NCBI GenBank assembly: GCA_030684575.1
Contig: JAUXVD010000003.1
Coordinates: forward strand, 124,001-188,000
Source of the DNA: Nitrospirota bacterium
GTDB lineage: Bacteria > Nitrospirota > Nitrospiria > Nitrospirales > Nitrospiraceae
Reading direction: 5' to 3'
Length of the DNA stretch: 64,000 nt
The translations under genes and the position numbers were made by a program. Of this stretch, positions 1 to 64,000 are shown one piece after another (position 1 is the stretch's first letter; each line of letters opens with the position of its first letter). The notes under the pieces were generated by a model. It made no database searches. It saw only the letters and a list, made by a program, of their open reading frames with translations, and was not told the origin of the DNA.

Positions 1-1
1 C

Positions 2-484
2 GATATGAGCCTGCAGGCGAATCCGTTCGGGCAACTCCTGTCCTACGCCGTCCTCCTGCTCATTTTTTTGCTGCTGAACCCGGCACCGGAAATTGTCTAT
101 CAAGTGCGGCATGATTCTCCACTCGACGTCTTCAAGACCTCGTACGAGTTTGTCCTGGAGAATTGGATTGAGTGGTTTCTTCCATTTGCTCTGATCCTCA
201 TCCCGATCGTCCTCTCGCCCATGGGCCTGCAATCGTTTTTCTCGCTCTCCAGCCGAGTGGGGAGAGGGGCGGGGTTGGATTTTTTCCAACTCCTCGTGTT
301 GCCGTTCACGATTCTCGGCAGTTGGCTGGACTATGTGGGAATTCCTTCATGGATCAGCTGGTATCTCGGCCTGCTCCTCACCCCGCCGCTTGCCGTTGCC
401 ATGTTGCTGTTTCGTGGCCATCTCTTTGCATCACTCCATGGCATGTCGCGGCGCCAGCGCCGATTTGCCTCGCCATTCAAGTAG
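2..484 (+). CDS. Membrane protein of unknown function, probably C-terminal part
   Basis: The reading frame is already open at the left edge. The first ATG (position 5) may therefore be internal, and the gene is probably cut by the window start. The visible 159 residues contain about four hydrophobic segments (near residues 10-25, 55-70, 90-110 and 118-136) and a basic C-terminus ending in an RRQRRF stretch, which fits an inner-membrane protein with a cytoplasmic tail. I do not recognise a family. A 148-bp gap separates it from the sensor kinase downstream. Real coding is likely because of its length and consistent membrane topology; the function is unknown. Confidence 0.6.
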   Translation, partial: DMSLQANPFGQLLSYAVLLLIFLLLNPAPEIVYQVRHDSPLDVFKTSYEFVLENWIEWFLPFALILIPIVLSPMGLQSFFSLSSRVGRGAGLDFFQLLVLPFTILGSWLDYVGIPSWISWYLGLLLTPPLAVAMLLFRGHLFASLHGMSRRQRRFASPFK

Positions 485-632
485 GGACAAGCATGTGGTA
501 GGATATTTCAGCTTCCGCCACTCCTGATTCAGATGCTGCTCAGCTATTCCTGGCCCCTTTGCCTTCGCCAGGGTACATGACACTCCAAGAATTTGTTTGC
601 CAGATCCCTTGAGTGGCATGGGGAAATAGTGT

Positions 633-2174
633 ATGGAAATACCTACAGTTCCTACAGTTATCCTCGCTCCTCAAAGCCGAGAAAGAGCGTCACTCGTGCG
701 GTTGTCTATTTTCTGGCGAATCGTTCTCACCTCTCTTGTCATCATTGTGATGATGGCAGGCGTGAATTTATATGCCCTGTTTCAGTTGCGCCAGCTGACG
801 GCCTTGAGTGCCAATATGGCGGCACATCATTATCCGGCGATCGAGTCGGCTAAACGCCTGCTCACCGTGCTCTATGCCCAACTCAATAGCGAAAAGAAGT
901 ATCTGGCTGTACGCGATGCCACATTCTTGCAGCATTTTGATGAAGAGGTCGACGAGTTCCATCGGGGAATCCAGGGTCTCGAAATGCAGGAACTTGCGCC
1001 TCAAGGCCTGCAGCTGCTGAAGGAGGTCACACATCTCCAGCAAGCACGGCTCGCGATCTTTCATGAGGAATTACAATCGCATCACGTCCAGGCGTCTCCT
1101 GCGGCCCTATCCGTGGACTATGAACGGCGTCGAGACGCCTTGATGGACCGCATGAGCGCGACATTGCAACAGTTTATCGATCTGCACGAAACGGGCATCA
1201 GTGTCGGGGTCAGCCGGTCGCGGGAGAGTTCGGCGCAAGCCGAGGCCGTCACGGAGCAGCTGGTGCTGCTTGCGCTTGTGTTCGGGATTGCGCTCGCCGG
1301 CTTTGCCAGCTACACGGTGCTTCGCCCACTCCGTCAATTACAGAGCCATATCAAACAAATCGGGCAGGGGGATTTTCGCACATCGCTCAACATACGAGCC
1401 CCCAGCGAGTTGCGAGACCTCGTCGATGCGGTGAATTGGATGGGGGCCAAACTGCAAGAGCTCGACGATATGAAGGGGGAGTTTCTCGCCCACGTCTCCC
1501 ATGAGTTGCGCACGCCGATGGCCTCTATCCAGGAAGGTACCCATTTGCTCTTGGATGAAATTCCCGGTCCCGTAACGCAAGAACAACGCACGACCTTGCG
1601 TATTATGGCGGACAGCAGCCGCAGGCTCATCACTCTCATCTCAACGATTCTCGACCTCTCCAAGATGGATGCCGGGATGATGGAATATCGAATTGTCCCT
1701 ACGGATCTCAAACGCATCACGGACATCTCCGTCAATAAAGTCCGGCTGTTGGCCGATGCCAAACATGTGCAGCTGTTGGTCGAAGGGCCGGTACAGCGTG
1801 TGTGGGTGAAGGCCGATGCTCTTCGGATTGAACAGGTTCTGGACAATTTGCTCTCAAACGCCTTGAAGTTCAGCTCGGAAGGGGGCATTGTAAAGGTCGT
1901 GATGAAGCCTGACCCGAAAGCGGGAGTGCTGGAAGTGAGTGTGTCCGATGGCGGACCAGGCATTCAGGCCGAAGACCTGCCCTATATTTTTGAACGCTTC
2001 TATCAAGGACGTACCAAGGCCAAACATGCGACGCCGGGGAGCGGTCTCGGGTTGGCCCTGGCCAAAAAAGTGGTTGAAGCACACGGAGGACGAATTTGGA
2101 TCGAAAGCGAAGCCAAGAAGGGGACGACCGTACGGTTTATTCTTCGGGTTGCAAAGCCGGAAGGGTCGGTGTGA
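633..2174 (+). CDS. Membrane sensor histidine kinase, GlrK/QseE-like
   Basis: This 513-residue inner-membrane kinase would autophosphorylate and pass phosphate to the response regulator at 2964-4382. A transmembrane helix lies near residues 24-50, then a periplasmic helical sensor region, a second helix near 208-228 and a HAMP linker. The HisKA domain carries the phosphoacceptor in the motif HVSHELRTPM (His290). The HATPase domain shows the N box (DNLLSNALKF), G1 (DGGPGI) and G2 (GSGLGLALAKK) motifs. GGGGA lies about 8 nt upstream of the ATG. The stop overlaps the next start (GTGA), so translation is probably coupled. The kinase-lipoprotein-sigma54 regulator order matches glrK-qseG-glrR of enterobacteria. 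The stimulus is unknown. Confidence 0.88.
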   Translation: MEIPTVPTVILAPQSRERASLVRLSIFWRIVLTSLVIIVMMAGVNLYALFQLRQLTALSANMAAHHYPAIESAKRLLTVLYAQLNSEKKYLAVRDATFLQHFDEEVDEFHRGIQGLEMQELAPQGLQLLKEVTHLQQARLAIFHEELQSHHVQASPAALSVDYERRRDALMDRMSATLQQFIDLHETGISVGVSRSRESSAQAEAVTEQLVLLALVFGIALAGFASYTVLRPLRQLQSHIKQIGQGDFRTSLNIRAPSELRDLVDAVNWMGAKLQELDDMKGEFLAHVSHELRTPMASIQEGTHLLLDEIPGPVTQEQRTTLRIMADSSRRLITLISTILDLSKMDAGMMEYRIVPTDLKRITDISVNKVRLLADAKHVQLLVEGPVQRVWVKADALRIEQVLDNLLSNALKFSSEGGIVKVVMKPDPKAGVLEVSVSDGGPGIQAEDLPYIFERFYQGRTKAKHATPGSGLGLALAKKVVEAHGGRIWIESEAKKGTTVRFILRVAKPEGSV

Positions 2175-2953
2175 AGGCTCTCCGGCACGGATGTATGGCT
2201 GTGATTCTGTCCTGTCTCTTTCTCACGGGATGTTCGACATGGCCTTCGCCCCCGCCCATGTCGCAGCCCTATTTCCTCGTCGATGCGGGAGAGGCGAAAT
2301 CCCTCCATGCGCTGGCGAAAAAGCAGGATGCGCTCGCCCCAAAATGTGTCGAGCACAACTCCTGCGATCACGTCTATTTTTTACGGGCACTTCTGGGGCT
2401 CTATGAAAGCCGGGAGAGTGCCATCAGGTACTTTGAGAAAGTGGTCGCCGCCGCGCCCAAGAGCAATGCGGCTTCCACCAGTAAGGTCTGGCTACAATTG
2501 CTTCAGCATCGTGTCGTTCCCGTTGAGCAATCTTGGGTGCAATCGGTCCTGGCGGCACCGGCTATTTCAGAGAATCAGGCGATCCTGGCCCTGGCCTCAG
2601 ATCGTCTGGTGCGGGACTTGCTTGATAGGGAGTTAGCGATCCAGCAATTGCGGACGATGAAGGATGCCGATGCCCAAACTTTGGAAAGTCTCCAGCGAGA
2701 GTTAGCCGAACGCGAACGGAAGTTGGACGCCGTGAGCGGCAAAAGGGATAGCGCAAAGGGTTCGGCTGAAGCCGGTATTCTGTCATCCTTGCAAAGGCAA
2801 TTGACGGATCGAGATAAGAAAATAGATGAATTGACGAGCCAGTTGGAGGCGCTAAAGCGTATCGACCAGGAAATGCGGGATAAAGTTCGTCCGATTCGTC
2901 CCCCATCGACGGTTGCACCGCCTCCGACTGCGCCCGAACAGACGATACCGTAG
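2171..2953 (+). CDS. QseG-like lipoprotein of the two-component operon
   Basis: A GTG at 2171 overlaps the kinase stop by 4 nt and gives 260 residues; an upstream in-frame ATG (2096) would overlap the kinase by 79 nt and is less likely. The N-terminus has a short basic stretch, a hydrophobic core and the lipobox LTGC, so this is a lipoprotein. The middle is helical, and residues from about 160 to 235 form a heptad-rich coiled coil (repeated LQRELAERERKLD-type segments). The tail is proline-rich. In enterobacteria QseG sits between kinase and regulator and links the kinase to its signal. That role is inferred here from position and architecture, not from clear sequence identity. Confidence 0.72.
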   Translation: MKALRHGCMAVILSCLFLTGCSTWPSPPPMSQPYFLVDAGEAKSLHALAKKQDALAPKCVEHNSCDHVYFLRALLGLYESRESAIRYFEKVVAAAPKSNAASTSKVWLQLLQHRVVPVEQSWVQSVLAAPAISENQAILALASDRLVRDLLDRELAIQQLRTMKDADAQTLESLQRELAERERKLDAVSGKRDSAKGSAEAGILSSLQRQLTDRDKKIDELTSQLEALKRIDQEMRDKVRPIRPPSTVAPPPTAPEQTIP

Positions 2954-2963
2954 AAGGAATGTC

Positions 2964-4382
2964 ATGGAAAAAGAACATATTCTCGTAGTCGATGACGAAG
3001 AGGGCCTCCTGCATCTCGTGAAGATGCGGTTGACCGCCATGGGCTTTGCCGTGACCGGCTGCACCAGTGGGCGCGACGCGATCGCGTCAGCCAAGAGCAA
3101 CCGGTTCGACCTGGTCATCACCGACCTCCGCCTGGGTAACGAAGACGGGTTAGATGTGACGGAGGAATTGTTGCGAATGCAGCCAGGTCTTCCGGTCATC
3201 ATCCTGACGGCCCATGGCAGCATTCCCAATGCCGTGGAGGCGATGCAGCGCGGGGCCTTTGGCTATCTCACCAAGCCGTTCGATGATAAGGAGCTCAAGG
3301 CCAAGATCGAAGAGGGGCTTTCGCCGCAACGGATGCGAGGCGAAATCCAGCGCCTGAAGTCTCTCGTCAACGAGTTGTATGGCATGGAAAACATCGTCGC
3401 ACGGAGTCCTGCGATGCAGCGTTTGCTTCAACAAGTGGTGCAGGTGGCAGACTCCGATGCCACCATTCTTCTCTTTGGCGAAACGGGGACGGGGAAAGAA
3501 GTCTTCGCCCGCGTGATCCATTCGAACAGCCGACGGAATAAGGGGCCCTTCATTGCGCTCAATTGCGCGGCCATTCCGGAAGCGCTCTTCGAGTCAGAAC
3601 TCTTTGGACATGTACGTGGCGCCTTTACCAGTGCTCATGGCGCTAAGCGCGGCCTCTTTCAATGTGCCAACGGCGGGACGCTGTTTCTCGATGAGATCGG
3701 CGAGATGCCGCTGTCCATGCAGGTCAAGCTCTTGCGGGCGGTGCAGGAACGGGAAGTCCGCGAAGTGGGCTCTGAAACGACGACGAAGATCGATGTGCGG
3801 ATCATTGCCGCGACCAATAAAGACCTCGGCGAAGCGGTGAAGAATGGTTCATTCAGAAACGATCTTTTCTATCGTATTTCCGTCGTCCCGTTGTTTATCC
3901 CGCCGCTGCGTGACCGACGAGATGATATTCCCTTGTTGGCCCAACATTTCCTGACCGCGAGCGCCAAACGAGCCAATAAAGATTTGCGCGGGTTTACACC
4001 GGCCGCGCTCAATCGGCTGCTCACGCATCCCTGGCCCGGCAATGTCCGTGAGCTGGAGAACGTCATTGAAAAGGCCTCTGTGATGACGCGCCAGGACATG
4101 ATTACTCCGGACCTCTTGCCTTCGATGGGCAGCTCACCGGACGCGCCGCTGAAGCCACTGACCGAAGCCAAGGAAGAGTTCGAGAAGACCTATCTCAAGA
4201 ACGTCCTGCAACTGACCGGCGGCAATATCTCACGCGCCGCCCAATTTGCCGGTCGTTATCGGGCAGACTTTTACAAAATGCTGAAGAAATATGGCCTGCA
4301 TCCCTCGACCACGAAGGCGAAAGCGGAAGCCGACCTTGAAGATCTGGAAGAGGCAGGGGATCTCACGGAAGCCGAACGGTAG
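2964..4382 (+). CDS. glrR: Sigma54-dependent response regulator, GlrR/QseF-like
   Basis: This is a 472-residue NtrC-family activator. The start is ATG 2964, with GAAGGA upstream. The receiver domain (residues 4-118) has an acidic pocket DDEE, phosphoacceptor Asp54 and a conserved Lys in LTKPFDD. The AAA+ domain shows Walker A GETGTGKE, Walker B GGTLFLDEIGEM and arginine-finger region LRDRRDDIPLL. The C-terminal Fis-type helix-turn-helix (GGNISRAAQFAGRYRADFYKML) closely resembles that of E. coli GlrR. An oddity is the sigma54-contact loop, which reads GAFTSA instead of GAFTGA. It would act in the cytoplasm, hydrolysing ATP to open sigma54 promoters. Targets are unknown; it overlaps functionally with its two upstream partners. 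Confidence 0.9.
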   Translation: MEKEHILVVDDEEGLLHLVKMRLTAMGFAVTGCTSGRDAIASAKSNRFDLVITDLRLGNEDGLDVTEELLRMQPGLPVIILTAHGSIPNAVEAMQRGAFGYLTKPFDDKELKAKIEEGLSPQRMRGEIQRLKSLVNELYGMENIVARSPAMQRLLQQVVQVADSDATILLFGETGTGKEVFARVIHSNSRRNKGPFIALNCAAIPEALFESELFGHVRGAFTSAHGAKRGLFQCANGGTLFLDEIGEMPLSMQVKLLRAVQEREVREVGSETTTKIDVRIIAATNKDLGEAVKNGSFRNDLFYRISVVPLFIPPLRDRRDDIPLLAQHFLTASAKRANKDLRGFTPAALNRLLTHPWPGNVRELENVIEKASVMTRQDMITPDLLPSMGSSPDAPLKPLTEAKEEFEKTYLKNVLQLTGGNISRAAQFAGRYRADFYKMLKKYGLHPSTTKAKAEADLEDLEEAGDLTEAER

Positions 4383-4530
4383 GTCGATATTCCATGCGCT
4401 GAACGATTCGACGGAATCGAACCGTCCATGAGTCATCTTGCCTCGACAGCCGCGATACCGGCAACTCAGTTGTGAGTGGAATGGAGGGGGTCTGTCAGGT
4501 GGAACGCGATCGAGTCGTCGGCGGAATCTG

Positions 4531-4605
4531 TGGAGCTGGCGAGAGGAATTGAACCCCCAACCTGCGGTTTACAAAACCGCTGCTCTGCCATTGAGCTACG
4601 CCAGC
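4531..4605 (-). tRNA. tRNA-Thr (anticodon UGU)
   Basis: The minus strand reads as a complete cloverleaf. It has a 7-bp acceptor stem (GCTGGCG with CGCCAGC), a D-arm with GCTC/GAGC, an anticodon stem GCGGT/ACCGC around the loop TTTGTAA, a T-arm with loop TTCAATT, discriminator T and an encoded CCA end. Anticodon TGT corresponds to threonine. The gene stands alone between the two-component operon and a small minus-strand ORF; no integration scar or repeat of its 3' end is visible nearby. Confidence 0.95.
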
Positions 4606-4804
4606 CTGAATGTACCGGACCAAACACCAACCCCGACAGTCGTGAGCGAAAACCTAACAACTGCGTGAGCACCTGTCAAGCACAGGTGTGGTATGACGCT
4701 GTGATCTAGGTCACTCCAGCCATCGTAGAAGAATGACGGTCGACGTCATTGGCGTGCCTATTTTCATTGATGGTTTAGGCCGGGAGAGCCATTGCACGGT
4801 CCAA

Positions 4805-5062
4805 TTACAATGTCGCGCTTGGAGGGGGAGTGGCGTCGCCGGCTGGAATAGAATCGTGAGTTGCAATGGCTTCGTCGAGGACTCGGAGCGACTCGTTCAA
4901 GAGGTCTGTCGCACAACTGAGTGTGACGTGAATTTGTTGGAGTGCCTCCTCCCAGCGTCCTTCCTGCTGAAAGGTTTGAAAACGGCGATGATGATCTTCC
5001 ATGATCGCTTGCTTCGCATCCAGCATCAGGCTATCAACAGCTGTCACAGGTGCCCCCCCCAT
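4805..5062 (-). CDS. Small hypothetical helical protein
   Basis: This 85-codon ORF has a composition that looks like a soluble helical protein, with amphipathic segments such as QQEGRWEEALQQIHV and TDLLNESLRVLDEA. No motif or family is recognised. The ribosome-binding site is weak and the start could also be the internal ATG at residue 13. An opposing ORF (4733-5098, plus) covers the same bases but has poor composition (Cys- and Arg-rich), so I favour the minus strand. It could be a TPR-like or histidine-kinase-associated helical hairpin, but nothing here proves it. Confidence 0.42.
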   Translation of the reverse strand: MGGAPVTAVDSLMLDAKQAIMEDHHRRFQTFQQEGRWEEALQQIHVTLSCATDLLNESLRVLDEAIATHDSIPAGDATPPPSATL

Positions 5063-5155
5063 TCATGTGATGGAGACCGCACGGTAACAGACCTGTGATT
5101 CACACAACAATGATACGAACGGGTAGATAATGTTATGGTTAATCTACTGACCGTA

Positions 5156-5191
5156 AATACATGAAAATATGTATATATATTGTCATGTATT
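5156..5191. promoter_or_regulatory. Perfect 9-bp inverted repeat upstream of a small lipoprotein gene
   Basis: AATACATGA (5156-5164) and TCATGTATT (5183-5191) form a perfect inverted repeat with an 18-bp AT-rich spacer that contains TATATATA. The local sequence is strikingly AT-rich compared with its surroundings. The site is about 160 bp upstream of the lipoprotein start at 5349. It looks like a dimeric regulator site overlapping a promoter, but the regulator is unknown. Confidence 0.45.
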
Positions 5192-5348
5192 CACGGATAG
5201 TTCAGGGCTAACCTACTTCTATCCATGACCGACAGGCTTGCCCGCCAGGTCTTGCATCTGCTGAGATACAACGCGGCTCTCTGGCTTGACGATTCCTCGA
5301 TAACAGGTTTATCGTGCCTCGTATGATTCATTTATTGAGGAGGAGCTG

Positions 5349-5582
5349 ATGCGTAAGACGTCAACCTGGATCCTGGTCGCGGCAGGATTCCTACTCACTG
5401 CTTGCGCCTCAACCGAATGGGTTCACCCCAACAAACCTTCGTCAGAATACACCAACGATTACAATAAATGCGGGATAGCTGTATCTCGCGATCCCAAGCT
5501 CCAGCAGGGCAGTCAGCTCCTCGTCATCAACGCCACCGAACGCTGCATCCAAAAAGAAGGCTGGCGGTTGATCGAGAAATAG
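5349..5582 (+). CDS. Small lipoprotein of unknown function
   Basis: This 77-residue protein is preceded by a strong ribosome-binding site (GAGGAGGAG about 6 nt before ATG). The N-terminus is a classical lipoprotein signal: basic MRK, a hydrophobic core and lipobox LTAC at residues 16-19. The mature part is short, has two cysteines (in KCG and RCI) that could form a disulfide, and ends in a helical, positively charged tail. No enzymatic motif is seen. It is probably anchored in the inner or outer membrane facing the periplasm. The gene stands alone, followed by a long perfect hairpin at 5654-5691. Confidence 0.72.
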   Translation: MRKTSTWILVAAGFLLTACASTEWVHPNKPSSEYTNDYNKCGIAVSRDPKLQQGSQLLVINATERCIQKEGWRLIEK

Positions 5583-5653
5583 AAGCCGTATCTCCCTCTC
5601 GTTCCCCTCCTCATCAAGGATCTTCTACTCAGACTTCTGTGTGTCTTCTGCCG

Positions 5654-5691
5654 ACCATTACCACTCCGGCGTAAGCCGGAGTGGTAATGGT
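5654..5691. terminator. Perfect 17-bp hairpin, probable terminator
   Basis: A perfect inverted repeat with 17-bp arms (5654-5670 and 5675-5691) and a GTAA loop lies 72 bp after the lipoprotein stop. There is no run of T on either side, so if it terminates transcription it does so without a canonical U-tract. It could instead stabilise the 3' end of the mRNA. Confidence 0.6.
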
Positions 5692-5733
5692 ACGCGACCT
5701 CCTGAATAACCCACTGGCTCCTTTCACGACAGA

Positions 5734-5766
5734 GTTTACAGAGACGTTACGAGGAATTCACAGGAC
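5734..5766 (+). promoter_or_regulatory. Putative Pho box (three 11-bp repeats) before the psiE operon
   Basis: Three tandem 11-mers, GTTTACAGAGA, CGTTACGAGGA and ATTCACAGGAC, share TNAC(A/G) at the same phase. The same layout occurs in front of pstS (12438-12470) and the phosphate-porin operon (16061-16093), in each case oriented with the gene. Tandem 11-bp-pitch repeats are the known design of PhoB/PhoP/SphR sites, so this is read as a PhoB-type operator driving the genes from 5839. Confidence 0.6.
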
Positions 5767-5838
5767 TGGAATGTCCCAGGGGTAAGGTAGAGCCACGTGA
5801 TGATGCAGCGTGACACATACACCACCATGGAGCAGATC

Positions 5839-6105
5839 ATGAAAAACACAGAAGCCTATTTGTTCGTGCTCACGATCTCTCTCTTGCTGGCCGTTCCGAT
5901 CGTTCGGGCCATTCAAACATTATTGGCCATGCATGCACGAGTCATCTTCCCTGTGCTTCGGATGCAGACAGGGCAGAGCTTCAGCACGTTGATGATGTCC
6001 GTCAGAAGCATGGAGGTGGTCGTCTGCCCCCACTGCGCCTCGTCCTTTGATCGCCCTGTCGACTCGCGCCATATCGCATGGACACAACCAAGGGAGGCCC
6101 TATGA
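5839..6105 (+). CDS. Small membrane-anchored protein, first gene of the psiE operon
   Basis: The start is chosen as ATG 5839 because GGAG lies 6 nt upstream; GTG 5797 or ATG 5800/5803 would add up to 14 residues with poorer ribosome-binding sites. The protein (88 residues) has one hydrophobic segment near residues 6-25, then a basic stretch and a CPHC motif at about residue 65, which could bind metal or form a disulfide. The stop overlaps the next start (ATGA), so it is translationally coupled to the CBS protein. No family is recognised. Its position behind a putative Pho box suggests a role under phosphate starvation, which is inference only. Confidence 0.55.
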   Translation: MKNTEAYLFVLTISLLLAVPIVRAIQTLLAMHARVIFPVLRMQTGQSFSTLMMSVRSMEVVVCPHCASSFDRPVDSRHIAWTQPREAL

Positions 6106-6485
6106 TCACCGTCGATCGGCTCATGACTCGCAAAATGGTTAATATCGAAGCAGGCACCTCGGCGATTGAGGCGGCGAAGCTCATGACCACTCACAAAATA
6201 GGAAGTCTGTTCGTGACAAAGCAAGGCCGCATCGTCGGCATCGTGACCGAGCCGGACATTGTCAGGAAAGTCGTCGGGGCTGAGCGGGTGCCCTATTACA
6301 TCCCCGTGGAAGAGATCATGAGCAGTCCGGTCATTGGCATTGACGGCCGCCGGTCCGTGACCGACGCCGCAGATCTCATGGAGCAGCATGGCACGCGTCA
6401 TTTAGCCGTGCTCAAGGACGCGTCGATCGTGGGGATATTATCGGTGCGCGATCTACTCCATCCCGTTTCAATAGATGAGTTTTAA
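6102..6485 (+). CDS. CBS-domain pair protein
   Basis: This 127-residue protein consists almost entirely of two CBS motifs (about residues 5-60 and 68-123), forming one Bateman module that normally binds adenosyl nucleotides such as ATP, AMP or SAM. Typical signatures are visible: LMTRKMVNIEAGTSAIEAA, GRIVGIVTEPDIVRKV, IMSSPVIGIDGRRSVTDAA and IVGILSVRDLL. ATG 6102 has AGGGAGG upstream and overlaps the preceding stop. No catalytic domain is attached, so it is probably a stand-alone energy or nucleotide sensor acting on a partner. It lies in an apparent operon with PsiE. Confidence 0.85.
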   Translation: MITVDRLMTRKMVNIEAGTSAIEAAKLMTTHKIGSLFVTKQGRIVGIVTEPDIVRKVVGAERVPYYIPVEEIMSSPVIGIDGRRSVTDAADLMEQHGTRHLAVLKDASIVGILSVRDLLHPVSIDEF

Positions 6486-6525
6486 GCGTTCGCAGTTCCG
6501 GTCAGAAGGAAGGGGGAGTTACGAC

Positions 6526-6651
6526 ATGCCACTGGATCTCTTCACCCCACTCTTTGCAATGGGCATGCGCTGTGCGCTCGTCCTCGGTTTTATGCTCTTC
6601 ATCATTGCGCTCGGACGGGATGCCTGGAACGGTTTCGCCAAACACGAATAG
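6526..6651 (+). CDS. 41-residue single-span membrane peptide
   Basis: This short ORF has a strong ribosome-binding site (GGAAGGGGGAG, spacer about 6 nt) and fits neatly between the CBS gene and psiE (gaps of 40 and 4 bp). The product has one predicted membrane helix (about residues 8-29, from LFAMGMR to LFIIALG) and a short polar tail (GRDAWNGFAKHE). Its small size would hide it from normal gene callers. Its position in the same transcript as PsiE suggests a small accessory membrane subunit; no family is recognised. Confidence 0.6.
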   Translation: MPLDLFTPLFAMGMRCALVLGFMLFIIALGRDAWNGFAKHE

Positions 6652-6655
6652 GACT

Positions 6656-7180
6656 ATGACGCAAACCACCATGGAACAGACTCTGGACACAACCTGGCCT
6701 CGACGGTTCGTCACGACCTTGACGGCCTATGACATGACACGAGTTTGGGAAGCCGGCACGCGATTCATCCTGAGCCTGCTCACCCTGACGATTCTTCTTG
6801 GTCTCGCAGGCGGCGTGGTGAAAACGTTTCTCGACTTGCGGCTTCTCCTGACCGCCGATCTTGAGGTCGCGCTCCGGCATATTATTGTCGATGCACTCAC
6901 GTTACTCGCCGTTGTGGAAGTGTTGCGAACCACGCTGACCTACTGCTCAGACGGACGAGTGCGCGTCACTTTTATCGTGGACACCGTGCTTGTCGTCATG
7001 CTGACGGAGATCATCTCTCGATGGTTTACAGGCGGGGAATGGCATCAATTCGCGATATTAGGCGGCATCGTCATCACCTTGGGGCTCATGCGTATTGTGG
7101 CGATCCAATACAGCCCGTCGCCAACGGGCGGTACGCAGCAGACCGGTCAATCAGGGCCATCATGTTCACAATCTCACTAG
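6656..7180 (+). CDS. PsiE-like phosphate-starvation-inducible membrane protein
   Basis: Start ATG 6656 lies 4 nt after the previous stop; the longer open frame from 6554 overlaps the small peptide gene and is unlikely. The 174-residue product has four hydrophobic helices (about residues 28-53, 69-90, 98-118 and 128-146). The arrangement, and the stretch from LRHIIVDALTLLAVVEVLRTT through RWFTGG, fits the PsiE family (Pfam PsiE). E. coli psiE is induced by phosphate starvation through PhoB, but its biochemical role is unknown. A putative Pho box upstream of the operon agrees with that regulation. The C-terminal tail is polar, Gln- and Ser-rich. Confidence 0.75.
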   Translation: MTQTTMEQTLDTTWPRRFVTTLTAYDMTRVWEAGTRFILSLLTLTILLGLAGGVVKTFLDLRLLLTADLEVALRHIIVDALTLLAVVEVLRTTLTYCSDGRVRVTFIVDTVLVVMLTEIISRWFTGGEWHQFAILGGIVITLGLMRIVAIQYSPSPTGGTQQTGQSGPSCSQSH

Positions 7181-7189
7181 GAGGTGCCT

Positions 7190-7456
7190 ATGTCGATCAG
7201 TGTTCTTCTTGAAGCAGATCTTGCCATCCATCCGCTGCGCGGAGCGCGGCACGATGCCGATGCGCTCACGGCAACCATTCTCGACCATCTGAGTGAGCAG
7301 ACCGTGATCAGTCTGGACACGCTCATCTGTCTCATGCCTGAATATACCTGGAATCAAATCTTCCACTGCGTCGACCAACTCGCCAGATGTAACAGGGTCG
7401 TCCTGCGCCGACACCGATTCGTCTACACGCTCTTCTCGACAGACTTCTTGGCCTAG
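7190..7456 (+). CDS. Small winged-helix-like protein
   Basis: This 88-residue protein starts at ATG 7190, directly behind AGGAGG, 9 nt after psiE. The sequence AILDHL-type helix, ISLDTLICLMPEYTWNQIFHCVDQLARCNRVVLRRHRF reads like a compact winged helix: two helices, a recognition-like helix with Trp-Asn-Gln, and a basic wing. It may therefore bind DNA, perhaps as a local regulator, but this is inferred from pattern only. It closes the operon that began at 5839. The next 196 bp to the phoU stop hold no gene I can support. Confidence 0.6.
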   Translation: MSISVLLEADLAIHPLRGARHDADALTATILDHLSEQTVISLDTLICLMPEYTWNQIFHCVDQLARCNRVVLRRHRFVYTLFSTDFLA

Positions 7457-7652
7457 CCACACCGTTCACGGGCGAACACCTGCCAGCAGGCCTCATTCAC
7501 ATCACCGCGCAAGACACACCTCCCTCTCGCCTTTCTCTCATGCCTCGCCCTACGGTCCAAGCAAGGGTGCGGACCATTCTTGCGTTGTTCCTATGTGTAT
7601 TGGGGGGCAACAATCACCGGGACTTGGCTCGGCAAGAAAAAAGTAAGATATA

Positions 7653-8345
7653 TTACTGCTGTGAGAGGCCGTTGGTGGAAGGTGCTGGTGGGGTGGTGTG
7701 GCGAATAATTTTCCCTTCGACGAGATAGACCACCAGTTCAGCGATATTGGTGGCATGGTCGGCCATCCGTTCAAGGTATTTGGCGATGAAGCTCAAGCGA
7801 ATGGCACGTGACGTCGTGTGAGGATTTTCGAGCATGAACGACAGCAGTTCACGGAATAGTTGCTCCATGAGATCGTCGACGAAGTCATCGTCCGTCAGCA
7901 CTTTCCGAGCGAGGGTGGCATCGTCCTTCACGAACGCATCGATACTTTCTTTCACCATCGTTCGCGCCCACCGTGCCATACGCGGGATGTCGATATAGGG
8001 CTTCAGTTGCGGCTCTTCGTTCAGCTCGATCGCACGCTCGCAGACATTTTCTGCCAGGTCGCTGATGCGCTCGAGTTCGGTGGCGATTTTCATCGCGGTG
8101 GTGATCAGCCGCAAGTCTCGCGCGGCAGGCTGATGCAGGGCCAGCAGGCGAATGCAATCTTCGTCGATCTCCACATCCAAGGCGTTGACCTGGTGGTCCC
8201 GCTCGATCACCTGTCTGGCCAGGGCTGAGTCGCGGTTCACCAATGCGGTGAGCGCCTTATCGATCTGATCTTCGGCCAGACCGGCCATGCGCAGGAGCTT
8301 GGTTTTCAACTCGACGAGTTCTTCGTCAAAATGGCGTTGTCTCAT
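7653..8345 (-). CDS. phoU: Phosphate transport regulator PhoU
   Basis: This 230-residue helical protein has two PhoU repeats. The first carries the signature ERISDLAENVCERAIEL (about residues 87-103) and the second YLERMADHATNIAELVVYL (about residues 188-206); these bind metal clusters and contact the sensor kinase and the Pst transporter. The start is ATG 8345; a TTG at 8354 overlaps pstB and is less likely. PhoU dampens phosphate uptake and PhoB signalling when phosphate is sufficient. It is the last gene of the pst operon, abutting pstB. Confidence 0.93.
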   Translation of the reverse strand: MRQRHFDEELVELKTKLLRMAGLAEDQIDKALTALVNRDSALARQVIERDHQVNALDVEIDEDCIRLLALHQPAARDLRLITTAMKIATELERISDLAENVCERAIELNEEPQLKPYIDIPRMARWARTMVKESIDAFVKDDATLARKVLTDDDFVDDLMEQLFRELLSFMLENPHTTSRAIRLSFIAKYLERMADHATNIAELVVYLVEGKIIRHTTPPAPSTNGLSQQ

Positions 8346-8350
8346 AGGGT

Positions 8351-9151
8351 TCAACCAAATCGTCCGGTGATGTAGTCCTCGGTCTGTTTTTGGGAAGGTG
8401 TCGTAAAGAGCTGTTTGGTGAGGCCAAACTCCACCAATTCGCCGAGGTACATGAAGGCCGTCCAGTCGGACACCCGAGCCGCCTGCTGCATATTGTGTGT
8501 CACGATCAGGATTGTCACACGACGTTTTAAGTCGAGCAACAATTCTTCAATGCTGGCCGTCGCGATCGGATCGAGCGCCGACGTCGGCTCATCCAACAAC
8601 AACAGTTCGGGATCGGTCGCCAACGCTCGGGCGATACAGAGCCGTTGCTGCTGGCCGCCGGAGAGCGAGGTCGCCCGAGCCGTCAATCGGTCCTTCACCT
8701 CTTCCCACAGGGCGGCGTTTCGCAGGGCCTGTTCGACCTTTTCATCCAAGAGCTGCCGTTCACTGGTCCCTCGTACTCTTAATCCGTAGGCGACGTTGTC
8801 ATAAATGGACTTGGGAAAGGGGTTCGGCTTTTGAAAGACCATGGCGATCCGCATCCGCACTTCGATCGGATCGACCTCGCGCGCGAGAATATTGCGTTGA
8901 TCCGGGTACAGGAGAATTTCACCTTCATAACGGTTTCCCGCATAGAGGTCGTGCATCCGATTAAAGCAGCGGAGAAAGGTGGATTTCCCGCAGCCAGATG
9001 GCCCGATCAAGGCCGTGATCTGATATTCGGCGATGGGGAGCGACAGGTTCTTCAGCGCCAAGCGGTTTCCATAGGAGAAACTGAGGGCACGGGTCTCCGC
9101 CTTGAGGGGTGTGGGCCATTCCTGAGGGTACGTCGAGTCGGCGACATCCAT
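8351..9151 (-). CDS. pstB: Phosphate ABC transporter ATP-binding protein PstB
   Basis: This 266-residue cytoplasmic ATPase powers high-affinity phosphate import. All ABC motifs are present: Walker [11 protein letters not shown]-loop [16 protein letters not shown], signature LSGGQQQR, Walker [14 protein letters not shown] and the switch His in VTHNM. The VFQKPNPFP stretch is diagnostic of PstB. The ATG lies 1 nt after the pstA stop, so the two are translated together. Length is normal for the family (about 260). Confidence 0.96.
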
Positions 9152-9152
9152 G

Positions 9153-10076
9153 TTACCAGCTCACCTGCTTTCGCATTCGGTATCGCAAGTAGATCGCCAG
9201 GCCGTTCATTGTCAAGGTCATCCCGACCAACAGCACCCCGGCTGCTGCGGCGTTGCCGGCGAAGTCCTCGCCTGGCCTCGACACCCACCCGAACATTTGA
9301 ATGGGCATGATCGTAAAGGGAGAAAAGAGCCAGTCGAAGGAGATATATGGCGGTTGTGTCGTGAACGGAGCCGGAGGCAGAAAGGCAATAAACGTCAGAG
9401 CACCGATGGTGACGATGGGGGCGGTCTCACCGATAGCCCGGCTCAACGCCAGGATAATGCCCGTCAGGATGCCGGCCGCCGAATAGGGGAGGACGTGATG
9501 CGAGACCGTCTGCCATTTGGTGGCGCCCAATCCATAAGCCGCCTCCCGGATCTCGACCGGGATTGCGCGAATCGCTTCACGCGTGGTGACGATGACGACC
9601 GGCAGAATCAAGAGTGCCAACGTGAGGCCGGCTACCAGGATACTTTCGCCCAGTCCCAGGATGTAGACGAACAACCCGAGCGCCAGCAAGCCATAAATGA
9701 TCGAGGGTACGCCGGCCAGGTTCGTGACCGTGACCTCGATCAATTCGGTCATCCATGTCTTCCGTGCGTACTCCTCCAAGTAGATGGCGGCTGCAACGCC
9801 TAACGGGATGCCCACGACCGCCGTGACCAGCATGATCAAGGTCGAGCCGACCCAGGCCGGTAGAATGCCGGCTTGCGCGGCGTGACGAGAGGGAAATGAC
9901 ATGAGGAACTGCCAGTCGATCTGACGGGCACCTTGGTACAGCAGCGCCCCGAATAAGAGGGCGAGGGTTCCGACTGCGATGGTTAATGAGCCAAGTCCCA
10001 CGATTTTGAATAGGGCCTCGGCAAACTTGCGCCGTGCGATGGAAGGGGACGAATGGGACAGCGACTGTGTCGACAT
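9153..10076 (-). CDS. pstA: Phosphate ABC transporter permease PstA
   Basis: This 307-residue inner-membrane permease has six hydrophobic segments. The cytoplasmic coupling loop ([29 protein letters not shown] region, about residues 190-215) carries the EAA motif that docks onto PstB. The pair [10 protein letters not shown] and YEEYA-type segments match PstA. The start ATG overlaps the pstC stop by one base (TGATG). With PstC it forms the membrane channel for phosphate released by PstS. Confidence 0.94.
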
Positions 10077-11035
10077 CAGTAGACCTCCCGAAATCGCTTC
10101 CGCAGAACATGTCCGAGAATGTTGAAGGCAAAGGTCATCACGGCCAGCACGAGTCCGGCGGCAAAAATACTCTGATAGCCAATGCTGCCGTGGGGAAGAT
10201 CGCCGAGCGCCACTTGCACGATGTAGGCGGTAATGGTCGCGGCCGGCTCCAGGGGGTTCCAGGTTAAATTCGGATTCTGCCCCGCTGCGATCGCCACGAC
10301 CATGGTTTCGCCGACCGCTCGCGAAATTCCGAGGACATAGGCGGCCACGAGGCCGGAGGTTGCCGCCGGCACGACGACACGCCAGGCAGTCTGGAGTCGA
10401 GTCGCGCCGATCGCGTAGGAGCCTTCCCGCAGCACCATCGGTACGGCGCGCATCGCATCCTCGCTGAGCGAGATCACGAAGGGCATGATCATAATCCCGA
10501 TGACGATACCGGGACCGAGCATGTTAAATCCCGGGAGGTCTGGCCAGAGTCGTTGAAGCGCCGGGGTCACGACGAGCAACGCAAAGTACCCGTACACGAC
10601 GGTCGGAACGGCACCCAGAAGCTCTAGCGCGGGCTTCATGATTTCCCGTACACGCGACGAGGAAAATTCAGAAAGATAGATGGCTGCCACCGTTCCGAGT
10701 GGAATGGCCACGAGTAACCCAACCGCACTGGTGACGAGGGTACCGGCCAGCAGTGGCAAGATCCCATAGTGAGGATTGGCAAAGAGGGGGGTCCAGAGTG
10801 TATCGGTAAAAAAGTCCGTAAGCGGGACCGTTTTGAAAAACCCGATCGATTCAGACAACAGCACCGCGATAATCATCACCGTCGCCGCAACGGATGTCAG
10901 AGCGGCAAGAAAGAGCCCGCCCTCGATCACTCGCTCGCGTCGCTGGCGCGCATGGCGACGGGCAGCCGCTTCCTCGAAGGCATTCGGCTTACTGATATGC
11001 ATCGCCTCCTGCTCTGCCATGCTGGATGTGTTCAT
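10076..11035 (-). CDS. pstC: Phosphate ABC transporter permease PstC
   Basis: This 319-residue permease starts at ATG 11035 (MNTSSMAEQ); the open frame extends further upstream, but that part runs into the repeat element and has no PstC character. The N-terminus is polar and Arg-rich (RRHARQRRER), followed by six hydrophobic helices. The EAA-like loop is AMRAVPMVLREGSYAIGATRLQ. The motif SRAVGETM pairs with the equivalent in PstA. A 268-bp gap with a 123-bp palindromic repeat separates it from pstS. GAGG lies rather far upstream of the start, so the exact start is uncertain by a few codons. Confidence 0.93.
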   Translation of the reverse strand: MNTSSMAEQEAMHISKPNAFEEAAARRHARQRRERVIEGGLFLAALTSVAATVMIIAVLLSESIGFFKTVPLTDFFTDTLWTPLFANPHYGILPLLAGTLVTSAVGLLVAIPLGTVAAIYLSEFSSSRVREIMKPALELLGAVPTVVYGYFALLVVTPALQRLWPDLPGFNMLGPGIVIGIMIMPFVISLSEDAMRAVPMVLREGSYAIGATRLQTAWRVVVPAATSGLVAAYVLGISRAVGETMVVAIAAGQNPNLTWNPLEPAATITAYIVQVALGDLPHGSIGYQSIFAAGLVLAVMTFAFNILGHVLRKRFREVY

Positions 11036-11059
11036 CAGTAGACTGCGCCTTTCCTCTAG

Positions 11060-11182
11060 CAGGATGCTGAAAAAGTCCGCCAGCGGCGTTCTCGCTTCAC
11101 GAAGAGGCTCAACGTACCACAAGGGTACGACTCGCCTCTTCGCTCGCTGCGGCCTTGCTGGACGGCCTTTTTGAGCATCCTG
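11060..11182. repeat. Palindromic repeat element, copy A
   Basis: This 123-bp element has imperfect terminal inverted repeats of about 20 bp (CAGGATGCTGAAAAAGTCCG versus the complement of its other end, CAGGATGCTCAAAAAGGCCG). Inside are nested stems: GAAGAGGC (11101-11108) pairs with GCCTCTTC (11134-11141), and CGTACC (11113-11118) with GGTACG (11124-11129). The whole element could fold into one long hairpin. A related copy lies at 63239-63358 in the opposite orientation. This copy sits between pstS and pstC, so it is probably transcribed with the pst mRNA. Confidence 0.8.
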
Positions 11183-11303
11183 TGGATGTTCTGACCGCGG
11201 TGCCACTCCGAGTATTTTGGCCGTTATTTCGCATGCACCGAGGTTTTCCGCAGCCTGCTAGAGAGAACCTCAAGCCAGAGCCTGCACGAACACCTCATGA
11301 GCG

Positions 11304-12314
11304 CTACCGTTTCGGAGGACGGCTCATGATTGCTTCAACCGCCAGTCCTACTTCAGGCACACCACCGAAACCGGTACCCAGTACACCTTGTTTGAAGCGC
11401 TCACGGGCCATGCCATAGGCTGGTTCCGGTAAAGGGATATAGCGGACTTCTGCGATCAGCTTCGGCCCTTCCGTCAGGTAATACTCCACGAAGTCTTTGA
11501 CCTCTTGGCGCTTTGCCGCCGCCTCACTGACGTAAATGAAGAGGGGCCTCGATAGAGGCTGATAACTGCCCTTGATGACGTTTTCAGCACTAGGCAGCAC
11601 CGGGCCATTTTTACCGACAATAGCGACCGCTTTTAGCTTCTTCATCTGAGCGGCATAATAGGCAAAGGGGATATAGCCCAGCGCGTTCTTGTTATTCTCG
11701 ATCCCCTGCACGAGCACGTTATCGTCTTCACTGGCGGTGTAATCGCCTCGGCTGGCTTTAGCCTTTCCCACGATGGCATCGGTAAAGTAATCGAAGGTGC
11801 CGGAATCGGAGCCGGCGCCAAAGAGCACAATTGGGGCATCCGGCCAGTCGGAATGGATCTGGTTCCATTTGGTAATTTTACTCTGGGCTGCCGGTTCCCA
11901 GATTGTCTTCAGCTCTTCGACCGTCATGGACGTAATCCAGGTGTTTTTCGGACTCACCGCCACCGTCAAGGCATCGAAGGCGATGGGCAGTTCGTAATAG
12001 GCAATGCCGTTCTTCCGGCAGAGGTCCATTTCTTCTTTGAGGATCGGCCGGGAGGCATCCGCAATGTCCGTCTCACCCCGGCAGAACTTCTTGAATCCAC
12101 CGCCTGTGCCGGCGATGCCCACGGTCACTCTGATGCGGCCCCGGTTCGCTTTCTGAAATTCTTCCGCCACCGCCTCCGTGAGGGGATAGACCGTGCTCGA
12201 TCCGTCGACTTTGATGAGAGCTGTTGGGGTGCCCTGTGCCAGAGGAGTCCCTGAGTCGAAGACTCCGAGAAACCCGGCCATCGCCATACAGGATACCAAC
12301 CGGACAACTAGCAT
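11304..12314 (-). CDS. pstS: Periplasmic phosphate-binding protein PstS
   Basis: ATG 12314 is chosen because GAGGAG lies 6 nt upstream; longer frames up to 12407 have no such site. The 336-residue product has a signal peptide (cleavage probably after PLAQG, about residue 28). The mature protein shows the PBP type II phosphate-binding pattern: DGSSTVYPL near the N-terminus, [21 protein letters not shown] and [12 protein letters not shown], all typical ligand loops. It captures phosphate in the periplasm and delivers it to PstCA. It is first in the pst operon, preceded by a putative Pho box. Confidence 0.94.
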
Positions 12315-12437
12315 GCGCGCTCCTCTCATCCTCAATGAATCTGTCTGCCTCTCATGGCCCTGTGACACACCATCTTGACGCAGCTCTAGTGCAGGCCGTT
12401 TCTTCATGGATCCTGAGGCTACAGCATGTCCATTCCG

Positions 12438-12470
12438 GTACTGTCACAGATGTGTAAGTCTTTTGTTAAC
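12438..12470 (-). promoter_or_regulatory. Putative Pho box (three 11-bp repeats) before pstS
   Basis: On the minus strand the site reads GTTAACAAAAG, ACTTACACATC, TGTGACAGTAC in tandem, each with TNACA at the same phase. It ends 123 nt before the pstS start and after the stop of the upstream lipoprotein gene, so pstS probably has its own phosphate-controlled promoter. The regulator is expected to be PhoB-like; no phoB is in the window. Confidence 0.65.
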
Positions 12471-12546
12471 TCGGAAGGACAGTGGCAGCCTCGTAGGAAA
12501 AAGTTTTCCTTTTAAACCGTCTCAGATTAGGGGGAGCTGACGGCAA

Positions 12547-13230
12547 TCACTGTTCTGGAATTGGAGTTTGCAGTTTCTTTTCCCGTGCCAGTTGAACAAG
12601 ATCTATGACCACCACACGGCCTGGGTCGATGTAAGGCCAAGGCCATTGTTCATCCTCCGGTACGATAGACGTCGCAGGTACAAAGGTCGCGCGGAAACTT
12701 GTCCGGCTGATCGGGAGGAGCGGGTTCTCGATAGGATCGATCTCTGACACGATACTCTGGCTCATGCCTTCGGAGGGCGAAGTACGGTCATTTGCCAGAA
12801 TGAAATATAGATGCTGACCATGGACAAAGAGACCGCCCGACGTGATGGCCAACCCGATGGCTGAAGTCGAAACGCGTCGATAAAACGTCACCAGTTCTCC
12901 AGGCGTCGCCTCTGGCAACGCCTGACTGAGATGGCGAGCCAAGAGGACCTGTTCCTCTTTGGAGAATGCTGCAACGAGGGATGCTTCTCCGCTGAGGATG
13001 GAGGGAATGAACGAGTTCCGTGACTGTATCCTGATCCCCGCGAGAATGTACCGTAGCTCATCGAGACTAACCTTGGCCGGATGACTGTGGCCTATACCTG
13101 CCTTGCTATCCAGCTGTAGGCTGATGGCCGTCGCAGTGTCATGATATAGAGCGCGCGGAGGCGGAGCAGTTGTGCATCCGACGCTGAGAGAAACGACGAC
13201 TCCTAACGCACAAACCACCCAACCCTGCAT
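12547..13230 (-). CDS. Lipoprotein of unknown function in the phosphate porin operon
   Basis: ATG 13230 has GAGAGGG about 6 nt upstream; longer frames begin up to 13281. The 227-residue product starts with a hydrophobic segment and a lipobox (SVGC at about residue 20), so it is a lipoprotein. The rest is mixed alpha/beta with no recognised motif; it ends in a short charged tail. It is the third gene behind the porin and PstS-like genes (76-bp gap to the latter), which suggests an envelope function under phosphate limitation. No enzymatic residues can be named. Confidence 0.72.
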   Translation of the reverse strand: MQGWVVCALGVVVSLSVGCTTAPPPRALYHDTATAISLQLDSKAGIGHSHPAKVSLDELRYILAGIRIQSRNSFIPSILSGEASLVAAFSKEEQVLLARHLSQALPEATPGELVTFYRRVSTSAIGLAITSGGLFVHGQHLYFILANDRTSPSEGMSQSIVSEIDPIENPLLPISRTSFRATFVPATSIVPEDEQWPWPYIDPGRVVVIDLVQLAREKKLQTPIPEQ

Positions 13231-13306
13231 GTTATTCCCTCTCATGACGCCGAGGCTATCCATACTTCGATTCATCTTCAAACGATAGCAGAACAGAGGG
13301 AAGATT

Positions 13307-14428
13307 TCAGCGCACGTCGTTTTGTGCCGTCACTAGACTGTGCCCCAAAATTTCAAAATTCTTGGAGATCTGCGCGGCGGTCAACGGATAAAGACTCGCT
13401 CGGGCCACGGTCTCCTGCCCTTGGCGGCTATTCACAAACTTCACAAACTCCCATACCACGGGATCGAGTTTTTCTTTCTGATTTTTGTTCACATAGAGAT
13501 AGAGCGGTCTGGCCAGTGGGTATTGTCCATTGGCCACGCTCTCAGCGCTGGGTAGGACCGCCGCCCCATCGGCCTCATTTGTAAGGGGGATAATTCTGAC
13601 CATGGAACCTTGGAATCCTACGCCGGCATAGCCGACTGCGAGAGGGTCTTGAGCGATGGCGAGAATCTCCGATGCCGACCCAGGTTGCTCCTGCACGTCG
13701 TCACGGAGCTCCCCATCTATCAATGCCACATGCTTAAAGAATTCGCGGGTCCCGGACTTTTTGTTTCGTCCATACAGGTGAATGGGCTGTTGGCTCCATT
13801 GATCTTTAAGTCCCACCTGGCCCCAGGTTGTGAGGCGTCCTCCCTTGCTTCGCTTCAAGCTGGAGCTAAAGAGGCCGTCGACTTGTTCGAGTGTGAGGTG
13901 TTCGATTGGGTTGTCGTTGTGCACATAAATAGCAACGGCATCCATCGCGATCGGAATGCCGATTGGTTCGTACCCATGATGGCTGACAAACCCCTTTCGT
14001 TCTTGGTCGGTCAGCGGACGTGACGAAGCCAATAAATCGGAACTACTGGCACCTTGTGTGCCTTTGCCGCCTGACTTGTCCCCGCGGTGCTGGAGGGAAA
14101 GGCCCAGCATGAATTCGCGTATGGCCTCGCTGGATCCCTGCCCCTCGACACCGAATTTCGTGTTGGGTTGAAACGATCTGAACGCGGCGGCGAGCTTCGC
14201 CATGAGGGGCTGCATCGTATCAGACCCGACAATGGTGACTCGACCGCTGATGCCTTGAGCAGGCTGGTATTGTTCTGCGATCGAGTCATTGCCTGATTGG
14301 ACTAAGATATTGGCCTGTTCTGCAGTAGCCTTCTCGTCCCACAGGCACCAGGAAGTGAGAGCGAGTACAAGGGCAAGACATTGTGCTGGACGGACAGAGC
14401 AGATCCGCTGTTGTACATTATGTGTCAT
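13307..14428 (-). CDS. Second PstS-family phosphate-binding protein
   Basis: Three ATG codons in a row (14434, 14431, 14428) follow AAGGA; the last has the best spacing and gives 373 residues. A signal peptide covers about the first 35 residues. The mature region has PBP-like loops: TIVGSDTMQPLM, VEGQGSSEAIREF, LLASSRPLTDQE and YGRNKKSGTREFF. These match the ligand loops of PstS, including the Ser/Thr and Arg positions. It differs clearly from the pstS product at 11304 and has an unusual Gly/Ser-rich insert near residue 120. It lies directly after a phosphate-type porin gene, so a periplasmic capture role for that porin is likely. Confidence 0.85.
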   Translation of the reverse strand: MTHNVQQRICSVRPAQCLALVLALTSWCLWDEKATAEQANILVQSGNDSIAEQYQPAQGISGRVTIVGSDTMQPLMAKLAAAFRSFQPNTKFGVEGQGSSEAIREFMLGLSLQHRGDKSGGKGTQGASSSDLLASSRPLTDQERKGFVSHHGYEPIGIPIAMDAVAIYVHNDNPIEHLTLEQVDGLFSSSLKRSKGGRLTTWGQVGLKDQWSQQPIHLYGRNKKSGTREFFKHVALIDGELRDDVQEQPGSASEILAIAQDPLAVGYAGVGFQGSMVRIIPLTNEADGAAVLPSAESVANGQYPLARPLYLYVNKNQKEKLDPVVWEFVKFVNSRQGQETVARASLYPLTAAQISKNFEILGHSLVTAQNDVR

Positions 14429-14463
14429 CATCATTTCCTTTCTTCTCGAGTAAGACGGTTCTT

Positions 14464-15975
14464 CTAATTAAAGAAGAATTGGGCCTGGAATCGCAACAGG
14501 GAGGCATCAAATTGATCCTGCACCTGATTGCGCACCAGAGTCTCGTTGAGTCCGTCCTTCAACATGAGTTCAGTGACAAACCTCCAGTGAGTATCCGGTT
14601 CCCAGACTAGACCGAAGTTCCAGGTTCGCGATTGGCCATCTGGTGCACCGCTGATCGATTTGATCCCACCATAATATTCACCGAAGCGCACATAGGGCGT
14701 GAGCTGGCCGACATCCGAGTATTGCCAGGTATAGTACCCCTGCACATAACCGCCTCGAAGCGACGACTCTTCAATGGTGTTATTGCTCGCGTTCCGCTTC
14801 GCATTACGTCCAATCGTGCCCTCGGCAAGTAGTCCCCAGGGTTGCGGTGGCGTCCAGAGGTAGGCCGTGAGGCGCTGATCGTTGACGTCGCAGCCGCCTT
14901 CCTTATTCAAGGCGTCGTAACACTTCGCCGCCGAACTGGTGCTGGTGGGGGATCCGGCGCCGGTGACTGAGTAGATCCCGCGAAAGGCCATCACGCCGGT
15001 TTCCAGGAGTCGCCCGTTCGGCAACTCAAACGGATAGGCCAATCGTACGCCGACATGCTTGTCGCCGTTCAATTCCGCCTTGTTGCGGCCTTGGCCATTG
15101 TAAACCATGACGCCGAAGACGCCATAATCGCCCGGTCCGTTGTGATAAGCCGCTAATTGGGAAAACCGATCTTGGGCGATTTTGGGGCTCCAATAATAGG
15201 CTATGCCGAGGTCTCGTTCCCCCGGCGCCCCGCTTTGAACCGATTCGTGCCGGTCGAGTTCTTGCCGATTAGTGCTTGATCGGTAGGTATCGAAGGAGTT
15301 TGGCGCTCTGTGTAGGCCGAATCGAAGCCGGTTAACCTTGTCTTTTGTCAGGTAGTAGTCGCCGTACGCATCAATAATTTCCTTATTGAACATATTTTGT
15401 GTTCCTTGATCGCCTTCGAAGGCGCCCTGAAGGAAGAAGGCGAGCCGTTCTGAAACCTGCCCTTGGAACACGAGGCGGATGCGCCGCATGTAGAATTCAC
15501 GTGGCTGGTGGGTCGCATTGCTATCGCCTAGAGGGATGCTCATCTTGCCGTCGGTGGGTCCGGCAGAGATACGAAACTGGGTGTACCCGCTGATCCGGAT
15601 GCGCTCATACCAGCGGGGATTGCCAGCCATCTGCATCTCCGGCGTCTGCTCGAAGACGCGGCGTTCTTCTTCCGCTTTCAGGCGAATCCAATCATCCTGG
15701 GTGATGAGTCCCTTTTCCAATAGGAGACTTTCGAGATTGGTGCTTTCTATGGTGAGGCGCTGACCGACACTTGCCCGTTGGCTTGGGTCGGCAACAGGAG
15801 TGGCGGTCAAACCAGATTGAGGACCGATGATGTCTGGTTCTGCCGCAACTGCGGCCAGGGTGCTGTTAATGCCCAAGGTGAGAACCAGGCACAGGACAAA
15901 GGCTCGTAGTAAAATTACACGTAAAAACGTCGTGCTCTCATCTTTCGATTGTTGCGGAAGTGGCCAGATCTGCAC
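14464..15975 (-). CDS. Phosphate/polyphosphate-selective-type outer-membrane porin
   Basis: GTG 15975 has AAGGGGGG upstream with a good spacer. The 503-residue product has an N-terminal signal peptide (about residues 1-45). A short coiled-coil-like segment near residues 75-110 (LESLLLEKGLITQDDWIRLKAEEERR) then precedes a long beta-barrel with alternating hydrophobic residues, ending in FQAQFFFN with a terminal aromatic-rich strand. This build, including the early helical segment, fits the OprO/OprP family (Pfam Porin_O_P). It would pass phosphate or other anions across the outer membrane. It heads an operon with a PstS-like protein and a lipoprotein, behind a putative Pho box. Confidence 0.8.
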   Translation of the reverse strand: MQIWPLPQQSKDESTTFLRVILLRAFVLCLVLTLGINSTLAAVAAEPDIIGPQSGLTATPVADPSQRASVGQRLTIESTNLESLLLEKGLITQDDWIRLKAEEERRVFEQTPEMQMAGNPRWYERIRISGYTQFRISAGPTDGKMSIPLGDSNATHQPREFYMRRIRLVFQGQVSERLAFFLQGAFEGDQGTQNMFNKEIIDAYGDYYLTKDKVNRLRFGLHRAPNSFDTYRSSTNRQELDRHESVQSGAPGERDLGIAYYWSPKIAQDRFSQLAAYHNGPGDYGVFGVMVYNGQGRNKAELNGDKHVGVRLAYPFELPNGRLLETGVMAFRGIYSVTGAGSPTSTSSAAKCYDALNKEGGCDVNDQRLTAYLWTPPQPWGLLAEGTIGRNAKRNASNNTIEESSLRGGYVQGYYTWQYSDVGQLTPYVRFGEYYGGIKSISGAPDGQSRTWNFGLVWEPDTHWRFVTELMLKDGLNETLVRNQVQDQFDASLLRFQAQFFFN

Positions 15976-16060
15976 GCTTCGTCCCCCCTTGTTGTCTGGC
16001 CTGTGCAGGCCAGTGAGTCCACAGTGTTGTCAGAAGGGAGTATCCTGGATTCACATAAAG

Positions 16061-16093
16061 AATCCGTAACGGCGCTGTTACAGAATTGTTAAA
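16061..16093 (-). promoter_or_regulatory. Putative Pho box (three 11-bp repeats) before the porin operon
   Basis: The minus strand reads TTTAACAATTC, TGTAACAGCGC, CGTTACGGATT in tandem, each with TNAC(A/G) in phase. It ends 85 nt before the porin start codon. It has the same phase, pitch and orientation as the sites before pstS and the psiE operon. Confidence 0.65.
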
Positions 16094-16186
16094 TTTTGAT
16101 GGGGGGCATGTTTATGTCGGTGTAATCAGGAGGCTATGGGGCGGGTCGAGAGATGGAAGATCACACGATGAGGCACGATTCACACA

Positions 16187-17134
16187 TCACAACACACGGT
16201 AATACAGCACCGAGCTCACTCCGGTATTGGCATCGCGCCGGAGTACCACGGTCCCATTCCTGGTCACCTCGTTGACGCTCACGATCAGACGGGCCAAGAA
16301 CAGATCGCTTTTGATGTCGTACAGGTTTTGGAGCCGGAGTTCCTTCCCAACTTCTTCGAAGCTACTGACGCGATCGAGGTCCTGAATGGTCTTGAAAGGA
16401 CGCGCCTGGATAATATCTGACGCCACGCCTTGCGAGATACGAGGATCGAGGGCTTGAAGGACAAGGGGATTAGCCGTGTTGACGTTCACCCGGCTTTCTC
16501 CTTCTTGAGGATAGACGGTTACCACCTTCGAGAGCTTCTCGATGAGGTCGGGTGTCATCCCTTTGATCAGGCGTAATTCTAAGAGCGTCTGCAAGGGAGC
16601 ATTGGCCGCGCGATAGGAGGGGCGCAAGGTTTGGTAGTAGGGGCTTTCTGCGCCGGAGGCTTCCGGCACCTCGTCCTGATCCACCCAATCGACGATGGCG
16701 TCCACCAGATCAGGATTGACCTGCACGAGTTCGAAGAGTCTCTTGAACCGCAGGACCTTGGCCTTTTTGGCGATGGGATCTCCGCCGGCCGCTAATTCGT
16801 TCAGGTTGAGTTTGCCCCGTTCGTCTTCGATTTTCGCGCTCAGTACGCCATCACCGATGGCATAGTTGGAGATGGGAAAGGCCCAGATGTCGGTGGGGGC
16901 ATCGAAAAACTGTCCCGTTTTTTTGTCCTTGATGAAATCCTGCTGCAACACGCCACGGGCGGCCTGTACCGCCGCACGTGCGAGCACGGTCGCTTTAAAA
17001 TTGTCGCGGAACGCTGCGGCGTCGCGGTATTCCCGCCTCGCTTCGACATCGAATTCGAGAATCAGCGCAACCAGGAGGGTGAGAACCAGGAGGGTTAGAA
17101 GAAGGGCAATGCCGCGCTCATCAGACCTTGGCAT
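16187..17134 (-). CDS. gspK: Type II secretion minor pseudopilin GspK
   Basis: This 315-residue protein has the GspK pattern: a short positive leader (MPRSDERG), a hydrophobic helix IALLLTLLVLTLLVALILEF, and a large periplasmic domain. The leader lacks the Glu at position +5 of the other pseudopilins, as is usual for GspK. The stretch EDERGKLNLNEL and the NVNTANPLVLQAL region (helix-hairpin-helix-like) are typical. It caps the pseudopilus tip with GspI and GspJ. It overlaps gspM by 14 bp and is the last gene of the operon. Confidence 0.9.
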   Translation of the reverse strand: MPRSDERGIALLLTLLVLTLLVALILEFDVEARREYRDAAAFRDNFKATVLARAAVQAARGVLQQDFIKDKKTGQFFDAPTDIWAFPISNYAIGDGVLSAKIEDERGKLNLNELAAGGDPIAKKAKVLRFKRLFELVQVNPDLVDAIVDWVDQDEVPEASGAESPYYQTLRPSYRAANAPLQTLLELRLIKGMTPDLIEKLSKVVTVYPQEGESRVNVNTANPLVLQALDPRISQGVASDIIQARPFKTIQDLDRVSSFEEVGKELRLQNLYDIKSDLFLARLIVSVNEVTRNGTVVLRRDANTGVSSVLYYRVL

Positions 17135-17669
17135 AGGTCACGATTTTCAGCGTCGCGTCGAGATTGACCGGGTTGTCGTATTTCGGTTTCATTTGGAGAT
17201 GGTGCACCTGCACGTCGTAGGGGGCCTGTTCAATGGCCATCAGCAATGCGAGGAGCTGGGGAAGCGTGACGCCGTCGAGCCGTAGGTCGACCGAGGTTTC
17301 CTGATAGCCCTGGACGACGAGGGGAGCCTGTGGCTGCATGCCGCCGATACGATCGCGAATTTGCGCCGTCGTCGTCGCTTCTTCCATGAACGCCAGTAGG
17401 GAGAACTGCGCCGGCGGCTTCGGCATCCGTTGCTCGAGTTTGGCGATCCGCGCCTGCTTGGTGATATATTCCTGTGCCACCAGTGCCAACTCCTGGCTGT
17501 CTTTCGCTTTCCGGCTTGCCTGCCGGTCGAGTTTGTCGATCGACGCGGTGAGCGGATCGATGATCAGCAGAAACACGAGGACTGCCGCGATGACCGCTCC
17601 GCCGGTGGTCACGATGATCCGTTCACGTTGCGAGAAATGGTGCCACCGTTCTTTCAGCATCTGTTTCAT
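17121..17669 (-). CDS. gspM: Type II secretion protein GspM
   Basis: This 182-residue bitopic inner-membrane protein has a short cytoplasmic N-terminus (MLKERWHHFSQRERII), one helix (about residues 20-42), a coiled-coil segment and a small ferredoxin-like periplasmic domain (TSVDLRLDGVTLPQLLALLMAIEQ). This is the normal GspM layout. It works with GspL to position the ATPase GspE. The start overlaps the gspL stop by 4 bp. Confidence 0.85.
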   Translation of the reverse strand: MKQMLKERWHHFSQRERIIVTTGGAVIAAVLVFLLIIDPLTASIDKLDRQASRKAKDSQELALVAQEYITKQARIAKLEQRMPKPPAQFSLLAFMEEATTTAQIRDRIGGMQPQAPLVVQGYQETSVDLRLDGVTLPQLLALLMAIEQAPYDVQVHHLQMKPKYDNPVNLDATLKIVTYAKV

Positions 17670-19240
17670 GGCCGTTGCACCATGTAGGTCAGCCGAAATA
17701 CGACTTGGTTCGGGACAGCCCCGACACGGGTGTCGCTAATAGACACGTCCTGCAGTGTTTCGACTGCCGCGAAGGCCTGCTTGATCTTCTCGACGGCATC
17801 GAAGGTTGTGGTTTCTCCCTCCAGATGGATGCTGGCTCCGTCCATCGTCAGCTCTCGTACTTTCAGCGGCACCCCTGGCGGGACATGTTTCACCAGTTCC
17901 GCGAGGCTGGCCAGCACGTTATAGCGACTCCCGTCGACCACCGAGAGCCCTTTCTCTATTTGCGATACTCGGTAGCGGGCTTGATCCAACTCTTCTCCGG
18001 GGCTCGCGCCAGGACCAAATGTTTGCTCGTATTGAGTTTGGAGTCCCCGCTTGAGGTCCTTGACCGTCGAATCCTTCAGCATCACGCGTGTGGAGAGATC
18101 TACCAGACCCAGAACGGCCAGGATGAGTCCGCCCCACAACGCCAATCGGCGATCGTGTTTCGAGGCATCTCCTGTGGCCGATGCATCCTGGCTACCGGCT
18201 TTAAAGTCCAGGACGAGACCAGATCCGGCCAATCTCGACTTCCAGCGGGGCCGCACGATATTCGGATGGATGGACAGTCCGAATGCGATGGAAAAGGCGC
18301 GAGGGCAGCTCGCTCCGAATCCTTGCCGAGGACCGACCGGCTTCAAGCCCAGCTGGTTCGCCATATATCCGCTGAGCTCTTTCAATTTTGAGCCACCGCC
18401 CGATACCCAGCAATGGGTCAACCGTTGATGGACACTGCCTTCGTAGGCATGGAGCGAGACGCGCAATTCTTTGAGGACTGGTTCCAGCCAGGCGTCGATC
18501 TCTTTCACGGCCAGGGTTCGCTTCCGTCGTTCTGCTTCAGCGAAGCTGCAGGCATGACGGACGGCGAGCGCATGGGTGAGATGATTTCCTCCCCATTGCA
18601 CGGTCCGCAACAGTACCGGACGACCTTCATGGATCAGACACAAGGTCGTCTTCGAGGCCCCGACATCGATAATCGCCATATCGCCAGGAACTTGCGCCCC
18701 TTCCTCCTTGAGGAATTGGCTGACCGAAAATAAGGCCATGCCGTCAATGGTGATCGCAGAGGGGTTGAGATCGACGGAGGCCATAAACCGGATATGTTCA
18801 GCGATTTTTTCGTTGGGCGCTGCAGTGACGAGGACGTCGGACCCTTTGGCTTTTGCGGTTCCTTCCTGGGATTCGCGAGCCGGTAACAACAGACTGCCGA
18901 CGGTGACGTCCTCCAAGGGCATCGGAATCAGGTTTTCCATTTCGAAGGGAACCACCTGCGCCAGTTTGGAGGCATCGCGAAAGGGAAAGGAGAGGGTTCT
19001 GACAAATACGTCTTGGCAGGGGAGTGCCGTGACGATTTCTCCACTGCCGTACAAGCCATGCTGCCAGAGGAAATCTCTGAGCATGCCTGCGCGATGAGCG
19101 GGCTCCATCTGTTCCGGTCGCCCATAGGGAACGGGCAGGTGGAAATATTCGACCGATTCACGCCCGCTCAGACGGCGACGGAACCGCACGGCCTTGAAGG
19201 CCGTCTGTCCGATATCAAGTCCGACACATTCAGCAATCAT
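17666..19240 (-). CDS. gspL: Type II secretion protein GspL (PilM/PilN-like)
   Basis: The 524-residue protein starts at ATG 19240 (a TTG two codons upstream is also in frame). Residues 1-330 form an actin-like fold of the PilM/GspL type: VGLDIGQTAFKAV, VVPFEMENLIPMPLEDV, IIDVGASKTTLCLI and WVSGGGSKLKEL. A transmembrane helix follows at about 355-378, then a periplasmic PilN-like domain with coiled coil and ferredoxin-like segments. It recruits GspE to the membrane. A 110-bp gap separates it from gspN, so it may have an internal promoter. The actin-like part is unusually complete, closer to PilM than to proteobacterial GspL. Confidence 0.85.
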   Translation of the reverse strand: MIAECVGLDIGQTAFKAVRFRRRLSGRESVEYFHLPVPYGRPEQMEPAHRAGMLRDFLWQHGLYGSGEIVTALPCQDVFVRTLSFPFRDASKLAQVVPFEMENLIPMPLEDVTVGSLLLPARESQEGTAKAKGSDVLVTAAPNEKIAEHIRFMASVDLNPSAITIDGMALFSVSQFLKEEGAQVPGDMAIIDVGASKTTLCLIHEGRPVLLRTVQWGGNHLTHALAVRHACSFAEAERRKRTLAVKEIDAWLEPVLKELRVSLHAYEGSVHQRLTHCWVSGGGSKLKELSGYMANQLGLKPVGPRQGFGASCPRAFSIAFGLSIHPNIVRPRWKSRLAGSGLVLDFKAGSQDASATGDASKHDRRLALWGGLILAVLGLVDLSTRVMLKDSTVKDLKRGLQTQYEQTFGPGASPGEELDQARYRVSQIEKGLSVVDGSRYNVLASLAELVKHVPPGVPLKVRELTMDGASIHLEGETTTFDAVEKIKQAFAAVETLQDVSISDTRVGAVPNQVVFRLTYMVQRP

Positions 19241-19350
19241 CGACAACTACCTGTACTCCTCAATGTCGTCACCACGTGCGTATATCTACCTGTACTATCC
19301 GTACTGTACCAGGCTCTGGGAGAGGAGAGAAGAACTACTTCTCTGGGTGA

Positions 19351-20253
19351 TTACAGTGCCACTCTCGCATTGATGATCGGCCCGGCCAGCTTAAACGTTA
19401 ACGGGGTACCGGGCTGAAACGGTGGTAATGACAGGCTTGCCGCTTTCTGCGCAAACCCAGGGCCGGGAATGACCGTAACCGTCAGCTCCAAAAGGCTTTG
19501 CTGAAGCGGCTGTCGCAACGTGACCTGCCCCTGAGCGGTAAACGATCCATCGACACCGTCACCCTTTAATTCCGTCACCTCGCAGACGCCATCATGGCAG
19601 GCGATCGACGCTTGTATGCGTCCGAGCGCTAGCGAGGGCAGTGCAGCAGAGCCGGCAGCGACGCGATCAACGACAAGATCCTTGATCTCCACCGTTAGGG
19701 TCCCGTCACCCTTGAGGCCCGCCGCGGCGTCTTGTGTGTTATCCCATCGATGCATGAAATCTCCCTGCGCGGTGCCTCGGCTGACGTAGGGTTTCAAGAC
19801 CGTCGTCAGATCCATTTGCTGGAGATGGCCTTTGACGGAAACTGGACCGCGTAAGCCCCACGAGGCCGCTGTTAGAGATCCGGTGGCTCGCCCAGCGCCC
19901 ACTTGGACTGCTCCTGGTAATTGCACGGCATAGTCTATCACCATGCGGCCGAACAATGCCTGAAAGACTCCTATTGTTGTCCGTACGGCTTCAAGCGGAA
20001 TGGCTCCGTTAGTGGGGCCAGCGAGGACAACATCACGCCACTCAATGGACGCGGGAAACCCGACCGACCAATCCGCAGCCCGGATCTCCCATCCACTCAT
20101 CCGGTGAAACTCAGCCAGTAGACGATTCTGGAGTGGGCCATAGGGAAAGGTCAGGAGCAGCGAGAGGATGAAGCCGGCTAGCGTCGCCAGTCCCCAGCCT
20201 AGGGGGCCTTTGAGTCTCGGTGTTTCCGGCCAGGTGATGGGCCATGCCGTCAT
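19351..20253 (-). CDS. gspN: Type II secretion protein GspN
   Basis: ATG 20253 overlaps the gspJ stop (ATGA), giving 300 residues; the upstream open frame lies within gspJ and is a shadow. There is a single N-terminal helix (about residues 19-40), then a long beta-rich periplasmic domain with AsmA/GspN-like repeats (SWGLRGPVSVKGHLQQMDL, GDGTLTVEIKDL, GSFTAQGQVTL). The C-terminal FQPGTPLTFKLAGPI stretch is typical of GspN. GspN is an optional T2SS component of unclear role. Its place between gspJ and gspL is unusual compared with the proteobacterial order. Confidence 0.82.
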   Translation of the reverse strand: MTAWPITWPETPRLKGPLGWGLATLAGFILSLLLTFPYGPLQNRLLAEFHRMSGWEIRAADWSVGFPASIEWRDVVLAGPTNGAIPLEAVRTTIGVFQALFGRMVIDYAVQLPGAVQVGAGRATGSLTAASWGLRGPVSVKGHLQQMDLTTVLKPYVSRGTAQGDFMHRWDNTQDAAAGLKGDGTLTVEIKDLVVDRVAAGSAALPSLALGRIQASIACHDGVCEVTELKGDGVDGSFTAQGQVTLRQPLQQSLLELTVTVIPGPGFAQKAASLSLPPFQPGTPLTFKLAGPIINARVAL

Positions 20254-20870
20254 GATGCCCCCACCGCAACCCATTGGCGGACGGTCTGGAGTTCGGCATT
20301 GTCTTGCAGTAACGTCAGTTCGATCAACAAGGCTTTCGGAGTCCCTGATCGTCCACGACCATCCCACTCGTCCACCCAGAGGTTGGTCTTGCTGTCGTAG
20401 AAGCGCACGTTGAAGGCTTTGACCTTGCTGGCAAGTTCGACTTGCTCGATAGACTCGTCGGTCAGCCCGTAGAGGTTTCTCCGCACAAAGCGAAGGAGCC
20501 GTTCGCCTTCTCTGGTGTATACGATGCGAACCAATTCGGTATCTTTCGTTGACTCCGCCCCTCGAAATTGGCCCATGGTGAGAAAGGCGATCGAATCGGC
20601 CGGTTGACCATCCTGCTGGCCGTTGATTCCCATCCAAGGACCAGACGGCAGACTCACGCCGACCGACAATTCATCGGTCATCACGCGTAACGTGCTTCGA
20701 ACAATCTGCTCATTGGCCGAGCTGGCCCTTGCGGCATCGATCGCACTGGTCGTGACATAGAGCGATCCAAAGACTAGGGTCGCCATCATGGCGACGAGAG
20801 ACACGGCCAGCAGCACTTCAATGAGCGTGAAACCGCCCTCACTACTGGGGGGTGTTTGCCGAAAACACAT
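20250..20870 (-). CDS. gspJ: Type II secretion minor pseudopilin GspJ
   Basis: This 206-residue prepilin-like protein has leader MCFRQTPPSSEGG followed by FTLIEVLLAVSLVAMMATLVF, with the prepilin peptidase site at G/F and Glu at +5. The C-terminal domain (FNVRFYDSKTNLWVDEWDGRG, with ALLIELTL) matches GspJ. It joins GspI and GspK at the pseudopilus tip. It overlaps gspI by 29 bp, so translation is coupled. Confidence 0.9.
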   Translation of the reverse strand: MCFRQTPPSSEGGFTLIEVLLAVSLVAMMATLVFGSLYVTTSAIDAARASSANEQIVRSTLRVMTDELSVGVSLPSGPWMGINGQQDGQPADSIAFLTMGQFRGAESTKDTELVRIVYTREGERLLRFVRRNLYGLTDESIEQVELASKVKAFNVRFYDSKTNLWVDEWDGRGRSGTPKALLIELTLLQDNAELQTVRQWVAVGAS

Positions 20871-21255
20871 AGGTACTGACCTCGACCATTTCTTCCGTGG
20901 CGCCTCGTGGCCACAGCACCTGGATCTTCACTTCCTGTACGATCGGCAATGGCGTGGGTGCGACAATTCGTTTCCACCGATAATTGGCCGGTCGATTCGT
21001 GGTCTCGGCAGTGGCTTGCGATCCCAGAGGGATCGATTGAAACTCTCCACCCGTCTCACCGAGGGGCAACAGCATCCCCAACTCCGTCTCGATCAACTTT
21101 TCCTGCGCGAGGACCGTGGCGGTCGTCAGTTCCTTGGCCCTTGCATGGAGATCGAGGTCCCAATTGCGGAGCCCCAGCAAGATCGGCAGCGCCAACGCCA
21201 GAATGCCGAGCGCAATCAGCACTTCTAATAGCGTAAACCCCCGTTCGTTTCCCAT
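20842..21255 (-). CDS. gspI: Type II secretion minor pseudopilin GspI
   Basis: This 137-residue pseudopilin has the short leader MGNERG and the processed sequence FTLLEVLIALGILALALPILLG, with Glu at +5. The rest contains the GspI-like ATVLAQEKLIETELG helix and a small beta domain. Its length is normal for GspI. It nucleates the pseudopilus tip. It overlaps gspJ and lies 43 bp after gspH. Confidence 0.9.
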   Translation of the reverse strand: MGNERGFTLLEVLIALGILALALPILLGLRNWDLDLHARAKELTTATVLAQEKLIETELGMLLPLGETGGEFQSIPLGSQATAETTNRPANYRWKRIVAPTPLPIVQEVKIQVLWPRGATEEMVEVSTYVFSANTPQ

Positions 21256-21298
21256 AAACGCATCCTACGTGCGACCGGTCGTCCTCACCGTCGTCTCA

Positions 21299-21937
21299 TT
21301 ACCTGCCTGCCACCGTGGTTTGAAGCAACGGTCTCACACGGTCGGGAATGGTGAGGGGCTTTGAGGGCTCGATCCGTTCATCGCTCATGCGGATCGCTCC
21401 TGTAACCGGCTCAATAGCAATGGCCAGGATGTTGTTGTTCTTATCCGCCAGATGCATCGTCATCGGATCGATCCTTCCGGTAGGATAAAAGAACAGATCG
21501 ACTCGGCCGGTTTCTTTTTTTCCCTGACTTGCCAGTATGTCTGAGAAGCGAATGGTGTCGGGGAGGTTCAACGGCGTGGCCCAGGTCGCGTCGGTCGGCA
21601 CCTTTTCTTGATTGCCATCCAGGATTACCGGCCAATAGATCCCTCGATCCAGATCAACGTACAGGTGGACCGTTTTCTGGGTCAACATGGCCATGCCTTG
21701 AAGGGATCGCACGGTCCCGACCATCCGCCGGCCCACTGAGCCGAGATTCTCCTCCAGCGATATCCGGGGCAACACGATGCCCAGCAGGCCGACTAGCAAA
21801 AAGAGTACAAGGATGATTTCGAGGATGGTAAATCCTGCCGTAGCCAGGCAGGTATGAGGCACGTGGCGTGAGGCGAGGGGAGACAACAGATGCTTCTCCC
21901 AGATCCCTCGCCCCATGCCCCTCGCCTCTTGCCACAT
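21299..21937 (-). CDS. gspH: Type II secretion pseudopilin GspH
   Basis: This 212-residue protein carries the prepilin signature GFTILEIILVLFLLVGLLGIVLPRI at about residues 35-60. The preceding leader is unusually long if the start at 21937 is right; an internal ATG at residue 8 would shorten it only slightly. The globular domain includes RRMVGTVRSLQGMAMLTQKTV and DLDRGIYWP, as in GspH. It starts 3 bp after gspG and would sit below the tip complex in the pseudopilus. Confidence 0.82.
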   Translation of the reverse strand: MWQEARGMGRGIWEKHLLSPLASRHVPHTCLATAGFTILEIILVLFLLVGLLGIVLPRISLEENLGSVGRRMVGTVRSLQGMAMLTQKTVHLYVDLDRGIYWPVILDGNQEKVPTDATWATPLNLPDTIRFSDILASQGKKETGRVDLFFYPTGRIDPMTMHLADKNNNILAIAIEPVTGAIRMSDERIEPSKPLTIPDRVRPLLQTTVAGR

Positions 21938-21940
21938 CTT

Positions 21941-22459
21941 CTAGTCCTTATCGAGATTCCAATTGGTAATATCCGCATTGATTCCTTCGCCGCCTGCTTC
22001 ACCATCGGTCGCGAGGGAGGTGATCTCGTAATCGCCTTTTGGACTGGGACTTAAATATTTGTATGGATTTTGCCAGGAGTCTTCCGGCAACTTCGGAAGA
22101 TAGCCTCCGAGCTTCCACTTTTTCGGAACTACCCCGACCGAAGGTTTTTCGACCAAGGCCTTTAAGCCTTGTTCTGTTGAGGGATAGATCCCGTTGTCGA
22201 GTTTGTAGAGCTGTAAAGCTCCTTCGATATTGCGAATCTGCACTTTGGTGGCTGTGCGCTTGGCATCATCCGTTCGTCCCATGATGCGAGGAACGACTAA
22301 GGCGGCAAGAATTGCGAGAATGGCCACGACGACCATGATCTCGATGAACGTGAAGCCACGTTCGCTTTGGAGGATGTGGCGTGATAGGTGAGGACCAGGT
22401 AACCGGTGCCTGTTGTTCCACGTCATCTGCGCGCGCTCGAACCGTTCCGTACCTCTCAT
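21941..22459 (-). CDS. gspG: Type II secretion major pseudopilin GspG
   Basis: ATG 22459 has GGGAGG upstream with a 6-nt spacer, giving 172 residues. The leader (about 34 residues) is longer than normal. It is followed by GFTFIEIMVVVAILAILAAL with the cleavage site and Glu at +5. The mature part has the GspG hallmarks: IEGALQLYKLDNGIYPSTEQGLKAL, WQNPYKYLSP and a C-terminal calcium-site-like stretch (TDGEAGGEG). It is the main pseudopilus subunit. A further upstream start (22492) would extend the leader more. Confidence 0.92.
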   Translation of the reverse strand: MRGTERFERAQMTWNNRHRLPGPHLSRHILQSERGFTFIEIMVVVAILAILAALVVPRIMGRTDDAKRTATKVQIRNIEGALQLYKLDNGIYPSTEQGLKALVEKPSVGVVPKKWKLGGYLPKLPEDSWQNPYKYLSPSPKGDYEITSLATDGEAGGEGINADITNWNLDKD

Positions 22460-22511
22460 CGAACACCTCCCATTTGACCCATCACGCATCACTCTTCACT
22501 GAGCACGGTCG

Positions 22512-23741
22512 TCAACGGACCATTTGTCCCATCTCAAAAATTGGTAACAGGATAGCCACCACAATAAAAAACACTAACACACCCATAACGAGAATCATGA
22601 TGGGTTCCAGTAGCGATGTAAACCGTGTAATGACCCGGTCCACTTCCCCATCGTAAATTTGCCCGATTCGACGCAGCATCTCCTCCATTTCACCGCTCCG
22701 CTCACCGACTGCAATCATGTGGGTGACCAGGGCGGGAAATTCTCCGCTGCGCTTCAACGGTTCGGCAATCGTTTCCCCTTCGCGAATATTTTGTCGGGCC
22801 CCCTCAACGGCATGTTCCAGCACGCGATTATTCATGACACGTTTTGCGACATCCATGGCATCCAGTAATTGCACACCGCTGGCCAACATCGTGGCCAATG
22901 TACTCGTGAGGCGTGAGATGGCGACCATCCTGGCCACTTCGCCGATGAGTGGGATTTTGAGGAGCCATCGGTCGGACTTGAGCTTCCCCGCTTCCGTGTG
23001 CATGGCTCGACGCACCGACCAGACGATGAACACCACCACAGCAAGAATGAATATCCAGTAGTCAGCCAGGAAATGACTCATGCTCATCAAGACGACGGTC
23101 GGCCAGGGGAGGGCCTGTTTCAAACTCGTAAAGACCGCGGTGATTTTCGGCACGACAAAGGTCATGAGGAAAAAGAGTACCGACACCCCGACAATCAACA
23201 TCAGGGCTGGATAGAGGATGGCATTGGTGACTTTGTGCTTGAGCGCCAACTGCTTTTCCAGAAATTCTGCGAGGCGGAATAATATTTGATCTAATGCTCC
23301 GCTGGCTTCACCGGCTCGGACCATGTGTACGTAAATCTGGGAAAATTCGCGCGGATAACCTTCCAACACCGCGCTATAGGATTTGCCTCCACGGATTCCT
23401 TCTCGGATATCGGCCATCAGGCTTTTCACGGGTTTCTTTTCGGATTGATCGACCATCACCCCGAGCGCTTCGACCAGCGGCAGACCTGCTACCAGTAATG
23501 TCGCCAGCTGTCTGGTCATCATCGCGACATCCGTCGTGCTGAGGGCAGGGGAGCGACCGATCACCGAGGACGAGGCACCGGGAGTGTCTGTGCTCGACGC
23601 AGTGCCTTGCTCCACCATATCGGTCGGAAATACGCCGACCTTCCGTAATTTGACACGAGCGACCTTTTGGCTTTCGGCATCGATGATGCCGGTGGCAGAC
23701 CCTCCGTCGTTCTTATACCCCTTGTAGTGGTAGACAGGCAT
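22512..23741 (-). CDS. gspF: Type II secretion inner-membrane platform protein GspF
   Basis: This 409-residue protein has two GspF domains (about residues 70-195 and 275-395) and three long hydrophobic helices (about 170-195, 220-245 and 375-400). The start MPVYHYKGYKNDGGSATG is typical, as are the conserved RQLATLLVAGLPLVEAL and ASGVQLLDAMDVAKRV segments and the closing LEPIMILVMGVLVFFIVVAILLPIF. It forms the platform on which GspE drives pseudopilus assembly. The gene is 4 bp from gspE and 19 bp from the end of the gspG open frame. Confidence 0.93.
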   Translation of the reverse strand: MPVYHYKGYKNDGGSATGIIDAESQKVARVKLRKVGVFPTDMVEQGTASSTDTPGASSSVIGRSPALSTTDVAMMTRQLATLLVAGLPLVEALGVMVDQSEKKPVKSLMADIREGIRGGKSYSAVLEGYPREFSQIYVHMVRAGEASGALDQILFRLAEFLEKQLALKHKVTNAILYPALMLIVGVSVLFFLMTFVVPKITAVFTSLKQALPWPTVVLMSMSHFLADYWIFILAVVVFIVWSVRRAMHTEAGKLKSDRWLLKIPLIGEVARMVAISRLTSTLATMLASGVQLLDAMDVAKRVMNNRVLEHAVEGARQNIREGETIAEPLKRSGEFPALVTHMIAVGERSGEMEEMLRRIGQIYDGEVDRVITRFTSLLEPIMILVMGVLVFFIVVAILLPIFEMGQMVR

Positions 23742-23745
23742 CCGG

Positions 23746-25473
23746 CTAGATCTCGACTTCCTGCTGGGTAATTCGCATCAATTCTTCGGTCGTCGTGAGC
23801 CCGAGAAACACTTTTTCCGCGCCTTCATCTTTCAACGTCACCATGCCCTTTGCCATCGCCGCTTGGCGAATCGAAGCCGAATCCGCTTTGTTGCCGATGA
23901 GGCGACGGATTTCCTCGTCGAGGACGAGGAGTTCGAATATGCCGGTTCGACCTCGATAACCGGTCTGGGAACAGGCAGGGCACCCGGCTCCACGATAGAA
24001 GGTGGGGCGCACCCTTGGGGGGACGATGCCGAGACGAATCAGTTCTTCGTCAGCCGGCTGATAGGGCTGCTTGCAGTCCGAACAGAGTTGCCGCAGCAAC
24101 CGTTGAGCTAAGACGGCAACCACTGAGGAGGCGACGAGAAACGGTTCAATGCCCATATCGATCAATCGAGTGGCCGCGCTCGCGGCATCGTTGGTATGCA
24201 ATGTGGAAAAGACCAAATGCCCCGTGAGCGAGGCATGAATAGCAATTTCAGCGGTTTCACGATCTCGGATTTCCCCGATCATAATGACATCGGGATCTTG
24301 CCTGAGAATCGATCGCAGTCCCGCGGCAAACGTCAGGTTGATCTTGGGATTCACCTGCATCTGCCCCACACCGACGAGCTGATATTCGACGGGGTCCTCA
24401 ACGGTAATGATGTTCTTGTCCGGTGCATTGATCTGAGTCAACGCGGCGTACAGCGTCGTGGTCTTCCCACTTCCGGTCGGGCCCGTCACGAGAATGATGC
24501 CATGTGACAAGTGAATCAGTTGTTGGATGATCCCCAGCCGATCCTGCGAAAATCCCATTTCTGAGAGATTCAGGAGACGGTTCTCTTTCTCCAGGAGACG
24601 CAGAACGACGCGTTCTCCATGGGAGGTTGGCAGTACGGAGACACGTAGGTCGACATCCTTCCCAGCCGTCCGGATTCGAAACCGGCCATCTTGGGGTAAA
24701 CGTTTTTCTGCAATGTTCAGACCGGCCATGATTTTTAATCGCGCGATAATACTTGCCTGTAGATGTTTGGGCGGGGTAAGGACGGGATAGAGTACCCCGT
24801 CAATGCGGTACCGCACGACCAGTCCCCGTTCGAACGATTCGAAATGAATATCGCTTGCCCGTTGTCTCACCGCTTGGAAGAGGACGGAATTCACTAAGCG
24901 GATGATGGGGGCTTCGTCTGTTGCGTCGAGCAGGTCTGTCGGCTCATCTAGCTCATGGGCAATTTGATCGAGGCTTTCACTGGCGGCGATATCCTCCATG
25001 ACTTGCTCTGCGCCTGCAGGACTCGCCGCGTCGTCATAGACACGATTCAGGCAGGCGAGGAGCGAAAGGCTGGTCGTCAGTATCGGTTTGATCGGAAGCC
25101 CGAGCAACAGACGAAGGTCGTCCAAGGCAGCCGTTTCCATGGGGTCGGTTGTTGCCACCAGTACCGCGCCATCCTCTGTTTTAATGGGAAGGACGTGATA
25201 ACGGCGCGCGAAGTGAATTGGAACCTTCTTGACCCATTCGTGGTCGACCTGGCTGACATCAAGGTGCGGGAGCCATGGCAGTTCGAACTGAATCGCGAGC
25301 GCTTGTAACAGGACATCTTCGGTTATCGTCCTGAGGCGGATCAAGATTTCGCCGAGACGTCCCCCTTTGGTCCCTTGAATATTAATCGCCTCAAGCAATT
25401 TGGACTCGAGCACGCCGAATCGGTCCTCGAGTATTGCCCCTAGCAGCGGTCGACTACTGTGTTCGTCGTTCAT
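23746..25473 (-). CDS. gspE: Type II secretion ATPase GspE
   Basis: This 575-residue cytoplasmic ATPase has an N-terminal MshEN-type domain (LGEILIRLRTITEDVLLQALA), a linker, and the AAA+ core. Walker A is GPTGSGKTTTLYAAL, the Asp box ITVEDPVEYQL, Walker B ILRQDPDVIMIGEIRD and the His box ATIHASLTGHL-like. A tetracysteine zinc loop (CSDC then CPAC) follows, typical of GspE. It powers pseudopilus extension. A 240-bp gap separates it from gspC, where gspD would normally lie. Confidence 0.95.
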   Translation of the reverse strand: MNDEHSSRPLLGAILEDRFGVLESKLLEAINIQGTKGGRLGEILIRLRTITEDVLLQALAIQFELPWLPHLDVSQVDHEWVKKVPIHFARRYHVLPIKTEDGAVLVATTDPMETAALDDLRLLLGLPIKPILTTSLSLLACLNRVYDDAASPAGAEQVMEDIAASESLDQIAHELDEPTDLLDATDEAPIIRLVNSVLFQAVRQRASDIHFESFERGLVVRYRIDGVLYPVLTPPKHLQASIIARLKIMAGLNIAEKRLPQDGRFRIRTAGKDVDLRVSVLPTSHGERVVLRLLEKENRLLNLSEMGFSQDRLGIIQQLIHLSHGIILVTGPTGSGKTTTLYAALTQINAPDKNIITVEDPVEYQLVGVGQMQVNPKINLTFAAGLRSILRQDPDVIMIGEIRDRETAEIAIHASLTGHLVFSTLHTNDAASAATRLIDMGIEPFLVASSVVAVLAQRLLRQLCSDCKQPYQPADEELIRLGIVPPRVRPTFYRGAGCPACSQTGYRGRTGIFELLVLDEEIRRLIGNKADSASIRQAAMAKGMVTLKDEGAEKVFLGLTTTEELMRITQQEVEI

Positions 25474-25713
25474 TCAGAATATCCATGATGAGATTGTTCG
25501 TCTCTGGAAGGGTCACAGGCCTTGGAGCAAGACCACAGACCCTTGCGACGCAGATGGAGCGTTTCTGCTCGATATCGCTGACGAGGTCATGACGGCCATT
25601 CTCTCTCGCCTTTCAACGGGAGTTGTGTCTGCTCCTACGCTCACAAAGGCTCCAGCGTGACAGCGAACTGTCGAAAGCAGAAAGGAGCTGAAGTAAATGA
25701 AGATACAGCAGGC

Positions 25714-26628
25714 TCAGCGAATGTCGAACGTCATCGCGGTTCGCTGATTGTTACGTAGCACGTCAAGTTTCACCGTCTTCTCGTTACGAAGCTGTTGGAA
25801 GAGCGTAAGCATGGTGCCAGGATCACGAATATTCACACCATTGACCTGCTGGAGGACATCTCCGTACTTCAACCCAATCTTTTCATAAAAGCTTGAGGGG
25901 GCAATGTAATCCAGTCGGAATCCATCCATGGCTCCATTCACCAGGTACGGTACGGCTCTCGCCTGAGACAATAACTTTGGTAAATCGCCCATCGCTTGCT
26001 CGACATCTCTCCGGTCGAGGACGGTACGCAGAGGACTCCCAGGCACTGGCGCTACGGCGGATCCCGCGGTGACGGGGGGAGCCGGGGGTTTTTCAACCTG
26101 CGAGGCAGTGAGTTCAAGCAACTCTTGCTGATCGCCCTGCCGAATGACCATCCCATCCCGACGAATTTCGCTGATCTCACCTACATCGGGTATGAAATCG
26201 TGCAACCGGAAGAATAGTTGTCGTTTACTGGAAAGTTCTTCGACGATGACTGAGACCCCTCCATGATCGCCGATCACCACTCCGAGCAGCTTAAGCTTCG
26301 CCGCGAGATTTAACGAAACTCGTGGGATGACTGCGCCAGGCCCTGCGATGACGCTCATATTGAGGGGATCTGAGGGGAGGGGGAAAAGTCCGCTCGTCCG
26401 AATATGCTCGACCATCGCGGGCACTGAGGTTCGCACCTCAGTCTCCTGGTCGGAAACCGGTGCTGGCCGTACCAGCCCTCCTGGAACAGACAACGCCTCC
26501 GCAATCACTGCATTGATGATATGCGCCACCAGCAAAGTGCCGCACACAATATAAGCGAATATGATTCCCCTGCGCATACTCATAGGCTTCGAAACAGACG
26601 GTAAACCATTCCTCTTAGTTACGTACAT
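25714..26628 (-). CDS. gspC: Type II secretion protein GspC with PDZ domain
   Basis: This 304-residue bitopic protein has a short cytoplasmic N-terminus, a helix (about residues 20-45) and an HR domain (about 100-155, AAKLKLLGVVIGDHGGVSVIVEE). A proline-rich linker leads to a C-terminal PDZ domain (about 215-300, MDGFRLDYIAPSSFYEKIGLKYGDVLQQVNGVNIRDPG). GspC normally contacts the secretin GspD through the HR domain, yet gspD is not next to it. It is the first gene of the operon, divergent from the EPS locus at 26820, so 26629-26819 holds both promoters. Confidence 0.88.
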   Translation of the reverse strand: MYVTKRNGLPSVSKPMSMRRGIIFAYIVCGTLLVAHIINAVIAEALSVPGGLVRPAPVSDQETEVRTSVPAMVEHIRTSGLFPLPSDPLNMSVIAGPGAVIPRVSLNLAAKLKLLGVVIGDHGGVSVIVEELSSKRQLFFRLHDFIPDVGEISEIRRDGMVIRQGDQQELLELTASQVEKPPAPPVTAGSAVAPVPGSPLRTVLDRRDVEQAMGDLPKLLSQARAVPYLVNGAMDGFRLDYIAPSSFYEKIGLKYGDVLQQVNGVNIRDPGTMLTLFQQLRNEKTVKLDVLRNNQRTAMTFDIR

Positions 26629-26819
26629 ATTCTAGTGCGAAGCAAAGGCCCCGTGCAAGAAGAACCCGCTTCCCTTCTGACGCGAGTCGGGCATTTGTGG
26701 TAGCGCAGCAGTATGTTACATGAATAGATGTAAGGCCACAGTGCGCTATCGCAGGTAGACAACATCATGTAATTGAGACATACTTCAGGCTTGCCTTGTG
26801 CAAACGAAGGAGTGGTCTT

Positions 26820-27827
26820 GTGAAAAAAGCATTGATTAGTGGCATTACAGGTCAAGATGGATCGTATCTGGCGGAGTTCCTTCTCGGGAAGGGCTATGAG
26901 GTCTACGGCATTATCCGGAGATCAAGCTCGTTCAATACGGGACGAATCGATCCCATTTATGAAGACCCCCATGTTCCCCATCGACGTCTCCATCTTGTGT
27001 ATGGAGACCTTAACGATGCGAGTTCATTGAATCGCATCATCCGAACGGTCCAGCCAGATGAAATTTATAACCTAGGGGCGCAAAGCCACGTGCGTGTGAG
27101 TTTCGATATTCCTGAGTATACGGGAGAGATTACCGGACTCGGAACGATCCGCCTTCTGGAAGCCATTCGGGAAGCAGGGTTGAAGCCGAAGTTTTATCAA
27201 GCCTCATCCAGTGAGATGTTCGGTAAAGTGCAGGATGTCCCCCAGCGCGAGACCACACCGTTTTATCCTCGTAGTCCCTATGGTGCGGCCAAAGTTTACT
27301 CCTACTGGATTACGGTTAATTATCGAGAGGCCTACGACCTCTTTGCCTGTAACGGCATTTTATTCAACCATGAATCTCCCAGACGGGGAGAGACCTTCGT
27401 GACGCGCAAGATCACGAAGGCGGCGGCGCGAATCAAGCTCGGTGTTCAGAAAGATCTCTTTCTTGGGAATCTGGATGCGAAACGAGACTGGGGATTTGCG
27501 GGAGACTATGTGCAGGCCATGTGGATGATGCTGCAAGCCCCAAAGCCTGAGGACTACGTCATCGCGACGGGAGAAACACATACGGTACGTGAGTTCTTGG
27601 AGCTGGCCTTTGATCGGCTTCAACTGGATTGGGAAAAATATGTGAAGATCGATCCTGCCTACTATCGTCCCACGGAGGTGGATCTTCTGATCGGCGATGC
27701 GAGCAAGGCCAAACAAGATTTGGGATGGGAGCCGAAGGTTCGGTTCAGGGAGCTGGCCCATATGATGGTGGACGCGGATCTTGCCCTAGAGCAAGAACGG
27801 CTCGAAGGAACCCATGGGAAAAAGTAA
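26820..27827 (+). CDS. gmd: GDP-mannose 4,6-dehydratase
   Basis: GTG 26820 follows GAAGGAG and gives 335 residues. This is an SDR-type Rossmann enzyme: [19 protein letters not shown] binds NADP, and the catalytic residues are Ser/Thr in [10 protein letters not shown] and the YxxxK of [11 protein letters not shown]. Gmd-specific stretches include [29 protein letters not shown] and DWGFAGDYV. It converts GDP-D-mannose to GDP-4-keto-6-deoxymannose, the first step of GDP-L-fucose synthesis. Its stop overlaps the start of fcl by one base. It opens the EPS locus. Confidence 0.95.
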
Positions 27828-28789
27828 TGATGTCTTTCTGGTCAGATAAGCGGGTCGTCGTCACAGGCGGAGCAGGCTTTCTTGGATCCTTCGTGGTTGA
27901 GCAGCTTCAAACCAAAGGATGCCACGATATTGTCGTTCCTCGAAGCAACGACTATGACCTCGTTCAGATGGACGCGGTCCAACAGCTCTACAGCGATAGC
28001 ATTCCCGATATAGTCATTCATCTGGCTGCACGCGTCGGGGGAATTGGAGCGAACCAAGCCAATCCCGGGAAGTTTTTTTACGATAACCTGATGATGGGTG
28101 CTCAGCTTATCGAAGTCGGGCGTCAGCGTGGACTGAAGAAATTCGTGGCGCTGGGGACCATCTGCGCCTATCCCAAGTTTGCCCCCATTCCATTTAAGGA
28201 AGACGATATCTGGAACGGCTACCCTGAAGAGACCAATGCGCCCTATGGTCTGGCTAAAAAAATGATGCTGGTTCAGTCCCAGGCCTATCGTGATCAGTAC
28301 GGGTTTAACTCAATTGTGCTGTTTCCGGTGAACCTCTACGGCCCTCGCGATAACTTCGATCTGGAAACGTCTCACGTGATCCCGGCCTTGATACGCAAAT
28401 GTATGACGGCGCAAGAAGCCGGGCAGGCCACGCTTACATTGTGGGGGGATGGATCTCCGACTCGTGAGTTTTTGTATGTGGAGGATGCAGCAGCAGGCAT
28501 CCTGCTCGCAGCTGAACATTATGAAGGCCGTCTTCCCGTTAATCTGGGAACAGGGGAGGAGGTCACGATTCGTAATCTTGCCACTATGATTGCTGCGGAG
28601 GCCAATTTTACGGGCCAGATCGTCTGGGACACCAGCAAACCCAATGGTCAGCCCAGACGGTGCCTGGATGTCAGTCGAGCGAAGCAACTCTTTGGCTTTC
28701 AAGCGAAGTATGCACTCCGGGATGGGCTCAAGAAGACGTGGCAATGGTTTGTTACCAATCGTCACAATCTCCGCCAAATCAGCTTTTGA
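27827..28789 (+). CDS. fcl: GDP-L-fucose synthase
   Basis: This 320-residue SDR enzyme starts at ATG 27827 (TAATG overlap) or ATG 27830. NADP-binding [18 protein letters not shown] and the family-specific [26 protein letters not shown] are clear; the catalytic Ser is in [10 protein letters not shown] and YxxxK is YGLAKKMML. It epimerises and reduces the Gmd product to GDP-L-fucose. Together the two genes supply fucose for the polymer made by the genes downstream. Length matches family proteins (about 320). Confidence 0.94.
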
Positions 28790-28951
28790 GAACTGCCCTC
28801 ATCTCCTGACCGTCGCTATGACTAGTGATCCCGAGAAGTCCGAGAGCACTTTTGAACGAACTGCCAGGGCCTGCCCATCGGTGCTTGATCAGCCGTGAAA
28901 AAAATAGGTGTAAAGCCCTTGAAAGTTAAAGTGTTTGTGAATTGATGTGAA

Positions 28952-28967
28952 TGGCCTAATACTTGCT
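28952..28967 (+). promoter_or_regulatory. Sigma54 (-24/-12) promoter
   Basis: TGGCCTAATACTTGCT fits the sigma54 consensus with TGGC at -24, TTGCT at -12 and exact spacing (GG and GC 12 bp apart). The predicted transcription start near 28978 leaves a 33-nt leader with an AGGAAG ribosome site before ATG 29011. PEP-CTERM-type EPS loci are often controlled by a sigma54 activator (PrsR), so the site makes sense here, although no prsR or prsK gene is in the window. Confidence 0.68.
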
Positions 28968-29010
28968 CGGGTACAGCCATTTGGTGTCTTGCCCCTCAGG
29001 AAGTTTGCAT

Positions 29011-29541
29011 ATGAAAGAATTCGATCCGTCACCCCTGAAACAGGAACAGAGTCCTGCCTCTTTCCCGATCCTATCGGGCACTGACAGCCTCGTCACGATG
29101 CCAGGAATCTCCAATCAGAGCGTCGAAGCCGCGGATTCAATAGACCCGTCGGACGGGCACGAATCGTACGAACGAGGAACAGCGCTCAAGAATGTTGGTT
29201 TATTCAGACAGGCAGCAGAACATTATGAGAAAGCCGCACAGCATCCACGATATGCACTGAAGGGCTTTGCCCAAATGGGTTTGTGCTTGAAAAAAAGCGG
29301 GAAACAGGACGATGCCGTTGAGGCCTTTCGACGGGCCCTCCAAGTGCCATCGACATCGTTGAAGGAGCGAGTTCAGATTCTTTATCTCTTAGGGAGAACA
29401 TTGGAATCACTCGGGCGTATTCCAGAGTCAATGGAGACCTATCGCTGGCTCCGGCGTGAAGCGCCCCAATATCGGGATGTGGCCATGCGAATCGAGTCGT
29501 TAAGCACTAGACGAATGCCCGCCAACAACCGCTTAACCTAA
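29011..29541 (+). CDS. Soluble TPR-repeat protein, paralogue of the EPS ATPase tail
   Basis: This 176-residue protein starts at ATG 29011 (AGGAAG upstream). The first 60 residues are polar and look unstructured. Residues 65-165 form three TPR-like helix pairs (YERGTALKNVGLFRQAAEHYEKA, GLCLKKSGKQDDAVEAFRRAL, LGRTLESLGRIPESMETYRWL). The same arrangement, with clear sequence similarity, occurs at the C-terminus of the ATPase at 50930-52348. It carries no signal peptide. It stands alone between fcl and a 560-bp gap, behind its own sigma54 promoter. A regulatory or scaffold role in EPS production is inferred. Confidence 0.75.
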   Translation: MKEFDPSPLKQEQSPASFPILSGTDSLVTMPGISNQSVEAADSIDPSDGHESYERGTALKNVGLFRQAAEHYEKAAQHPRYALKGFAQMGLCLKKSGKQDDAVEAFRRALQVPSTSLKERVQILYLLGRTLESLGRIPESMETYRWLRREAPQYRDVAMRIESLSTRRMPANNRLT

Positions 29542-30101
29542 GGGACAGTCGCAGAGCCATACAGACATTGAAACTGTGGTGGGGCCCTTCTGCAAAACGG
29601 AACGTCACGCCTCATCTAAGACGTTTGTTAGTTGTGGAACCCAAATAAATCAGTTAGGTTTTCTCCAGCAGGGCTCGCATTCTCACAATTCTGGCAGGTA
29701 GAGTCTCACCCGTTGCGGTCTCTCTAGAAGCGAAGGAGCGAGTCACCTGGTGGCAGGGCAATGGAAATAATCGCGATCCCTCGAAATGTGGTGGAGAACT
29801 GCTCGTGGCATCAATGTTTCTGTGGAGGGTTTGCATGAAGCTCGGCCGCTATTCCAGGATCAGTCATTAGGCCTGAGTAGTGGTGGGGTTCGACAATCAC
29901 GCCAAGCTTGTTTCAGCTTTATTTGTGGTCCAGGCAGGTGATGTATCGGGTGGCCGTTCTTTCATCATAACCAGCTCAGACCGCCGAGGCAGACAGTGAC
30001 CCACCGGTGAGTCGATATCCAGATCTCATTTGCGCCATCCACTGAGTGAATAATCCGTTCCTAACGCATGCGATCTGTGCAGAAGTAGCCAGAATGACAC
30101 G
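29542..30101. other. Non-coding 560-bp stretch in the EPS locus
   Basis: I see no supported gene here. A 60-codon minus-strand ORF (29654-29836) lacks a ribosome site and family character. No strong hairpin or tRNA is visible. It probably contains the promoter of the flippase gene, but I cannot point to one. Confidence 0.5.
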
Positions 30102-31622
30102 ATGACGGTTAAACGCCGCGTACTCAAGAATGCTGCCATGGCCATCGCTCAGGTGGTGGTCATTGGTCTTGCCTTCTTTGTGCTGTTCCGGTTCCTCCTG
30201 GAAACAATCGGCATCGAACGCGTGGGGATTTGGTCTCTGGTGTTGGCCACCACGAACGTGACTCGCATCAGCGAACTAGGCTTTGCGAACAGCGTGCTTC
30301 AATTTGTTTCGCGCTACCTTGCCAAGGGGGAACCGTTGCGGGCGGCACGGGTTATCGAGACTGCCATCATCACCGTGGCAGGATTCGGCGGTCTCGCGCT
30401 GTTTCTGTTGTACCCGATTCTTGAGTGGGCCGTTGCGCGATTGATTCCGCCCGCGCTATTGCCGGAGGCCATAGGCCTTCTGCCATTCACCGTTGGGTCG
30501 CTGTGGTGCAGTATGATGGCCTCAACTGTTCACTCAGGGCTGGACGGAATCCAGAGAACGGACTTGAGAAGTGTCGTGCTCATGTCGAGCCAACTGATTT
30601 TTGTAGGAACTGTGTTCTATCTCGTTCCTGCCAATGGCCTTGAAGGGGTGGCTCAAGCGCAACTGATCCAATCGTTCTGGAGCTTACTCGTGAGCTGGAT
30701 GGTGCTCAAAGTCAGCCTCGATGGGCTGAGCATCATGCCCTATCGTTGGTCCGCCACCGTATTCCGTGAGATGTTCGGCTATGCGGCCAATTTTCAAGTG
30801 AACGGGATCGCACAGCTCTTCTTCGAGCCGACAACTAAAGCATTGTTGAGTAAATGGGGCACGCTTTCGGATGTGGGCTACTTTGAAATGGCCAGCCGTA
30901 TGATTATGCAAATTCGCAGCCTCCTGGTCGCGGCCAATCAGGTCATGGTGCCTGTGATCACGACTCAGCAAGAACGCGCACCTACCCATATCCCGGACAC
31001 ATACAAGCGCTGCTATGACATCATGCTCTATCTGTCCATCCCTATCTTTTCCTTTCTCTTTGTGGTCACTCCGCTCATCTCCGAGGCGTGGATCGGGAGG
31101 TATGAGGCAGTGTTCGTCGTGTTCGCATTCCTGCTCATTGCAAGCTGGGCGCTGAACACCACTACTGTACCGGCGTACCTTGCCTTTGTCGGTACCGGAC
31201 AGCTCCGCTGGAATACATGGTCTCATCTGCTCATGGGCGTCACCAATCTACTCCTAGGCTACATCCTCGGGTATATGATGGGCAGTATCGGCGTTGTTGT
31301 GGGCACGTGTCTCGCCATTGTGGCCGGTAGCGTGATGACGCTCCTCACGTTTCATGCAGAGCACCACGTTGACCTTCACGGCCTCGTCTCACGGGGATCG
31401 AAAGGATTGGCACTGTGGTGCATGTCGGGGGTCGTCGGGGGACTGCTCCTGTACTATTTTCTGCGCGATACGCTCGCGCTCTGGACCGTTGCGGTATTGG
31501 TCTGTGCCATTTTTGGTGCCTTGGTTGCCCCCTCAATGTGGCACCATCGCATACGAACATTCCTTCTTGACGGTCTAGCCGAGCTATGCGGCCTCAAAAA
31601 AACGCATCAGGAAAAACATTGA
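30102..31622 (+). CDS. Polysaccharide flippase, Wzx-like (MOP superfamily)
   Basis: This 506-residue inner-membrane protein has about 12-14 hydrophobic helices and very few large loops. The N-terminus (NAAMAIAQVVVIGLAFFVLFRFLLETIGIERVGIWSLV) and the GFANSVLQFVSRYLAKG loop resemble MOP-family polysaccharide exporters, which flip lipid-linked repeat units to the periplasmic side. The basic C-terminus lies in the cytoplasm. Its neighbours (glycosyltransferases and polymerase) support a Wzx/Wzy-type route. The ribosome-binding site is weak (AGAATGA). The family assignment is firm; the substrate is unknown. Confidence 0.85.
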   Translation: MTVKRRVLKNAAMAIAQVVVIGLAFFVLFRFLLETIGIERVGIWSLVLATTNVTRISELGFANSVLQFVSRYLAKGEPLRAARVIETAIITVAGFGGLALFLLYPILEWAVARLIPPALLPEAIGLLPFTVGSLWCSMMASTVHSGLDGIQRTDLRSVVLMSSQLIFVGTVFYLVPANGLEGVAQAQLIQSFWSLLVSWMVLKVSLDGLSIMPYRWSATVFREMFGYAANFQVNGIAQLFFEPTTKALLSKWGTLSDVGYFEMASRMIMQIRSLLVAANQVMVPVITTQQERAPTHIPDTYKRCYDIMLYLSIPIFSFLFVVTPLISEAWIGRYEAVFVVFAFLLIASWALNTTTVPAYLAFVGTGQLRWNTWSHLLMGVTNLLLGYILGYMMGSIGVVVGTCLAIVAGSVMTLLTFHAEHHVDLHGLVSRGSKGLALWCMSGVVGGLLLYYFLRDTLALWTVAVLVCAIFGALVAPSMWHHRIRTFLLDGLAELCGLKKTHQEKH

Positions 31623-31689
31623 ATATGACGTTCCAGGACCCTCGCGGCGAATGTGTGAATATGCGCAGCAATAAGGCAGGCATTCCGTT

Positions 31690-32892
31690 ATGAACGTGCT
31701 GATCATCGAACCGTTTGTCCAGGGTCACCATGGTGCATATCTTCGTTGGATTATTCGAGCCATCCTGTCTCGCGGCCACTCGGTTCAGCTCGCCACGTTT
31801 GAACCAAGTTTGGCGCATCCCTCCATGCAGGATTTGCTGTCTACTTCTGGAGAACGACTCACCGTCATCAGCAGGCCGGCTCGCGCCTTTGGGACATTCG
31901 ACGGAAATCTCATTCGGATGACCGCTGACATGATGGCGTTTCGACAATTATTGGGACATTTCTATGCTCTGGCTTCGAACCGCTGCCGAGTCGACTTTGT
32001 CTTCTTGCCCTATCTCGACTATTGCACCTATGCATTGGCGGTCGCAGGTTCACCGTTCGGAATAACCCCATGGGGGGGAATTATCATGAGGGCGGCATTT
32101 CATTACTCAGCCATGGGTGTCAAAGCTCCCACCGGTAAGGTTGAGTCCGTCAAGAAATGGCTGTTTGGCCGGCTCATGCGCGATCCACATCTTCGCGTAT
32201 TATTCACGATAGATGAAACGCTTTACGAATACGCCTGCGAATGGCCCCAAGAGACCCGTTCACGTCTGGTCTATCTTCCGGATCTTGCTGTCACCAAACA
32301 GTCAATCGATCGACCCAGTGCGCGCGAGCGCCTGCGACTCGGACAAGATGCGTTGATCATCTTGATGTACGGATCGCTCGCCAAAAGAAAAGGGATCGAA
32401 GCATTGTTGCTGGCCAGCCAACATCCGGACTTTCCTTCCCGCTGCCAGTTGCTCCTGGCTGGAAAACAGGCACCAGATGCGATACCTATTCTTCAGTCGC
32501 CTCAAGCGATGCGCTTACGGCAAACGGGTCGATTGCACGAACTCACGCATTACCTCAGTGAAGATGAAGAAAATACGGTGTTCTCAGCTGCCGACGCTGT
32601 GTGGCTTGGCTACCTGGGTCACTATCAAATGAGCGGGGTCCTTGTGCAAGCGGGAATGATGGGTCTCCCGAATATCGCGTGTGAGGAAGGGCTGATAGGC
32701 TGGCTCACCAGGCGGCATCAATCCGGTGTGGTGGTCCCCATATCCGACCCTGCGATCGTGGCGAGAGAGATCAAATCTTTGTTCGAAACTCCCGGTCGTG
32801 CACATGAATTCGGCAGCAATGGACGAAAGGCCTATGCTTCACACACTGAAGCTGAAGCAGCAAGGATTCTTCTGCAGGCGATTGGTTGCTGA
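31690..32892 (+). CDS. Glycosyltransferase, GT-B fold
   Basis: This 400-residue protein starts at ATG 31690. The N-terminal half opens with MNVLIIEPFVQGHHGAYLRWI, a sugar-acceptor Rossmann domain. The C-terminal half contains ILMYGSLAKRKGIEALLLA, a donor-binding beginning typical of GT4 enzymes, and VFSAADAVWLGYLGHYQMSGVLVQAGMMGLPNIAC, which takes the place of the EX7E motif in a modified form. The sugar and acceptor cannot be read from sequence. It lies between the flippase and a beta-helix protein, with a 67-bp gap before it and 3 bp after it. Confidence 0.82.
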   Translation: MNVLIIEPFVQGHHGAYLRWIIRAILSRGHSVQLATFEPSLAHPSMQDLLSTSGERLTVISRPARAFGTFDGNLIRMTADMMAFRQLLGHFYALASNRCRVDFVFLPYLDYCTYALAVAGSPFGITPWGGIIMRAAFHYSAMGVKAPTGKVESVKKWLFGRLMRDPHLRVLFTIDETLYEYACEWPQETRSRLVYLPDLAVTKQSIDRPSARERLRLGQDALIILMYGSLAKRKGIEALLLASQHPDFPSRCQLLLAGKQAPDAIPILQSPQAMRLRQTGRLHELTHYLSEDEENTVFSAADAVWLGYLGHYQMSGVLVQAGMMGLPNIACEEGLIGWLTRRHQSGVVVPISDPAIVAREIKSLFETPGRAHEFGSNGRKAYASHTEAEAARILLQAIGC

Positions 32893-32895
32893 GAT

Positions 32896-34944
32896 ATGTG
32901 TACCTGTCCAATTATCATCGGGATCTGTGTCACGCTCCTTCTCGGGAGCCCGCTGATGGCCGAGACTTCCGGCCTGACGTATTATGTGTCATCAAGCGCC
33001 GGGAGCGACCGTAATCCCGGCACGCACGCCAAACCCTTCTTGACCATCGAACGGGCCCGCAATGAGATCCGGGAACTCAAAGTACGCGGGACACTCGGCA
33101 CAGCCGGAGTCACCGTGTATGTCAGAGGAGGGGACTACCCGCTGACAGAGACATTTACACTGAGCGAACAAGATTCCGGCCTGTCTGATGCCCCCATCGT
33201 CTATGCAGCCTATCAGCATGAGGAAGTGAGATTGTCCGGAAGCATCAAGATACCGGTCGGGGCCTTTCAGCCGGTTACGCAGGCGGAAGAGGTGAAGCGG
33301 CTGGCTTCTTCCGCCATGCCTCACGTCCGTCGAGCCGATCTGAAAGCGCTAGGATTGGCCAACGCTCAGGACACGCGCTGGAATAGAAGCGCCCCTGGAC
33401 AGCCTGAAAGGCCGAGTCCCGAAGAGATTTTTGTCAATGATGAGGTGATGCAGGTGGCTCGCTGGCCGAACAAGGGATGGGCTGTGGTTGCCTCTGTCAC
33501 GGATGCCGGGAAAGCCGGCAACAATATTGAAGGCCGTCCAGGGGCTTTCCGACTTGACGATCCCCGCATCTCGCAATGGGGCAATACGAACGTTTGGCTC
33601 AAAGGTTATTGGTATTGGGATTGGTACGATGAAACCATCGCTGTTCGATCGATCGATCCTGTCAGCCGTACGGTCGCGCTGGCAACGCCCTCGGTCTATG
33701 GACTGAAGGCCGGGGCAAGGTACTTCGCGTTCAATGTCCTGTCAGAGCTTGACCAGGAGGGCGAATACTACATCGATCGTGAGACGTCTGTCGCATACTT
33801 CTGGTTTCCTGCGTCGCTGGCGGGAAACCGTGTGACTGTCTCGCGGCTCTTGACCCCGCTTGTTGCGTTACGGGACGCCGCCTTCGTCACCCTCCAGGGG
33901 CTCATCATCGAAGAGGGGCGCGACGATGGTATTCAGATAAGTGGGGGGCAGGGGAACCAGATTCGCGATTGCATCATCCGTAATGTTGGCAAAGACGGGG
34001 TTGTGATTCAGGGGGGATGGCAACAAGTAATTACAGGCTCCCATGTCTATAACGTCGGCACACGCGGTATCGTGGCGACGGGTGGGGACCGAAAGACCCT
34101 TAAAGCCGCCGAGCACAAGATATTCGGCAACCATGTGCATCACTATGGCCGTCGCATTGCTACCACCAAAGCCGGGATCGATATCGATGGGGTAGGGATA
34201 GAGGTGTCGCATAATCATGTTCACGATGCCCCTCATGTGGGTATTCTCTTTGCGGGCAATGAGCACCTCATCCAATTTAATGAGATTCACCACGTGTGCG
34301 AGGAGACTTCCGATGCAGGCGCAATCTACGTGGGGCGGGATTGGACGGCGCGTGGAAATGCAATTCGATACAACTTCATCCACGACCTGTACGGCAAGAA
34401 CCAGAAAAATGATGTGACGGCGATCTATCTCGACGATCTTGTAAGCGGCGTAGATATTTTTAGCAATGTGGTCACTGACGTTCATCGAGCGATACTTGTC
34501 GGAGGGGGCCGCGACAACAGGGTTGCCAACAACGTATTTGCCAATTGTGACATTGCGATTTCCTTGGATGCACGAGGGGTGACTGGCGCACTCTCGATCA
34601 TGTCGCAAAACAGTGTGTATATGAAGCGGCTTCGGGCCATGCCATTCGGAAGTCCCCCTTGGAGCACGCGGTATCCGCAGCTCGCGACGTTGCTTCAGGA
34701 CGAGCCGATCATTCCAAAAAATAATGTGTTGCAGCGGAACGTTTCCTACCGCTGCAAGCAATCAACGATCAATCCACTCGCGCGGCCATACGGTTCTATT
34801 GAACTCCCGCAGGATTCGGATTCCGACCTGGGATTGCCAGCTCGGGCCATTCAACATTCCCCAGCCAGACCACGCACTCCGATTCGAACCATGCTTCCTG
34901 GCTGGGAGGCTGTGCCTTTTCCCGATATGGGTTTACCGAAGTAA
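32896..34944 (+). CDS. Secreted right-handed beta-helix protein, likely carbohydrate-active
   Basis: This 682-residue protein has a signal peptide (about residues 1-22) and the N-terminal motif YYVSSSAGSDRNPGTHAKPFLTIERAR, common to beta-helix polysaccharide lyases and epimerases. Residues 320-560 form repeated parallel beta-helix coils (ISGGQGNQIRDCIIRN, VIQGGWQQVITGSHVYN, ISHNHVH-type units with Asn/His ladders). It probably trims or epimerises the exopolysaccharide in the periplasm, as AlgG-like proteins do for alginate. No single catalytic residue can be named with confidence. It follows the glycosyltransferase stop by 3 nt, so it is translationally linked. Confidence 0.78.
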   Translation: MCTCPIIIGICVTLLLGSPLMAETSGLTYYVSSSAGSDRNPGTHAKPFLTIERARNEIRELKVRGTLGTAGVTVYVRGGDYPLTETFTLSEQDSGLSDAPIVYAAYQHEEVRLSGSIKIPVGAFQPVTQAEEVKRLASSAMPHVRRADLKALGLANAQDTRWNRSAPGQPERPSPEEIFVNDEVMQVARWPNKGWAVVASVTDAGKAGNNIEGRPGAFRLDDPRISQWGNTNVWLKGYWYWDWYDETIAVRSIDPVSRTVALATPSVYGLKAGARYFAFNVLSELDQEGEYYIDRETSVAYFWFPASLAGNRVTVSRLLTPLVALRDAAFVTLQGLIIEEGRDDGIQISGGQGNQIRDCIIRNVGKDGVVIQGGWQQVITGSHVYNVGTRGIVATGGDRKTLKAAEHKIFGNHVHHYGRRIATTKAGIDIDGVGIEVSHNHVHDAPHVGILFAGNEHLIQFNEIHHVCEETSDAGAIYVGRDWTARGNAIRYNFIHDLYGKNQKNDVTAIYLDDLVSGVDIFSNVVTDVHRAILVGGGRDNRVANNVFANCDIAISLDARGVTGALSIMSQNSVYMKRLRAMPFGSPPWSTRYPQLATLLQDEPIIPKNNVLQRNVSYRCKQSTINPLARPYGSIELPQDSDSDLGLPARAIQHSPARPRTPIRTMLPGWEAVPFPDMGLPK

Positions 34945-35020
34945 CCCCATCAGGTGGCGCGAGATATCTGAGAACGAATATGGCGAACATGCCCGACGAC
35001 GCACATGAGCTGACTTCATC

Positions 35021-36355
35021 ATGAATCTTGGCATCTACATCGGACTTCTTCTCGCCCTCCTCCTTGGCACGCTCTACCGTCCGGCGATTGGTCTTGCGAG
35101 CCTGGTCTGTATCCAGGTGCTGGATTTTTGGGGACAGTTGTCGTCACCGTGGTTAGCTGAAAACGGGAAGTTCACAAATCTCTATGTGGTCGGCCTGGTC
35201 GCCATCGGCTTACTGCGCGCGCAACAGACTTCGTGCGAAAAATTACGCGGTATTCCGTGGGTACAGGTGGTGGTCGTTTGTTTGTGGCTTGAGGCCGGAA
35301 TCTCCTTGTATTGGTCGCCGGCATTCACGCAAGGACTTGGGGAATGGGGTAAGTATTGGCCGTATATGTTGCTTCATGCCGGTCTCGTTCCGCTCCTCAT
35401 CAGACGTCCCATCGATTTGCAGCATGGGCTGAGCGCCGTCTTAGTTCTCGGTGCGGTGTTGGCCATTCTCGTGGATGCATTCGTCCGTTGGGACCAACGG
35501 TTCATCGTGTCGTTCTATAACCCGAACGAGAGATTTTGGAATGCCTTGGCCTTCGCGCAAATGGCTGGCTATGTCACGATCGCCGCAGTGCTTCTGAACC
35601 ATCAAAGAAGCTGGTTCTGGACGCTCCTCAAAGGAGTGGCTATCGCGAGCAGCGTGGTCTTGGTCGTGAAATCAGGAACACGAGGGCAATTCGTACTCAT
35701 GGCGACGTTGCCCATCATATTCTTGCCCATAAGCCGAACGCTCACGAGTATGAAAACGTATGTGTCGGGCGTTCTGTTGGTGGCATGTCTGGCCTCCGTA
35801 ACGATCTTTGCCTACGATTCCCTCACGCACCAGGACGAGCGCTGGTCCTCCGGCAAGTTCCAATCAGACTGGAACCTCCGAGTGAACAATATCGACAAGC
35901 TTCTCCATCACTGGCTGAAGGCGTCGAATGGTGACCCAGCGGTTCTTGTTCTCGGACTCGGAAACTCCGCGTCGTTTTCGCCACGCATCATTGGGTTTTA
36001 CCCGCATATGATGCTTCCGGAGGTGTTGGGGGAAGAAGGCTTGCTGGGGGTGGGCCTCTTGGGTTTGGCCGTCTGGGTGTCCATCCGCTCCACGCGGAGG
36101 GCCTACCATCTTGCGAAGGACGATGAAGTCCAGCGCGGCATCCTGGCCACTCTGTCGGCATGTTTCGCGTTCGCATTTTTGTTGTCTTTTAAGCAAGGTT
36201 CCCTGGTAGGGTTTTCGGCAGAAATATTTTCGTTTGCAATATTGATTGAACGGCAGGGTCGGCTGCTCGTGTCGTCACAACGCATCCAGATCGATGATGC
36301 ATCGATCGAGCCCACCTTGCCCGATTCGGTTGCCAGTGCTTCGGGACCGGCATGA
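35021..36355 (+). CDS. O-antigen ligase/polymerase family protein, Wzy-like
   Basis: This 444-residue inner-membrane protein has about 11 hydrophobic helices with one large periplasmic loop (about residues 280-330) containing a cluster of charged residues and LVLGLGNSASFSPRIIGFYPHMMLPEVLGEEG. The H/PHN-type loop and EEG turn are typical of the O-antigen ligase (Wzy_C) family. It would join repeat units of the EPS in the periplasm. Its neighbours (flippase, glycosyltransferases) suit a polymerase better than a lipid-A ligase. Confidence 0.82.
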   Translation: MNLGIYIGLLLALLLGTLYRPAIGLASLVCIQVLDFWGQLSSPWLAENGKFTNLYVVGLVAIGLLRAQQTSCEKLRGIPWVQVVVVCLWLEAGISLYWSPAFTQGLGEWGKYWPYMLLHAGLVPLLIRRPIDLQHGLSAVLVLGAVLAILVDAFVRWDQRFIVSFYNPNERFWNALAFAQMAGYVTIAAVLLNHQRSWFWTLLKGVAIASSVVLVVKSGTRGQFVLMATLPIIFLPISRTLTSMKTYVSGVLLVACLASVTIFAYDSLTHQDERWSSGKFQSDWNLRVNNIDKLLHHWLKASNGDPAVLVLGLGNSASFSPRIIGFYPHMMLPEVLGEEGLLGVGLLGLAVWVSIRSTRRAYHLAKDDEVQRGILATLSACFAFAFLLSFKQGSLVGFSAEIFSFAILIERQGRLLVSSQRIQIDDASIEPTLPDSVASASGPA

Positions 36356-36535
36356 TATCTATGCAGTTATAGATGGTTGTCCGATGTGTGCGCGTCACGG
36401 CGCATTATGTCGAGGCCCTGGATGGTGGTGGGACAGTCGACGGAGGCGCCGTTGGGAGGTGCCGCTGAGCATTTCACCGCGACTATCCATCGTTTCAGGC
36501 ACGATTCTAATTGGTAAGAATAAGCAGGCTTAGCC

Positions 36536-37669
36536 ATGTCCAAGGTTACGATCATTCAGCGGATTGTTCCCCACTATCGCGTTCCGTTTTTTGAATCGCT
36601 GTATCATGAGCTGGCCCATGCCGGCATCGAACTGCAGTTGATTTATGGACAGGAATACCCTGGAACTGTGCCACGCTCAGAGCTGCTGGAACATCCCTGG
36701 GCCGTCAGAATCGAAAACCGATATCTCAACACACCCTTCGGGCGACTCGTGTGGCAATCCTGCTTGGGCCGCCTGCAGGATTCCGATCTCATCGTGTTTG
36801 AACAGACGAATTCCTTGCTGCTGAATTATTGGCTATTGCTACGTCGGCGACTGGGGAAGCATCGATTGGCCTTTTGGGGACATGGACGCAACTTTCAAGC
36901 AGGCTCAGGGCATTCGTTAAAAGAGGAGTTGAAGAAACTATTCATCAATCAAGTCGATTGGTGGTTTGCATATACGGAAGCCAGCGGTTCGGTCGTCCGG
37001 GAATCTGGGTTCTCCCAGGATAGAATCACCATCGTGCAGAATGCGATTGATACCAATGAACTGGGATCCGCGCTCGCGGCTGTGACGCAAGACGACCTGA
37101 GTGCTTTGCGCGCTTATTTAGGCTTACCGAAGGAGCATGTCGCCTTATATTGCGGCGGTATGTATGCAGGCAAGCGACTGAGTTTTCTGCTCGAAGCATG
37201 CAAGATGATCCGTGAGAGAATCCACGATTTCCACGTGGTCCTCATCGGCGACGGCCCAGAACAGGAGACCGTCGAACGGGCAGCCCTGGAGTACGACTGG
37301 ATTCACTACGTTGGCCCCAAATTTGGAGGGGATAGGGCAGTGTATTTTAGAGCCAGCCGCGCCCTACTGATGCCGGGCTTGGTAGGATTGGCCATCGTGG
37401 ATAGTTTTGTCGCCGGGACACCGTTGTTCACGACAGACCTCCGGTCGCATAGCCCTGAAATTTCATACCTGGAGCATGGAGTAAACGGGGTCATGACCCC
37501 CTGTCATGTGCACCTCTATGCAGATGCCGTGGTGAGGTTTTTTGAGTCGGAGGAACAACAGCAACGACTTCAGTCGGGATGCCGGCGCAGCGCTGACCTC
37601 TGTACCCTAGATCATATGGTGTCTAGTTTCTCGATGGGTATTAGGTCTTGCCTTGGCCTTGAAAGATGA
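36536..37669 (+). CDS. Glycosyltransferase, GT4-like
   Basis: The 377-residue protein has a GT-B layout: an N-terminal domain (VTIIQRIVPHYRVPFFESLYHEL) typical of GT4 enzymes, and a C-terminal domain with LYCGGMYAGKRLSFLLEACKMI, VVLIGDGPEQETVE and MPGLVGLAIVDSFVAGTPLFTTD. In the last segment the usual catalytic/donor Glu pair (EX7E) is partly replaced (Asp in IVDSF). It presumably adds one sugar to the growing lipid-linked unit. A 180-bp gap separates it from the polymerase gene. Confidence 0.83.
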   Translation: MSKVTIIQRIVPHYRVPFFESLYHELAHAGIELQLIYGQEYPGTVPRSELLEHPWAVRIENRYLNTPFGRLVWQSCLGRLQDSDLIVFEQTNSLLLNYWLLLRRRLGKHRLAFWGHGRNFQAGSGHSLKEELKKLFINQVDWWFAYTEASGSVVRESGFSQDRITIVQNAIDTNELGSALAAVTQDDLSALRAYLGLPKEHVALYCGGMYAGKRLSFLLEACKMIRERIHDFHVVLIGDGPEQETVERAALEYDWIHYVGPKFGGDRAVYFRASRALLMPGLVGLAIVDSFVAGTPLFTTDLRSHSPEISYLEHGVNGVMTPCHVHLYADAVVRFFESEEQQQRLQSGCRRSADLCTLDHMVSSFSMGIRSCLGLER

Positions 37670-37990
37670 CGGGGATGCCGTGGGTAAGGAGCCTTAATAG
37701 GACGCATGGAGCTTGCGCATTCCGGGCTTAGGGGGTACGTAGCGTCCATGGGAAAAGCATCACCGGTTCAAGTCACGCAGCCCCGTTGTACGACATTTCA
37801 ATAGAGCTTCAATACTTGCTAGAGGTCTATGACTACTGCATCGATGAGAGAGCGCCCGGAGTGATGGGCAGGTTGTTACGATGAAACGAATTTCCCCTCT
37901 GCGCAGGTCTGCATCGGCTATTGGGCAGGATCCGCTGGTTTGTTCGGTGGACGGCAGAATCTGAATAACGGTATGCGGCAATAGGTCTCC
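37670..37990. other. Non-coding 321-bp stretch between two glycosyltransferase genes
   Basis: No supported ORF, RNA or strong hairpin is seen. A GGTTCAAGTC near 37765 resembles a tRNA T-loop, but the flanking bases do not pair, so no tRNA is called. Confidence 0.5.
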
Positions 37991-39181
37991 ATGAAAGTCT
38001 TGCTGGCTCACAACTTTTACCGCTCGTCTGCTCCCAGTGGAGAGGATGCCGTGTACCGCAATGAGCGAGCACTCTTGGAGCGCCATTGTGAGGTGGTGCC
38101 GTATGAGCGCTTCAACGACAACATCGACGAATCGACGTTGACACGAAAGTTTCAACTGGCGTTGGAGGGGGCATGGTCAACGCGCACCTATCGAGAGTTG
38201 TCGGCACTGATCCGGCAGCATCGGCCGGACATCGCCCATTTCCATAATACGTTTCCCCTCATTTCCCCCAGTGCCTATGCTGCCTGTCGAGACAACGATG
38301 TTCCTGTTGTGCAAACCCTTCACAATTTCAGGTTGATCTGCCCTGGTGGCCTCTTGCTTCGTGAGGGCCGCCCCTGTGAAGACTGCGTTGGAACAACGCT
38401 GCTCCCCGCGTTGCGTCACCGCTGCTACAGAGGATCACTTCCAGCGACAGGAGCATTGGTTTGGATGCTGTTGCAGAACCGCTGGCGTGGAACCTACCAG
38501 ACCCTCGTCAGTCGGTATATCGCGCTGACTGAATTCGCCGCGAGCCGATTAATTGAAGGGGGCCTCCCGAGAGAACGTATTACCGTGAAATCCAACTTCG
38601 TGGGTGATATCCCGAACCCCGGTGCGGGAGACGGTGGTTATGCCGTCTATGTGGGGCGTTTGAGTGAAGAGAAGGGCCTTCGCACCCTCATTTCTGCATG
38701 GAAGTTCCTTCCGCGGGTACCGCTGAAGATTTTAGGTGATGGTCCACTACGCCAAGAGTTGATCGATCTTGCTATTCAACAGAACCTGCCCGTGGAATTT
38801 CTGGGATTCTGCGATCGTTCGACAATTATCGACACCATAGGACGAGCAGTGCTGCAAGTCGTTCCATCTGAATGTTATGAAGGTTTTCCGATGGTGGTCC
38901 TGGAGGCCTATGCGTGTGGTACGCCAGTTGTCTGCTCCCGAATCGGCAGCCTCAATGAGATTGTCGAAGAAGGTGTGACGGGTGTGAAGTTTGATCCCGG
39001 CAATCCGCGAGATCTGGCGGCAAAGATTCAGCTGCTTTGGGATGACGCTGGACGGCGGCGGTCTATGCGTGGAATAGCTCGAGCCACATTTGATAATAAG
39101 TTTACGGCTTCAAGCAACCTCGCCGCCATCATGGCGATTTACGAAACGACGATCCGGACCCACACGCACATTACGAGGTGA
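37991..39181 (+). CDS. Glycosyltransferase family 4
   Basis: This 396-residue GT-B enzyme opens with MKVLLAHNFYRSSAPSGEDAVYRNE, a glycine-poor acceptor loop seen in GT4 enzymes of EPS loci. It has an HxFNTFPL segment, a cysteine-rich stretch (CPGG, CEDC, RHRCY), and a C-terminal donor domain with VGRLSEEKGLRTLI, ILGDGPLRQEL and the EX7E motif in ECYEGFPMVVLEAYACGTPVV. The cysteine cluster at about residues 115-150 could bind metal and is common to a GT4 subgroup. It is 3 bp from the next gene, so the two are co-translated. Confidence 0.88.
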   Translation: MKVLLAHNFYRSSAPSGEDAVYRNERALLERHCEVVPYERFNDNIDESTLTRKFQLALEGAWSTRTYRELSALIRQHRPDIAHFHNTFPLISPSAYAACRDNDVPVVQTLHNFRLICPGGLLLREGRPCEDCVGTTLLPALRHRCYRGSLPATGALVWMLLQNRWRGTYQTLVSRYIALTEFAASRLIEGGLPRERITVKSNFVGDIPNPGAGDGGYAVYVGRLSEEKGLRTLISAWKFLPRVPLKILGDGPLRQELIDLAIQQNLPVEFLGFCDRSTIIDTIGRAVLQVVPSECYEGFPMVVLEAYACGTPVVCSRIGSLNEIVEEGVTGVKFDPGNPRDLAAKIQLLWDDAGRRRSMRGIARATFDNKFTASSNLAAIMAIYETTIRTHTHITR

Positions 39182-39184
39182 CCG

Positions 39185-39958
39185 ATGGCCGCTCGCGAGG
39201 CAGGGTTTCTCCTAAACATTCCGATTGACCGTATAGCCCTGCCAGCAGCCGCGCAGGAGGCGCTTCGTGCCGTAGAGGGGAAACGATTGCCGGTCATTTT
39301 TGCTTGCGCCAATCCTCACTCGTTAGTGGTGGCCCAGCGAGACCCCAGTTTCCATTCAGCTCTGACGCGGGCCAACCTCGTTGTTGCCGATGGGGTCGGG
39401 GTGTCGATTATGGCACGATTGCTCGGCGTGACGATCGGTCCTCGGATTACGGGGAGCGACTACTTCTTTGCCGTCTTGAATATTCTCCAGCAGCGTGGTC
39501 GGGGACGCGTCTTCTTCTTTGGGTCGTCGCAGAGAGTCCTTGATCGTATCGCCAGTCGTTTCGCCACTGACTTCCCTTCCCTCACACTATGCGGCACGCT
39601 GTCTCCGCCATTCGGTTCGTGGAACGACGAAGAGAATCGTCGAATGGTGCAGATCATTCGTGACGCGAAGCCCGACGTGCTTTGGGTCGGTATGACTGCG
39701 CCCAAGCAAGAGAAGTGGGTAGAGGCGAATCGTGGGCTCGTGAATACGCCGGTGATCGGATCGATCGGTGCGGTGTTTGATTTTTATGCAGGCACCTACG
39801 CAAGAGCGCCGGAATGGATTTGCCGGGTTGGTCTCGAATGGGCCTACCGATTCGTACTGGAGCCGAAGCGGATGTGGCAGCGAAACGCTGTTTCAGCTCC
39901 GACGTTCGTCTGGCTGGTGCTCAGACAGCATCTACTGGGGAGAGTGCCTGGGAGATAG
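39185..39958 (+). CDS. WecG/TagA/CpsF-family glycosyltransferase
   Basis: This 257-residue enzyme shows the GT26 pattern: FACANPHSLVVAQRDPSFHSAL, ADGVGVSIMARLLG, RITGSDYFFAVLNI, VFFFGSSQRVLDRIA and VLWVGMTAPKQEKWVEANR. It adds an N-acetyl-type hexosamine (ManNAc or a related sugar) to an undecaprenyl-diphosphate-linked sugar. This fits the WecA-like enzyme encoded at 42278, which would make the lipid-linked first sugar. A hairpin follows at 39968-40034. Confidence 0.9.
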   Translation: MAAREAGFLLNIPIDRIALPAAAQEALRAVEGKRLPVIFACANPHSLVVAQRDPSFHSALTRANLVVADGVGVSIMARLLGVTIGPRITGSDYFFAVLNILQQRGRGRVFFFGSSQRVLDRIASRFATDFPSLTLCGTLSPPFGSWNDEENRRMVQIIRDAKPDVLWVGMTAPKQEKWVEANRGLVNTPVIGSIGAVFDFYAGTYARAPEWICRVGLEWAYRFVLEPKRMWQRNAVSAPTFVWLVLRQHLLGRVPGR

Positions 39959-39967
39959 GTTGTGGTG

Positions 39968-40034
39968 AGACGGAGGGGTTTAATCAGAGATCCCACATAC
40001 GCGGGGAATGATGAATCATCTCTACCCTCCGTCT
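39968..40034 (+). terminator. Large stem-loop after the wecG-like gene
   Basis: AGACGGAGGG (39968-39977) pairs perfectly with CCCTCCGTCT (40025-40034). Inside, AGAGAT pairs with ATCTCT and CCC with GGG, so the 67-nt segment can fold into an extended hairpin 9 nt after the stop codon. No T-run follows, so its terminator function is inferred. Confidence 0.5.
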
Positions 40035-40942
40035 GAACTTCGCATAAACCTGCTACTACTGTTTGGAGTCCACCAAGAAGGTGACGGTTACTGAGTTCCG
40101 ATCTCGCCGAGGGTTCGCCTCACACCATACTCCCTCGATTACACCTATCGGTTTCGAAGTATGATACTGCCTTTCTCTAGCATAGGTCTCCTAATTACGG
40201 TAGAATGTAGCGGTCGGTACAGAAGAGAGCTGGTTTCCTTCCAGTAGGGTCTTCGGCTACTTCATCAGACAGCGGTATATTACTGAGGCTTCGTCATGTG
40301 AGGCTCTGGTAAGGCATCGGAGTGGAGTCAGTAGACTTCTCCACTTCTATGTTTTGCCGAGGCCGGATTGTTCTCCAACTAGGCACAGGCATCATGAGCA
40401 GCATGTCCCCGTACGGAGGCGTGAGGGAGATGCAGTATGACGGACTCACGGACGAGGCCATTGTGTCTCTTCTCTGAGGCCTCGTTGATTGCGAGCGGGA
40501 TATGCACGACGCGGTTCGTCGGATGAAGTACTCAAACTGAGCAATTGTGAACAGATTGCCGACTGCTTGTTAGATAGACTCGACCAGAACGTGCACATGC
40601 TTAGGCATTCGCCTATCCACGCTGCTTCTGATCCGACTCTCGGCAACTCCTCTACCGGAGTTCTTCTAAGGAGTCTGTCTTATTACGCTGGTGGGGCGTA
40701 ATGCCGGACGTTGATAGGGAGGTTGCGTAATTTACTGTAGGCGGAATGATACGGTCACCCATGAGACTCAGTCCTCCGCATGGTTTTGGTTGTGCGCTGT
40801 TATCCGAATCGCATCAATAAACAGGAAACAGTTTGTGGCAACGTCCTCCAGTAGTGATCCACCACTGTAGGGTTCTGCAGACAGTGCCGGTGCTCTATCT
40901 TTTATCTCTTATATGTTTTCAACGAGATAGGAGATGCTTTTA

Positions 40943-40958
40943 CGGTCTGTTTTTTGCG
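40943..40958 (+). promoter_or_regulatory. Possible sigma54 promoter before the PEP-CTERM-like gene
   Basis: CGGTCTGTTTTTTGCG has GG and GC 12 bp apart and TTGC at -12, but a poor -24 half. It lies 49 bp upstream of ATG 41007, a suitable distance. This is weaker than the site at 28952 and could be chance. Confidence 0.35.
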
Positions 40959-41006
40959 TGTTAACAGGTTATCGCGGATAAGCTAAGTCTACGAGGAGAG
41001 TTTGCT

Positions 41007-41672
41007 ATGCAGAGGTCAATCAAGGGTGTTGTTTTTCAGGCGATTATGTTGAGTTCCGTTCTCCTGTCCTTGGAGACAGCTGAGGCAGCGTTGGTGGCCT
41101 ATTCCTTTACGGAGGGCATCAGCACTATCAGTCTGGCATCACTGCCCAGCACGACCCCCCTGGGTTCATCCGCGCCTGGTTCGATTAAGTTCGCTCACGT
41201 CTCTGGAAGCCGGGGCCACAATCAATCAAGCGCCGCCACAGGGATACCAGTGGTAATTGGGAGCTACAGGCCTTCCAATGCGTACGGAGCGAACGCGGTG
41301 AGGATTTCTGAATATGGAAAAGAGGGAGACGGATTCAAGCAAGACGGGTGGAGGCTGGTGAGTGAGGCCATGGGTATTCTTCCCAATGTCTCTGCCTCAC
41401 CCAAGGATGATGTTCAGCCGGATCGCGACGGCGGGAGCATTTTGCGGCTTGCCAGCTTGGAGCACCCGCCAAGCCTTGCATCCCTCACAGCGCACAGGTG
41501 GCGGCTGGTTTTTGCCAATCCTGATGGGGATGTGCTCACGATCCGTGGGGCCTTGAATAGCTTCACGACGGCGCCGTTGTCGGCAGCGGCTCTCTTGTTC
41601 GGAGCCGGACTTATCTCGCTCGTTGGGCTTGGCGCGGGAGGATTGAGAAATCTCAGGGTGACTCAAGCGTAG
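41007..41672 (+). CDS. Secreted protein with an atypical PEP-CTERM-like tail
   Basis: This 221-residue protein has a signal peptide (about residues 1-28, ending SLETAEAA) and a low-complexity, Ser/Thr/Ala-rich body. The C-terminus is APLSAAALLFGAGLISLVGLG followed by a short basic tail (GGLRNLRV). This tripartite end mirrors PEP-CTERM sorting signals (VPLPAAxLLFGxGLxGLxG plus Arg), but the defining Pro-Glu-Pro or VPxP box is replaced by TAPL. It may be an exosortase substrate or a plain tail-anchored protein. The upstream leader (TACGAGGAGAG) provides a ribosome site. The gene is isolated between two non-coding stretches. Confidence 0.65.
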   Translation: MQRSIKGVVFQAIMLSSVLLSLETAEAALVAYSFTEGISTISLASLPSTTPLGSSAPGSIKFAHVSGSRGHNQSSAATGIPVVIGSYRPSNAYGANAVRISEYGKEGDGFKQDGWRLVSEAMGILPNVSASPKDDVQPDRDGGSILRLASLEHPPSLASLTAHRWRLVFANPDGDVLTIRGALNSFTTAPLSAAALLFGAGLISLVGLGAGGLRNLRVTQA

Positions 41673-41688
41673 ACGGAGGTATCCGTCT
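41671..41688 (+). terminator. Short hairpin overlapping the stop codon of the PEP-CTERM-like gene
   Basis: AGACGGA and TCCGTCT form a 7-bp stem around GGTA, starting within the TAG stop. Only TCTC follows, so the terminator call is weak. Confidence 0.35.
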
Positions 41689-42277
41689 TCTCACTGTGAT
41701 CCGGTAAATCCGGGAGTCTGTTTTTCTGTGACCGACAACCACATGTCAACTGAGGATAGAATTCTATCTGCCTACTTCACGCGTGGGAAACAGATTGCAA
41801 TCCAAGCAAGTACGAAAGTAACAGGGCTTTAATGCAATACCGTAGGGTCTATCCTCGCAAGCCGCAATCCGATATCTGTGCAGATATTCTCTACAGGGTT
41901 ATCCTGCGCTAGGCTCCTTTTACCTACATCTGGCCTATTCGTATGAGGAGAAATCCTTTCCCTGGCGTCAGCGCACTCATGGAAAGTCTCACAACGGGAT
42001 ATCTGTCAGCCGGCCGCCTCGTCTGTCTGTTCGGCTGCTTGATCGGGAGTAGAGATTGTCATGTGGGATGTCCGTGCCGTTATTTCGCCTATGCTTGATA
42101 AGGTAGGTATACCCGCTCGATCGTTCGCTTATTGTGCCTGGTGGAGCCAGGAATATCGTCGACCGAAGATTTGCGCCGTTGGAATGCGAAATGAGTGGTG
42201 AGCGGCTGAAGGCAGAGAGCGAATGAAGTTGGTCGGGTTCCAGTTGGAGCCAAGAAGGTGGAGGGGAGCCCGGGGCG
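41673..42277. other. 605-bp stretch without a supported gene
   Basis: There is no gene with a credible start here. A 46-codon ORF (42060-42200) lacks a ribosome site and family features. The last 30 bp hold GGAGGGGAG, the ribosome site of the next gene. Confidence 0.5.
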
Positions 42278-43912
42278 ATGAATAGTGCGCTTTTTTTCAG
42301 CTTTATGACGTCGCTATTTATCTGCGTGGCGCTGATTCCGCCTTTGCGTCTCTTGGCTGATCGATTCCAAATCATGGACCATCCTGGCGAACGAAAAGTG
42401 CATCAATACCCTGTTCCCCGGGTAGGCGGCATTGCGTTCGCGGTAGGCGCCTATGCCAGCATCCTCTGGTGGGCTGTCCCAGACAGCACCACGCTGTTAG
42501 TTCTCTGTGGCGGATCAATTATTTTGGGATTCGGCGTATGGGACGATCGGGCGAATCTCAGCTACCGGATCAAAGTACTTGGGCAGTTGGCGGCGGCGCT
42601 TGTGGTTGTTGCGTTTGGTGGGATTCGTTTCGAAAGCGTCCCATTCCTGCTTGATGCGGAACTGCCGATTTGGGTTGGAGCTCCCGTCACAGTTCTCTTT
42701 CTAGTCGCCGCCTCAAATGCGGTAAACCTGGCAGACGGGCTTGACGGACTTGCCGGCGGCCTTTCATTTTTGACGCTTGCCGGCACGGCATACCTCGCCC
42801 ATCTCTCGAACAACTCGACGGTATTGATCCTCGCCATCCCCTTCTTGGGGGGACTTTTGGGTTTTTTGCGGTACAACACATATCCGGCTCGAATTTTCAT
42901 GGGCGACGGTGGCAGTCAATTGCTTGGATTTATCATTGGCGTGCTGGCCATTCACTTAACCGACTCGACCCATGGTCCATTCAGTCCGATCCTGACGCTC
43001 TTTCTGTTGGGATTGCCGTTCCTGGATACAGTCGGGGTCTTCGGACAACGACTCGTGGAGGGCCGATCTCCTTTTGTCGGTGACCGCACACATATTCATC
43101 ATAAATTACTCGCCGTGGGACTCTCGCACTATGAGGCTGTGACGGTGATTTATGCCTTTCAGGCAGGTATGGTGGCGTTGGCCTATCTCCTTCGCTGGCA
43201 ATCCGATTCGTTGATTATGTTGCTCTATCTCCTTCTGTCCGGCGCCGTCCTGGCTCTTTTTGTCGCTGCCGGGAGAGGATTAATTCCTGCTGCGGAACCG
43301 GATCATCCGCGGGTCCGATCGGAGAGATGGCTTTCAGATGTTTTCAGTCGCTCATGGGTACGAGATCTACCGATTCGGTTCTTGGCCGCTGTGGTTCCTC
43401 TCTTTCTCGTTGCGACGGTATTTCTTCCTGCCTACGTTCCTGATGATGTGGGCTATATGTCAGTCGTCCTGTTTTGCGTCGTGCTCCTCGGCCTCTCGCT
43501 ACTGCCACAGTTGGCTCCTTACTTTGTCCGGGGGGGGCTCTACATGGGGAGTACATTCCTGTTGTATGTGAGTGATGCGTCATGGATGCAGGCAGGTCCT
43601 CCGATCCCATTTACCTACCATATGTTATTTGGCGCAATGGCTGTGATGGTTTTACTGTGCATGCGGTTCGACAGTCAGAGCAGGTTTCAGACGACGCCAC
43701 TGGACTACCTCATGGTGTGCCTCGCCGTGATCGTCCCGTTCCTTCCAGAGATACATACGGACATCTCGGCATTTGGTCTTTTTGCGGCGAAGCTCATCGT
43801 GTTGTTTTTTTCGTTCGAGTTGCTGCTACACGCATTCTCGGATCGCGTGAAACAACTCGGACTCGTATCCTTGTGGGTGTTGTTTGGGTTGGGCATCCGG
43901 ATGTGGCTCTAG
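42278..43912 (+). CDS. Undecaprenyl-phosphate sugar-1-phosphate transferase with C-terminal extension
   Basis: This 544-residue integral membrane protein starts at ATG 42278 behind GGAGGGGAG. Residues 1-330 match the MraY/WecA family: DHPGERKVHQYPVPRVGGIA, the catalytic-Asp segment NAVNLADGLDGLAGG, FMGDGGSQLLGF and the HIHH motif in VGDRTHIHHKLL. It would transfer a sugar-1-phosphate (for example GlcNAc-1-P) from a UDP-sugar to the lipid carrier, starting EPS synthesis. Oddly, about 200 extra residues with six more helices follow (about 345-544), which ordinary WecA proteins (about 350 residues) lack. Confidence 0.88.
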   Translation: MNSALFFSFMTSLFICVALIPPLRLLADRFQIMDHPGERKVHQYPVPRVGGIAFAVGAYASILWWAVPDSTTLLVLCGGSIILGFGVWDDRANLSYRIKVLGQLAAALVVVAFGGIRFESVPFLLDAELPIWVGAPVTVLFLVAASNAVNLADGLDGLAGGLSFLTLAGTAYLAHLSNNSTVLILAIPFLGGLLGFLRYNTYPARIFMGDGGSQLLGFIIGVLAIHLTDSTHGPFSPILTLFLLGLPFLDTVGVFGQRLVEGRSPFVGDRTHIHHKLLAVGLSHYEAVTVIYAFQAGMVALAYLLRWQSDSLIMLLYLLLSGAVLALFVAAGRGLIPAAEPDHPRVRSERWLSDVFSRSWVRDLPIRFLAAVVPLFLVATVFLPAYVPDDVGYMSVVLFCVVLLGLSLLPQLAPYFVRGGLYMGSTFLLYVSDASWMQAGPPIPFTYHMLFGAMAVMVLLCMRFDSQSRFQTTPLDYLMVCLAVIVPFLPEIHTDISAFGLFAAKLIVLFFSFELLLHAFSDRVKQLGLVSLWVLFGLGIRMWL

Positions 43913-44009
43913 TAGGAGAGGGGAACGTCGGAACCGTCGTCGAAGAATGGTTGATTGATAACCGTTCGACGGGTGCAGTTGTTTTCAGGCCGGCGACTAG
44001 GCTCACACC

Positions 44010-46391
44010 ATGAATAACCAGTTCATCATCATAGTAGGTGTCGCTCTTACACTCGTGGCCTGCGGCGGGCCAGCGGAACGGAAGACCAAGTATCTCGCGC
44101 GCGCGCAGGGATACCTTGAAGCGGGAAACTTTCCAAAAGCTCGGGTGGCTCTGCAGAATGTGCTCATCGTCGATTCGAAATATGTCGCCGCCTACTATCT
44201 CCTCGCGCAGGTCGAGGAAAAGGAAAAGAATTGGCGAAACGCAGTCGGGCTGTATCAGCAGGTGGTGCAGCTTGCTCCTGATCATACCGACGCGTTAATC
44301 AGGCTGGCCAAATATTACCTGGAGGCACGTCTGACCGACCTGGTCGTCGTGACGGCCGACAAGGTACTCGCGATGGACCCACTGGATTCTCGAGCGAACG
44401 CTCTCAAGATTGCCGTGTTGGCTTTAGCCGGACAACAGTCTCAGGCAATAGCACAAGCCGAGGCGCTTCGGTCGCAGTTTCCAGCTGAACCAGACGTGGC
44501 GATCTTACTGGCCACTCTCTACGGCAAACAGCAGCATTATCGCGATGCGGAGACTATCTTGCGCCATGCGCTGGAAGCTCACCCAAAAGATATAGATCTC
44601 TTGAATAATCTGAGTACGATCCTGGTTCAGGCGAAGGATATGGATGGTGCGGAGAGGGTAGCCCAGCAGATGATTGAGGCAGAACCGGCAATTTTTGGTC
44701 ATCGGATCAGGTTGGCCCGATTCTTCGACGAGCAAGGGGCGCATGAGAAGGCAGAGGGGATCTTACGCGAGGCCAGCGCACTTGATCCACAAAGTGAAGA
44801 ACGGCATCTCGTATTAGCCGACTTCCTCGGCATCAGGAAGGCCCCTGGTGCTGCTGAATTGGTACTCCTTGAGGCGGCAACCTTGTTGCCCGATTCGACA
44901 AAGATTCAATTCGCGCTCGCGACGATCTATCAAGCAGGAGGAAAGATTGCCAAGGCGCGTGAGCAATATGTCAAGGTGGTCGTAGGCAATACACAGAAGC
45001 CGGCCGGCCTCGAAGCCAAGATCAAACTGGCTGAGATGGATCTTATCTCAGGCAATCAGGCAGAGGCAGCACGACAGGTTCAAGAGATCTTGAAGGAGAG
45101 CCCTCATTCGGCTGACGGACTGATACTCTCTGGCAGGCTCGCCTTAACCAGGGGAAATGGCAACGATGCCGCTCAGACGTTTCGCACCGTCTTGCGAGGC
45201 CAGCCAGAATCTGCAGCGCTGCATTTTCTACTCGGCCAGGCCTACCGACTGACCGGAGAGACCGATCTTGCAAAGGGAAGCTTCGAGCGCGCGGTGGCAT
45301 TGTATCCCGGACAAGTCGAAGCCCGGCACTTGCTTGCGGCCTTAGAGAGCCAGGGCGGTCGTCACCGGGAGGCCCGCGTCCGACTCGAGGACCTCCTGAA
45401 GCAACGGCCCGACGACGTGGACGCACTTGAGCTGCTGTTGAACCTCGACCTGGTCACAAAGAACTGGGACGAAGCGGAACGCATGTTGACTCGTCTCAAA
45501 GCCCTCTCGAAAGATCCTGTCGTCCCCCTCATGGCGGAGGGACGACTGCGTCAGGCGCAAGGCCGACTCGACAAGGCCGGTGCGGCGTATGAGCGTGCGA
45601 CGGTTCTTGCCCCGAACGATCCTGAGCCGTTGATGAATCTGGTGAAACTGGATATGGTGCAACAAGATGGCGGTCGTGCACGGACTCGCCTCGATGCCGT
45701 GCTCGCCGCACAACCGGACCATCTGTTCGCCCATGGGCTCATGGGCGAGGTGCTCGCCCTCACCGGTTATCCTCAGGACGCCGAGATCCAGTTTCAAGAG
45801 GCGGTCCGGTTGAACCAAAAATGGATTACGCCGTGGCTCGACCGGGGAGAATTATGGCTGTCACAGAAACAGCCGGACCGGGCGGTTCAAGTGATTCAGG
45901 CTGGCCTCAAGGTCAACCCGGACAGCGAGGAGTTGCACATGCTTCTCGCATCGGCCTATTCGACTCAAGGCCTGATCGATCTTGCCATCGACGCGTATGA
46001 TGGAGCGTTGCGCCTGAATGCTCGCAACGTGCTGGCTGCAAATAACGTGGCGGTCATGTTGGTTGATTACAAGGGGGATCCACAGAGTGTACAGAAAGCC
46101 TTTGCGCTCAGTCAGGATTTCGAGAAAGATGCACCGCATCCGCTATTTCTGGATACGCTGGGTTGGGTACGGTTCAAAATGGGGCAACAGGAAGAGGGAC
46201 TTCGTCTCATGAGGAAAGCGGTTGCTGAATCGCCTGAAGTCCCCATTCTGAATTATCATCTCGGGGTTGCGTACCATCAATCCGGGAAAACAGCAGAGGC
46301 TCGACGGTACCTCTCGAAAGCGCTGAAGAGTGCTGAGGCGTTTCATGGGCGTCATGAAGCAGAGCGGATCATGTCACAAATGAGGGGGTAA
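44010..46391 (+). CDS. TPR-repeat lipoprotein, PrsT-like (PEP-CTERM EPS system)
   Basis: This 793-residue lipoprotein begins MNNQFIIIVGVALTLVAC with lipobox LVAC, then runs almost entirely as about 20 TPR units from residue 25 to 790 (for example YLEAGNFPKARVALQNVLIVDS, LLAQVEEKEKNWRNAVGLYQQVVQLAPD, AEIQFQEAVRLNQKWITPWLDRGELW). Its size and arrangement match the PEP-CTERM system TPR lipoprotein PrsT (TIGR02917 type). It probably scaffolds the periplasmic or outer-membrane EPS export machine. It lies upstream of the Wza-like and outer-membrane barrel genes. Confidence 0.83.
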   Translation: MNNQFIIIVGVALTLVACGGPAERKTKYLARAQGYLEAGNFPKARVALQNVLIVDSKYVAAYYLLAQVEEKEKNWRNAVGLYQQVVQLAPDHTDALIRLAKYYLEARLTDLVVVTADKVLAMDPLDSRANALKIAVLALAGQQSQAIAQAEALRSQFPAEPDVAILLATLYGKQQHYRDAETILRHALEAHPKDIDLLNNLSTILVQAKDMDGAERVAQQMIEAEPAIFGHRIRLARFFDEQGAHEKAEGILREASALDPQSEERHLVLADFLGIRKAPGAAELVLLEAATLLPDSTKIQFALATIYQAGGKIAKAREQYVKVVVGNTQKPAGLEAKIKLAEMDLISGNQAEAARQVQEILKESPHSADGLILSGRLALTRGNGNDAAQTFRTVLRGQPESAALHFLLGQAYRLTGETDLAKGSFERAVALYPGQVEARHLLAALESQGGRHREARVRLEDLLKQRPDDVDALELLLNLDLVTKNWDEAERMLTRLKALSKDPVVPLMAEGRLRQAQGRLDKAGAAYERATVLAPNDPEPLMNLVKLDMVQQDGGRARTRLDAVLAAQPDHLFAHGLMGEVLALTGYPQDAEIQFQEAVRLNQKWITPWLDRGELWLSQKQPDRAVQVIQAGLKVNPDSEELHMLLASAYSTQGLIDLAIDAYDGALRLNARNVLAANNVAVMLVDYKGDPQSVQKAFALSQDFEKDAPHPLFLDTLGWVRFKMGQQEEGLRLMRKAVAESPEVPILNYHLGVAYHQSGKTAEARRYLSKALKSAEAFHGRHEAERIMSQMRG

Positions 46392-46401
46392 TAAAGAGGT
46401 C

Positions 46402-47016
46402 ATGTCTGGTTATTATCACGAGATGTTTCGCCGCATAGAATTGCGAATCCTGTTTCTCGTCATGCTGGCGATCGGTGGCGTCCCCTATGGGTCTGATGCC
46501 CTGGGATCCTCCCCCATCGCACCCGATGTCGATCCTGGCTATCGTCTTGGAGCTGAAGATGTCATGCTGATTTCTGTATGGAAAGATGAGCAGCTGACCA
46601 GAGAGATCGTGGTGCGGCCGGACGGAATGTTTTCATTTCCACTTGTGGGGGATATCCAGGCCGAAGATCGAACGGTTGAGGATATTCGTCTCGACCTCGT
46701 GAAGCGCTTGTCCAAATACATTCCGAATGCGAATGTCTCGGTAGCCGTCACGAAGGTGCTCAGCTACAAAGTCTATGTGGTAGGGCGAGTCAATAAGCCC
46801 GGCGAATACTTGATCGGCCATTATACCGACGTGCTTCAGGCCTTAAGCTTAGCCGGCGGGTTAACCCCGTTTGCCGCGGAGAATGACATCAAGATCGTGC
46901 GTCGGATCAAGGGACGCCAACAAACCTTTCCCTTTCGATATGGAGATGTGCGAAGGGGGAATGATCTCGAACAGAATATTCTTCTGCAACGCGGCGACGT
47001 CGTCATGGTGCCCTAA
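46402..47016 (+). CDS. Polysaccharide export protein, Wza-like
   Basis: This 204-residue protein has an N-terminal signal-like helix (about residues 8-28) and then a polysaccharide-export domain (YRLGAEDVMLISVWKDEQLTREIVVRPDGMFSFPLVGDIQAEDRTVEDI). An SLBB-like domain follows (VYVVGRVNKPGEYLIGHYTDVLQALSLAGGLTPFA). It lacks a clear lipobox and the C-terminal barrel helix of E. coli Wza, which is usual in PEP-CTERM-type EPS loci. A start at ATG 46423 is also possible. It should form the periplasmic export gate with the barrel encoded next. Confidence 0.88.
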   Translation: MSGYYHEMFRRIELRILFLVMLAIGGVPYGSDALGSSPIAPDVDPGYRLGAEDVMLISVWKDEQLTREIVVRPDGMFSFPLVGDIQAEDRTVEDIRLDLVKRLSKYIPNANVSVAVTKVLSYKVYVVGRVNKPGEYLIGHYTDVLQALSLAGGLTPFAAENDIKIVRRIKGRQQTFPFRYGDVRRGNDLEQNILLQRGDVVMVP

Positions 47017-47021
47017 GGGTT

Positions 47022-48266
47022 GTGAGTTATATGCGATGGAATGATGTGGGTGGAGTCGGTGGTCGTTCGAGCAGGTGGAAGAACGCCTGTCGGTCGATCG
47101 TGTGGGTCTGTCTTCTAGGATGTGGAGTGGTAGGCCAAAGCGAGGCGGCCGAGTGGTCAGTATTGCCCTCGATTGGAGTCAAGGGACTGTACAACGACAA
47201 TTTGCTGTTGACGCCACTGCCTCACAGCGAGACCTATGGTTATTGGGTGTCACCTGCAGCCGAACTGGCAGGGAAGACGGAACGCCTTGAAGTCAGTGGC
47301 CGGGTCGCTGCCGATTTCGTGTCCTACTATGGAGGGGAGGACAGCCGATTTACCAATGTCTTTCTTCCGGTGGCCGTGCGCTATAAGACCGAGCGAGATC
47401 TACTTGGGTTCACCGGGGGATTTACCCGCGACAATACGTTGATGGGTGAGCTTCTGACGACCGGCGTTGTCTTGCGATTTACACAGCGGAACCAGTGGAA
47501 TGCCGCACCAACTTGGACTCGGACCTTGACGGAGAAGCTTTCCGTACAAAGCTCTTTTCAGTTTACCGATACCACGTATGAGAATGGCTTGCGTCTTGGC
47601 CTGGCAGACTATCAACTCCTTGGTGGAGCCGGTGGGCTGCTCTATCAGTTGACCGAACAGGACCAACTCCAACTTACCGGTTCGTACGTGAACTTCCATA
47701 CGACCAACGCCCCCTCTGCATTTCGCGCCAGCTTTCCTGGTGCAAACCTGAGCCTGACCCATGCCTTTACGGAGACCCTGACCGGGACAGTGTACGGAGG
47801 CCCTCGTTTCGTGAGTTCATCCGTCACGGCGGTCAACGACAAAGTGACGTCTCAGAGCACCGTTTGGCTGTATGGCGCCAGCCTCGCGAAACAGTTTGAA
47901 CGCACGTCGATTCAAGTGAACATGGCTCGGGATATTGTGCCGAGCGGGTTTGGCTTGCTGCTTCAAACGGACCGTGCAGGCGTGACCCTGTCGCATAATA
48001 TTTCCGAAACACTGACTGGCTCCATCAACGGATCAGGGTATCTCGTCTCAGGCATCACGAAGCTCGCGGGAGGGAGCAGCTTTCCGGATGCCCGCTACTT
48101 CACGGCCACTCCCGCGATCGCCTGGAAGTTTCTGGAGTGGTGGAAGCTTGAGGTTTCCTATACGTGGCGACGACGCGAAGTGGATGGCTTCTCGGACTCA
48201 GCGATGTCCAATGCCACGATGTTCATGTTAACCTACTACCCTCCAAAGCTGTCGTTTTCCAACTAG
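47022..48266 (+). CDS. Outer-membrane beta-barrel protein of the EPS export group
   Basis: This 414-residue protein may start at GTG 47022 or ATG 47031. A signal peptide (about residues 20-44, ending QSEAAE) precedes a long region of alternating polar/hydrophobic strands, many starting with Gly, Thr or Tyr and ending in aromatic residues, typical of 12-16-stranded barrels. Its position right after the Wza-like gene and before the Wzz-like gene matches the uncharacterised barrel found in PEP-CTERM EPS loci (TIGR03016-like). It likely provides the outer-membrane pore for the polymer. The sequence alone does not prove export. Confidence 0.72.
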   Translation: MSYMRWNDVGGVGGRSSRWKNACRSIVWVCLLGCGVVGQSEAAEWSVLPSIGVKGLYNDNLLLTPLPHSETYGYWVSPAAELAGKTERLEVSGRVAADFVSYYGGEDSRFTNVFLPVAVRYKTERDLLGFTGGFTRDNTLMGELLTTGVVLRFTQRNQWNAAPTWTRTLTEKLSVQSSFQFTDTTYENGLRLGLADYQLLGGAGGLLYQLTEQDQLQLTGSYVNFHTTNAPSAFRASFPGANLSLTHAFTETLTGTVYGGPRFVSSSVTAVNDKVTSQSTVWLYGASLAKQFERTSIQVNMARDIVPSGFGLLLQTDRAGVTLSHNISETLTGSINGSGYLVSGITKLAGGSSFPDARYFTATPAIAWKFLEWWKLEVSYTWRRREVDGFSDSAMSNATMFMLTYYPPKLSFSN

Positions 48267-48275
48267 ACGTTTTAC

Positions 48276-50048
48276 ATGATGACAAACAGACCGGGCACAC
48301 AGGAATCCGAACCCAGCCAGAGCCTCCAGTCCTACGTGGCTATGTTTCATCGTCGCCGGACGTTGATTGTCCTGGTTGCGACGGTGTTGTGTGTCCTCAG
48401 TCTCGCCGTCGCTTTTTTGTGGCCGCCGGTCTACAAGTCTATGGCGATGATACTGATCGAGGAACAGGAAATTCCATCAGAGCTCGTCCATTCGACGATT
48501 ACCAGTTATGCCGATCAGCGTATCGAAACCATCAAACAACAAGTCATAAGCCGGACGACTCTGTGGAAGGTCGTGGAGCAATTCAATCTCTATCCGGACA
48601 TGCGGCGGAGCAGCCCCGTTGAAGAAGTTGTGAAGCAATTCGCCAAAGACATCGCCGTCGAAGTGATCAGCGCCGACGTCGTGGACAAACGGACCCAACA
48701 TCCCACGAAGGCGACCATTGCCTTCACCGTGGCGTACCAGAGTAGTTCGCCAGATTTGGCTCAGCAGGTCGCCCAGGAGCTGACCAGTCTGTTTCTGGGG
48801 GAAAATCTCAAGAGCCGTGAGCGTCAGGCGCAGGAGACCACCGCCTTCCTTCAACAAGAGGCGGAGAATTTGTCCAGGCACATCGGCGAAATCGATGGAA
48901 AGATTGCCCAGTTCAAGCGGCGGGCGAGCGGGGCGTTGCCGGAACTGATGCCGCTGAATTTGCAGCTCATGAGTCAGTCCGATCGAGAGCTCATGGACAT
49001 CGACCAGCAGATTCGAACGCTTGAGGAGCGCAAAAGCTATCTTGAGGGGGAACTTGCAACCATCAAACCGAACACCCCGATCATGTCCGTAAGCGGAGAA
49101 CGGATACTGGACTCATCCGAGCGCTTGCGAGGCCTGCGAGCAGAATATGCCGGCGCATCGGCCAATCTATCCTTCGACCACCCCGACATTATCAAGATGA
49201 AGCAGGAAATAGAGTCCCTCGAAAAGGAGACGGGGCAACTCCCTGAGGTTGAGGAAGCGGCCAAGCAGCTGACCAACGCCCGTGCGACGCTGGCCATCGC
49301 ATCGGAGCGGCTTGGGAAAGAGCATCCAGATGTCGTGCAGGCTCAGAGAAAGATCGTTGCGCTTGAAGCGGAAGTCGGGCGGCTCAACGTGGTGACACGC
49401 AAGAGCGCTGCGCAACGACCGGAGAACCCGGCCTACATCAATCTCCAGGCCCAGCTGAACTCCGCTACCTCTTCCCTCGGCGCTCTGCGGGCGACGCGCG
49501 CGGCAGTGAAGCAGCGGCTCGAGGATTTTGCCACCCGCCTCGAACGGACTCCCCAGATGGAGCCCGACTACCTCTTCCTGACGCGCGACCGTGATACTTC
49601 GGGGCAGAAGTATCAGGAGATCCGGTCCAGGCTCCTCGAAGCGAAGGTCTCGGAAGGCTTAGAGGTTCGTCAAAAAGGCGAGAGGTTTTCTCTCATCGAC
49701 CCGCCCACTCTGCCGGAGAAACCGGATAAGCCCAATCGGATCGCCATTGTTATTCTTGGGTTTATGTTCGCGATCGGCGGTGGCATCGGTTCCGGAGCCG
49801 TCGCGGAATTGCTGGACCATTCGATACGGACACCGGAGCAGCTTGCGCTGTTAACTCAGGCGTTTCCGCTATCCGTGATTCCCTTCATGCCGAACGAAGA
49901 TGACCTCGCCAGGGCGATCACCCGGCATCGGCTCATGAAAACGGCAGGTCTCACTGTGCTGCTGACCGCCCTCCTGCTGATGCATCTCTTTTGGCGTCCG
50001 TTGGATGTCTTGTGGTTTGCCGCGCTCAAACGATTTGGCCTAGAGTAG
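48276..50048 (+). CDS. Polysaccharide chain-length determinant, Wzz/GumC-like
   Basis: This 590-residue inner-membrane protein has N- and C-terminal helices (about residues 29-50 and 490-510) flanking a long periplasmic coiled coil, as in PCP proteins. The segment YKSMAMILIEEQEIPSELV matches the Wzz N-domain. It sets EPS chain length together with the CpsD-like ATPase downstream. An unusual feature is that two adjacent ~36-residue modules in the coiled coil resemble each other (LRAEYAGASANLSFDHPDII and ARATLAIASERLGKEHPDVV, each followed by a similar helix), suggesting an internal duplication. It carries no fused kinase. Confidence 0.87.
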   Translation: MMTNRPGTQESEPSQSLQSYVAMFHRRRTLIVLVATVLCVLSLAVAFLWPPVYKSMAMILIEEQEIPSELVHSTITSYADQRIETIKQQVISRTTLWKVVEQFNLYPDMRRSSPVEEVVKQFAKDIAVEVISADVVDKRTQHPTKATIAFTVAYQSSSPDLAQQVAQELTSLFLGENLKSRERQAQETTAFLQQEAENLSRHIGEIDGKIAQFKRRASGALPELMPLNLQLMSQSDRELMDIDQQIRTLEERKSYLEGELATIKPNTPIMSVSGERILDSSERLRGLRAEYAGASANLSFDHPDIIKMKQEIESLEKETGQLPEVEEAAKQLTNARATLAIASERLGKEHPDVVQAQRKIVALEAEVGRLNVVTRKSAAQRPENPAYINLQAQLNSATSSLGALRATRAAVKQRLEDFATRLERTPQMEPDYLFLTRDRDTSGQKYQEIRSRLLEAKVSEGLEVRQKGERFSLIDPPTLPEKPDKPNRIAIVILGFMFAIGGGIGSGAVAELLDHSIRTPEQLALLTQAFPLSVIPFMPNEDDLARAITRHRLMKTAGLTVLLTALLLMHLFWRPLDVLWFAALKRFGLE

Positions 50049-50063
50049 GGGGAGGAGACATTG

Positions 50064-50894
50064 ATGGACCGATTTCGAACGGCACTGCAGCTCCACAAAG
50101 ACCAACAGGGTCAGTCTGGAAACAGGCCATCTACAGGAAAGGATGCCGCCGGCCATCAGCCCCCTCCTCCCATTGTCTATACCAAGACGAGGTCGCTGGC
50201 TATTCCACTTTCTGTGCTTCGCCAGCGGCGAGTGATGGCGGCATACGACAAGGGCCCCTTCGTCGACGCATTTAAGATTTTGCGAACTCAGGTCATGCAT
50301 CGCCTTCGTGAAAATGCCTGGAATGTGTTGGGTGTCACCAGTCCGGGCCACAATGAAGGCAAGACGTTGACTGCAGTGAACTTGGCGGTGAGCCTTGCGA
50401 TGGAGACAGCCCAGACGGTGCTTCTCGTCGACGCGAACCTCCGTCACCCTAGCGTCCATGAGGTCTTTGGCCTCAATGATTGTCCAGGCCTTGCAGACTA
50501 CCTGCTGGACAACCAGCCACTTGAAGATCTCTTGGTCCATCCTGGGATCGGCCGATTCGTCCTGCTGCCGGGAGGAAGGGCGGTCTCCAATTCGACCGAA
50601 ATTCTCACCTCGCCTAAAATGCTGGCGTTAGTTGAAGAGCTGAAACATCGCTACCCCTCGCGGATCGTGATATTCGATCTGCCCCCGCTGCTGCACACGG
50701 CCGATGTGCTCGCCTTCTCTCCCTACACGGATGCGCTGCTCCTGGTCGTGGAGGAGGGAAAGACGACGACCGAGGAGGTGCAACGTGCCCTGTCGCTGGT
50801 TAAAAAATCCCGTCCCGTGTTGGGAACGGTACTGAATAAGGCCGGGCAATTGGCCGCGACTCCTGCTAGCATGAAACAGTTACTGTCCCTGTAG
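50064..50894 (+). CDS. CpsD/CapB-type tyrosine-kinase-like ATPase
   Basis: This 276-residue cytoplasmic protein starts at ATG 50064 behind GGGGGAGGAG. It has the BY-kinase core: Walker A SPGHNEGKTLTAVN, Walker A' VLLVDANLRHP and Walker B VIFDLPP, with the usual Asp in DLPPLL. It lacks the C-terminal tyrosine cluster of typical BY-kinases, so it is either a kinase without a regulated tail or an ATPase-only partner. It probably controls the Wzz-like protein encoded just upstream. The N-terminal 55 residues are polar and unstructured. Confidence 0.85.
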   Translation: MDRFRTALQLHKDQQGQSGNRPSTGKDAAGHQPPPPIVYTKTRSLAIPLSVLRQRRVMAAYDKGPFVDAFKILRTQVMHRLRENAWNVLGVTSPGHNEGKTLTAVNLAVSLAMETAQTVLLVDANLRHPSVHEVFGLNDCPGLADYLLDNQPLEDLLVHPGIGRFVLLPGGRAVSNSTEILTSPKMLALVEELKHRYPSRIVIFDLPPLLHTADVLAFSPYTDALLLVVEEGKTTTEEVQRALSLVKKSRPVLGTVLNKAGQLAATPASMKQLLSL

Positions 50895-50929
50895 CGCGGA
50901 AATCACCGAGGCCAGATCGCGAGCACTGT

Positions 50930-52348
50930 ATGTACGAATCATTTTACGGACTTCGGGCGAAACCTTTCGCGCTCCTGCCGGACGGAGAGTCTCTCTATCC
51001 AGGATCGACCCATCGCGCCGCCTATAGCCTCCTGGAATACGGCCTGGTCAACGAAGCGCCGTTCATGGTCCTGACCGGGGAACCGGGAATGGGCAAGACC
51101 TCGCTCCTGCGAAAGTTGATTGCGGAGCATCACGACAAGTATTCGATTGGTTTTGTGACCAATGCGCGGTACGACGTGGAGCATCTCCTGCCTTGGATCC
51201 TCCTTGCTCTTGGCCTCAGCCAGAAGCGGTTGGACCCCGTGGAGGCCTACCATGTATTTTCAGAGTTTATGACTCGGGAATCGAAGCGAAACCGTCGCGT
51301 GCTGCTCATTGTCGACGAAGCGCAAAGTCTGGGGTCCGAGCTGCTGGAAGAATTGCGGCTCCTCTCCAATTTGAACGACGGTAAATCCCTGAAGCTGCAA
51401 GTCATTCTTTCCGGACAGCCCGACCTCCACACACTCTTGCAGCGGATCGACATGACACAATTCGCCCAACGTATTGTGGTCGATCATCACCTGGAGCCCT
51501 TCACCGAGGACGAGACCAGCCAGTATATCCTCCATCGATTGCACAAGGCCGGCGGCACCCAGACCATATTCACCGAGAGGGCCTGCGTGCTTGTCCATCG
51601 GTTGAGCAAGGGCATCCCTCGTTTGATCAATCAGATCTGTGATATCTCACTGACGTATGGTTTCGCGGAACAAACCGGCGTCGTCACGCACAATCTCGTC
51701 GCCCAGGCTGCCCTCGATCGAACCAGAGGCGGGATTCTTCCGCTCGGCAAGGTCGACGAACTCAGTGCTCTGGCAACCGCTACTGACGACTCAGCGGGCA
51801 CTCCTATTGCGGCGCTCCAGCTGAACGTGCCGTCGTTTCGGCCAGAGGCATCAGTCGAGGATCCCCCTGTTCACCAATCGGTGGTAGCTCCGGATGTCCT
51901 CTACGGGCAGGCCGTGACATTGAGAAAAGAGAGACGCTTCAAAGAGGCCATCGAGGCGTTCAATCGTGTCAGTCAGGATCTATCGTATACGTTTAAGGCT
52001 ACGGCACAAGCGGGGCTCTGTTATACGGAGTTGGAAGAATACCCTGCAGCGATCGAGACATTTCGCAGGGCATTGAGCGATCCGTCCGGGTCTCGCAATG
52101 AGGTCATCAATGTACAGTACTTCCTCGCACGAACTCTGGAATCGATCGGAGAGAGAGAGGAGGCGTTAATCCTCTACCAGCGCATTGTCCGGTCCAGTCC
52201 GGCGTTTAAAGACACCGCTGCGCGGGTGAAGCAATTGACGGTGCAGAACAAACGTCTCAAGAATGGAATCCGTCACGCGGACAGCAATGGCACGTGGTTC
52301 AGCCATGCGCTCGACAGCCTACAGCACCTGATCGGCAGCCGCCGATAG
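50930..52348 (+). CDS. ExeA-like AAA ATPase of the EPS locus, with TPR tail
   Basis: This 472-residue protein begins MYESFYGLRAKPFALLPDGESLYPG, as in ExeA/GspA-like and PEP-CTERM locus ATPases. The AAA core has Walker A GEPGMGKTSLL and Walker B VLLIVDEAQ. After a proline-rich linker (about residues 265-325) comes a TPR-like tail (about 330-440; KERRFKEAIEAFNRVSQ, EEYPAAIETFRRAL) closely related to the stand-alone gene at 29011. There is no helix-turn-helix. It probably couples ATP use to export or cell-envelope assembly. It ends the EPS locus, converging with the fusion gene on the other strand. Confidence 0.85.
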   Translation: MYESFYGLRAKPFALLPDGESLYPGSTHRAAYSLLEYGLVNEAPFMVLTGEPGMGKTSLLRKLIAEHHDKYSIGFVTNARYDVEHLLPWILLALGLSQKRLDPVEAYHVFSEFMTRESKRNRRVLLIVDEAQSLGSELLEELRLLSNLNDGKSLKLQVILSGQPDLHTLLQRIDMTQFAQRIVVDHHLEPFTEDETSQYILHRLHKAGGTQTIFTERACVLVHRLSKGIPRLINQICDISLTYGFAEQTGVVTHNLVAQAALDRTRGGILPLGKVDELSALATATDDSAGTPIAALQLNVPSFRPEASVEDPPVHQSVVAPDVLYGQAVTLRKERRFKEAIEAFNRVSQDLSYTFKATAQAGLCYTELEEYPAAIETFRRALSDPSGSRNEVINVQYFLARTLESIGEREEALILYQRIVRSSPAFKDTAARVKQLTVQNKRLKNGIRHADSNGTWFSHALDSLQHLIGSRR

Positions 52349-52369
52349 CAGAGAAGCATTTCCCGCGCA

Positions 52370-55300
52370 CTACTGCCCGAGCTTGCTCATCGTATCGTAC
52401 AGTCGTGTGACGTCCGTGAGCCCTTCCCACCGCAGAATTTCCATCGAGTCACTGACGTACCCGGGTGACCGCATCCCATTCAACACCGCGGTCACTCCTG
52501 GTGTGCTGGCCAACACCCATAAGGACTTTCGTGACAGCGACTCGTTATGCCGTGCCTGAGGCAGGAGGGGATTGAGGGCTGCCGATATTGAGGCCGCTCT
52601 CGTACGACTGCGCTCGGTCGCTTCTCTGCGGAGTCCACCCAACAGGGTGAGCAATTGCGGTACATAGCGATTGCGCCAGGCCTCCCACTGTGCAGTCGCC
52701 GTTCCGGTGAGTTGTTGAGAGAGGGCCTGCATCACTTGATTGAAATGAGGCGCGATCATTTGATGCTCGATCTGCTCCCAATGTTCCAGTCCTTGAATCT
52801 GAGGCCGCACGCGGGTCAGTTCACTCGCCCAGGTGAAGAAGTCGGCAGGGGGCATGCCTTGACCTCTCTGTTGAAGGTTTGGGGCAATGTCCTTGCGGTA
52901 TTCCTCTTCAAGCGCTGCAACCGTTTGGCATTGCCGCTCGAAATCTACGGGATCGCCTTGGAGTGGAAAATCTGCCAACCGAAGCACCCCGCTCTTTTTC
53001 GTCGGCATGGCATTGAGCGGGCGATTGACCAAGACCGCGATACCTTCTTGCTGCGCCAGCGCCAACACCGTCTCCTGCTGATCCCTGCCGGTATTTGGCG
53101 TCAGTAGGGCGCCTGCTTCATAGAGATTCATGGGGCATTGCAGCACCCCGAAGTGATGGCGCTCCAGGCCCAGTGCTTTCGCAGCAGATCGTGCCGCGTC
53201 GTATAGGCGAGAGAGCGACGTCGCCTCGGCATTCGACGGATCTGCCGTGACCGTATTCGAGGACACGCCGTAATAACTGATCCGTCCTGCCGCGACTTGC
53301 GACTCGAAAAATGTGAAGGCCTGTTCGATCCGTCGATAAAAGGCTTCCCGCGCCATCACGAGATCGCCACCGTCATGATGGGCGGCTTCGGACAGAAAGT
53401 ATTCCGGATTATGGAGTAAGCAGATATCGAGCGTGGCAAGCCCGAGCCGGTCCAGTGACAGGGTCAGCTGATCGGCTAGATACTCCGGATGGATACAATG
53501 CCAGATGCCCTCGCCATATTTGACCATGTCAGGGTAGGGGCGTCCGGCCTGTTCTCGCGTCTCCGCCTGTTTGAGATTCTGCCCCTGCACGTAGCCGATC
53601 TTCGAGACGACGATCACTTCCTCTCGCGTCAGCTCTCCGCTTTTGAACAATTCGTCTAAGACAGAACCGACCAGGCGCTCACTATCGCCATCCATATAAT
53701 TCGTCGAGGTGTCGATGAGATTGACACCCTCTCGTAACGCCGTCTTCAGCGCCTCTCGCTGTTCCGGTTCCCTGGTATCGACCCGATAGGTGCCAAATCC
53801 CAGCCGGGATGTCGTGAAGCCGCTGCTGCCGAACCGGCCATACCCATGTTCCATGTGACCGGCATGGCGTGATTGGCTGACCAGGCGTGCGGCATATCTG
53901 GCTGTCCCTTCAGGGCTTGCGGCCCCTGGGTGTGCGGTTCCTTGCAACAGTGTCTGTGGGGCTGTTTGATCCGTTCGTCGCGACTCGGCCCGCAATGCCT
54001 CGGTGACATCCTGTGGATCGGTGAGGGGACGCTGGCATGAAAAATTGCGGCAGATATAGAGGGCAGCTTTTCCTTCTACCAACCCCTTGCCGGAGAGCAG
54101 GGGATGAGTGGACGGCTTGCCGGTTCCATCGCTGGAGGCAATCACACGATGTGGAAGGAACACCTCGCGCACCGCGCGCTGCAGTGCCTCCAATGCCGGA
54201 TCGTTCGGGGCTCCTACAAACGCTAATTCAACCGGCCCTTCGGCCAGGAGATCCACAACGGCGAGACTTTTCGCGAAGGCCCTCGGATAGCGGGCCATCT
54301 GGCGGCCGTAGACACGAATCCCGGCAATCGCCGCCTCGCGCAGATCCTGGCGATCGTAGTGGTACGAAAGCCTGGCAAGGGCGGAGACTGTCACGGCGTT
54401 GCCACTGGGCGTTGCACCGTCCGCGCCCTCGCGCGCTCGGATAATCAGCGGTTCATGCGTCTTCGCAGTCGTGTAGAAGCCTCCCTGGTCCTCATCGCGA
54501 AACGAGTCCACGATCCGTTCTGCCAATTGAAGCGCGGCGGCGAGATAGCGTTCCTGCCCGCAGGCTTCATAGAGGTCGATCAATCCTTCTGCGAGATAGG
54601 CATAGTCTTCCAGGACTCCGTCGAGATGGGCCCGGCCCTTCCGCGACGTGCGGAGGAGCGTGCCATCGGAGGTCCGATGTGTCTGCAAGAGAAAGTCTGC
54701 TGCCTTCATGGCTCCATCGATGTAGCGGCGATTTCCGAATACTCGGCCTGCTTCAGCCATTGCCGAGATCATCATGCCGTTCCAGGCGGTAATGATTTTA
54801 TCATCGAGTCCTGGCGGAACTCGCTCCTGGCGCGCGCGATAGAGGAGGGGGCGCACGCGAAGGATGGTTTCGTCGAGTTCATCGACGGTGAGATCTAATT
54901 CCTTCGTCACGGCCTTGATGGGCCGCAGCCGATTCGGAATGCTCCGATGTTCCCAATTGCCCTGATCGGTAATGTCGTAATAGGCGCAGAGTCTTCGAGT
55001 GTCTTCGGCATTCTGCAGCACGGCCTGAATTTCTGCCGGTGTCCAGATAAAAAACTTTCCTTCGACGCCTTCCGAGTCCGCATCCGTCGCGGAGTAGAAT
55101 CCTCCGGCAGGATCGGTCATCTCCCGGAGAATATAATCGAGCACGTCCGTTGTGACCTGTCGATAGGAGGCTTGTTGGGTGACTTGGTAGGCTTCCACGT
55201 AGGTCTTGGCCAGCAGGGCATTGTCATAGAGCATCTTTTCGAAATGAGGAACCAGCCATCGCTCGTCGGTGGAGTACCGCGCGAACCCGCCACCGATATG

Positions 55301-56056
55301 ATCGTAGATCCCGCCTGCCGCCATCGCATCGAGCGTGCGGGTGACCATCTGCAACGTGCGGTTCTCTCCTGTTCGACGATAACAACGAAGGAGCAACGAG
55401 AGCCCCGCGGAAGGTGGAAATTTCGGGGCACTGCCGAATCCGCCGTGCTGCTCGTCGAAATCCTCGAGAAATTGAGCCACCGCGTCATCCAGTACGGAGG
55501 CACTCACGGAAACGGGCGATACCGCCGTGAGTTCCTTCTTCAATCGTTCGGTCAATTGACGCGCTTGATTCGTGAGCGCGGCGGCATCCTTCTCCCATGA
55601 TTCGGCAATTTTCTTGAGCAGGCTAGGAAACCCGGGACGGCCCCATCGATCGTCGGGCGGGAAATAGGTCCCGGCGAAAAACGGTTCCTGGTCTGGCGTC
55701 AGAAAGACCGTCATCGGCCATCCGCCCTGGCCGCGATTCATGGTTACCGTCGCCTGCATGTAGATCTCGTCGAGATCGGGGCGTTCCTCCCGATCGACTT
55801 TGATACAGATAAAGTGCCGGTTCATGAGCGCGGCAATGGCCTCGTTCTCGAACGATTCCCGTTCCATCACGTGACACCAGTGACAGGCCGAATAACCGAT
55901 AGACAGGAGTATGGGACGATTGTGTGTTTTCGATGCCTGTAAGGCCTCCGGTCCCCAGGGATACCAGTCGACCGGGTTCGTGGCATGCTGGAGGAGATAG
56001 GGACTGGTTTCGTGAATGAGGCGATTCGTCTTGCCGGAGTTCGATGGATTAGTCAT
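52370..56056 (-). CDS. DUF255/thioredoxin-like protein fused to an aldo/keto reductase
   Basis: This single 1228-residue frame encodes two normally separate proteins. Residues 1-700 match the YyaL/SSP411 family: an N-terminal thioredoxin-like DUF255 domain ([28 protein letters not shown] at 58-61, [12 protein letters not shown]) followed by an (alpha/alpha)6 domain ([40 protein letters not shown]). After a Pro/Ala/Gly-rich linker (about 700-735), residues 740-1228 form an aldo/keto reductase with the full tetrad: Asp in LIDTS, Tyr in TNYMDG, Lys in VSKIG and His in LLHNP. No stop or frameshift interrupts it. The biological role of either half is poorly known; the fusion is unusual. Confidence 0.9.
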
Positions 56057-56103
56057 GGCTCACGGTAGCATCAGCCTCAGAGAGGGGTCAACCGGTGGAA
56101 AAG

Positions 56104-56139
56104 GAAGAGGCCTGCAATCTCATGATTGCAGGCCTCTTC
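56104..56139 (-). terminator. Perfect 16-bp hairpin, probable terminator
   Basis: A perfect inverted repeat (arms 56104-56119 and 56124-56139) has a 4-nt loop. In the minus direction it is followed by CCTTTTCC, a weak U-tract, and lies about 50 bp after the small secreted peptide gene. It also lies between that gene and the fusion gene, so it probably separates the two transcripts. Confidence 0.7.
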
Positions 56140-56190
56140 AGAGTCGTTCAAGTCAGGCTTGCCTACTCAGACAAATGACGTATGCCGTCA

Positions 56191-56289
56191 TTACCTGCCC
56201 TTGTCCTTCTTCTCTTCGCCGGCGAAGGAAGGCGCGCTGAACGTCACTGCCACTGCCACTGCCATGATTGCCATCAACATGCTCTTCAT
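56191..56289 (-). CDS. 32-residue secreted peptide
   Basis: This tiny ORF has a clear ribosome site (GGGGGTG, spacer about 8 nt) and encodes MKSMLMAIMAVAVAVTFSAPSFAGEEKKDKGR. The first 23 residues form a complete signal peptide ending in SFA, so the mature product would be a charged peptide of about 9 residues (GEEKKDKGR). It has its own 3' hairpin at 56104-56139 and faces malic enzyme divergently. No family is known. The peptide could be a bacteriocin-like, signalling or envelope factor; equally it may be a leader peptide. Its size makes it easy to miss. Confidence 0.6.
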   Translation of the reverse strand: MKSMLMAIMAVAVAVTFSAPSFAGEEKKDKGR

Positions 56290-56487
56290 AGTCTGTCACC
56301 CCCGTTGAATGTTAGTGTTAGGATGCGGTCTACCCATCCACGTAGGGTAAACGGGCGCACGGTAGCGAAAATAGCCCCCGTTATCAACCGGGAATGTCGG
56401 TATGTTGTTGCCGAGCCGATGACACGAATACACAGGATTTTCCGGCTCGAACTTCCCCTATGGTAGGCTGTTGATGAAGGACCGACC

Positions 56488-57930
56488 ATGACCGACATTG
56501 GGCCCTATTCCAACTACCGCCTGACTGTTCGCCTCCAGCTCGCCAACACCCCGGGCATGTTCGCAAAAGTGGCTGCGCTCTTGGCCGAAGAAGGTGCCAA
56601 CCTCGGCGCAGTCGACATTGTCTCGGCCACCGCCGATTGTATGGTACGCGACGTGACTTTCGACGTCCGGGACGAAGCCCATGGGGAGAAGGTGCTTGCC
56701 CGGGTTGGGGCATTGCCAGACGTACGAGTCCTTTCCGCGTCAGACCGGATCTTCCTGCTGCATCTCGGTGGGAAAATCCGAGTTCAAAGCAAGGTCCCCG
56801 TTACGACAAGGAATGTCCTGTCGATGGTCTATACGCCAGGCGTCGGTCGCGTCTCCCAAGCTATCGCGAAGGACAAAACCAAAGCCTATGCCTTTACGAG
56901 TAAAAGCAACACGGTCGCCGTAGTCACCGACGGGTCTGCGGTGCTGGGCCTGGGGAATCTCGGCCCGGAGGCAGCGTTACCCGTGATGGAAGGCAAGGCC
57001 ATGCTGTTCAAGGAATTTGCGGGAATCGACGCCTGGCCGATTTGTTTGAATACGCAAGATCCCGATGAGATCGTTCGCACAGTTCAGGCGATTGCTCCAG
57101 GGTTCGGCGCGATCAACCTGGAAGATATCAGTTCACCTCGTTGTTTCGAGATCGAACGCCGCTTAAAGACATCTCTGGATATTCCGGTTATGCATGACGA
57201 CCAGCATGGCACTGCCGTGGTGCTCCTTGCCGCATTGACCAATGCGCTCACCGTCACGGGAAAACGGATAGAGGACATCCGCGTGGTCGTCAACGGTCTC
57301 GGGGCCGCTGGAACCGCCTGCTGTAGAATGTTGCTGGCGGCAGGTCTCTCGCATCTGATCGGATGTGAAGCTCGAGGGATCGTCTTACGAGGAGACGGCG
57401 AACAATTACGGGCCTGCCGAACGGATCTCGCCGCCTGTATGACTCACGACCGTCCCCAGGGCTCACTGCGAGAAGCCCTCAAGGGAGCCGATGTCTTCAT
57501 TGGCTTATCCGTCGGCAACGTCGTCACAGCGGAAGATCTGGATCTGATGGCAGCTGATCGCATCGTCTTTGCGATGGCCAATCCCGACCCGGAAGTCCCT
57601 CCTCAATTGGCGGCCTCCCACTGCCGGATCTTTGCGACCGGGCGTTCGGACTATCCGAATCAAATCAACAACGCGCTCGCATTTCCAGGTATCTTTCGCG
57701 GGGCGCTGGATGTGCAGGCGCGCGACATCAACGAAGCGATGAAACTCGCTGCGGCCAAGGCCCTGGCTGAGACCATTCCCGCGTCGGCTCTGAGCGAGGA
57801 CTACATCATCCCAAGCGTGTTCGATAAGGACGTCGTGCCACGTGTGGCCAAAGCCGTGGCGGCCGCTGCACGTGACTCGGGCGTCGCCCGCCGCCGCACC
57901 AAAATCAGCGACGACTTCGCCTCGCGCTGA
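56488..57930 (+). CDS. NAD(P)-dependent malic enzyme with N-terminal ACT domain
   Basis: This 480-residue cytoplasmic enzyme has an ACT domain (about residues 9-85; [37 protein letters not shown]) followed by malic-enzyme domains: catalytic Tyr in [10 protein letters not shown], Lys in [13 protein letters not shown], the metal-binding segment [18 protein letters not shown] and [11 protein letters not shown], and the nucleotide-binding [17 protein letters not shown]. It oxidatively decarboxylates malate to pyruvate and CO2. The ACT domain suggests allosteric control by a small molecule, as in several bacterial malic enzymes. There is a 199-bp divergent gap upstream. Confidence 0.92.
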
Positions 57931-58025
57931 CCCGTATCCCGCGTCGATCACGCTATTTCCCTGGCCCTTCTGGCACGCAACCTGGCTGTGCTACAATGCG
58001 CGCCCAGGGAGCGAGTCCGGTTCAG

Positions 58026-58655
58026 ATGGCATTTTCACAAAGCAAACTTATTAAGTTTCAGAGCGGGATGAGGCGACGGATCGATTCGTTGCGTCCGAAG
58101 GCCGAAGAGAGCTTGGATCTCGCCGTCGACACGATGATGCAGGAGCGAGTCGATAGCTTCTTTCGTGTGGAAGAGGGGCTGGAGGAAATCATCAAGACGC
58201 TGGTCCAGATTGAAGAAGAACTTGGGGAGATTCGCGATCTTTCCGGCGCTATGCGCCTGGAATCCCGGCTTGAGTTTGTCGAAGACCGCTGGGACGATTT
58301 TGATAGCGAGATACGAGAACGCCCCCGTCGCCGCCGCAAGAAAGTCAGCCTGGCCGATATGTTGAAAGCCGCCGGTGGGGGAGGCGACCCATCGCAAGGG
58401 CCCAGCGGCATCAACAACGCAATGGATGCCTATGCCGCGATGGGCGTCGAGTTCGGGAGTTCGCTCGCCGAAGTCACCGCGTCGTTTCGTCACAAGGCGA
58501 AACAGCTCCATCCCGATTCGAATAACGGCGATCGGAGCGCCGAACCGGAACTCCGCCGCATGCTGGAAGCCTATCAGTTCCTGAAGGAATACTTGAGCCT
58601 CAGTAACGTCGAGCCGCCACGGAGGCCGGACGCCACCTATAACCCAACTGAATGA
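58026..58655 (+). CDS. J-domain-like protein of unknown function
   Basis: This 209-residue protein starts at ATG 58026 (an ATG at 57996 would add ten residues but has no ribosome site). Residues 20-90 form a helical, acidic coiled coil (EERVDSFFRVEEGLEEIIKTLVQIEEELGEI). The C-terminal 55 residues resemble a DnaJ J-domain: helix II/III around an HPD motif (KAKQLHPDSNNGDRSAEPELRRMLEAYQFLKEYL). The zinc and C-terminal DnaJ domains are absent. It may recruit DnaK to a specific partner. It lies 7 bp from the RNase D gene, so the two are probably cotranscribed. Confidence 0.75.
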   Translation: MAFSQSKLIKFQSGMRRRIDSLRPKAEESLDLAVDTMMQERVDSFFRVEEGLEEIIKTLVQIEEELGEIRDLSGAMRLESRLEFVEDRWDDFDSEIRERPRRRRKKVSLADMLKAAGGGGDPSQGPSGINNAMDAYAAMGVEFGSSLAEVTASFRHKAKQLHPDSNNGDRSAEPELRRMLEAYQFLKEYLSLSNVEPPRRPDATYNPTE

Positions 58656-58662
58656 GAGCCTT

Positions 58663-59877
58663 GTGACATCTAAACCACCGATGCAGTATGTGACCGACCA
58701 GCATGCCCTTGAAACCCTCTGCCTCACCTTACGGCAGAGTCCTCGATTGGCACTGGATACGGAATTCGTCGGGGAAGACACCTTTATCCCGCGGCTCGAA
58801 CTGATCCAAGTCGCCACGGCCGCAACCGCCGCCGTCATCGATTTTCCCGCCGTGCAGGCGAGCGGATCGCTCGACGCCTTCTGGGAGCTCGTCTGCGACC
58901 CGAAGATTGAAAAAATTGTGCATGCCGGACGGCAGGATCTCGATCTCTTTGCCACCCATGCCGGACAGATCCCGAAGCCGTTTTTCGATACGCAGATCGC
59001 CGCCGCCATGGTCGGATATGGCGCCCAAGTCGCCTATGCCAACCTGGTCCAGCGCCTCCACGGCACGAAGCTGGAGAAAGCCCATACCTTTACGAACTGG
59101 AGCGCGCGACCGCTTTCCGATGACCAGATCGCCTATGCCCTAGAAGATGTCGAGTTTCTGCTGCCGATTCATACGCACTTACAGGATCGCCTCAACAGCC
59201 TTGGCCGGTTGGAGTGGGTCAGTGAGGAGTTTGCCCGCCTCGAGTCGGCGGTCGGTGAAAAGAGTCGCGAGCCTCAAGAGCGCTACCAGCGCATACGCGG
59301 GTGGGATACACTCAGGCCCAAAGGAGCCGTGGTGCTTCGTGAATTAGCGGCCTGGCGAGAAGCGGAAGCCCGACGCCGGAATGTGCCTCGCGGACGTGTC
59401 ATGCGGGACGAGGTCCTGCTCCAACTCGCACGCCATCCGCCCAAATCGGTGCATGAACTCCGTGGTCTCCGCGGCGTCCATGCTTCCGAGGTCGACAGGC
59501 ATGGCGAACAACTGTTGGCCACCATCAACGCCGCCTTGGCTCTGCCACCGTCGGTCTGGCCTGAGGTTCCACGCGAACGGAAGCCGGACCCTGAGTCGAC
59601 GGGCATCGTCGAATTGCTACAAGCCGTGCTGAAGGCCCGTGCGGCAGAGCAGGGAATCGCCCCCACCATGTTGGCCACCAGTTCAGATCTCCAAATACTC
59701 GTGGAAGCCAAACAGAACCGGAGCACTCTCGATGTCCCCATTCTTCGTGGCTGGCGCCGGCAACTGGTCGGGGACCTGCTCCTCAAAGTGCTGGATGGCG
59801 ACGTCATCATCACCGTAGACCGAACCTCCGGTGCGCTCCGCATGTCCCAGGACGGTCTCTCAATCGCAGCAAGCTGA
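58663..59877 (+). CDS. rnd: Ribonuclease D
   Basis: This 404-residue enzyme starts at GTG 58663. The DEDD exonuclease domain (about residues 1-200) has Exo I LALDTEFVGE, Exo II HAGRQDLDLF and Exo III YALEDVEFLLPIH. The conserved Asp, Glu, Asp and Asp residues and the Tyr of the DEDDy class are all present. HRDC-like helical domains follow (about 205-290 and 305-390; RRNVPRGRVMRDEVLLQLARHPPKSVHELRGLRG). It trims the 3' ends of tRNA precursors and other small RNAs. Confidence 0.93.
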   Translation: MTSKPPMQYVTDQHALETLCLTLRQSPRLALDTEFVGEDTFIPRLELIQVATAATAAVIDFPAVQASGSLDAFWELVCDPKIEKIVHAGRQDLDLFATHAGQIPKPFFDTQIAAAMVGYGAQVAYANLVQRLHGTKLEKAHTFTNWSARPLSDDQIAYALEDVEFLLPIHTHLQDRLNSLGRLEWVSEEFARLESAVGEKSREPQERYQRIRGWDTLRPKGAVVLRELAAWREAEARRRNVPRGRVMRDEVLLQLARHPPKSVHELRGLRGVHASEVDRHGEQLLATINAALALPPSVWPEVPRERKPDPESTGIVELLQAVLKARAAEQGIAPTMLATSSDLQILVEAKQNRSTLDVPILRGWRRQLVGDLLLKVLDGDVIITVDRTSGALRMSQDGLSIAAS

Positions 59878-59918
59878 CGGGTTCGACCGGCGCATCAACA
59901 TGAAACGTCGCGTGACGG

Positions 59919-60269
59919 CTACAGCAGCTCTTTCACCGACTCCGCGGGTCTGGCCAAGATGACCCGCTCGCCTTTTTCGACAATCGGACGCTGAATGAGA
60001 TCAGGATGGGCGATCATCACGTCGAGCCATTCATCGTCTGACAGATTCTTTTTGGCCAACCCCAGTTCTTTATAAATCTCTTCTTTGGTCCGCAAGATAT
60101 GTTTGGGCGTGAGCCCCGCCTTCTTTAATAGGCGTTTAAGGAGCGCCTTTGTGAATGGCGTCTCGTAGTAGTTGATGGCTGTAAAGGGTGTGCCACTCTC
60201 TTTTAATAATTGCACCGCCTGGCGGCAGGTGCTGCAAGTCGGTTTCTGGTAAATTGTGACCTCGGCCAT
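59919..60269 (-). CDS. ArsC/Spx-family thioredoxin-fold reductase
   Basis: This 116-residue protein has the ArsC-family fold: TIYQKPTCSTCRQAVQLLKESG contains CxxC (Cys12, Cys15), followed by YETPFTKALLKRLLKKAG and RPIVEKGERVILARPAE, the typical C-terminal Arg-bearing loop. The usual ArsC active site is CxxS or CxxxxxR, so the CxxC here resembles Spx/YffB-like members. It may act as an arsenate reductase or as a thiol regulator. It converges with RNase D; the 41-bp gap has no visible terminator. Confidence 0.85.
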   Translation of the reverse strand: MAEVTIYQKPTCSTCRQAVQLLKESGTPFTAINYYETPFTKALLKRLLKKAGLTPKHILRTKEEIYKELGLAKKNLSDDEWLDVMIAHPDLIQRPIVEKGERVILARPAESVKELL

Positions 60270-60352
60270 GCTACACTCCTTGTTCCAGCGTCTTCACTGC
60301 CTTGACGCCATTTTTACCCATGTGATACATCATCATCGATCGCCTCGACTGA

Positions 60353-60739
60353 ATGTCTACTATGCCAACACCAATTTTCGGAACGAGCTCCACCGGTCAG
60401 TTTTCCTGTGCCTCAGACCTGCAACATACCTTACGGGATCTCCGCACGAAGCGGAAGGGACAGCCGGTCTTCGTCCTCGGCCATGTATTGGCTAGAAAAG
60501 GGCAGGAAGGCGTCTTCGAGGTCTTTAACGACCGCCTCGCCATCGTGAAGTTTTCCGACGGCGGTGCGATCGGGTATGACCCGCTGGAGCTGCTCTTACC
60601 CACCGATATCGACGACAAAGGCATTGCGTACTTCGAAATTCGCCCCTGCCGGCAGTGCGAACAACTCTTCTCCCTGACAGCCCAGGAATGCGACGCCGCA
60701 GAAGAGCCCACCTCTTGTCCTGAATGCCGTTGCGCCTAG
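60353..60739 (+). CDS. Hypothetical protein with C-terminal zinc ribbon
   Basis: This 128-residue protein starts at ATG 60353 or 60362; no clear ribosome site is seen. The body (about residues 35-95; VFVLGHVLARKGQEGVFEVFNDRLAIVKFSDG) looks beta-rich, perhaps an SH3-like or OB-like barrel. The tail has CRQC and CPEC separated by about 23 residues, a zinc-ribbon pattern, ending in CRCA. It may bind RNA or a protein partner. It is flanked by unrelated genes on the opposite strand. Confidence 0.65.
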   Translation: MSTMPTPIFGTSSTGQFSCASDLQHTLRDLRTKRKGQPVFVLGHVLARKGQEGVFEVFNDRLAIVKFSDGGAIGYDPLELLLPTDIDDKGIAYFEIRPCRQCEQLFSLTAQECDAAEEPTSCPECRCA

Positions 60740-60749
60740 CCACGCTCAT

Positions 60750-61139
60750 CTAGTCGACGAACGGGGCGATCTCGATCGCTTTCTTAATCAGACAATCGCC
60801 CGCAAACGACTGCAGCGACATCGGCAACATGCTGGCGTTGACGACATGCACCGTGACAACCTGAAAGCCTTCAGTCACTTTGTATCCTTGAATTTTCATC
60901 GCATGACAGATTTCGAGCTTTTTCCAAATCAGATTATTCAGGATCGTCTCCGACGCCAGTAGCGTGAGATCAGAAACTGCGTCATTGATGGAGACTTTCG
61001 CCGGTATCCGTGCCTTGTCTTTCGGCGCCTCTCTCACGACGGCAAAGGCCAGAACCTCTCCGTCAGCCTGAGCCAAGGAGCCTGTCCCGGCAGCAATCAG
61101 GCAGGACAGCGCGAGCAGTAACGACAGCTTCTGAGTCAT
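60750..61139 (-). CDS. Secreted protein of unknown function
   Basis: ATG 61139 is preferred because GGAGGG lies 5-10 nt upstream; the open frame extends to 61184 without a ribosome site. The 129-residue product has a signal peptide (about residues 1-25, ending SLAQA). The mature part is a small alpha/beta protein with LLASETILNNLIWKKLEICHAMKIQGYKVTEGFQVV and two cysteines (CHAMK, GDCLI) that could pair. No family is recognised. It converges with the zinc-ribbon gene (10-bp gap). Confidence 0.68.
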   Translation of the reverse strand: MTQKLSLLLALSCLIAAGTGSLAQADGEVLAFAVVREAPKDKARIPAKVSINDAVSDLTLLASETILNNLIWKKLEICHAMKIQGYKVTEGFQVVTVHVVNASMLPMSLQSFAGDCLIKKAIEIAPFVD

Positions 61140-61424
61140 CGCTTCCCTCCTTGGTATACCCACTTCCTTACGTGAATCGATCACACCTGGATGGTCCAGG
61201 CGGACGTCGCAAGGGAGGGAGCGGCCATGCCTCCGTGGCTCGCGGCTCGTTCCTGCCGACGAAGAACAGGACCGGTAAGGACATCGGGCGTTCCCTCTTC
61301 ATGCATAGCTGGCAAATGCAGTATGCCAATCGGTCGAAGCCATTTCAAGATCACGCCAAGGCCAAACATGATAAACTCGCTCGACGCGTTCTCACTCTTG
61401 CGACGTAGGTGAAGGAGCACGATT

Positions 61425-62558
61425 ATGCCTCATGATTTTATGCCGGGGCTCGCGGGCGTGCCTGCAGCCAAATCTGCAATTAGCGATGTAGACGGCCAAC
61501 GCGGTGTGCTGGAATATCGCGGCATTCGTGTTGAAGAATTATGTCGTCGATCCTCCTATCTTGAAACCGCCTATCTGTTGCTCTTCGGTCACCTGCCTAC
61601 TGCGACGGAGTTTGCACAATGGCAGGAAGATATCGTCCATCACCGCCGCGTGAAGTTCAAGATCATCGACCTCCTGAAATGCTTGCCGGAACAGGGCCAT
61701 CCCATGGATGCCTTGCAAGCAGCCGTTGCGGCCTTGGGCATGTTTTATCCTGGCAGGAACGTGCAAGACATCGAGAACAACTACTGGTCGGCCGTCAGAC
61801 TTGTGGCCAAATTGCCCACGATCGTTGCCGCATGGGCGCGCCTTCGGCATGGAAACGAATATATTCCACCGCGCGACGATCTCGGCTTTTCCGAAAACTT
61901 CCTCTATATGCTGACGGAGAAGGAGCCACTTCCTCTCTGGGCCGAGATTTTCGACGACTGCCTGATCCTCCATGCGGAACATACGATGAATGCCTCAACC
62001 TTCACCGGCATGGTCACGGCTTCGACGCTGGCCGATCCCTATACGGTCGTGGCCTCCGCGATTGGGGCGCTGAAGGGGCCGTTGCATGGCGGAGCCAATG
62101 AAGAAGTCGTGCAGATGCTGAAGCTGATCGGCGAACCGGGGAAGGTTCGATCGTACCTTGAAGAACGGAAAGGCGAGAAGCAGAAACTGATGGGCTTCGG
62201 CCACCGGGTGTACAAGGTGAAAGATCCCCGGGCAACAATCCTCCAGACGCTCTGTGAACGGCTCTTCAAGGCATCCGGCAGTTCACCGTTGTATGAGGTT
62301 GCCCTGGAGGTCGAGCTGGTCGCGGAAGAGCTGCTGAAGGGGAAGGGGATTTATCCCAATGTCGACTTCTATTCGGGAATTCTCTACGAGAAAATGGGCA
62401 TCGAGACCGATCTCTTCACACCCCTGTTCGCGATGGCTCGGGTCTCAGGGTGGTTAGCCCATTGGCTGGAACAGCTGAAGGAAAATAAACTCTACCGACC
62501 GGGCCAAATCTACTCCGGCGAGCACAACCGAACCTATGTCCCCATGGGCGAACGCTAG
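61425..62558 (+). CDS. gltA: Citrate synthase
   Basis: This 377-residue enzyme condenses acetyl-CoA and oxaloacetate. The active-site segments are visible: HAEHTMNASTFTG (His), GPLHGGANEEV (His), GFGHRVYKVKDPRA (substrate-binding His and Arg) and PNVDFYSG (Asp). It lacks the N-terminal extension of the NADH-regulated proteobacterial form and matches the shorter type found in Gram-positives, archaea and many deeply branching bacteria. AAGGAG precedes the ATG. In an autotroph it could serve an oxidative or biosynthetic TCA route. Confidence 0.93.
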   Translation: MPHDFMPGLAGVPAAKSAISDVDGQRGVLEYRGIRVEELCRRSSYLETAYLLLFGHLPTATEFAQWQEDIVHHRRVKFKIIDLLKCLPEQGHPMDALQAAVAALGMFYPGRNVQDIENNYWSAVRLVAKLPTIVAAWARLRHGNEYIPPRDDLGFSENFLYMLTEKEPLPLWAEIFDDCLILHAEHTMNASTFTGMVTASTLADPYTVVASAIGALKGPLHGGANEEVVQMLKLIGEPGKVRSYLEERKGEKQKLMGFGHRVYKVKDPRATILQTLCERLFKASGSSPLYEVALEVELVAEELLKGKGIYPNVDFYSGILYEKMGIETDLFTPLFAMARVSGWLAHWLEQLKENKLYRPGQIYSGEHNRTYVPMGER

Positions 62559-62569
62559 CCTTCCCCCCT

Positions 62570-62630
62570 TGACTCTGTGGCAGCCAGAGTTATCTCGTTC
62601 GGTGAGACGAACGGCGCGCGCACAGAGTCA
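62570..62630 (+). other. Nested inverted repeats between gltA and hsp20
   Basis: TGACTCTGTG (62570-62579) pairs with CACAGAGTCA (62621-62630), a perfect 10-bp stem. Inside it CGTTCG (62596-62601) pairs with CGAACG (62608-62613). The whole lies 12 nt after the gltA stop and 39 nt before the hsp20 start. It may terminate gltA or act as a structured leader of hsp20. Confidence 0.5.
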
Positions 62631-62668
62631 TTCTGAGACAGTCCATATATATGAGAGGGAGGTCTGCT

Positions 62669-63118
62669 ATGACACTCGTACGGTGGGATCCGTTTCATGA
62701 ACTTGAAGAGATGTCGAATCGGTTACATCGAATGTACAGCCGTCCGGCTCCGCCGCAGACGAACGGCAAGGAAGCGATCGTCGTCGCCGACTGGGCGCCA
62801 TCCGTGGATGTCAGCGAAACGGACGGAGCGTACCAGATCAAGGCGGAGATTCCTGACGTGAAGAAAGAGGATGTGAAGGTGACGCTGGAAGATGGTGTGC
62901 TCACCATCCAGGGCGAGCGCAAGTTTGAAAAAGAAGAGCAGGGAAAGAAATACCATCGGGTCGAGCGGTCCTACGGGAGTTTCGTTCGCAGCTTTACCTT
63001 GCCCGATCTCGTCGATGAGGCGAAGGTAAAGGCCGAGTTCAAGGACGGCCTCTTGAACCTCACGCTGCCGAAGTCCGAAAAGATTAAGCCGAAAGCGATT
63101 GAGGTTACGGTCGGCTAA
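62669..63118 (+). CDS. Small heat-shock protein Hsp20
   Basis: This 149-residue chaperone starts at ATG 62669 (GGGAGG upstream); residues 1-40 form the N-terminal arm (MTLVRWDPFHELEEMSNRLHRM). The alpha-crystallin domain follows (about residues 47-135) with WAPSVDVSETDGAYQIKAEIPDVKKEDVKVTLEDGVLTIQGERK and the conserved GVLTI and DGLLNLTLPK segments. The tail has the I-x-I/V motif (KPKAIEV). It binds denatured proteins. A strong intrinsic terminator follows at 63146-63173. The upstream stem-loop may be a thermosensor, but this is unproven. Confidence 0.92.
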   Translation: MTLVRWDPFHELEEMSNRLHRMYSRPAPPQTNGKEAIVVADWAPSVDVSETDGAYQIKAEIPDVKKEDVKVTLEDGVLTIQGERKFEKEEQGKKYHRVERSYGSFVRSFTLPDLVDEAKVKAEFKDGLLNLTLPKSEKIKPKAIEVTVG

Positions 63119-63145
63119 TCGGTCCCCATCCCTTCCGGCTGGAAT

Positions 63146-63173
63146 AGAGGCCCGCTTCGGCGGGCCTCTTCTT
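63146..63173 (+). terminator. Intrinsic terminator of hsp20
   Basis: AGAGGCCCGC and GCGGGCCTCT form a perfect 10-bp GC-rich stem with a TTCG tetraloop, followed by TCTTTT. This is a classical rho-independent terminator, 28 bp after the hsp20 stop. Confidence 0.9.
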
Positions 63174-63238
63174 TTGGCTGACGACTCTCACCATTCCCAA
63201 GGACGGCTAGAAAAGTCGTTGCAGGTGGAATACCTTGA

Positions 63239-63358
63239 GGAGGCTCAAAAAGGCTGTTCAGCAAGGCCGCAGACGATGAATGCACCGAAGGCGTAGCCCC
63301 TGGCTACGTTGAGGATGCATTCGAGTCGAGAGCGCAGCTGACGGACTTTTTCAGCGTC
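63239..63358. repeat. Palindromic repeat element, copy B
   Basis: This ~120-bp element is related to copy A at 11060-11182 (in the opposite orientation) and sits between hsp20 and fumC. The ends are conserved: CTCAAAAAGGCTGTTCAGCA on one side and the complement of CTGAAAAAGTCCGTCAGC on the other. Inside, GAATGCA (63278-63284) pairs with TGCATTC (63316-63322), and CGTAGCC (63292-63298) with GGCTACG (63302-63308). The stem sequences differ from copy A but keep pairing, so the fold is under selection. Confidence 0.75.
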
Positions 63359-63451
63359 CGCTCGATCGACCAACGCCCTTGTGCAAGCAGGTAGCCAACG
63401 TTTATCATGTCGCCCGCGGCAGTTGAGAACACTTACAACGGAGTAGGACGC

Positions 63452-64000
63452 ATGAAGAAAATAGCGGCAGCGACTCAATCATTACCTGCGACGAGAATGG
63501 AACGCGATACCATGGGCGAACTGGCTGTGCCGGCCACGGCCTATTATGGTGTCCAGACCGCCCGCGCCATTGAGAACTTCCCGATCAGCTCGTTACGATT
63601 TCCCCGCGCCATGATCCGGGCCATGGGCATGGTCAAGCGCGCTGCCGCGACGGTCAATCAGTCGCTGGGGCTCCTCGACAAAAAACCGGCAGATGCGATC
63701 AAGCTGGCCGCAACTGAAGTCGTCGACGGGAAGCTCGATGCCGAGTTCCCCGTCGACATTTTCCAGACCGGCTCAGGCACCTCGACGAACATGAACACCA
63801 ACGAGGTGATCTCCAATCGTGCCACCGAGCTGTTAGGCGGAGCCAGAGGCAGTAAGTTGGTACATCCCAACGATCACGTCAATCTGGGCCAATCCAGCAA
63901 CGACGTGATTCCCACGGCCATTCACATTGCCGCCGGGGAGATGATGCAGCAGCAGCTCATTCCCGCACTCACCCGTTTACAGAAATCGCTCGCGCGCAAA
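63452..64000 (+). CDS. fumC: Class II fumarase, N-terminal part (cut by window end)
   Basis: The frame opens at ATG 63452 (GGAGTAGGA upstream) and runs off the window; 183 codons are visible. It matches Fum[49 protein letters not shown], and [21 protein letters not shown]. The signature GSSxMPxKxN lies beyond the edge. It interconverts fumarate and malate in the TCA cycle. Aspartase is related, but the N-terminal segments fit fumarase better. A slightly long N-terminus (about 15 residues before MERD) is visible. Confidence 0.9.

Follow-up and report, generated by a model that had tools for sequence, protein, structure and literature searches.

A predicted Pho-regulon operon of the Nitrospiraceae with a CBS protein, PsiE and a winged-helix protein as its probable core

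Five small genes clustered around psiE in a member of the Nitrospiraceae raise a simple question: do they form one phosphate-controlled unit, and if so, what might that unit do? The Nitrospiraceae are major nitrite oxidizers, and we know of no activity for PsiE. Our literature search found no described Pho regulon for Nitrospirota, no report linking Nitrospira psiE to phosphate starvation, and none that brings together CBS domains, the Pho regulon and phosphate starvation. The locus lies in a 64-kb window, the whole stretch of DNA analyzed here, from a 3.8-Mb Nitrospiraceae genome. Its closest relatives with a name belong to Nitrospira, among them N. lenta, which carries the locus too. The reading that we favor, with a probability of roughly 0.55 for the proposal as a whole, including the mechanism set out below, is that the locus is a Pho-regulon operon with the CBS protein, PsiE and the winged-helix protein as its working core.

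The five genes are all on the plus strand. The first, orf1 (5839–6105; open reading frame list and hydropathy), encodes an 88-residue protein with one N-terminal transmembrane segment and a CPHC motif near its C-terminus, and is followed by the gene for a 127-residue stand-alone CBS pair (orf2, 6102–6485; Pfam CBS, 1.6e-24), the gene for a 41-residue peptide with a single transmembrane segment (orf3, 6526–6651), psiE, which encodes a four-transmembrane protein of the PsiE family (orf4, 6656–7180; PF06146, 3.8e-8), and the gene for an 88-residue stand-alone winged-helix protein, recognized from an AlphaFold model and fold comparison (orf5, 7190–7456). From orf1 to orf5 the intergenic gaps are −4, +40, +4 and +9 nt, and a Shine-Dalgarno-like sequence precedes every start: GGAG for orf1, AGGGAGG for the CBS gene, AAGGGGGAG for orf3, AGGA (weak) for psiE and AGGAGG for the winged-helix gene. 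The products of orf1, orf3 and orf5 have no family match in a Pfam search. Comparison with genus relatives indicates purifying selection on all five genes, with dN/dS values of 0.02–0.13 for CBS, 0.08–0.18 for psiE, 0.14–0.29 for the winged helix, 0.10–0.44 for orf3 and 0.10–0.58 for orf1; since all are below 1, the 41- and 88-residue open reading frames are real genes. The run of five tightly spaced genes reported in a preliminary description of this DNA is therefore borne out, with every gene present on the plus strand, under selection and separated by −4 to +40 nt, whereas the ATGA coupling described along with it exists at the orf1/CBS junction and not at the others. A phage origin of the small open reading frames was rejected, as none has a match in PHROGs.

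Upstream of orf1, at 5735–5762 on the plus strand, is a triple direct repeat with an 11-bp period, TTTACA-N5-GTTACG-N5-TTCACA, which was recovered by footprinting, matrix and pattern search alike. When the upstream regions of 11 genus relatives are aligned, the repeat is conserved in all 11, with the consensus TTTACA-N5-KTWACR-N5-TTSACR and at a distance of 104–110 bp from orf1. A matrix built from these genus sites ranks 5735–5762 as the top site of the 64-kb window; second and third are the promoters of pstS (12442–12469, minus) and of the adjacent porin-pst operon (16065–16092, minus), both also found by pattern search. These two promoters were left out of matrix training, and they score 15.8 and 15.5 bits, against a maximum of 10.4 bits in shuffled windows. 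A pattern search of the 3.8-Mb genome allowing one mismatch returned five sites and a reversed control none; three of the five are the operon, pstS (C3:136442) and the OprP-like porin/pst operon (C3:140065). The other two, C3:346860 and C3:371122, are upstream of genes for a 547-residue membrane protein and a 549-residue protein, respectively. PHO boxes are 11-nt direct repeats whose sequence varies by species (PMC4415409), and the present element shares with them its 11-bp period and its occurrence at pstS and porin promoters. It differs in being a predicted PhoB site composed of three repeats of a TTWACA hexamer, where E. coli has CTGTCAT. The Pho box originally proposed thus stands as a conserved element of 11 promoters shared with pst genes, but not as a box of the CTGTCAT type; searching with that E. 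coli-type box gave no site above the window background.

The neighborhood is itself a phosphate locus. Convergent with orf5, and on the minus strand, are phoU (7653–8354; PF01895, 2.1e-50), pstB, pstA and pstC (8351–11206; pstC named from its position and permease domain), pstS (11304–12407; PBP_like_2, 3.5e-36), a lipoprotein gene, and genes for a second PstS-like protein and a phosphate-selective porin O/P (13307–15975; PF12849, 1.2e-30, and PF07396, 3.2e-23). In other genomes the neighbors of psiE are pstS, ppx, ppk2, sixA, or a regulator with a receiver domain that best matches PhoB.

The box follows the genes through their rearrangements. It stands ahead of orf1 where a genus genome has the complete set of five, 60–120 bp ahead of psiE in the genus clade without orf1 to orf3, and ahead of CBS, or of psiE directly, in other genera; where CBS or the winged-helix gene is apart from psiE, it usually has a Pho box of its own. 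To track the first gene present in this way is what an operon promoter would do. Of 64 loci, 50 have a box scoring at least 14 in the 1 kb ahead of psiE, against 15 of 1280 shuffled sequences. In this comparison the general matrix was a manual one, drawn up once the genus sites had been seen, same-genus loci that are not mutually independent are counted, and some boxes in one genus face a divergent pstS. The single-operon proposal had been made to depend on conserved gene order and on the absence of separate starts within the cluster; the order is conserved, and the predicted box precedes whichever gene comes first. Together these comparisons support the view that the locus is one Pho-controlled operon with a conserved gene order, and from sequence the case for Pho control of orf1-CBS-orf3-psiE-wHTH (wHTH denoting the winged-helix gene) together with the adjacent porin-pst genes is strong.

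How much of the operon is a functional unit is a different matter. We found psiE in 66 of 98 Nitrospiraceae genomes and examined 65 neighborhoods. The full five-gene order occurs in eight genus genomes (that of the window and L066–L072); L075 has it as well, but its CBS protein aligns from residue 11 only. G047 carries the upstream lipoprotein gene described below, orf1, CBS and orf3 in order to the contig end, with a box ahead of orf1, and in L073 and L074 CBS is lost and orf1 truncated, with the rest kept. Outside the genus, the operon order extends to other genera, with losses. An orf5 homologue lies downstream of psiE on the same strand in 61 of the 65 loci, representing about a dozen genera with rearranged flanks, and in 56 of those 61 its domain begins no more than 950 bp from the psiE start; one of the four loci without it stops at a contig border. 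In about 20 loci CBS is the gene just ahead of psiE, overlapping it in several genera, and at the remaining loci it is either farther off in the same region or missing; in one large genus it is about 6–7 kb from psiE and has a box some 123 bp ahead of it. Two genomes have the CBS-orf5 pair without psiE, with box-like sites at both genes. One lineage has lost psiE or, in L064, a large part of it, while keeping orf5 (L064, L204–L206) at the ppx-ppk2-sixA site, in two cases with a box ahead of orf5. Since psiE can be lost while the winged-helix gene and the Pho box persist, the winged-helix protein would seem to be more than an accessory of PsiE.

The two remaining genes fare differently. Relatives of orf1 in other genera (L084–L087) are without CPHC, and in another genus the position of orf3 is occupied by an unrelated 39-residue transmembrane peptide; judged from these alignments, orf1 and orf3 are clade-specific and not core. 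CPHC was considered as a redox or zinc site and set aside as not central, the motif being absent from the other-genus relatives. The picture of five genes as a fixed unit, with which this analysis began, accordingly gives way to a wider core of CBS, PsiE and winged helix, three genes that seem, from their distribution, each to belong to the Pho regulon independently and often to share an operon. That they are separable yet often linked supports a common task, but is also compatible with mere co-regulation.

The PsiE protein passes the Pfam cut-off for PF06146 (34.0 bits versus 23.9; residues 37–148 on profile positions 5–116 of 122) and, like the rest of that family, is predicted to have four transmembrane helices, seen as four windows in hydropathy analysis and as four long helices in an AlphaFold model of low confidence. 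Built from 21 sequences, that model has a pLDDT of 63 and a pTM of 0.28, too poor for an activity to be read from the fold, and a sequence search found no solved structure. Alignments place the protein in a divergent subfamily, distinguished from the family that includes E. coli psiE by its operon partners and by an invariant GRVxVTFIVDTxL segment, to which an E-x7-Y-x3-G pattern is added. Formerly counted in the Pho regulon, E. coli psiE showed neither PhoB binding nor PhoB regulation in ChIP-seq and expression (RNA-seq) data published in 2023 (PMC10294691). This weakens the premise, taken over from the preliminary description, that the E. coli gene is PhoB-induced, and it makes the analogy a weak one; in Nitrospira, where the gene has a conserved Pho box, the Pho conclusion still holds. 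Close relatives of the subfamily are found in Leptospirillum and in candidate-phyla bacteria. Proteins of Levyibacteriota and Roizmanbacteria (L185, L186, L187) are 45–56 percent identical to it, a similarity that suggests gene transfer. The genome also has a second PF06146 gene (L166, C20:59500–69500; 4739–5281, plus), with no winged-helix or pst neighbor.

The CBS protein belongs with the Bateman-type modules, in that Pfam and alignment identify two CBS domains with the (S/T)xxD nucleotide motif. Motifs of this type contact the nucleotide ribose in CBS pairs. Here they appear as GIVTExD and SVRD and are invariant in all 36 homologues encoded near psiE, with single positions differing in a few. 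Such ribose-binding-type motifs are compatible with the idea of a CBS sensor, and we infer that the protein may sense adenylates. What sets it apart from other stand-alone CBS-pair proteins is its predicted control by a Pho box and its linkage to psiE or ppk1. The copy next to ppk1, a second CBS gene in the same genome (L224, C3:361500–366500; 1854–2249, minus), is directly downstream of that gene, encodes a protein 64 percent identical to the first, and has a weak Pho-like box.

For orf5 the original term "winged-helix-like" proved apt: the AlphaFold model is a winged helix with a core pLDDT of about 85, and it superimposes on solved winged-helix structures with an rmsd of 1.4–2 Å. A sequence search found no solved structure for it, and neither Pfam nor NCBIfam places it in a named regulator family. 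The family has seven copies in this genome and 2–11 in nearly all Nitrospiraceae sampled, and is rare elsewhere in the phylum. Two small winged-helix proteins invite comparison, and orf5 matches neither FeoC nor DsrD in Pfam. FeoC, from the feoABC operon, is likewise small, consists of a winged helix alone and shares its operon with a membrane protein (PMC5519574); it is iron-linked where orf5 is Pho-linked, and no Fe-S cysteine motif was seen in orf5. DsrD, an allosteric activator of sulfite reductase (PMC11406059), has the same size and fold as orf5 (Z 10.2–10.3, rmsd 1.7–1.9 over 64–66 aa), and an orf5 paralogue overlaps the gene for the siroheme nitrite reductase NirA; many unrelated winged helices, however, reach an equal Z. 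Homology was rejected at an hhalign probability of about 0.1 percent, with one of the two DsrD queries taken from a Nitrospirota dsr locus. The paralogue in question (L164, C1:41000–50000; 4172–4390, minus) shares 4 nt with nirA and has a nitrite transporter gene on its other side, in an operon that also includes cyanase; further paralogues are found beside response regulators or universal-stress genes.

We propose that under phosphate starvation a PhoB-type regulator would bind the triple 11-bp repeat at 5735–5762 and switch on orf1-CBS-orf3-psiE-wHTH jointly with the adjacent porin-pst genes. PsiE would most likely be a four-helix inner-membrane protein with a part in phosphate or polyphosphate homeostasis, and the CBS protein may report adenylate state to PsiE. 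The winged-helix protein could serve as the soluble effector, as a transcription factor acting locally or as a partner protein of the FeoC or DsrD kind; orf1 and orf3 would be lineage-specific single-transmembrane accessories. Functional cooperation of the three core proteins is what we infer from their linkage; what is said here of adenylate gating and of PsiE activity is speculative. A still more specific version is a Pho-induced membrane device in which the adenylate-sensing CBS protein and the winged helix, acting by protein contact, gate a PsiE that transports phosphate, polyphosphate or a counter-ion, or senses one of them. The winged-helix family would then be a set of operon-resident partners in the Nitrospiraceae, of which another copy serves nitrite reductase. 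DsrD acts by contact and FeoC is thought to, and we regard this version as a long shot.

A real contender, to which we would still not give even odds, is that the winged-helix protein binds DNA locally, repressing or modulating Pho promoters and so exerting feedback on the operon and pst, with PsiE and CBS independent of it. Its fold is in general nearest to MarR/ArsR-like regulators (the fold neighbors include many unrelated winged helices, and no function was inferred from them), paralogues lie next to response regulators or belong to a nitrogen-assimilation operon, and the gene retains a Pho box when it is alone. Yet the core is near neutral, with a median pI of 6.1, and recognition helix and wing together have a median net charge of +1.5, so plain DNA binding is not favored; moreover, the protein has no sensor or dimerization domain, and no operator sequence other than the Pho box was identified. 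A DsrD-like role as a partner protein seems as open as DNA binding.

Only slightly less likely is that CBS, PsiE and the winged helix are separate Pho-regulon genes that share the operon only by way of its promoter and do not cooperate. This would explain why CBS and the winged-helix gene can each be found apart from psiE behind a Pho-like box of its own, why the rest of the operon survives the loss of CBS in L073 and L074, and why several genomes without psiE keep the winged-helix gene. It sits less easily with a winged-helix gene that has stayed downstream of psiE in 61 of 65 loci, across about a dozen genera, even though the flanks have been rearranged, with the overlap of CBS and psiE in several genera, and with a CBS-wHTH pair that persists even without psiE. 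Least probable to our minds is a stress-resistance membrane operon, in which PsiE would be a general envelope-stress protein, as its enterobacterial heat-resistance-locus relatives may be, and CBS and the winged helix would have no regulatory role. The annotation of one heat-resistance locus includes a PsiE-family gene (PMC5347186), and some winged-helix paralogues lie within universal-stress clusters, but the psiE-linked copies are tied to pst, ppk or ppx and to Pho boxes.

In the Nitrospiraceae PsiE has a conserved Pho box, a fixed neighbor in the winged helix and a frequent one in CBS, and such constant partners, together with a starvation condition, make its role testable. The comparisons also provide a usable Pho-box motif (TTWACA-N5, three times) for Nitrospirota and point to an uncharacterized winged-helix family expanded in the Nitrospiraceae.

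Several features upstream of the operon deserve mention. A gene for a 77-residue lipoprotein (5349–5582, plus; dN/dS 0.10–0.21) is a syntenic neighbor whose homologues occupy this position in 15 loci; it is probably a separate transcription unit, and its product has a conserved C-terminus, NATERCxQxEGW. Farther out are a small uncharacterized open reading frame (4805–5062, minus), conserved just upstream in 17 loci, and a tRNA-Thr(tgt) gene (4531–4605, minus). Between the lipoprotein gene and the operon is a near-perfect long inverted repeat (5654–5691) with the core CTCCGGCGTAAGCCGGAG, which occurs once in the window and is partly conserved in close relatives.
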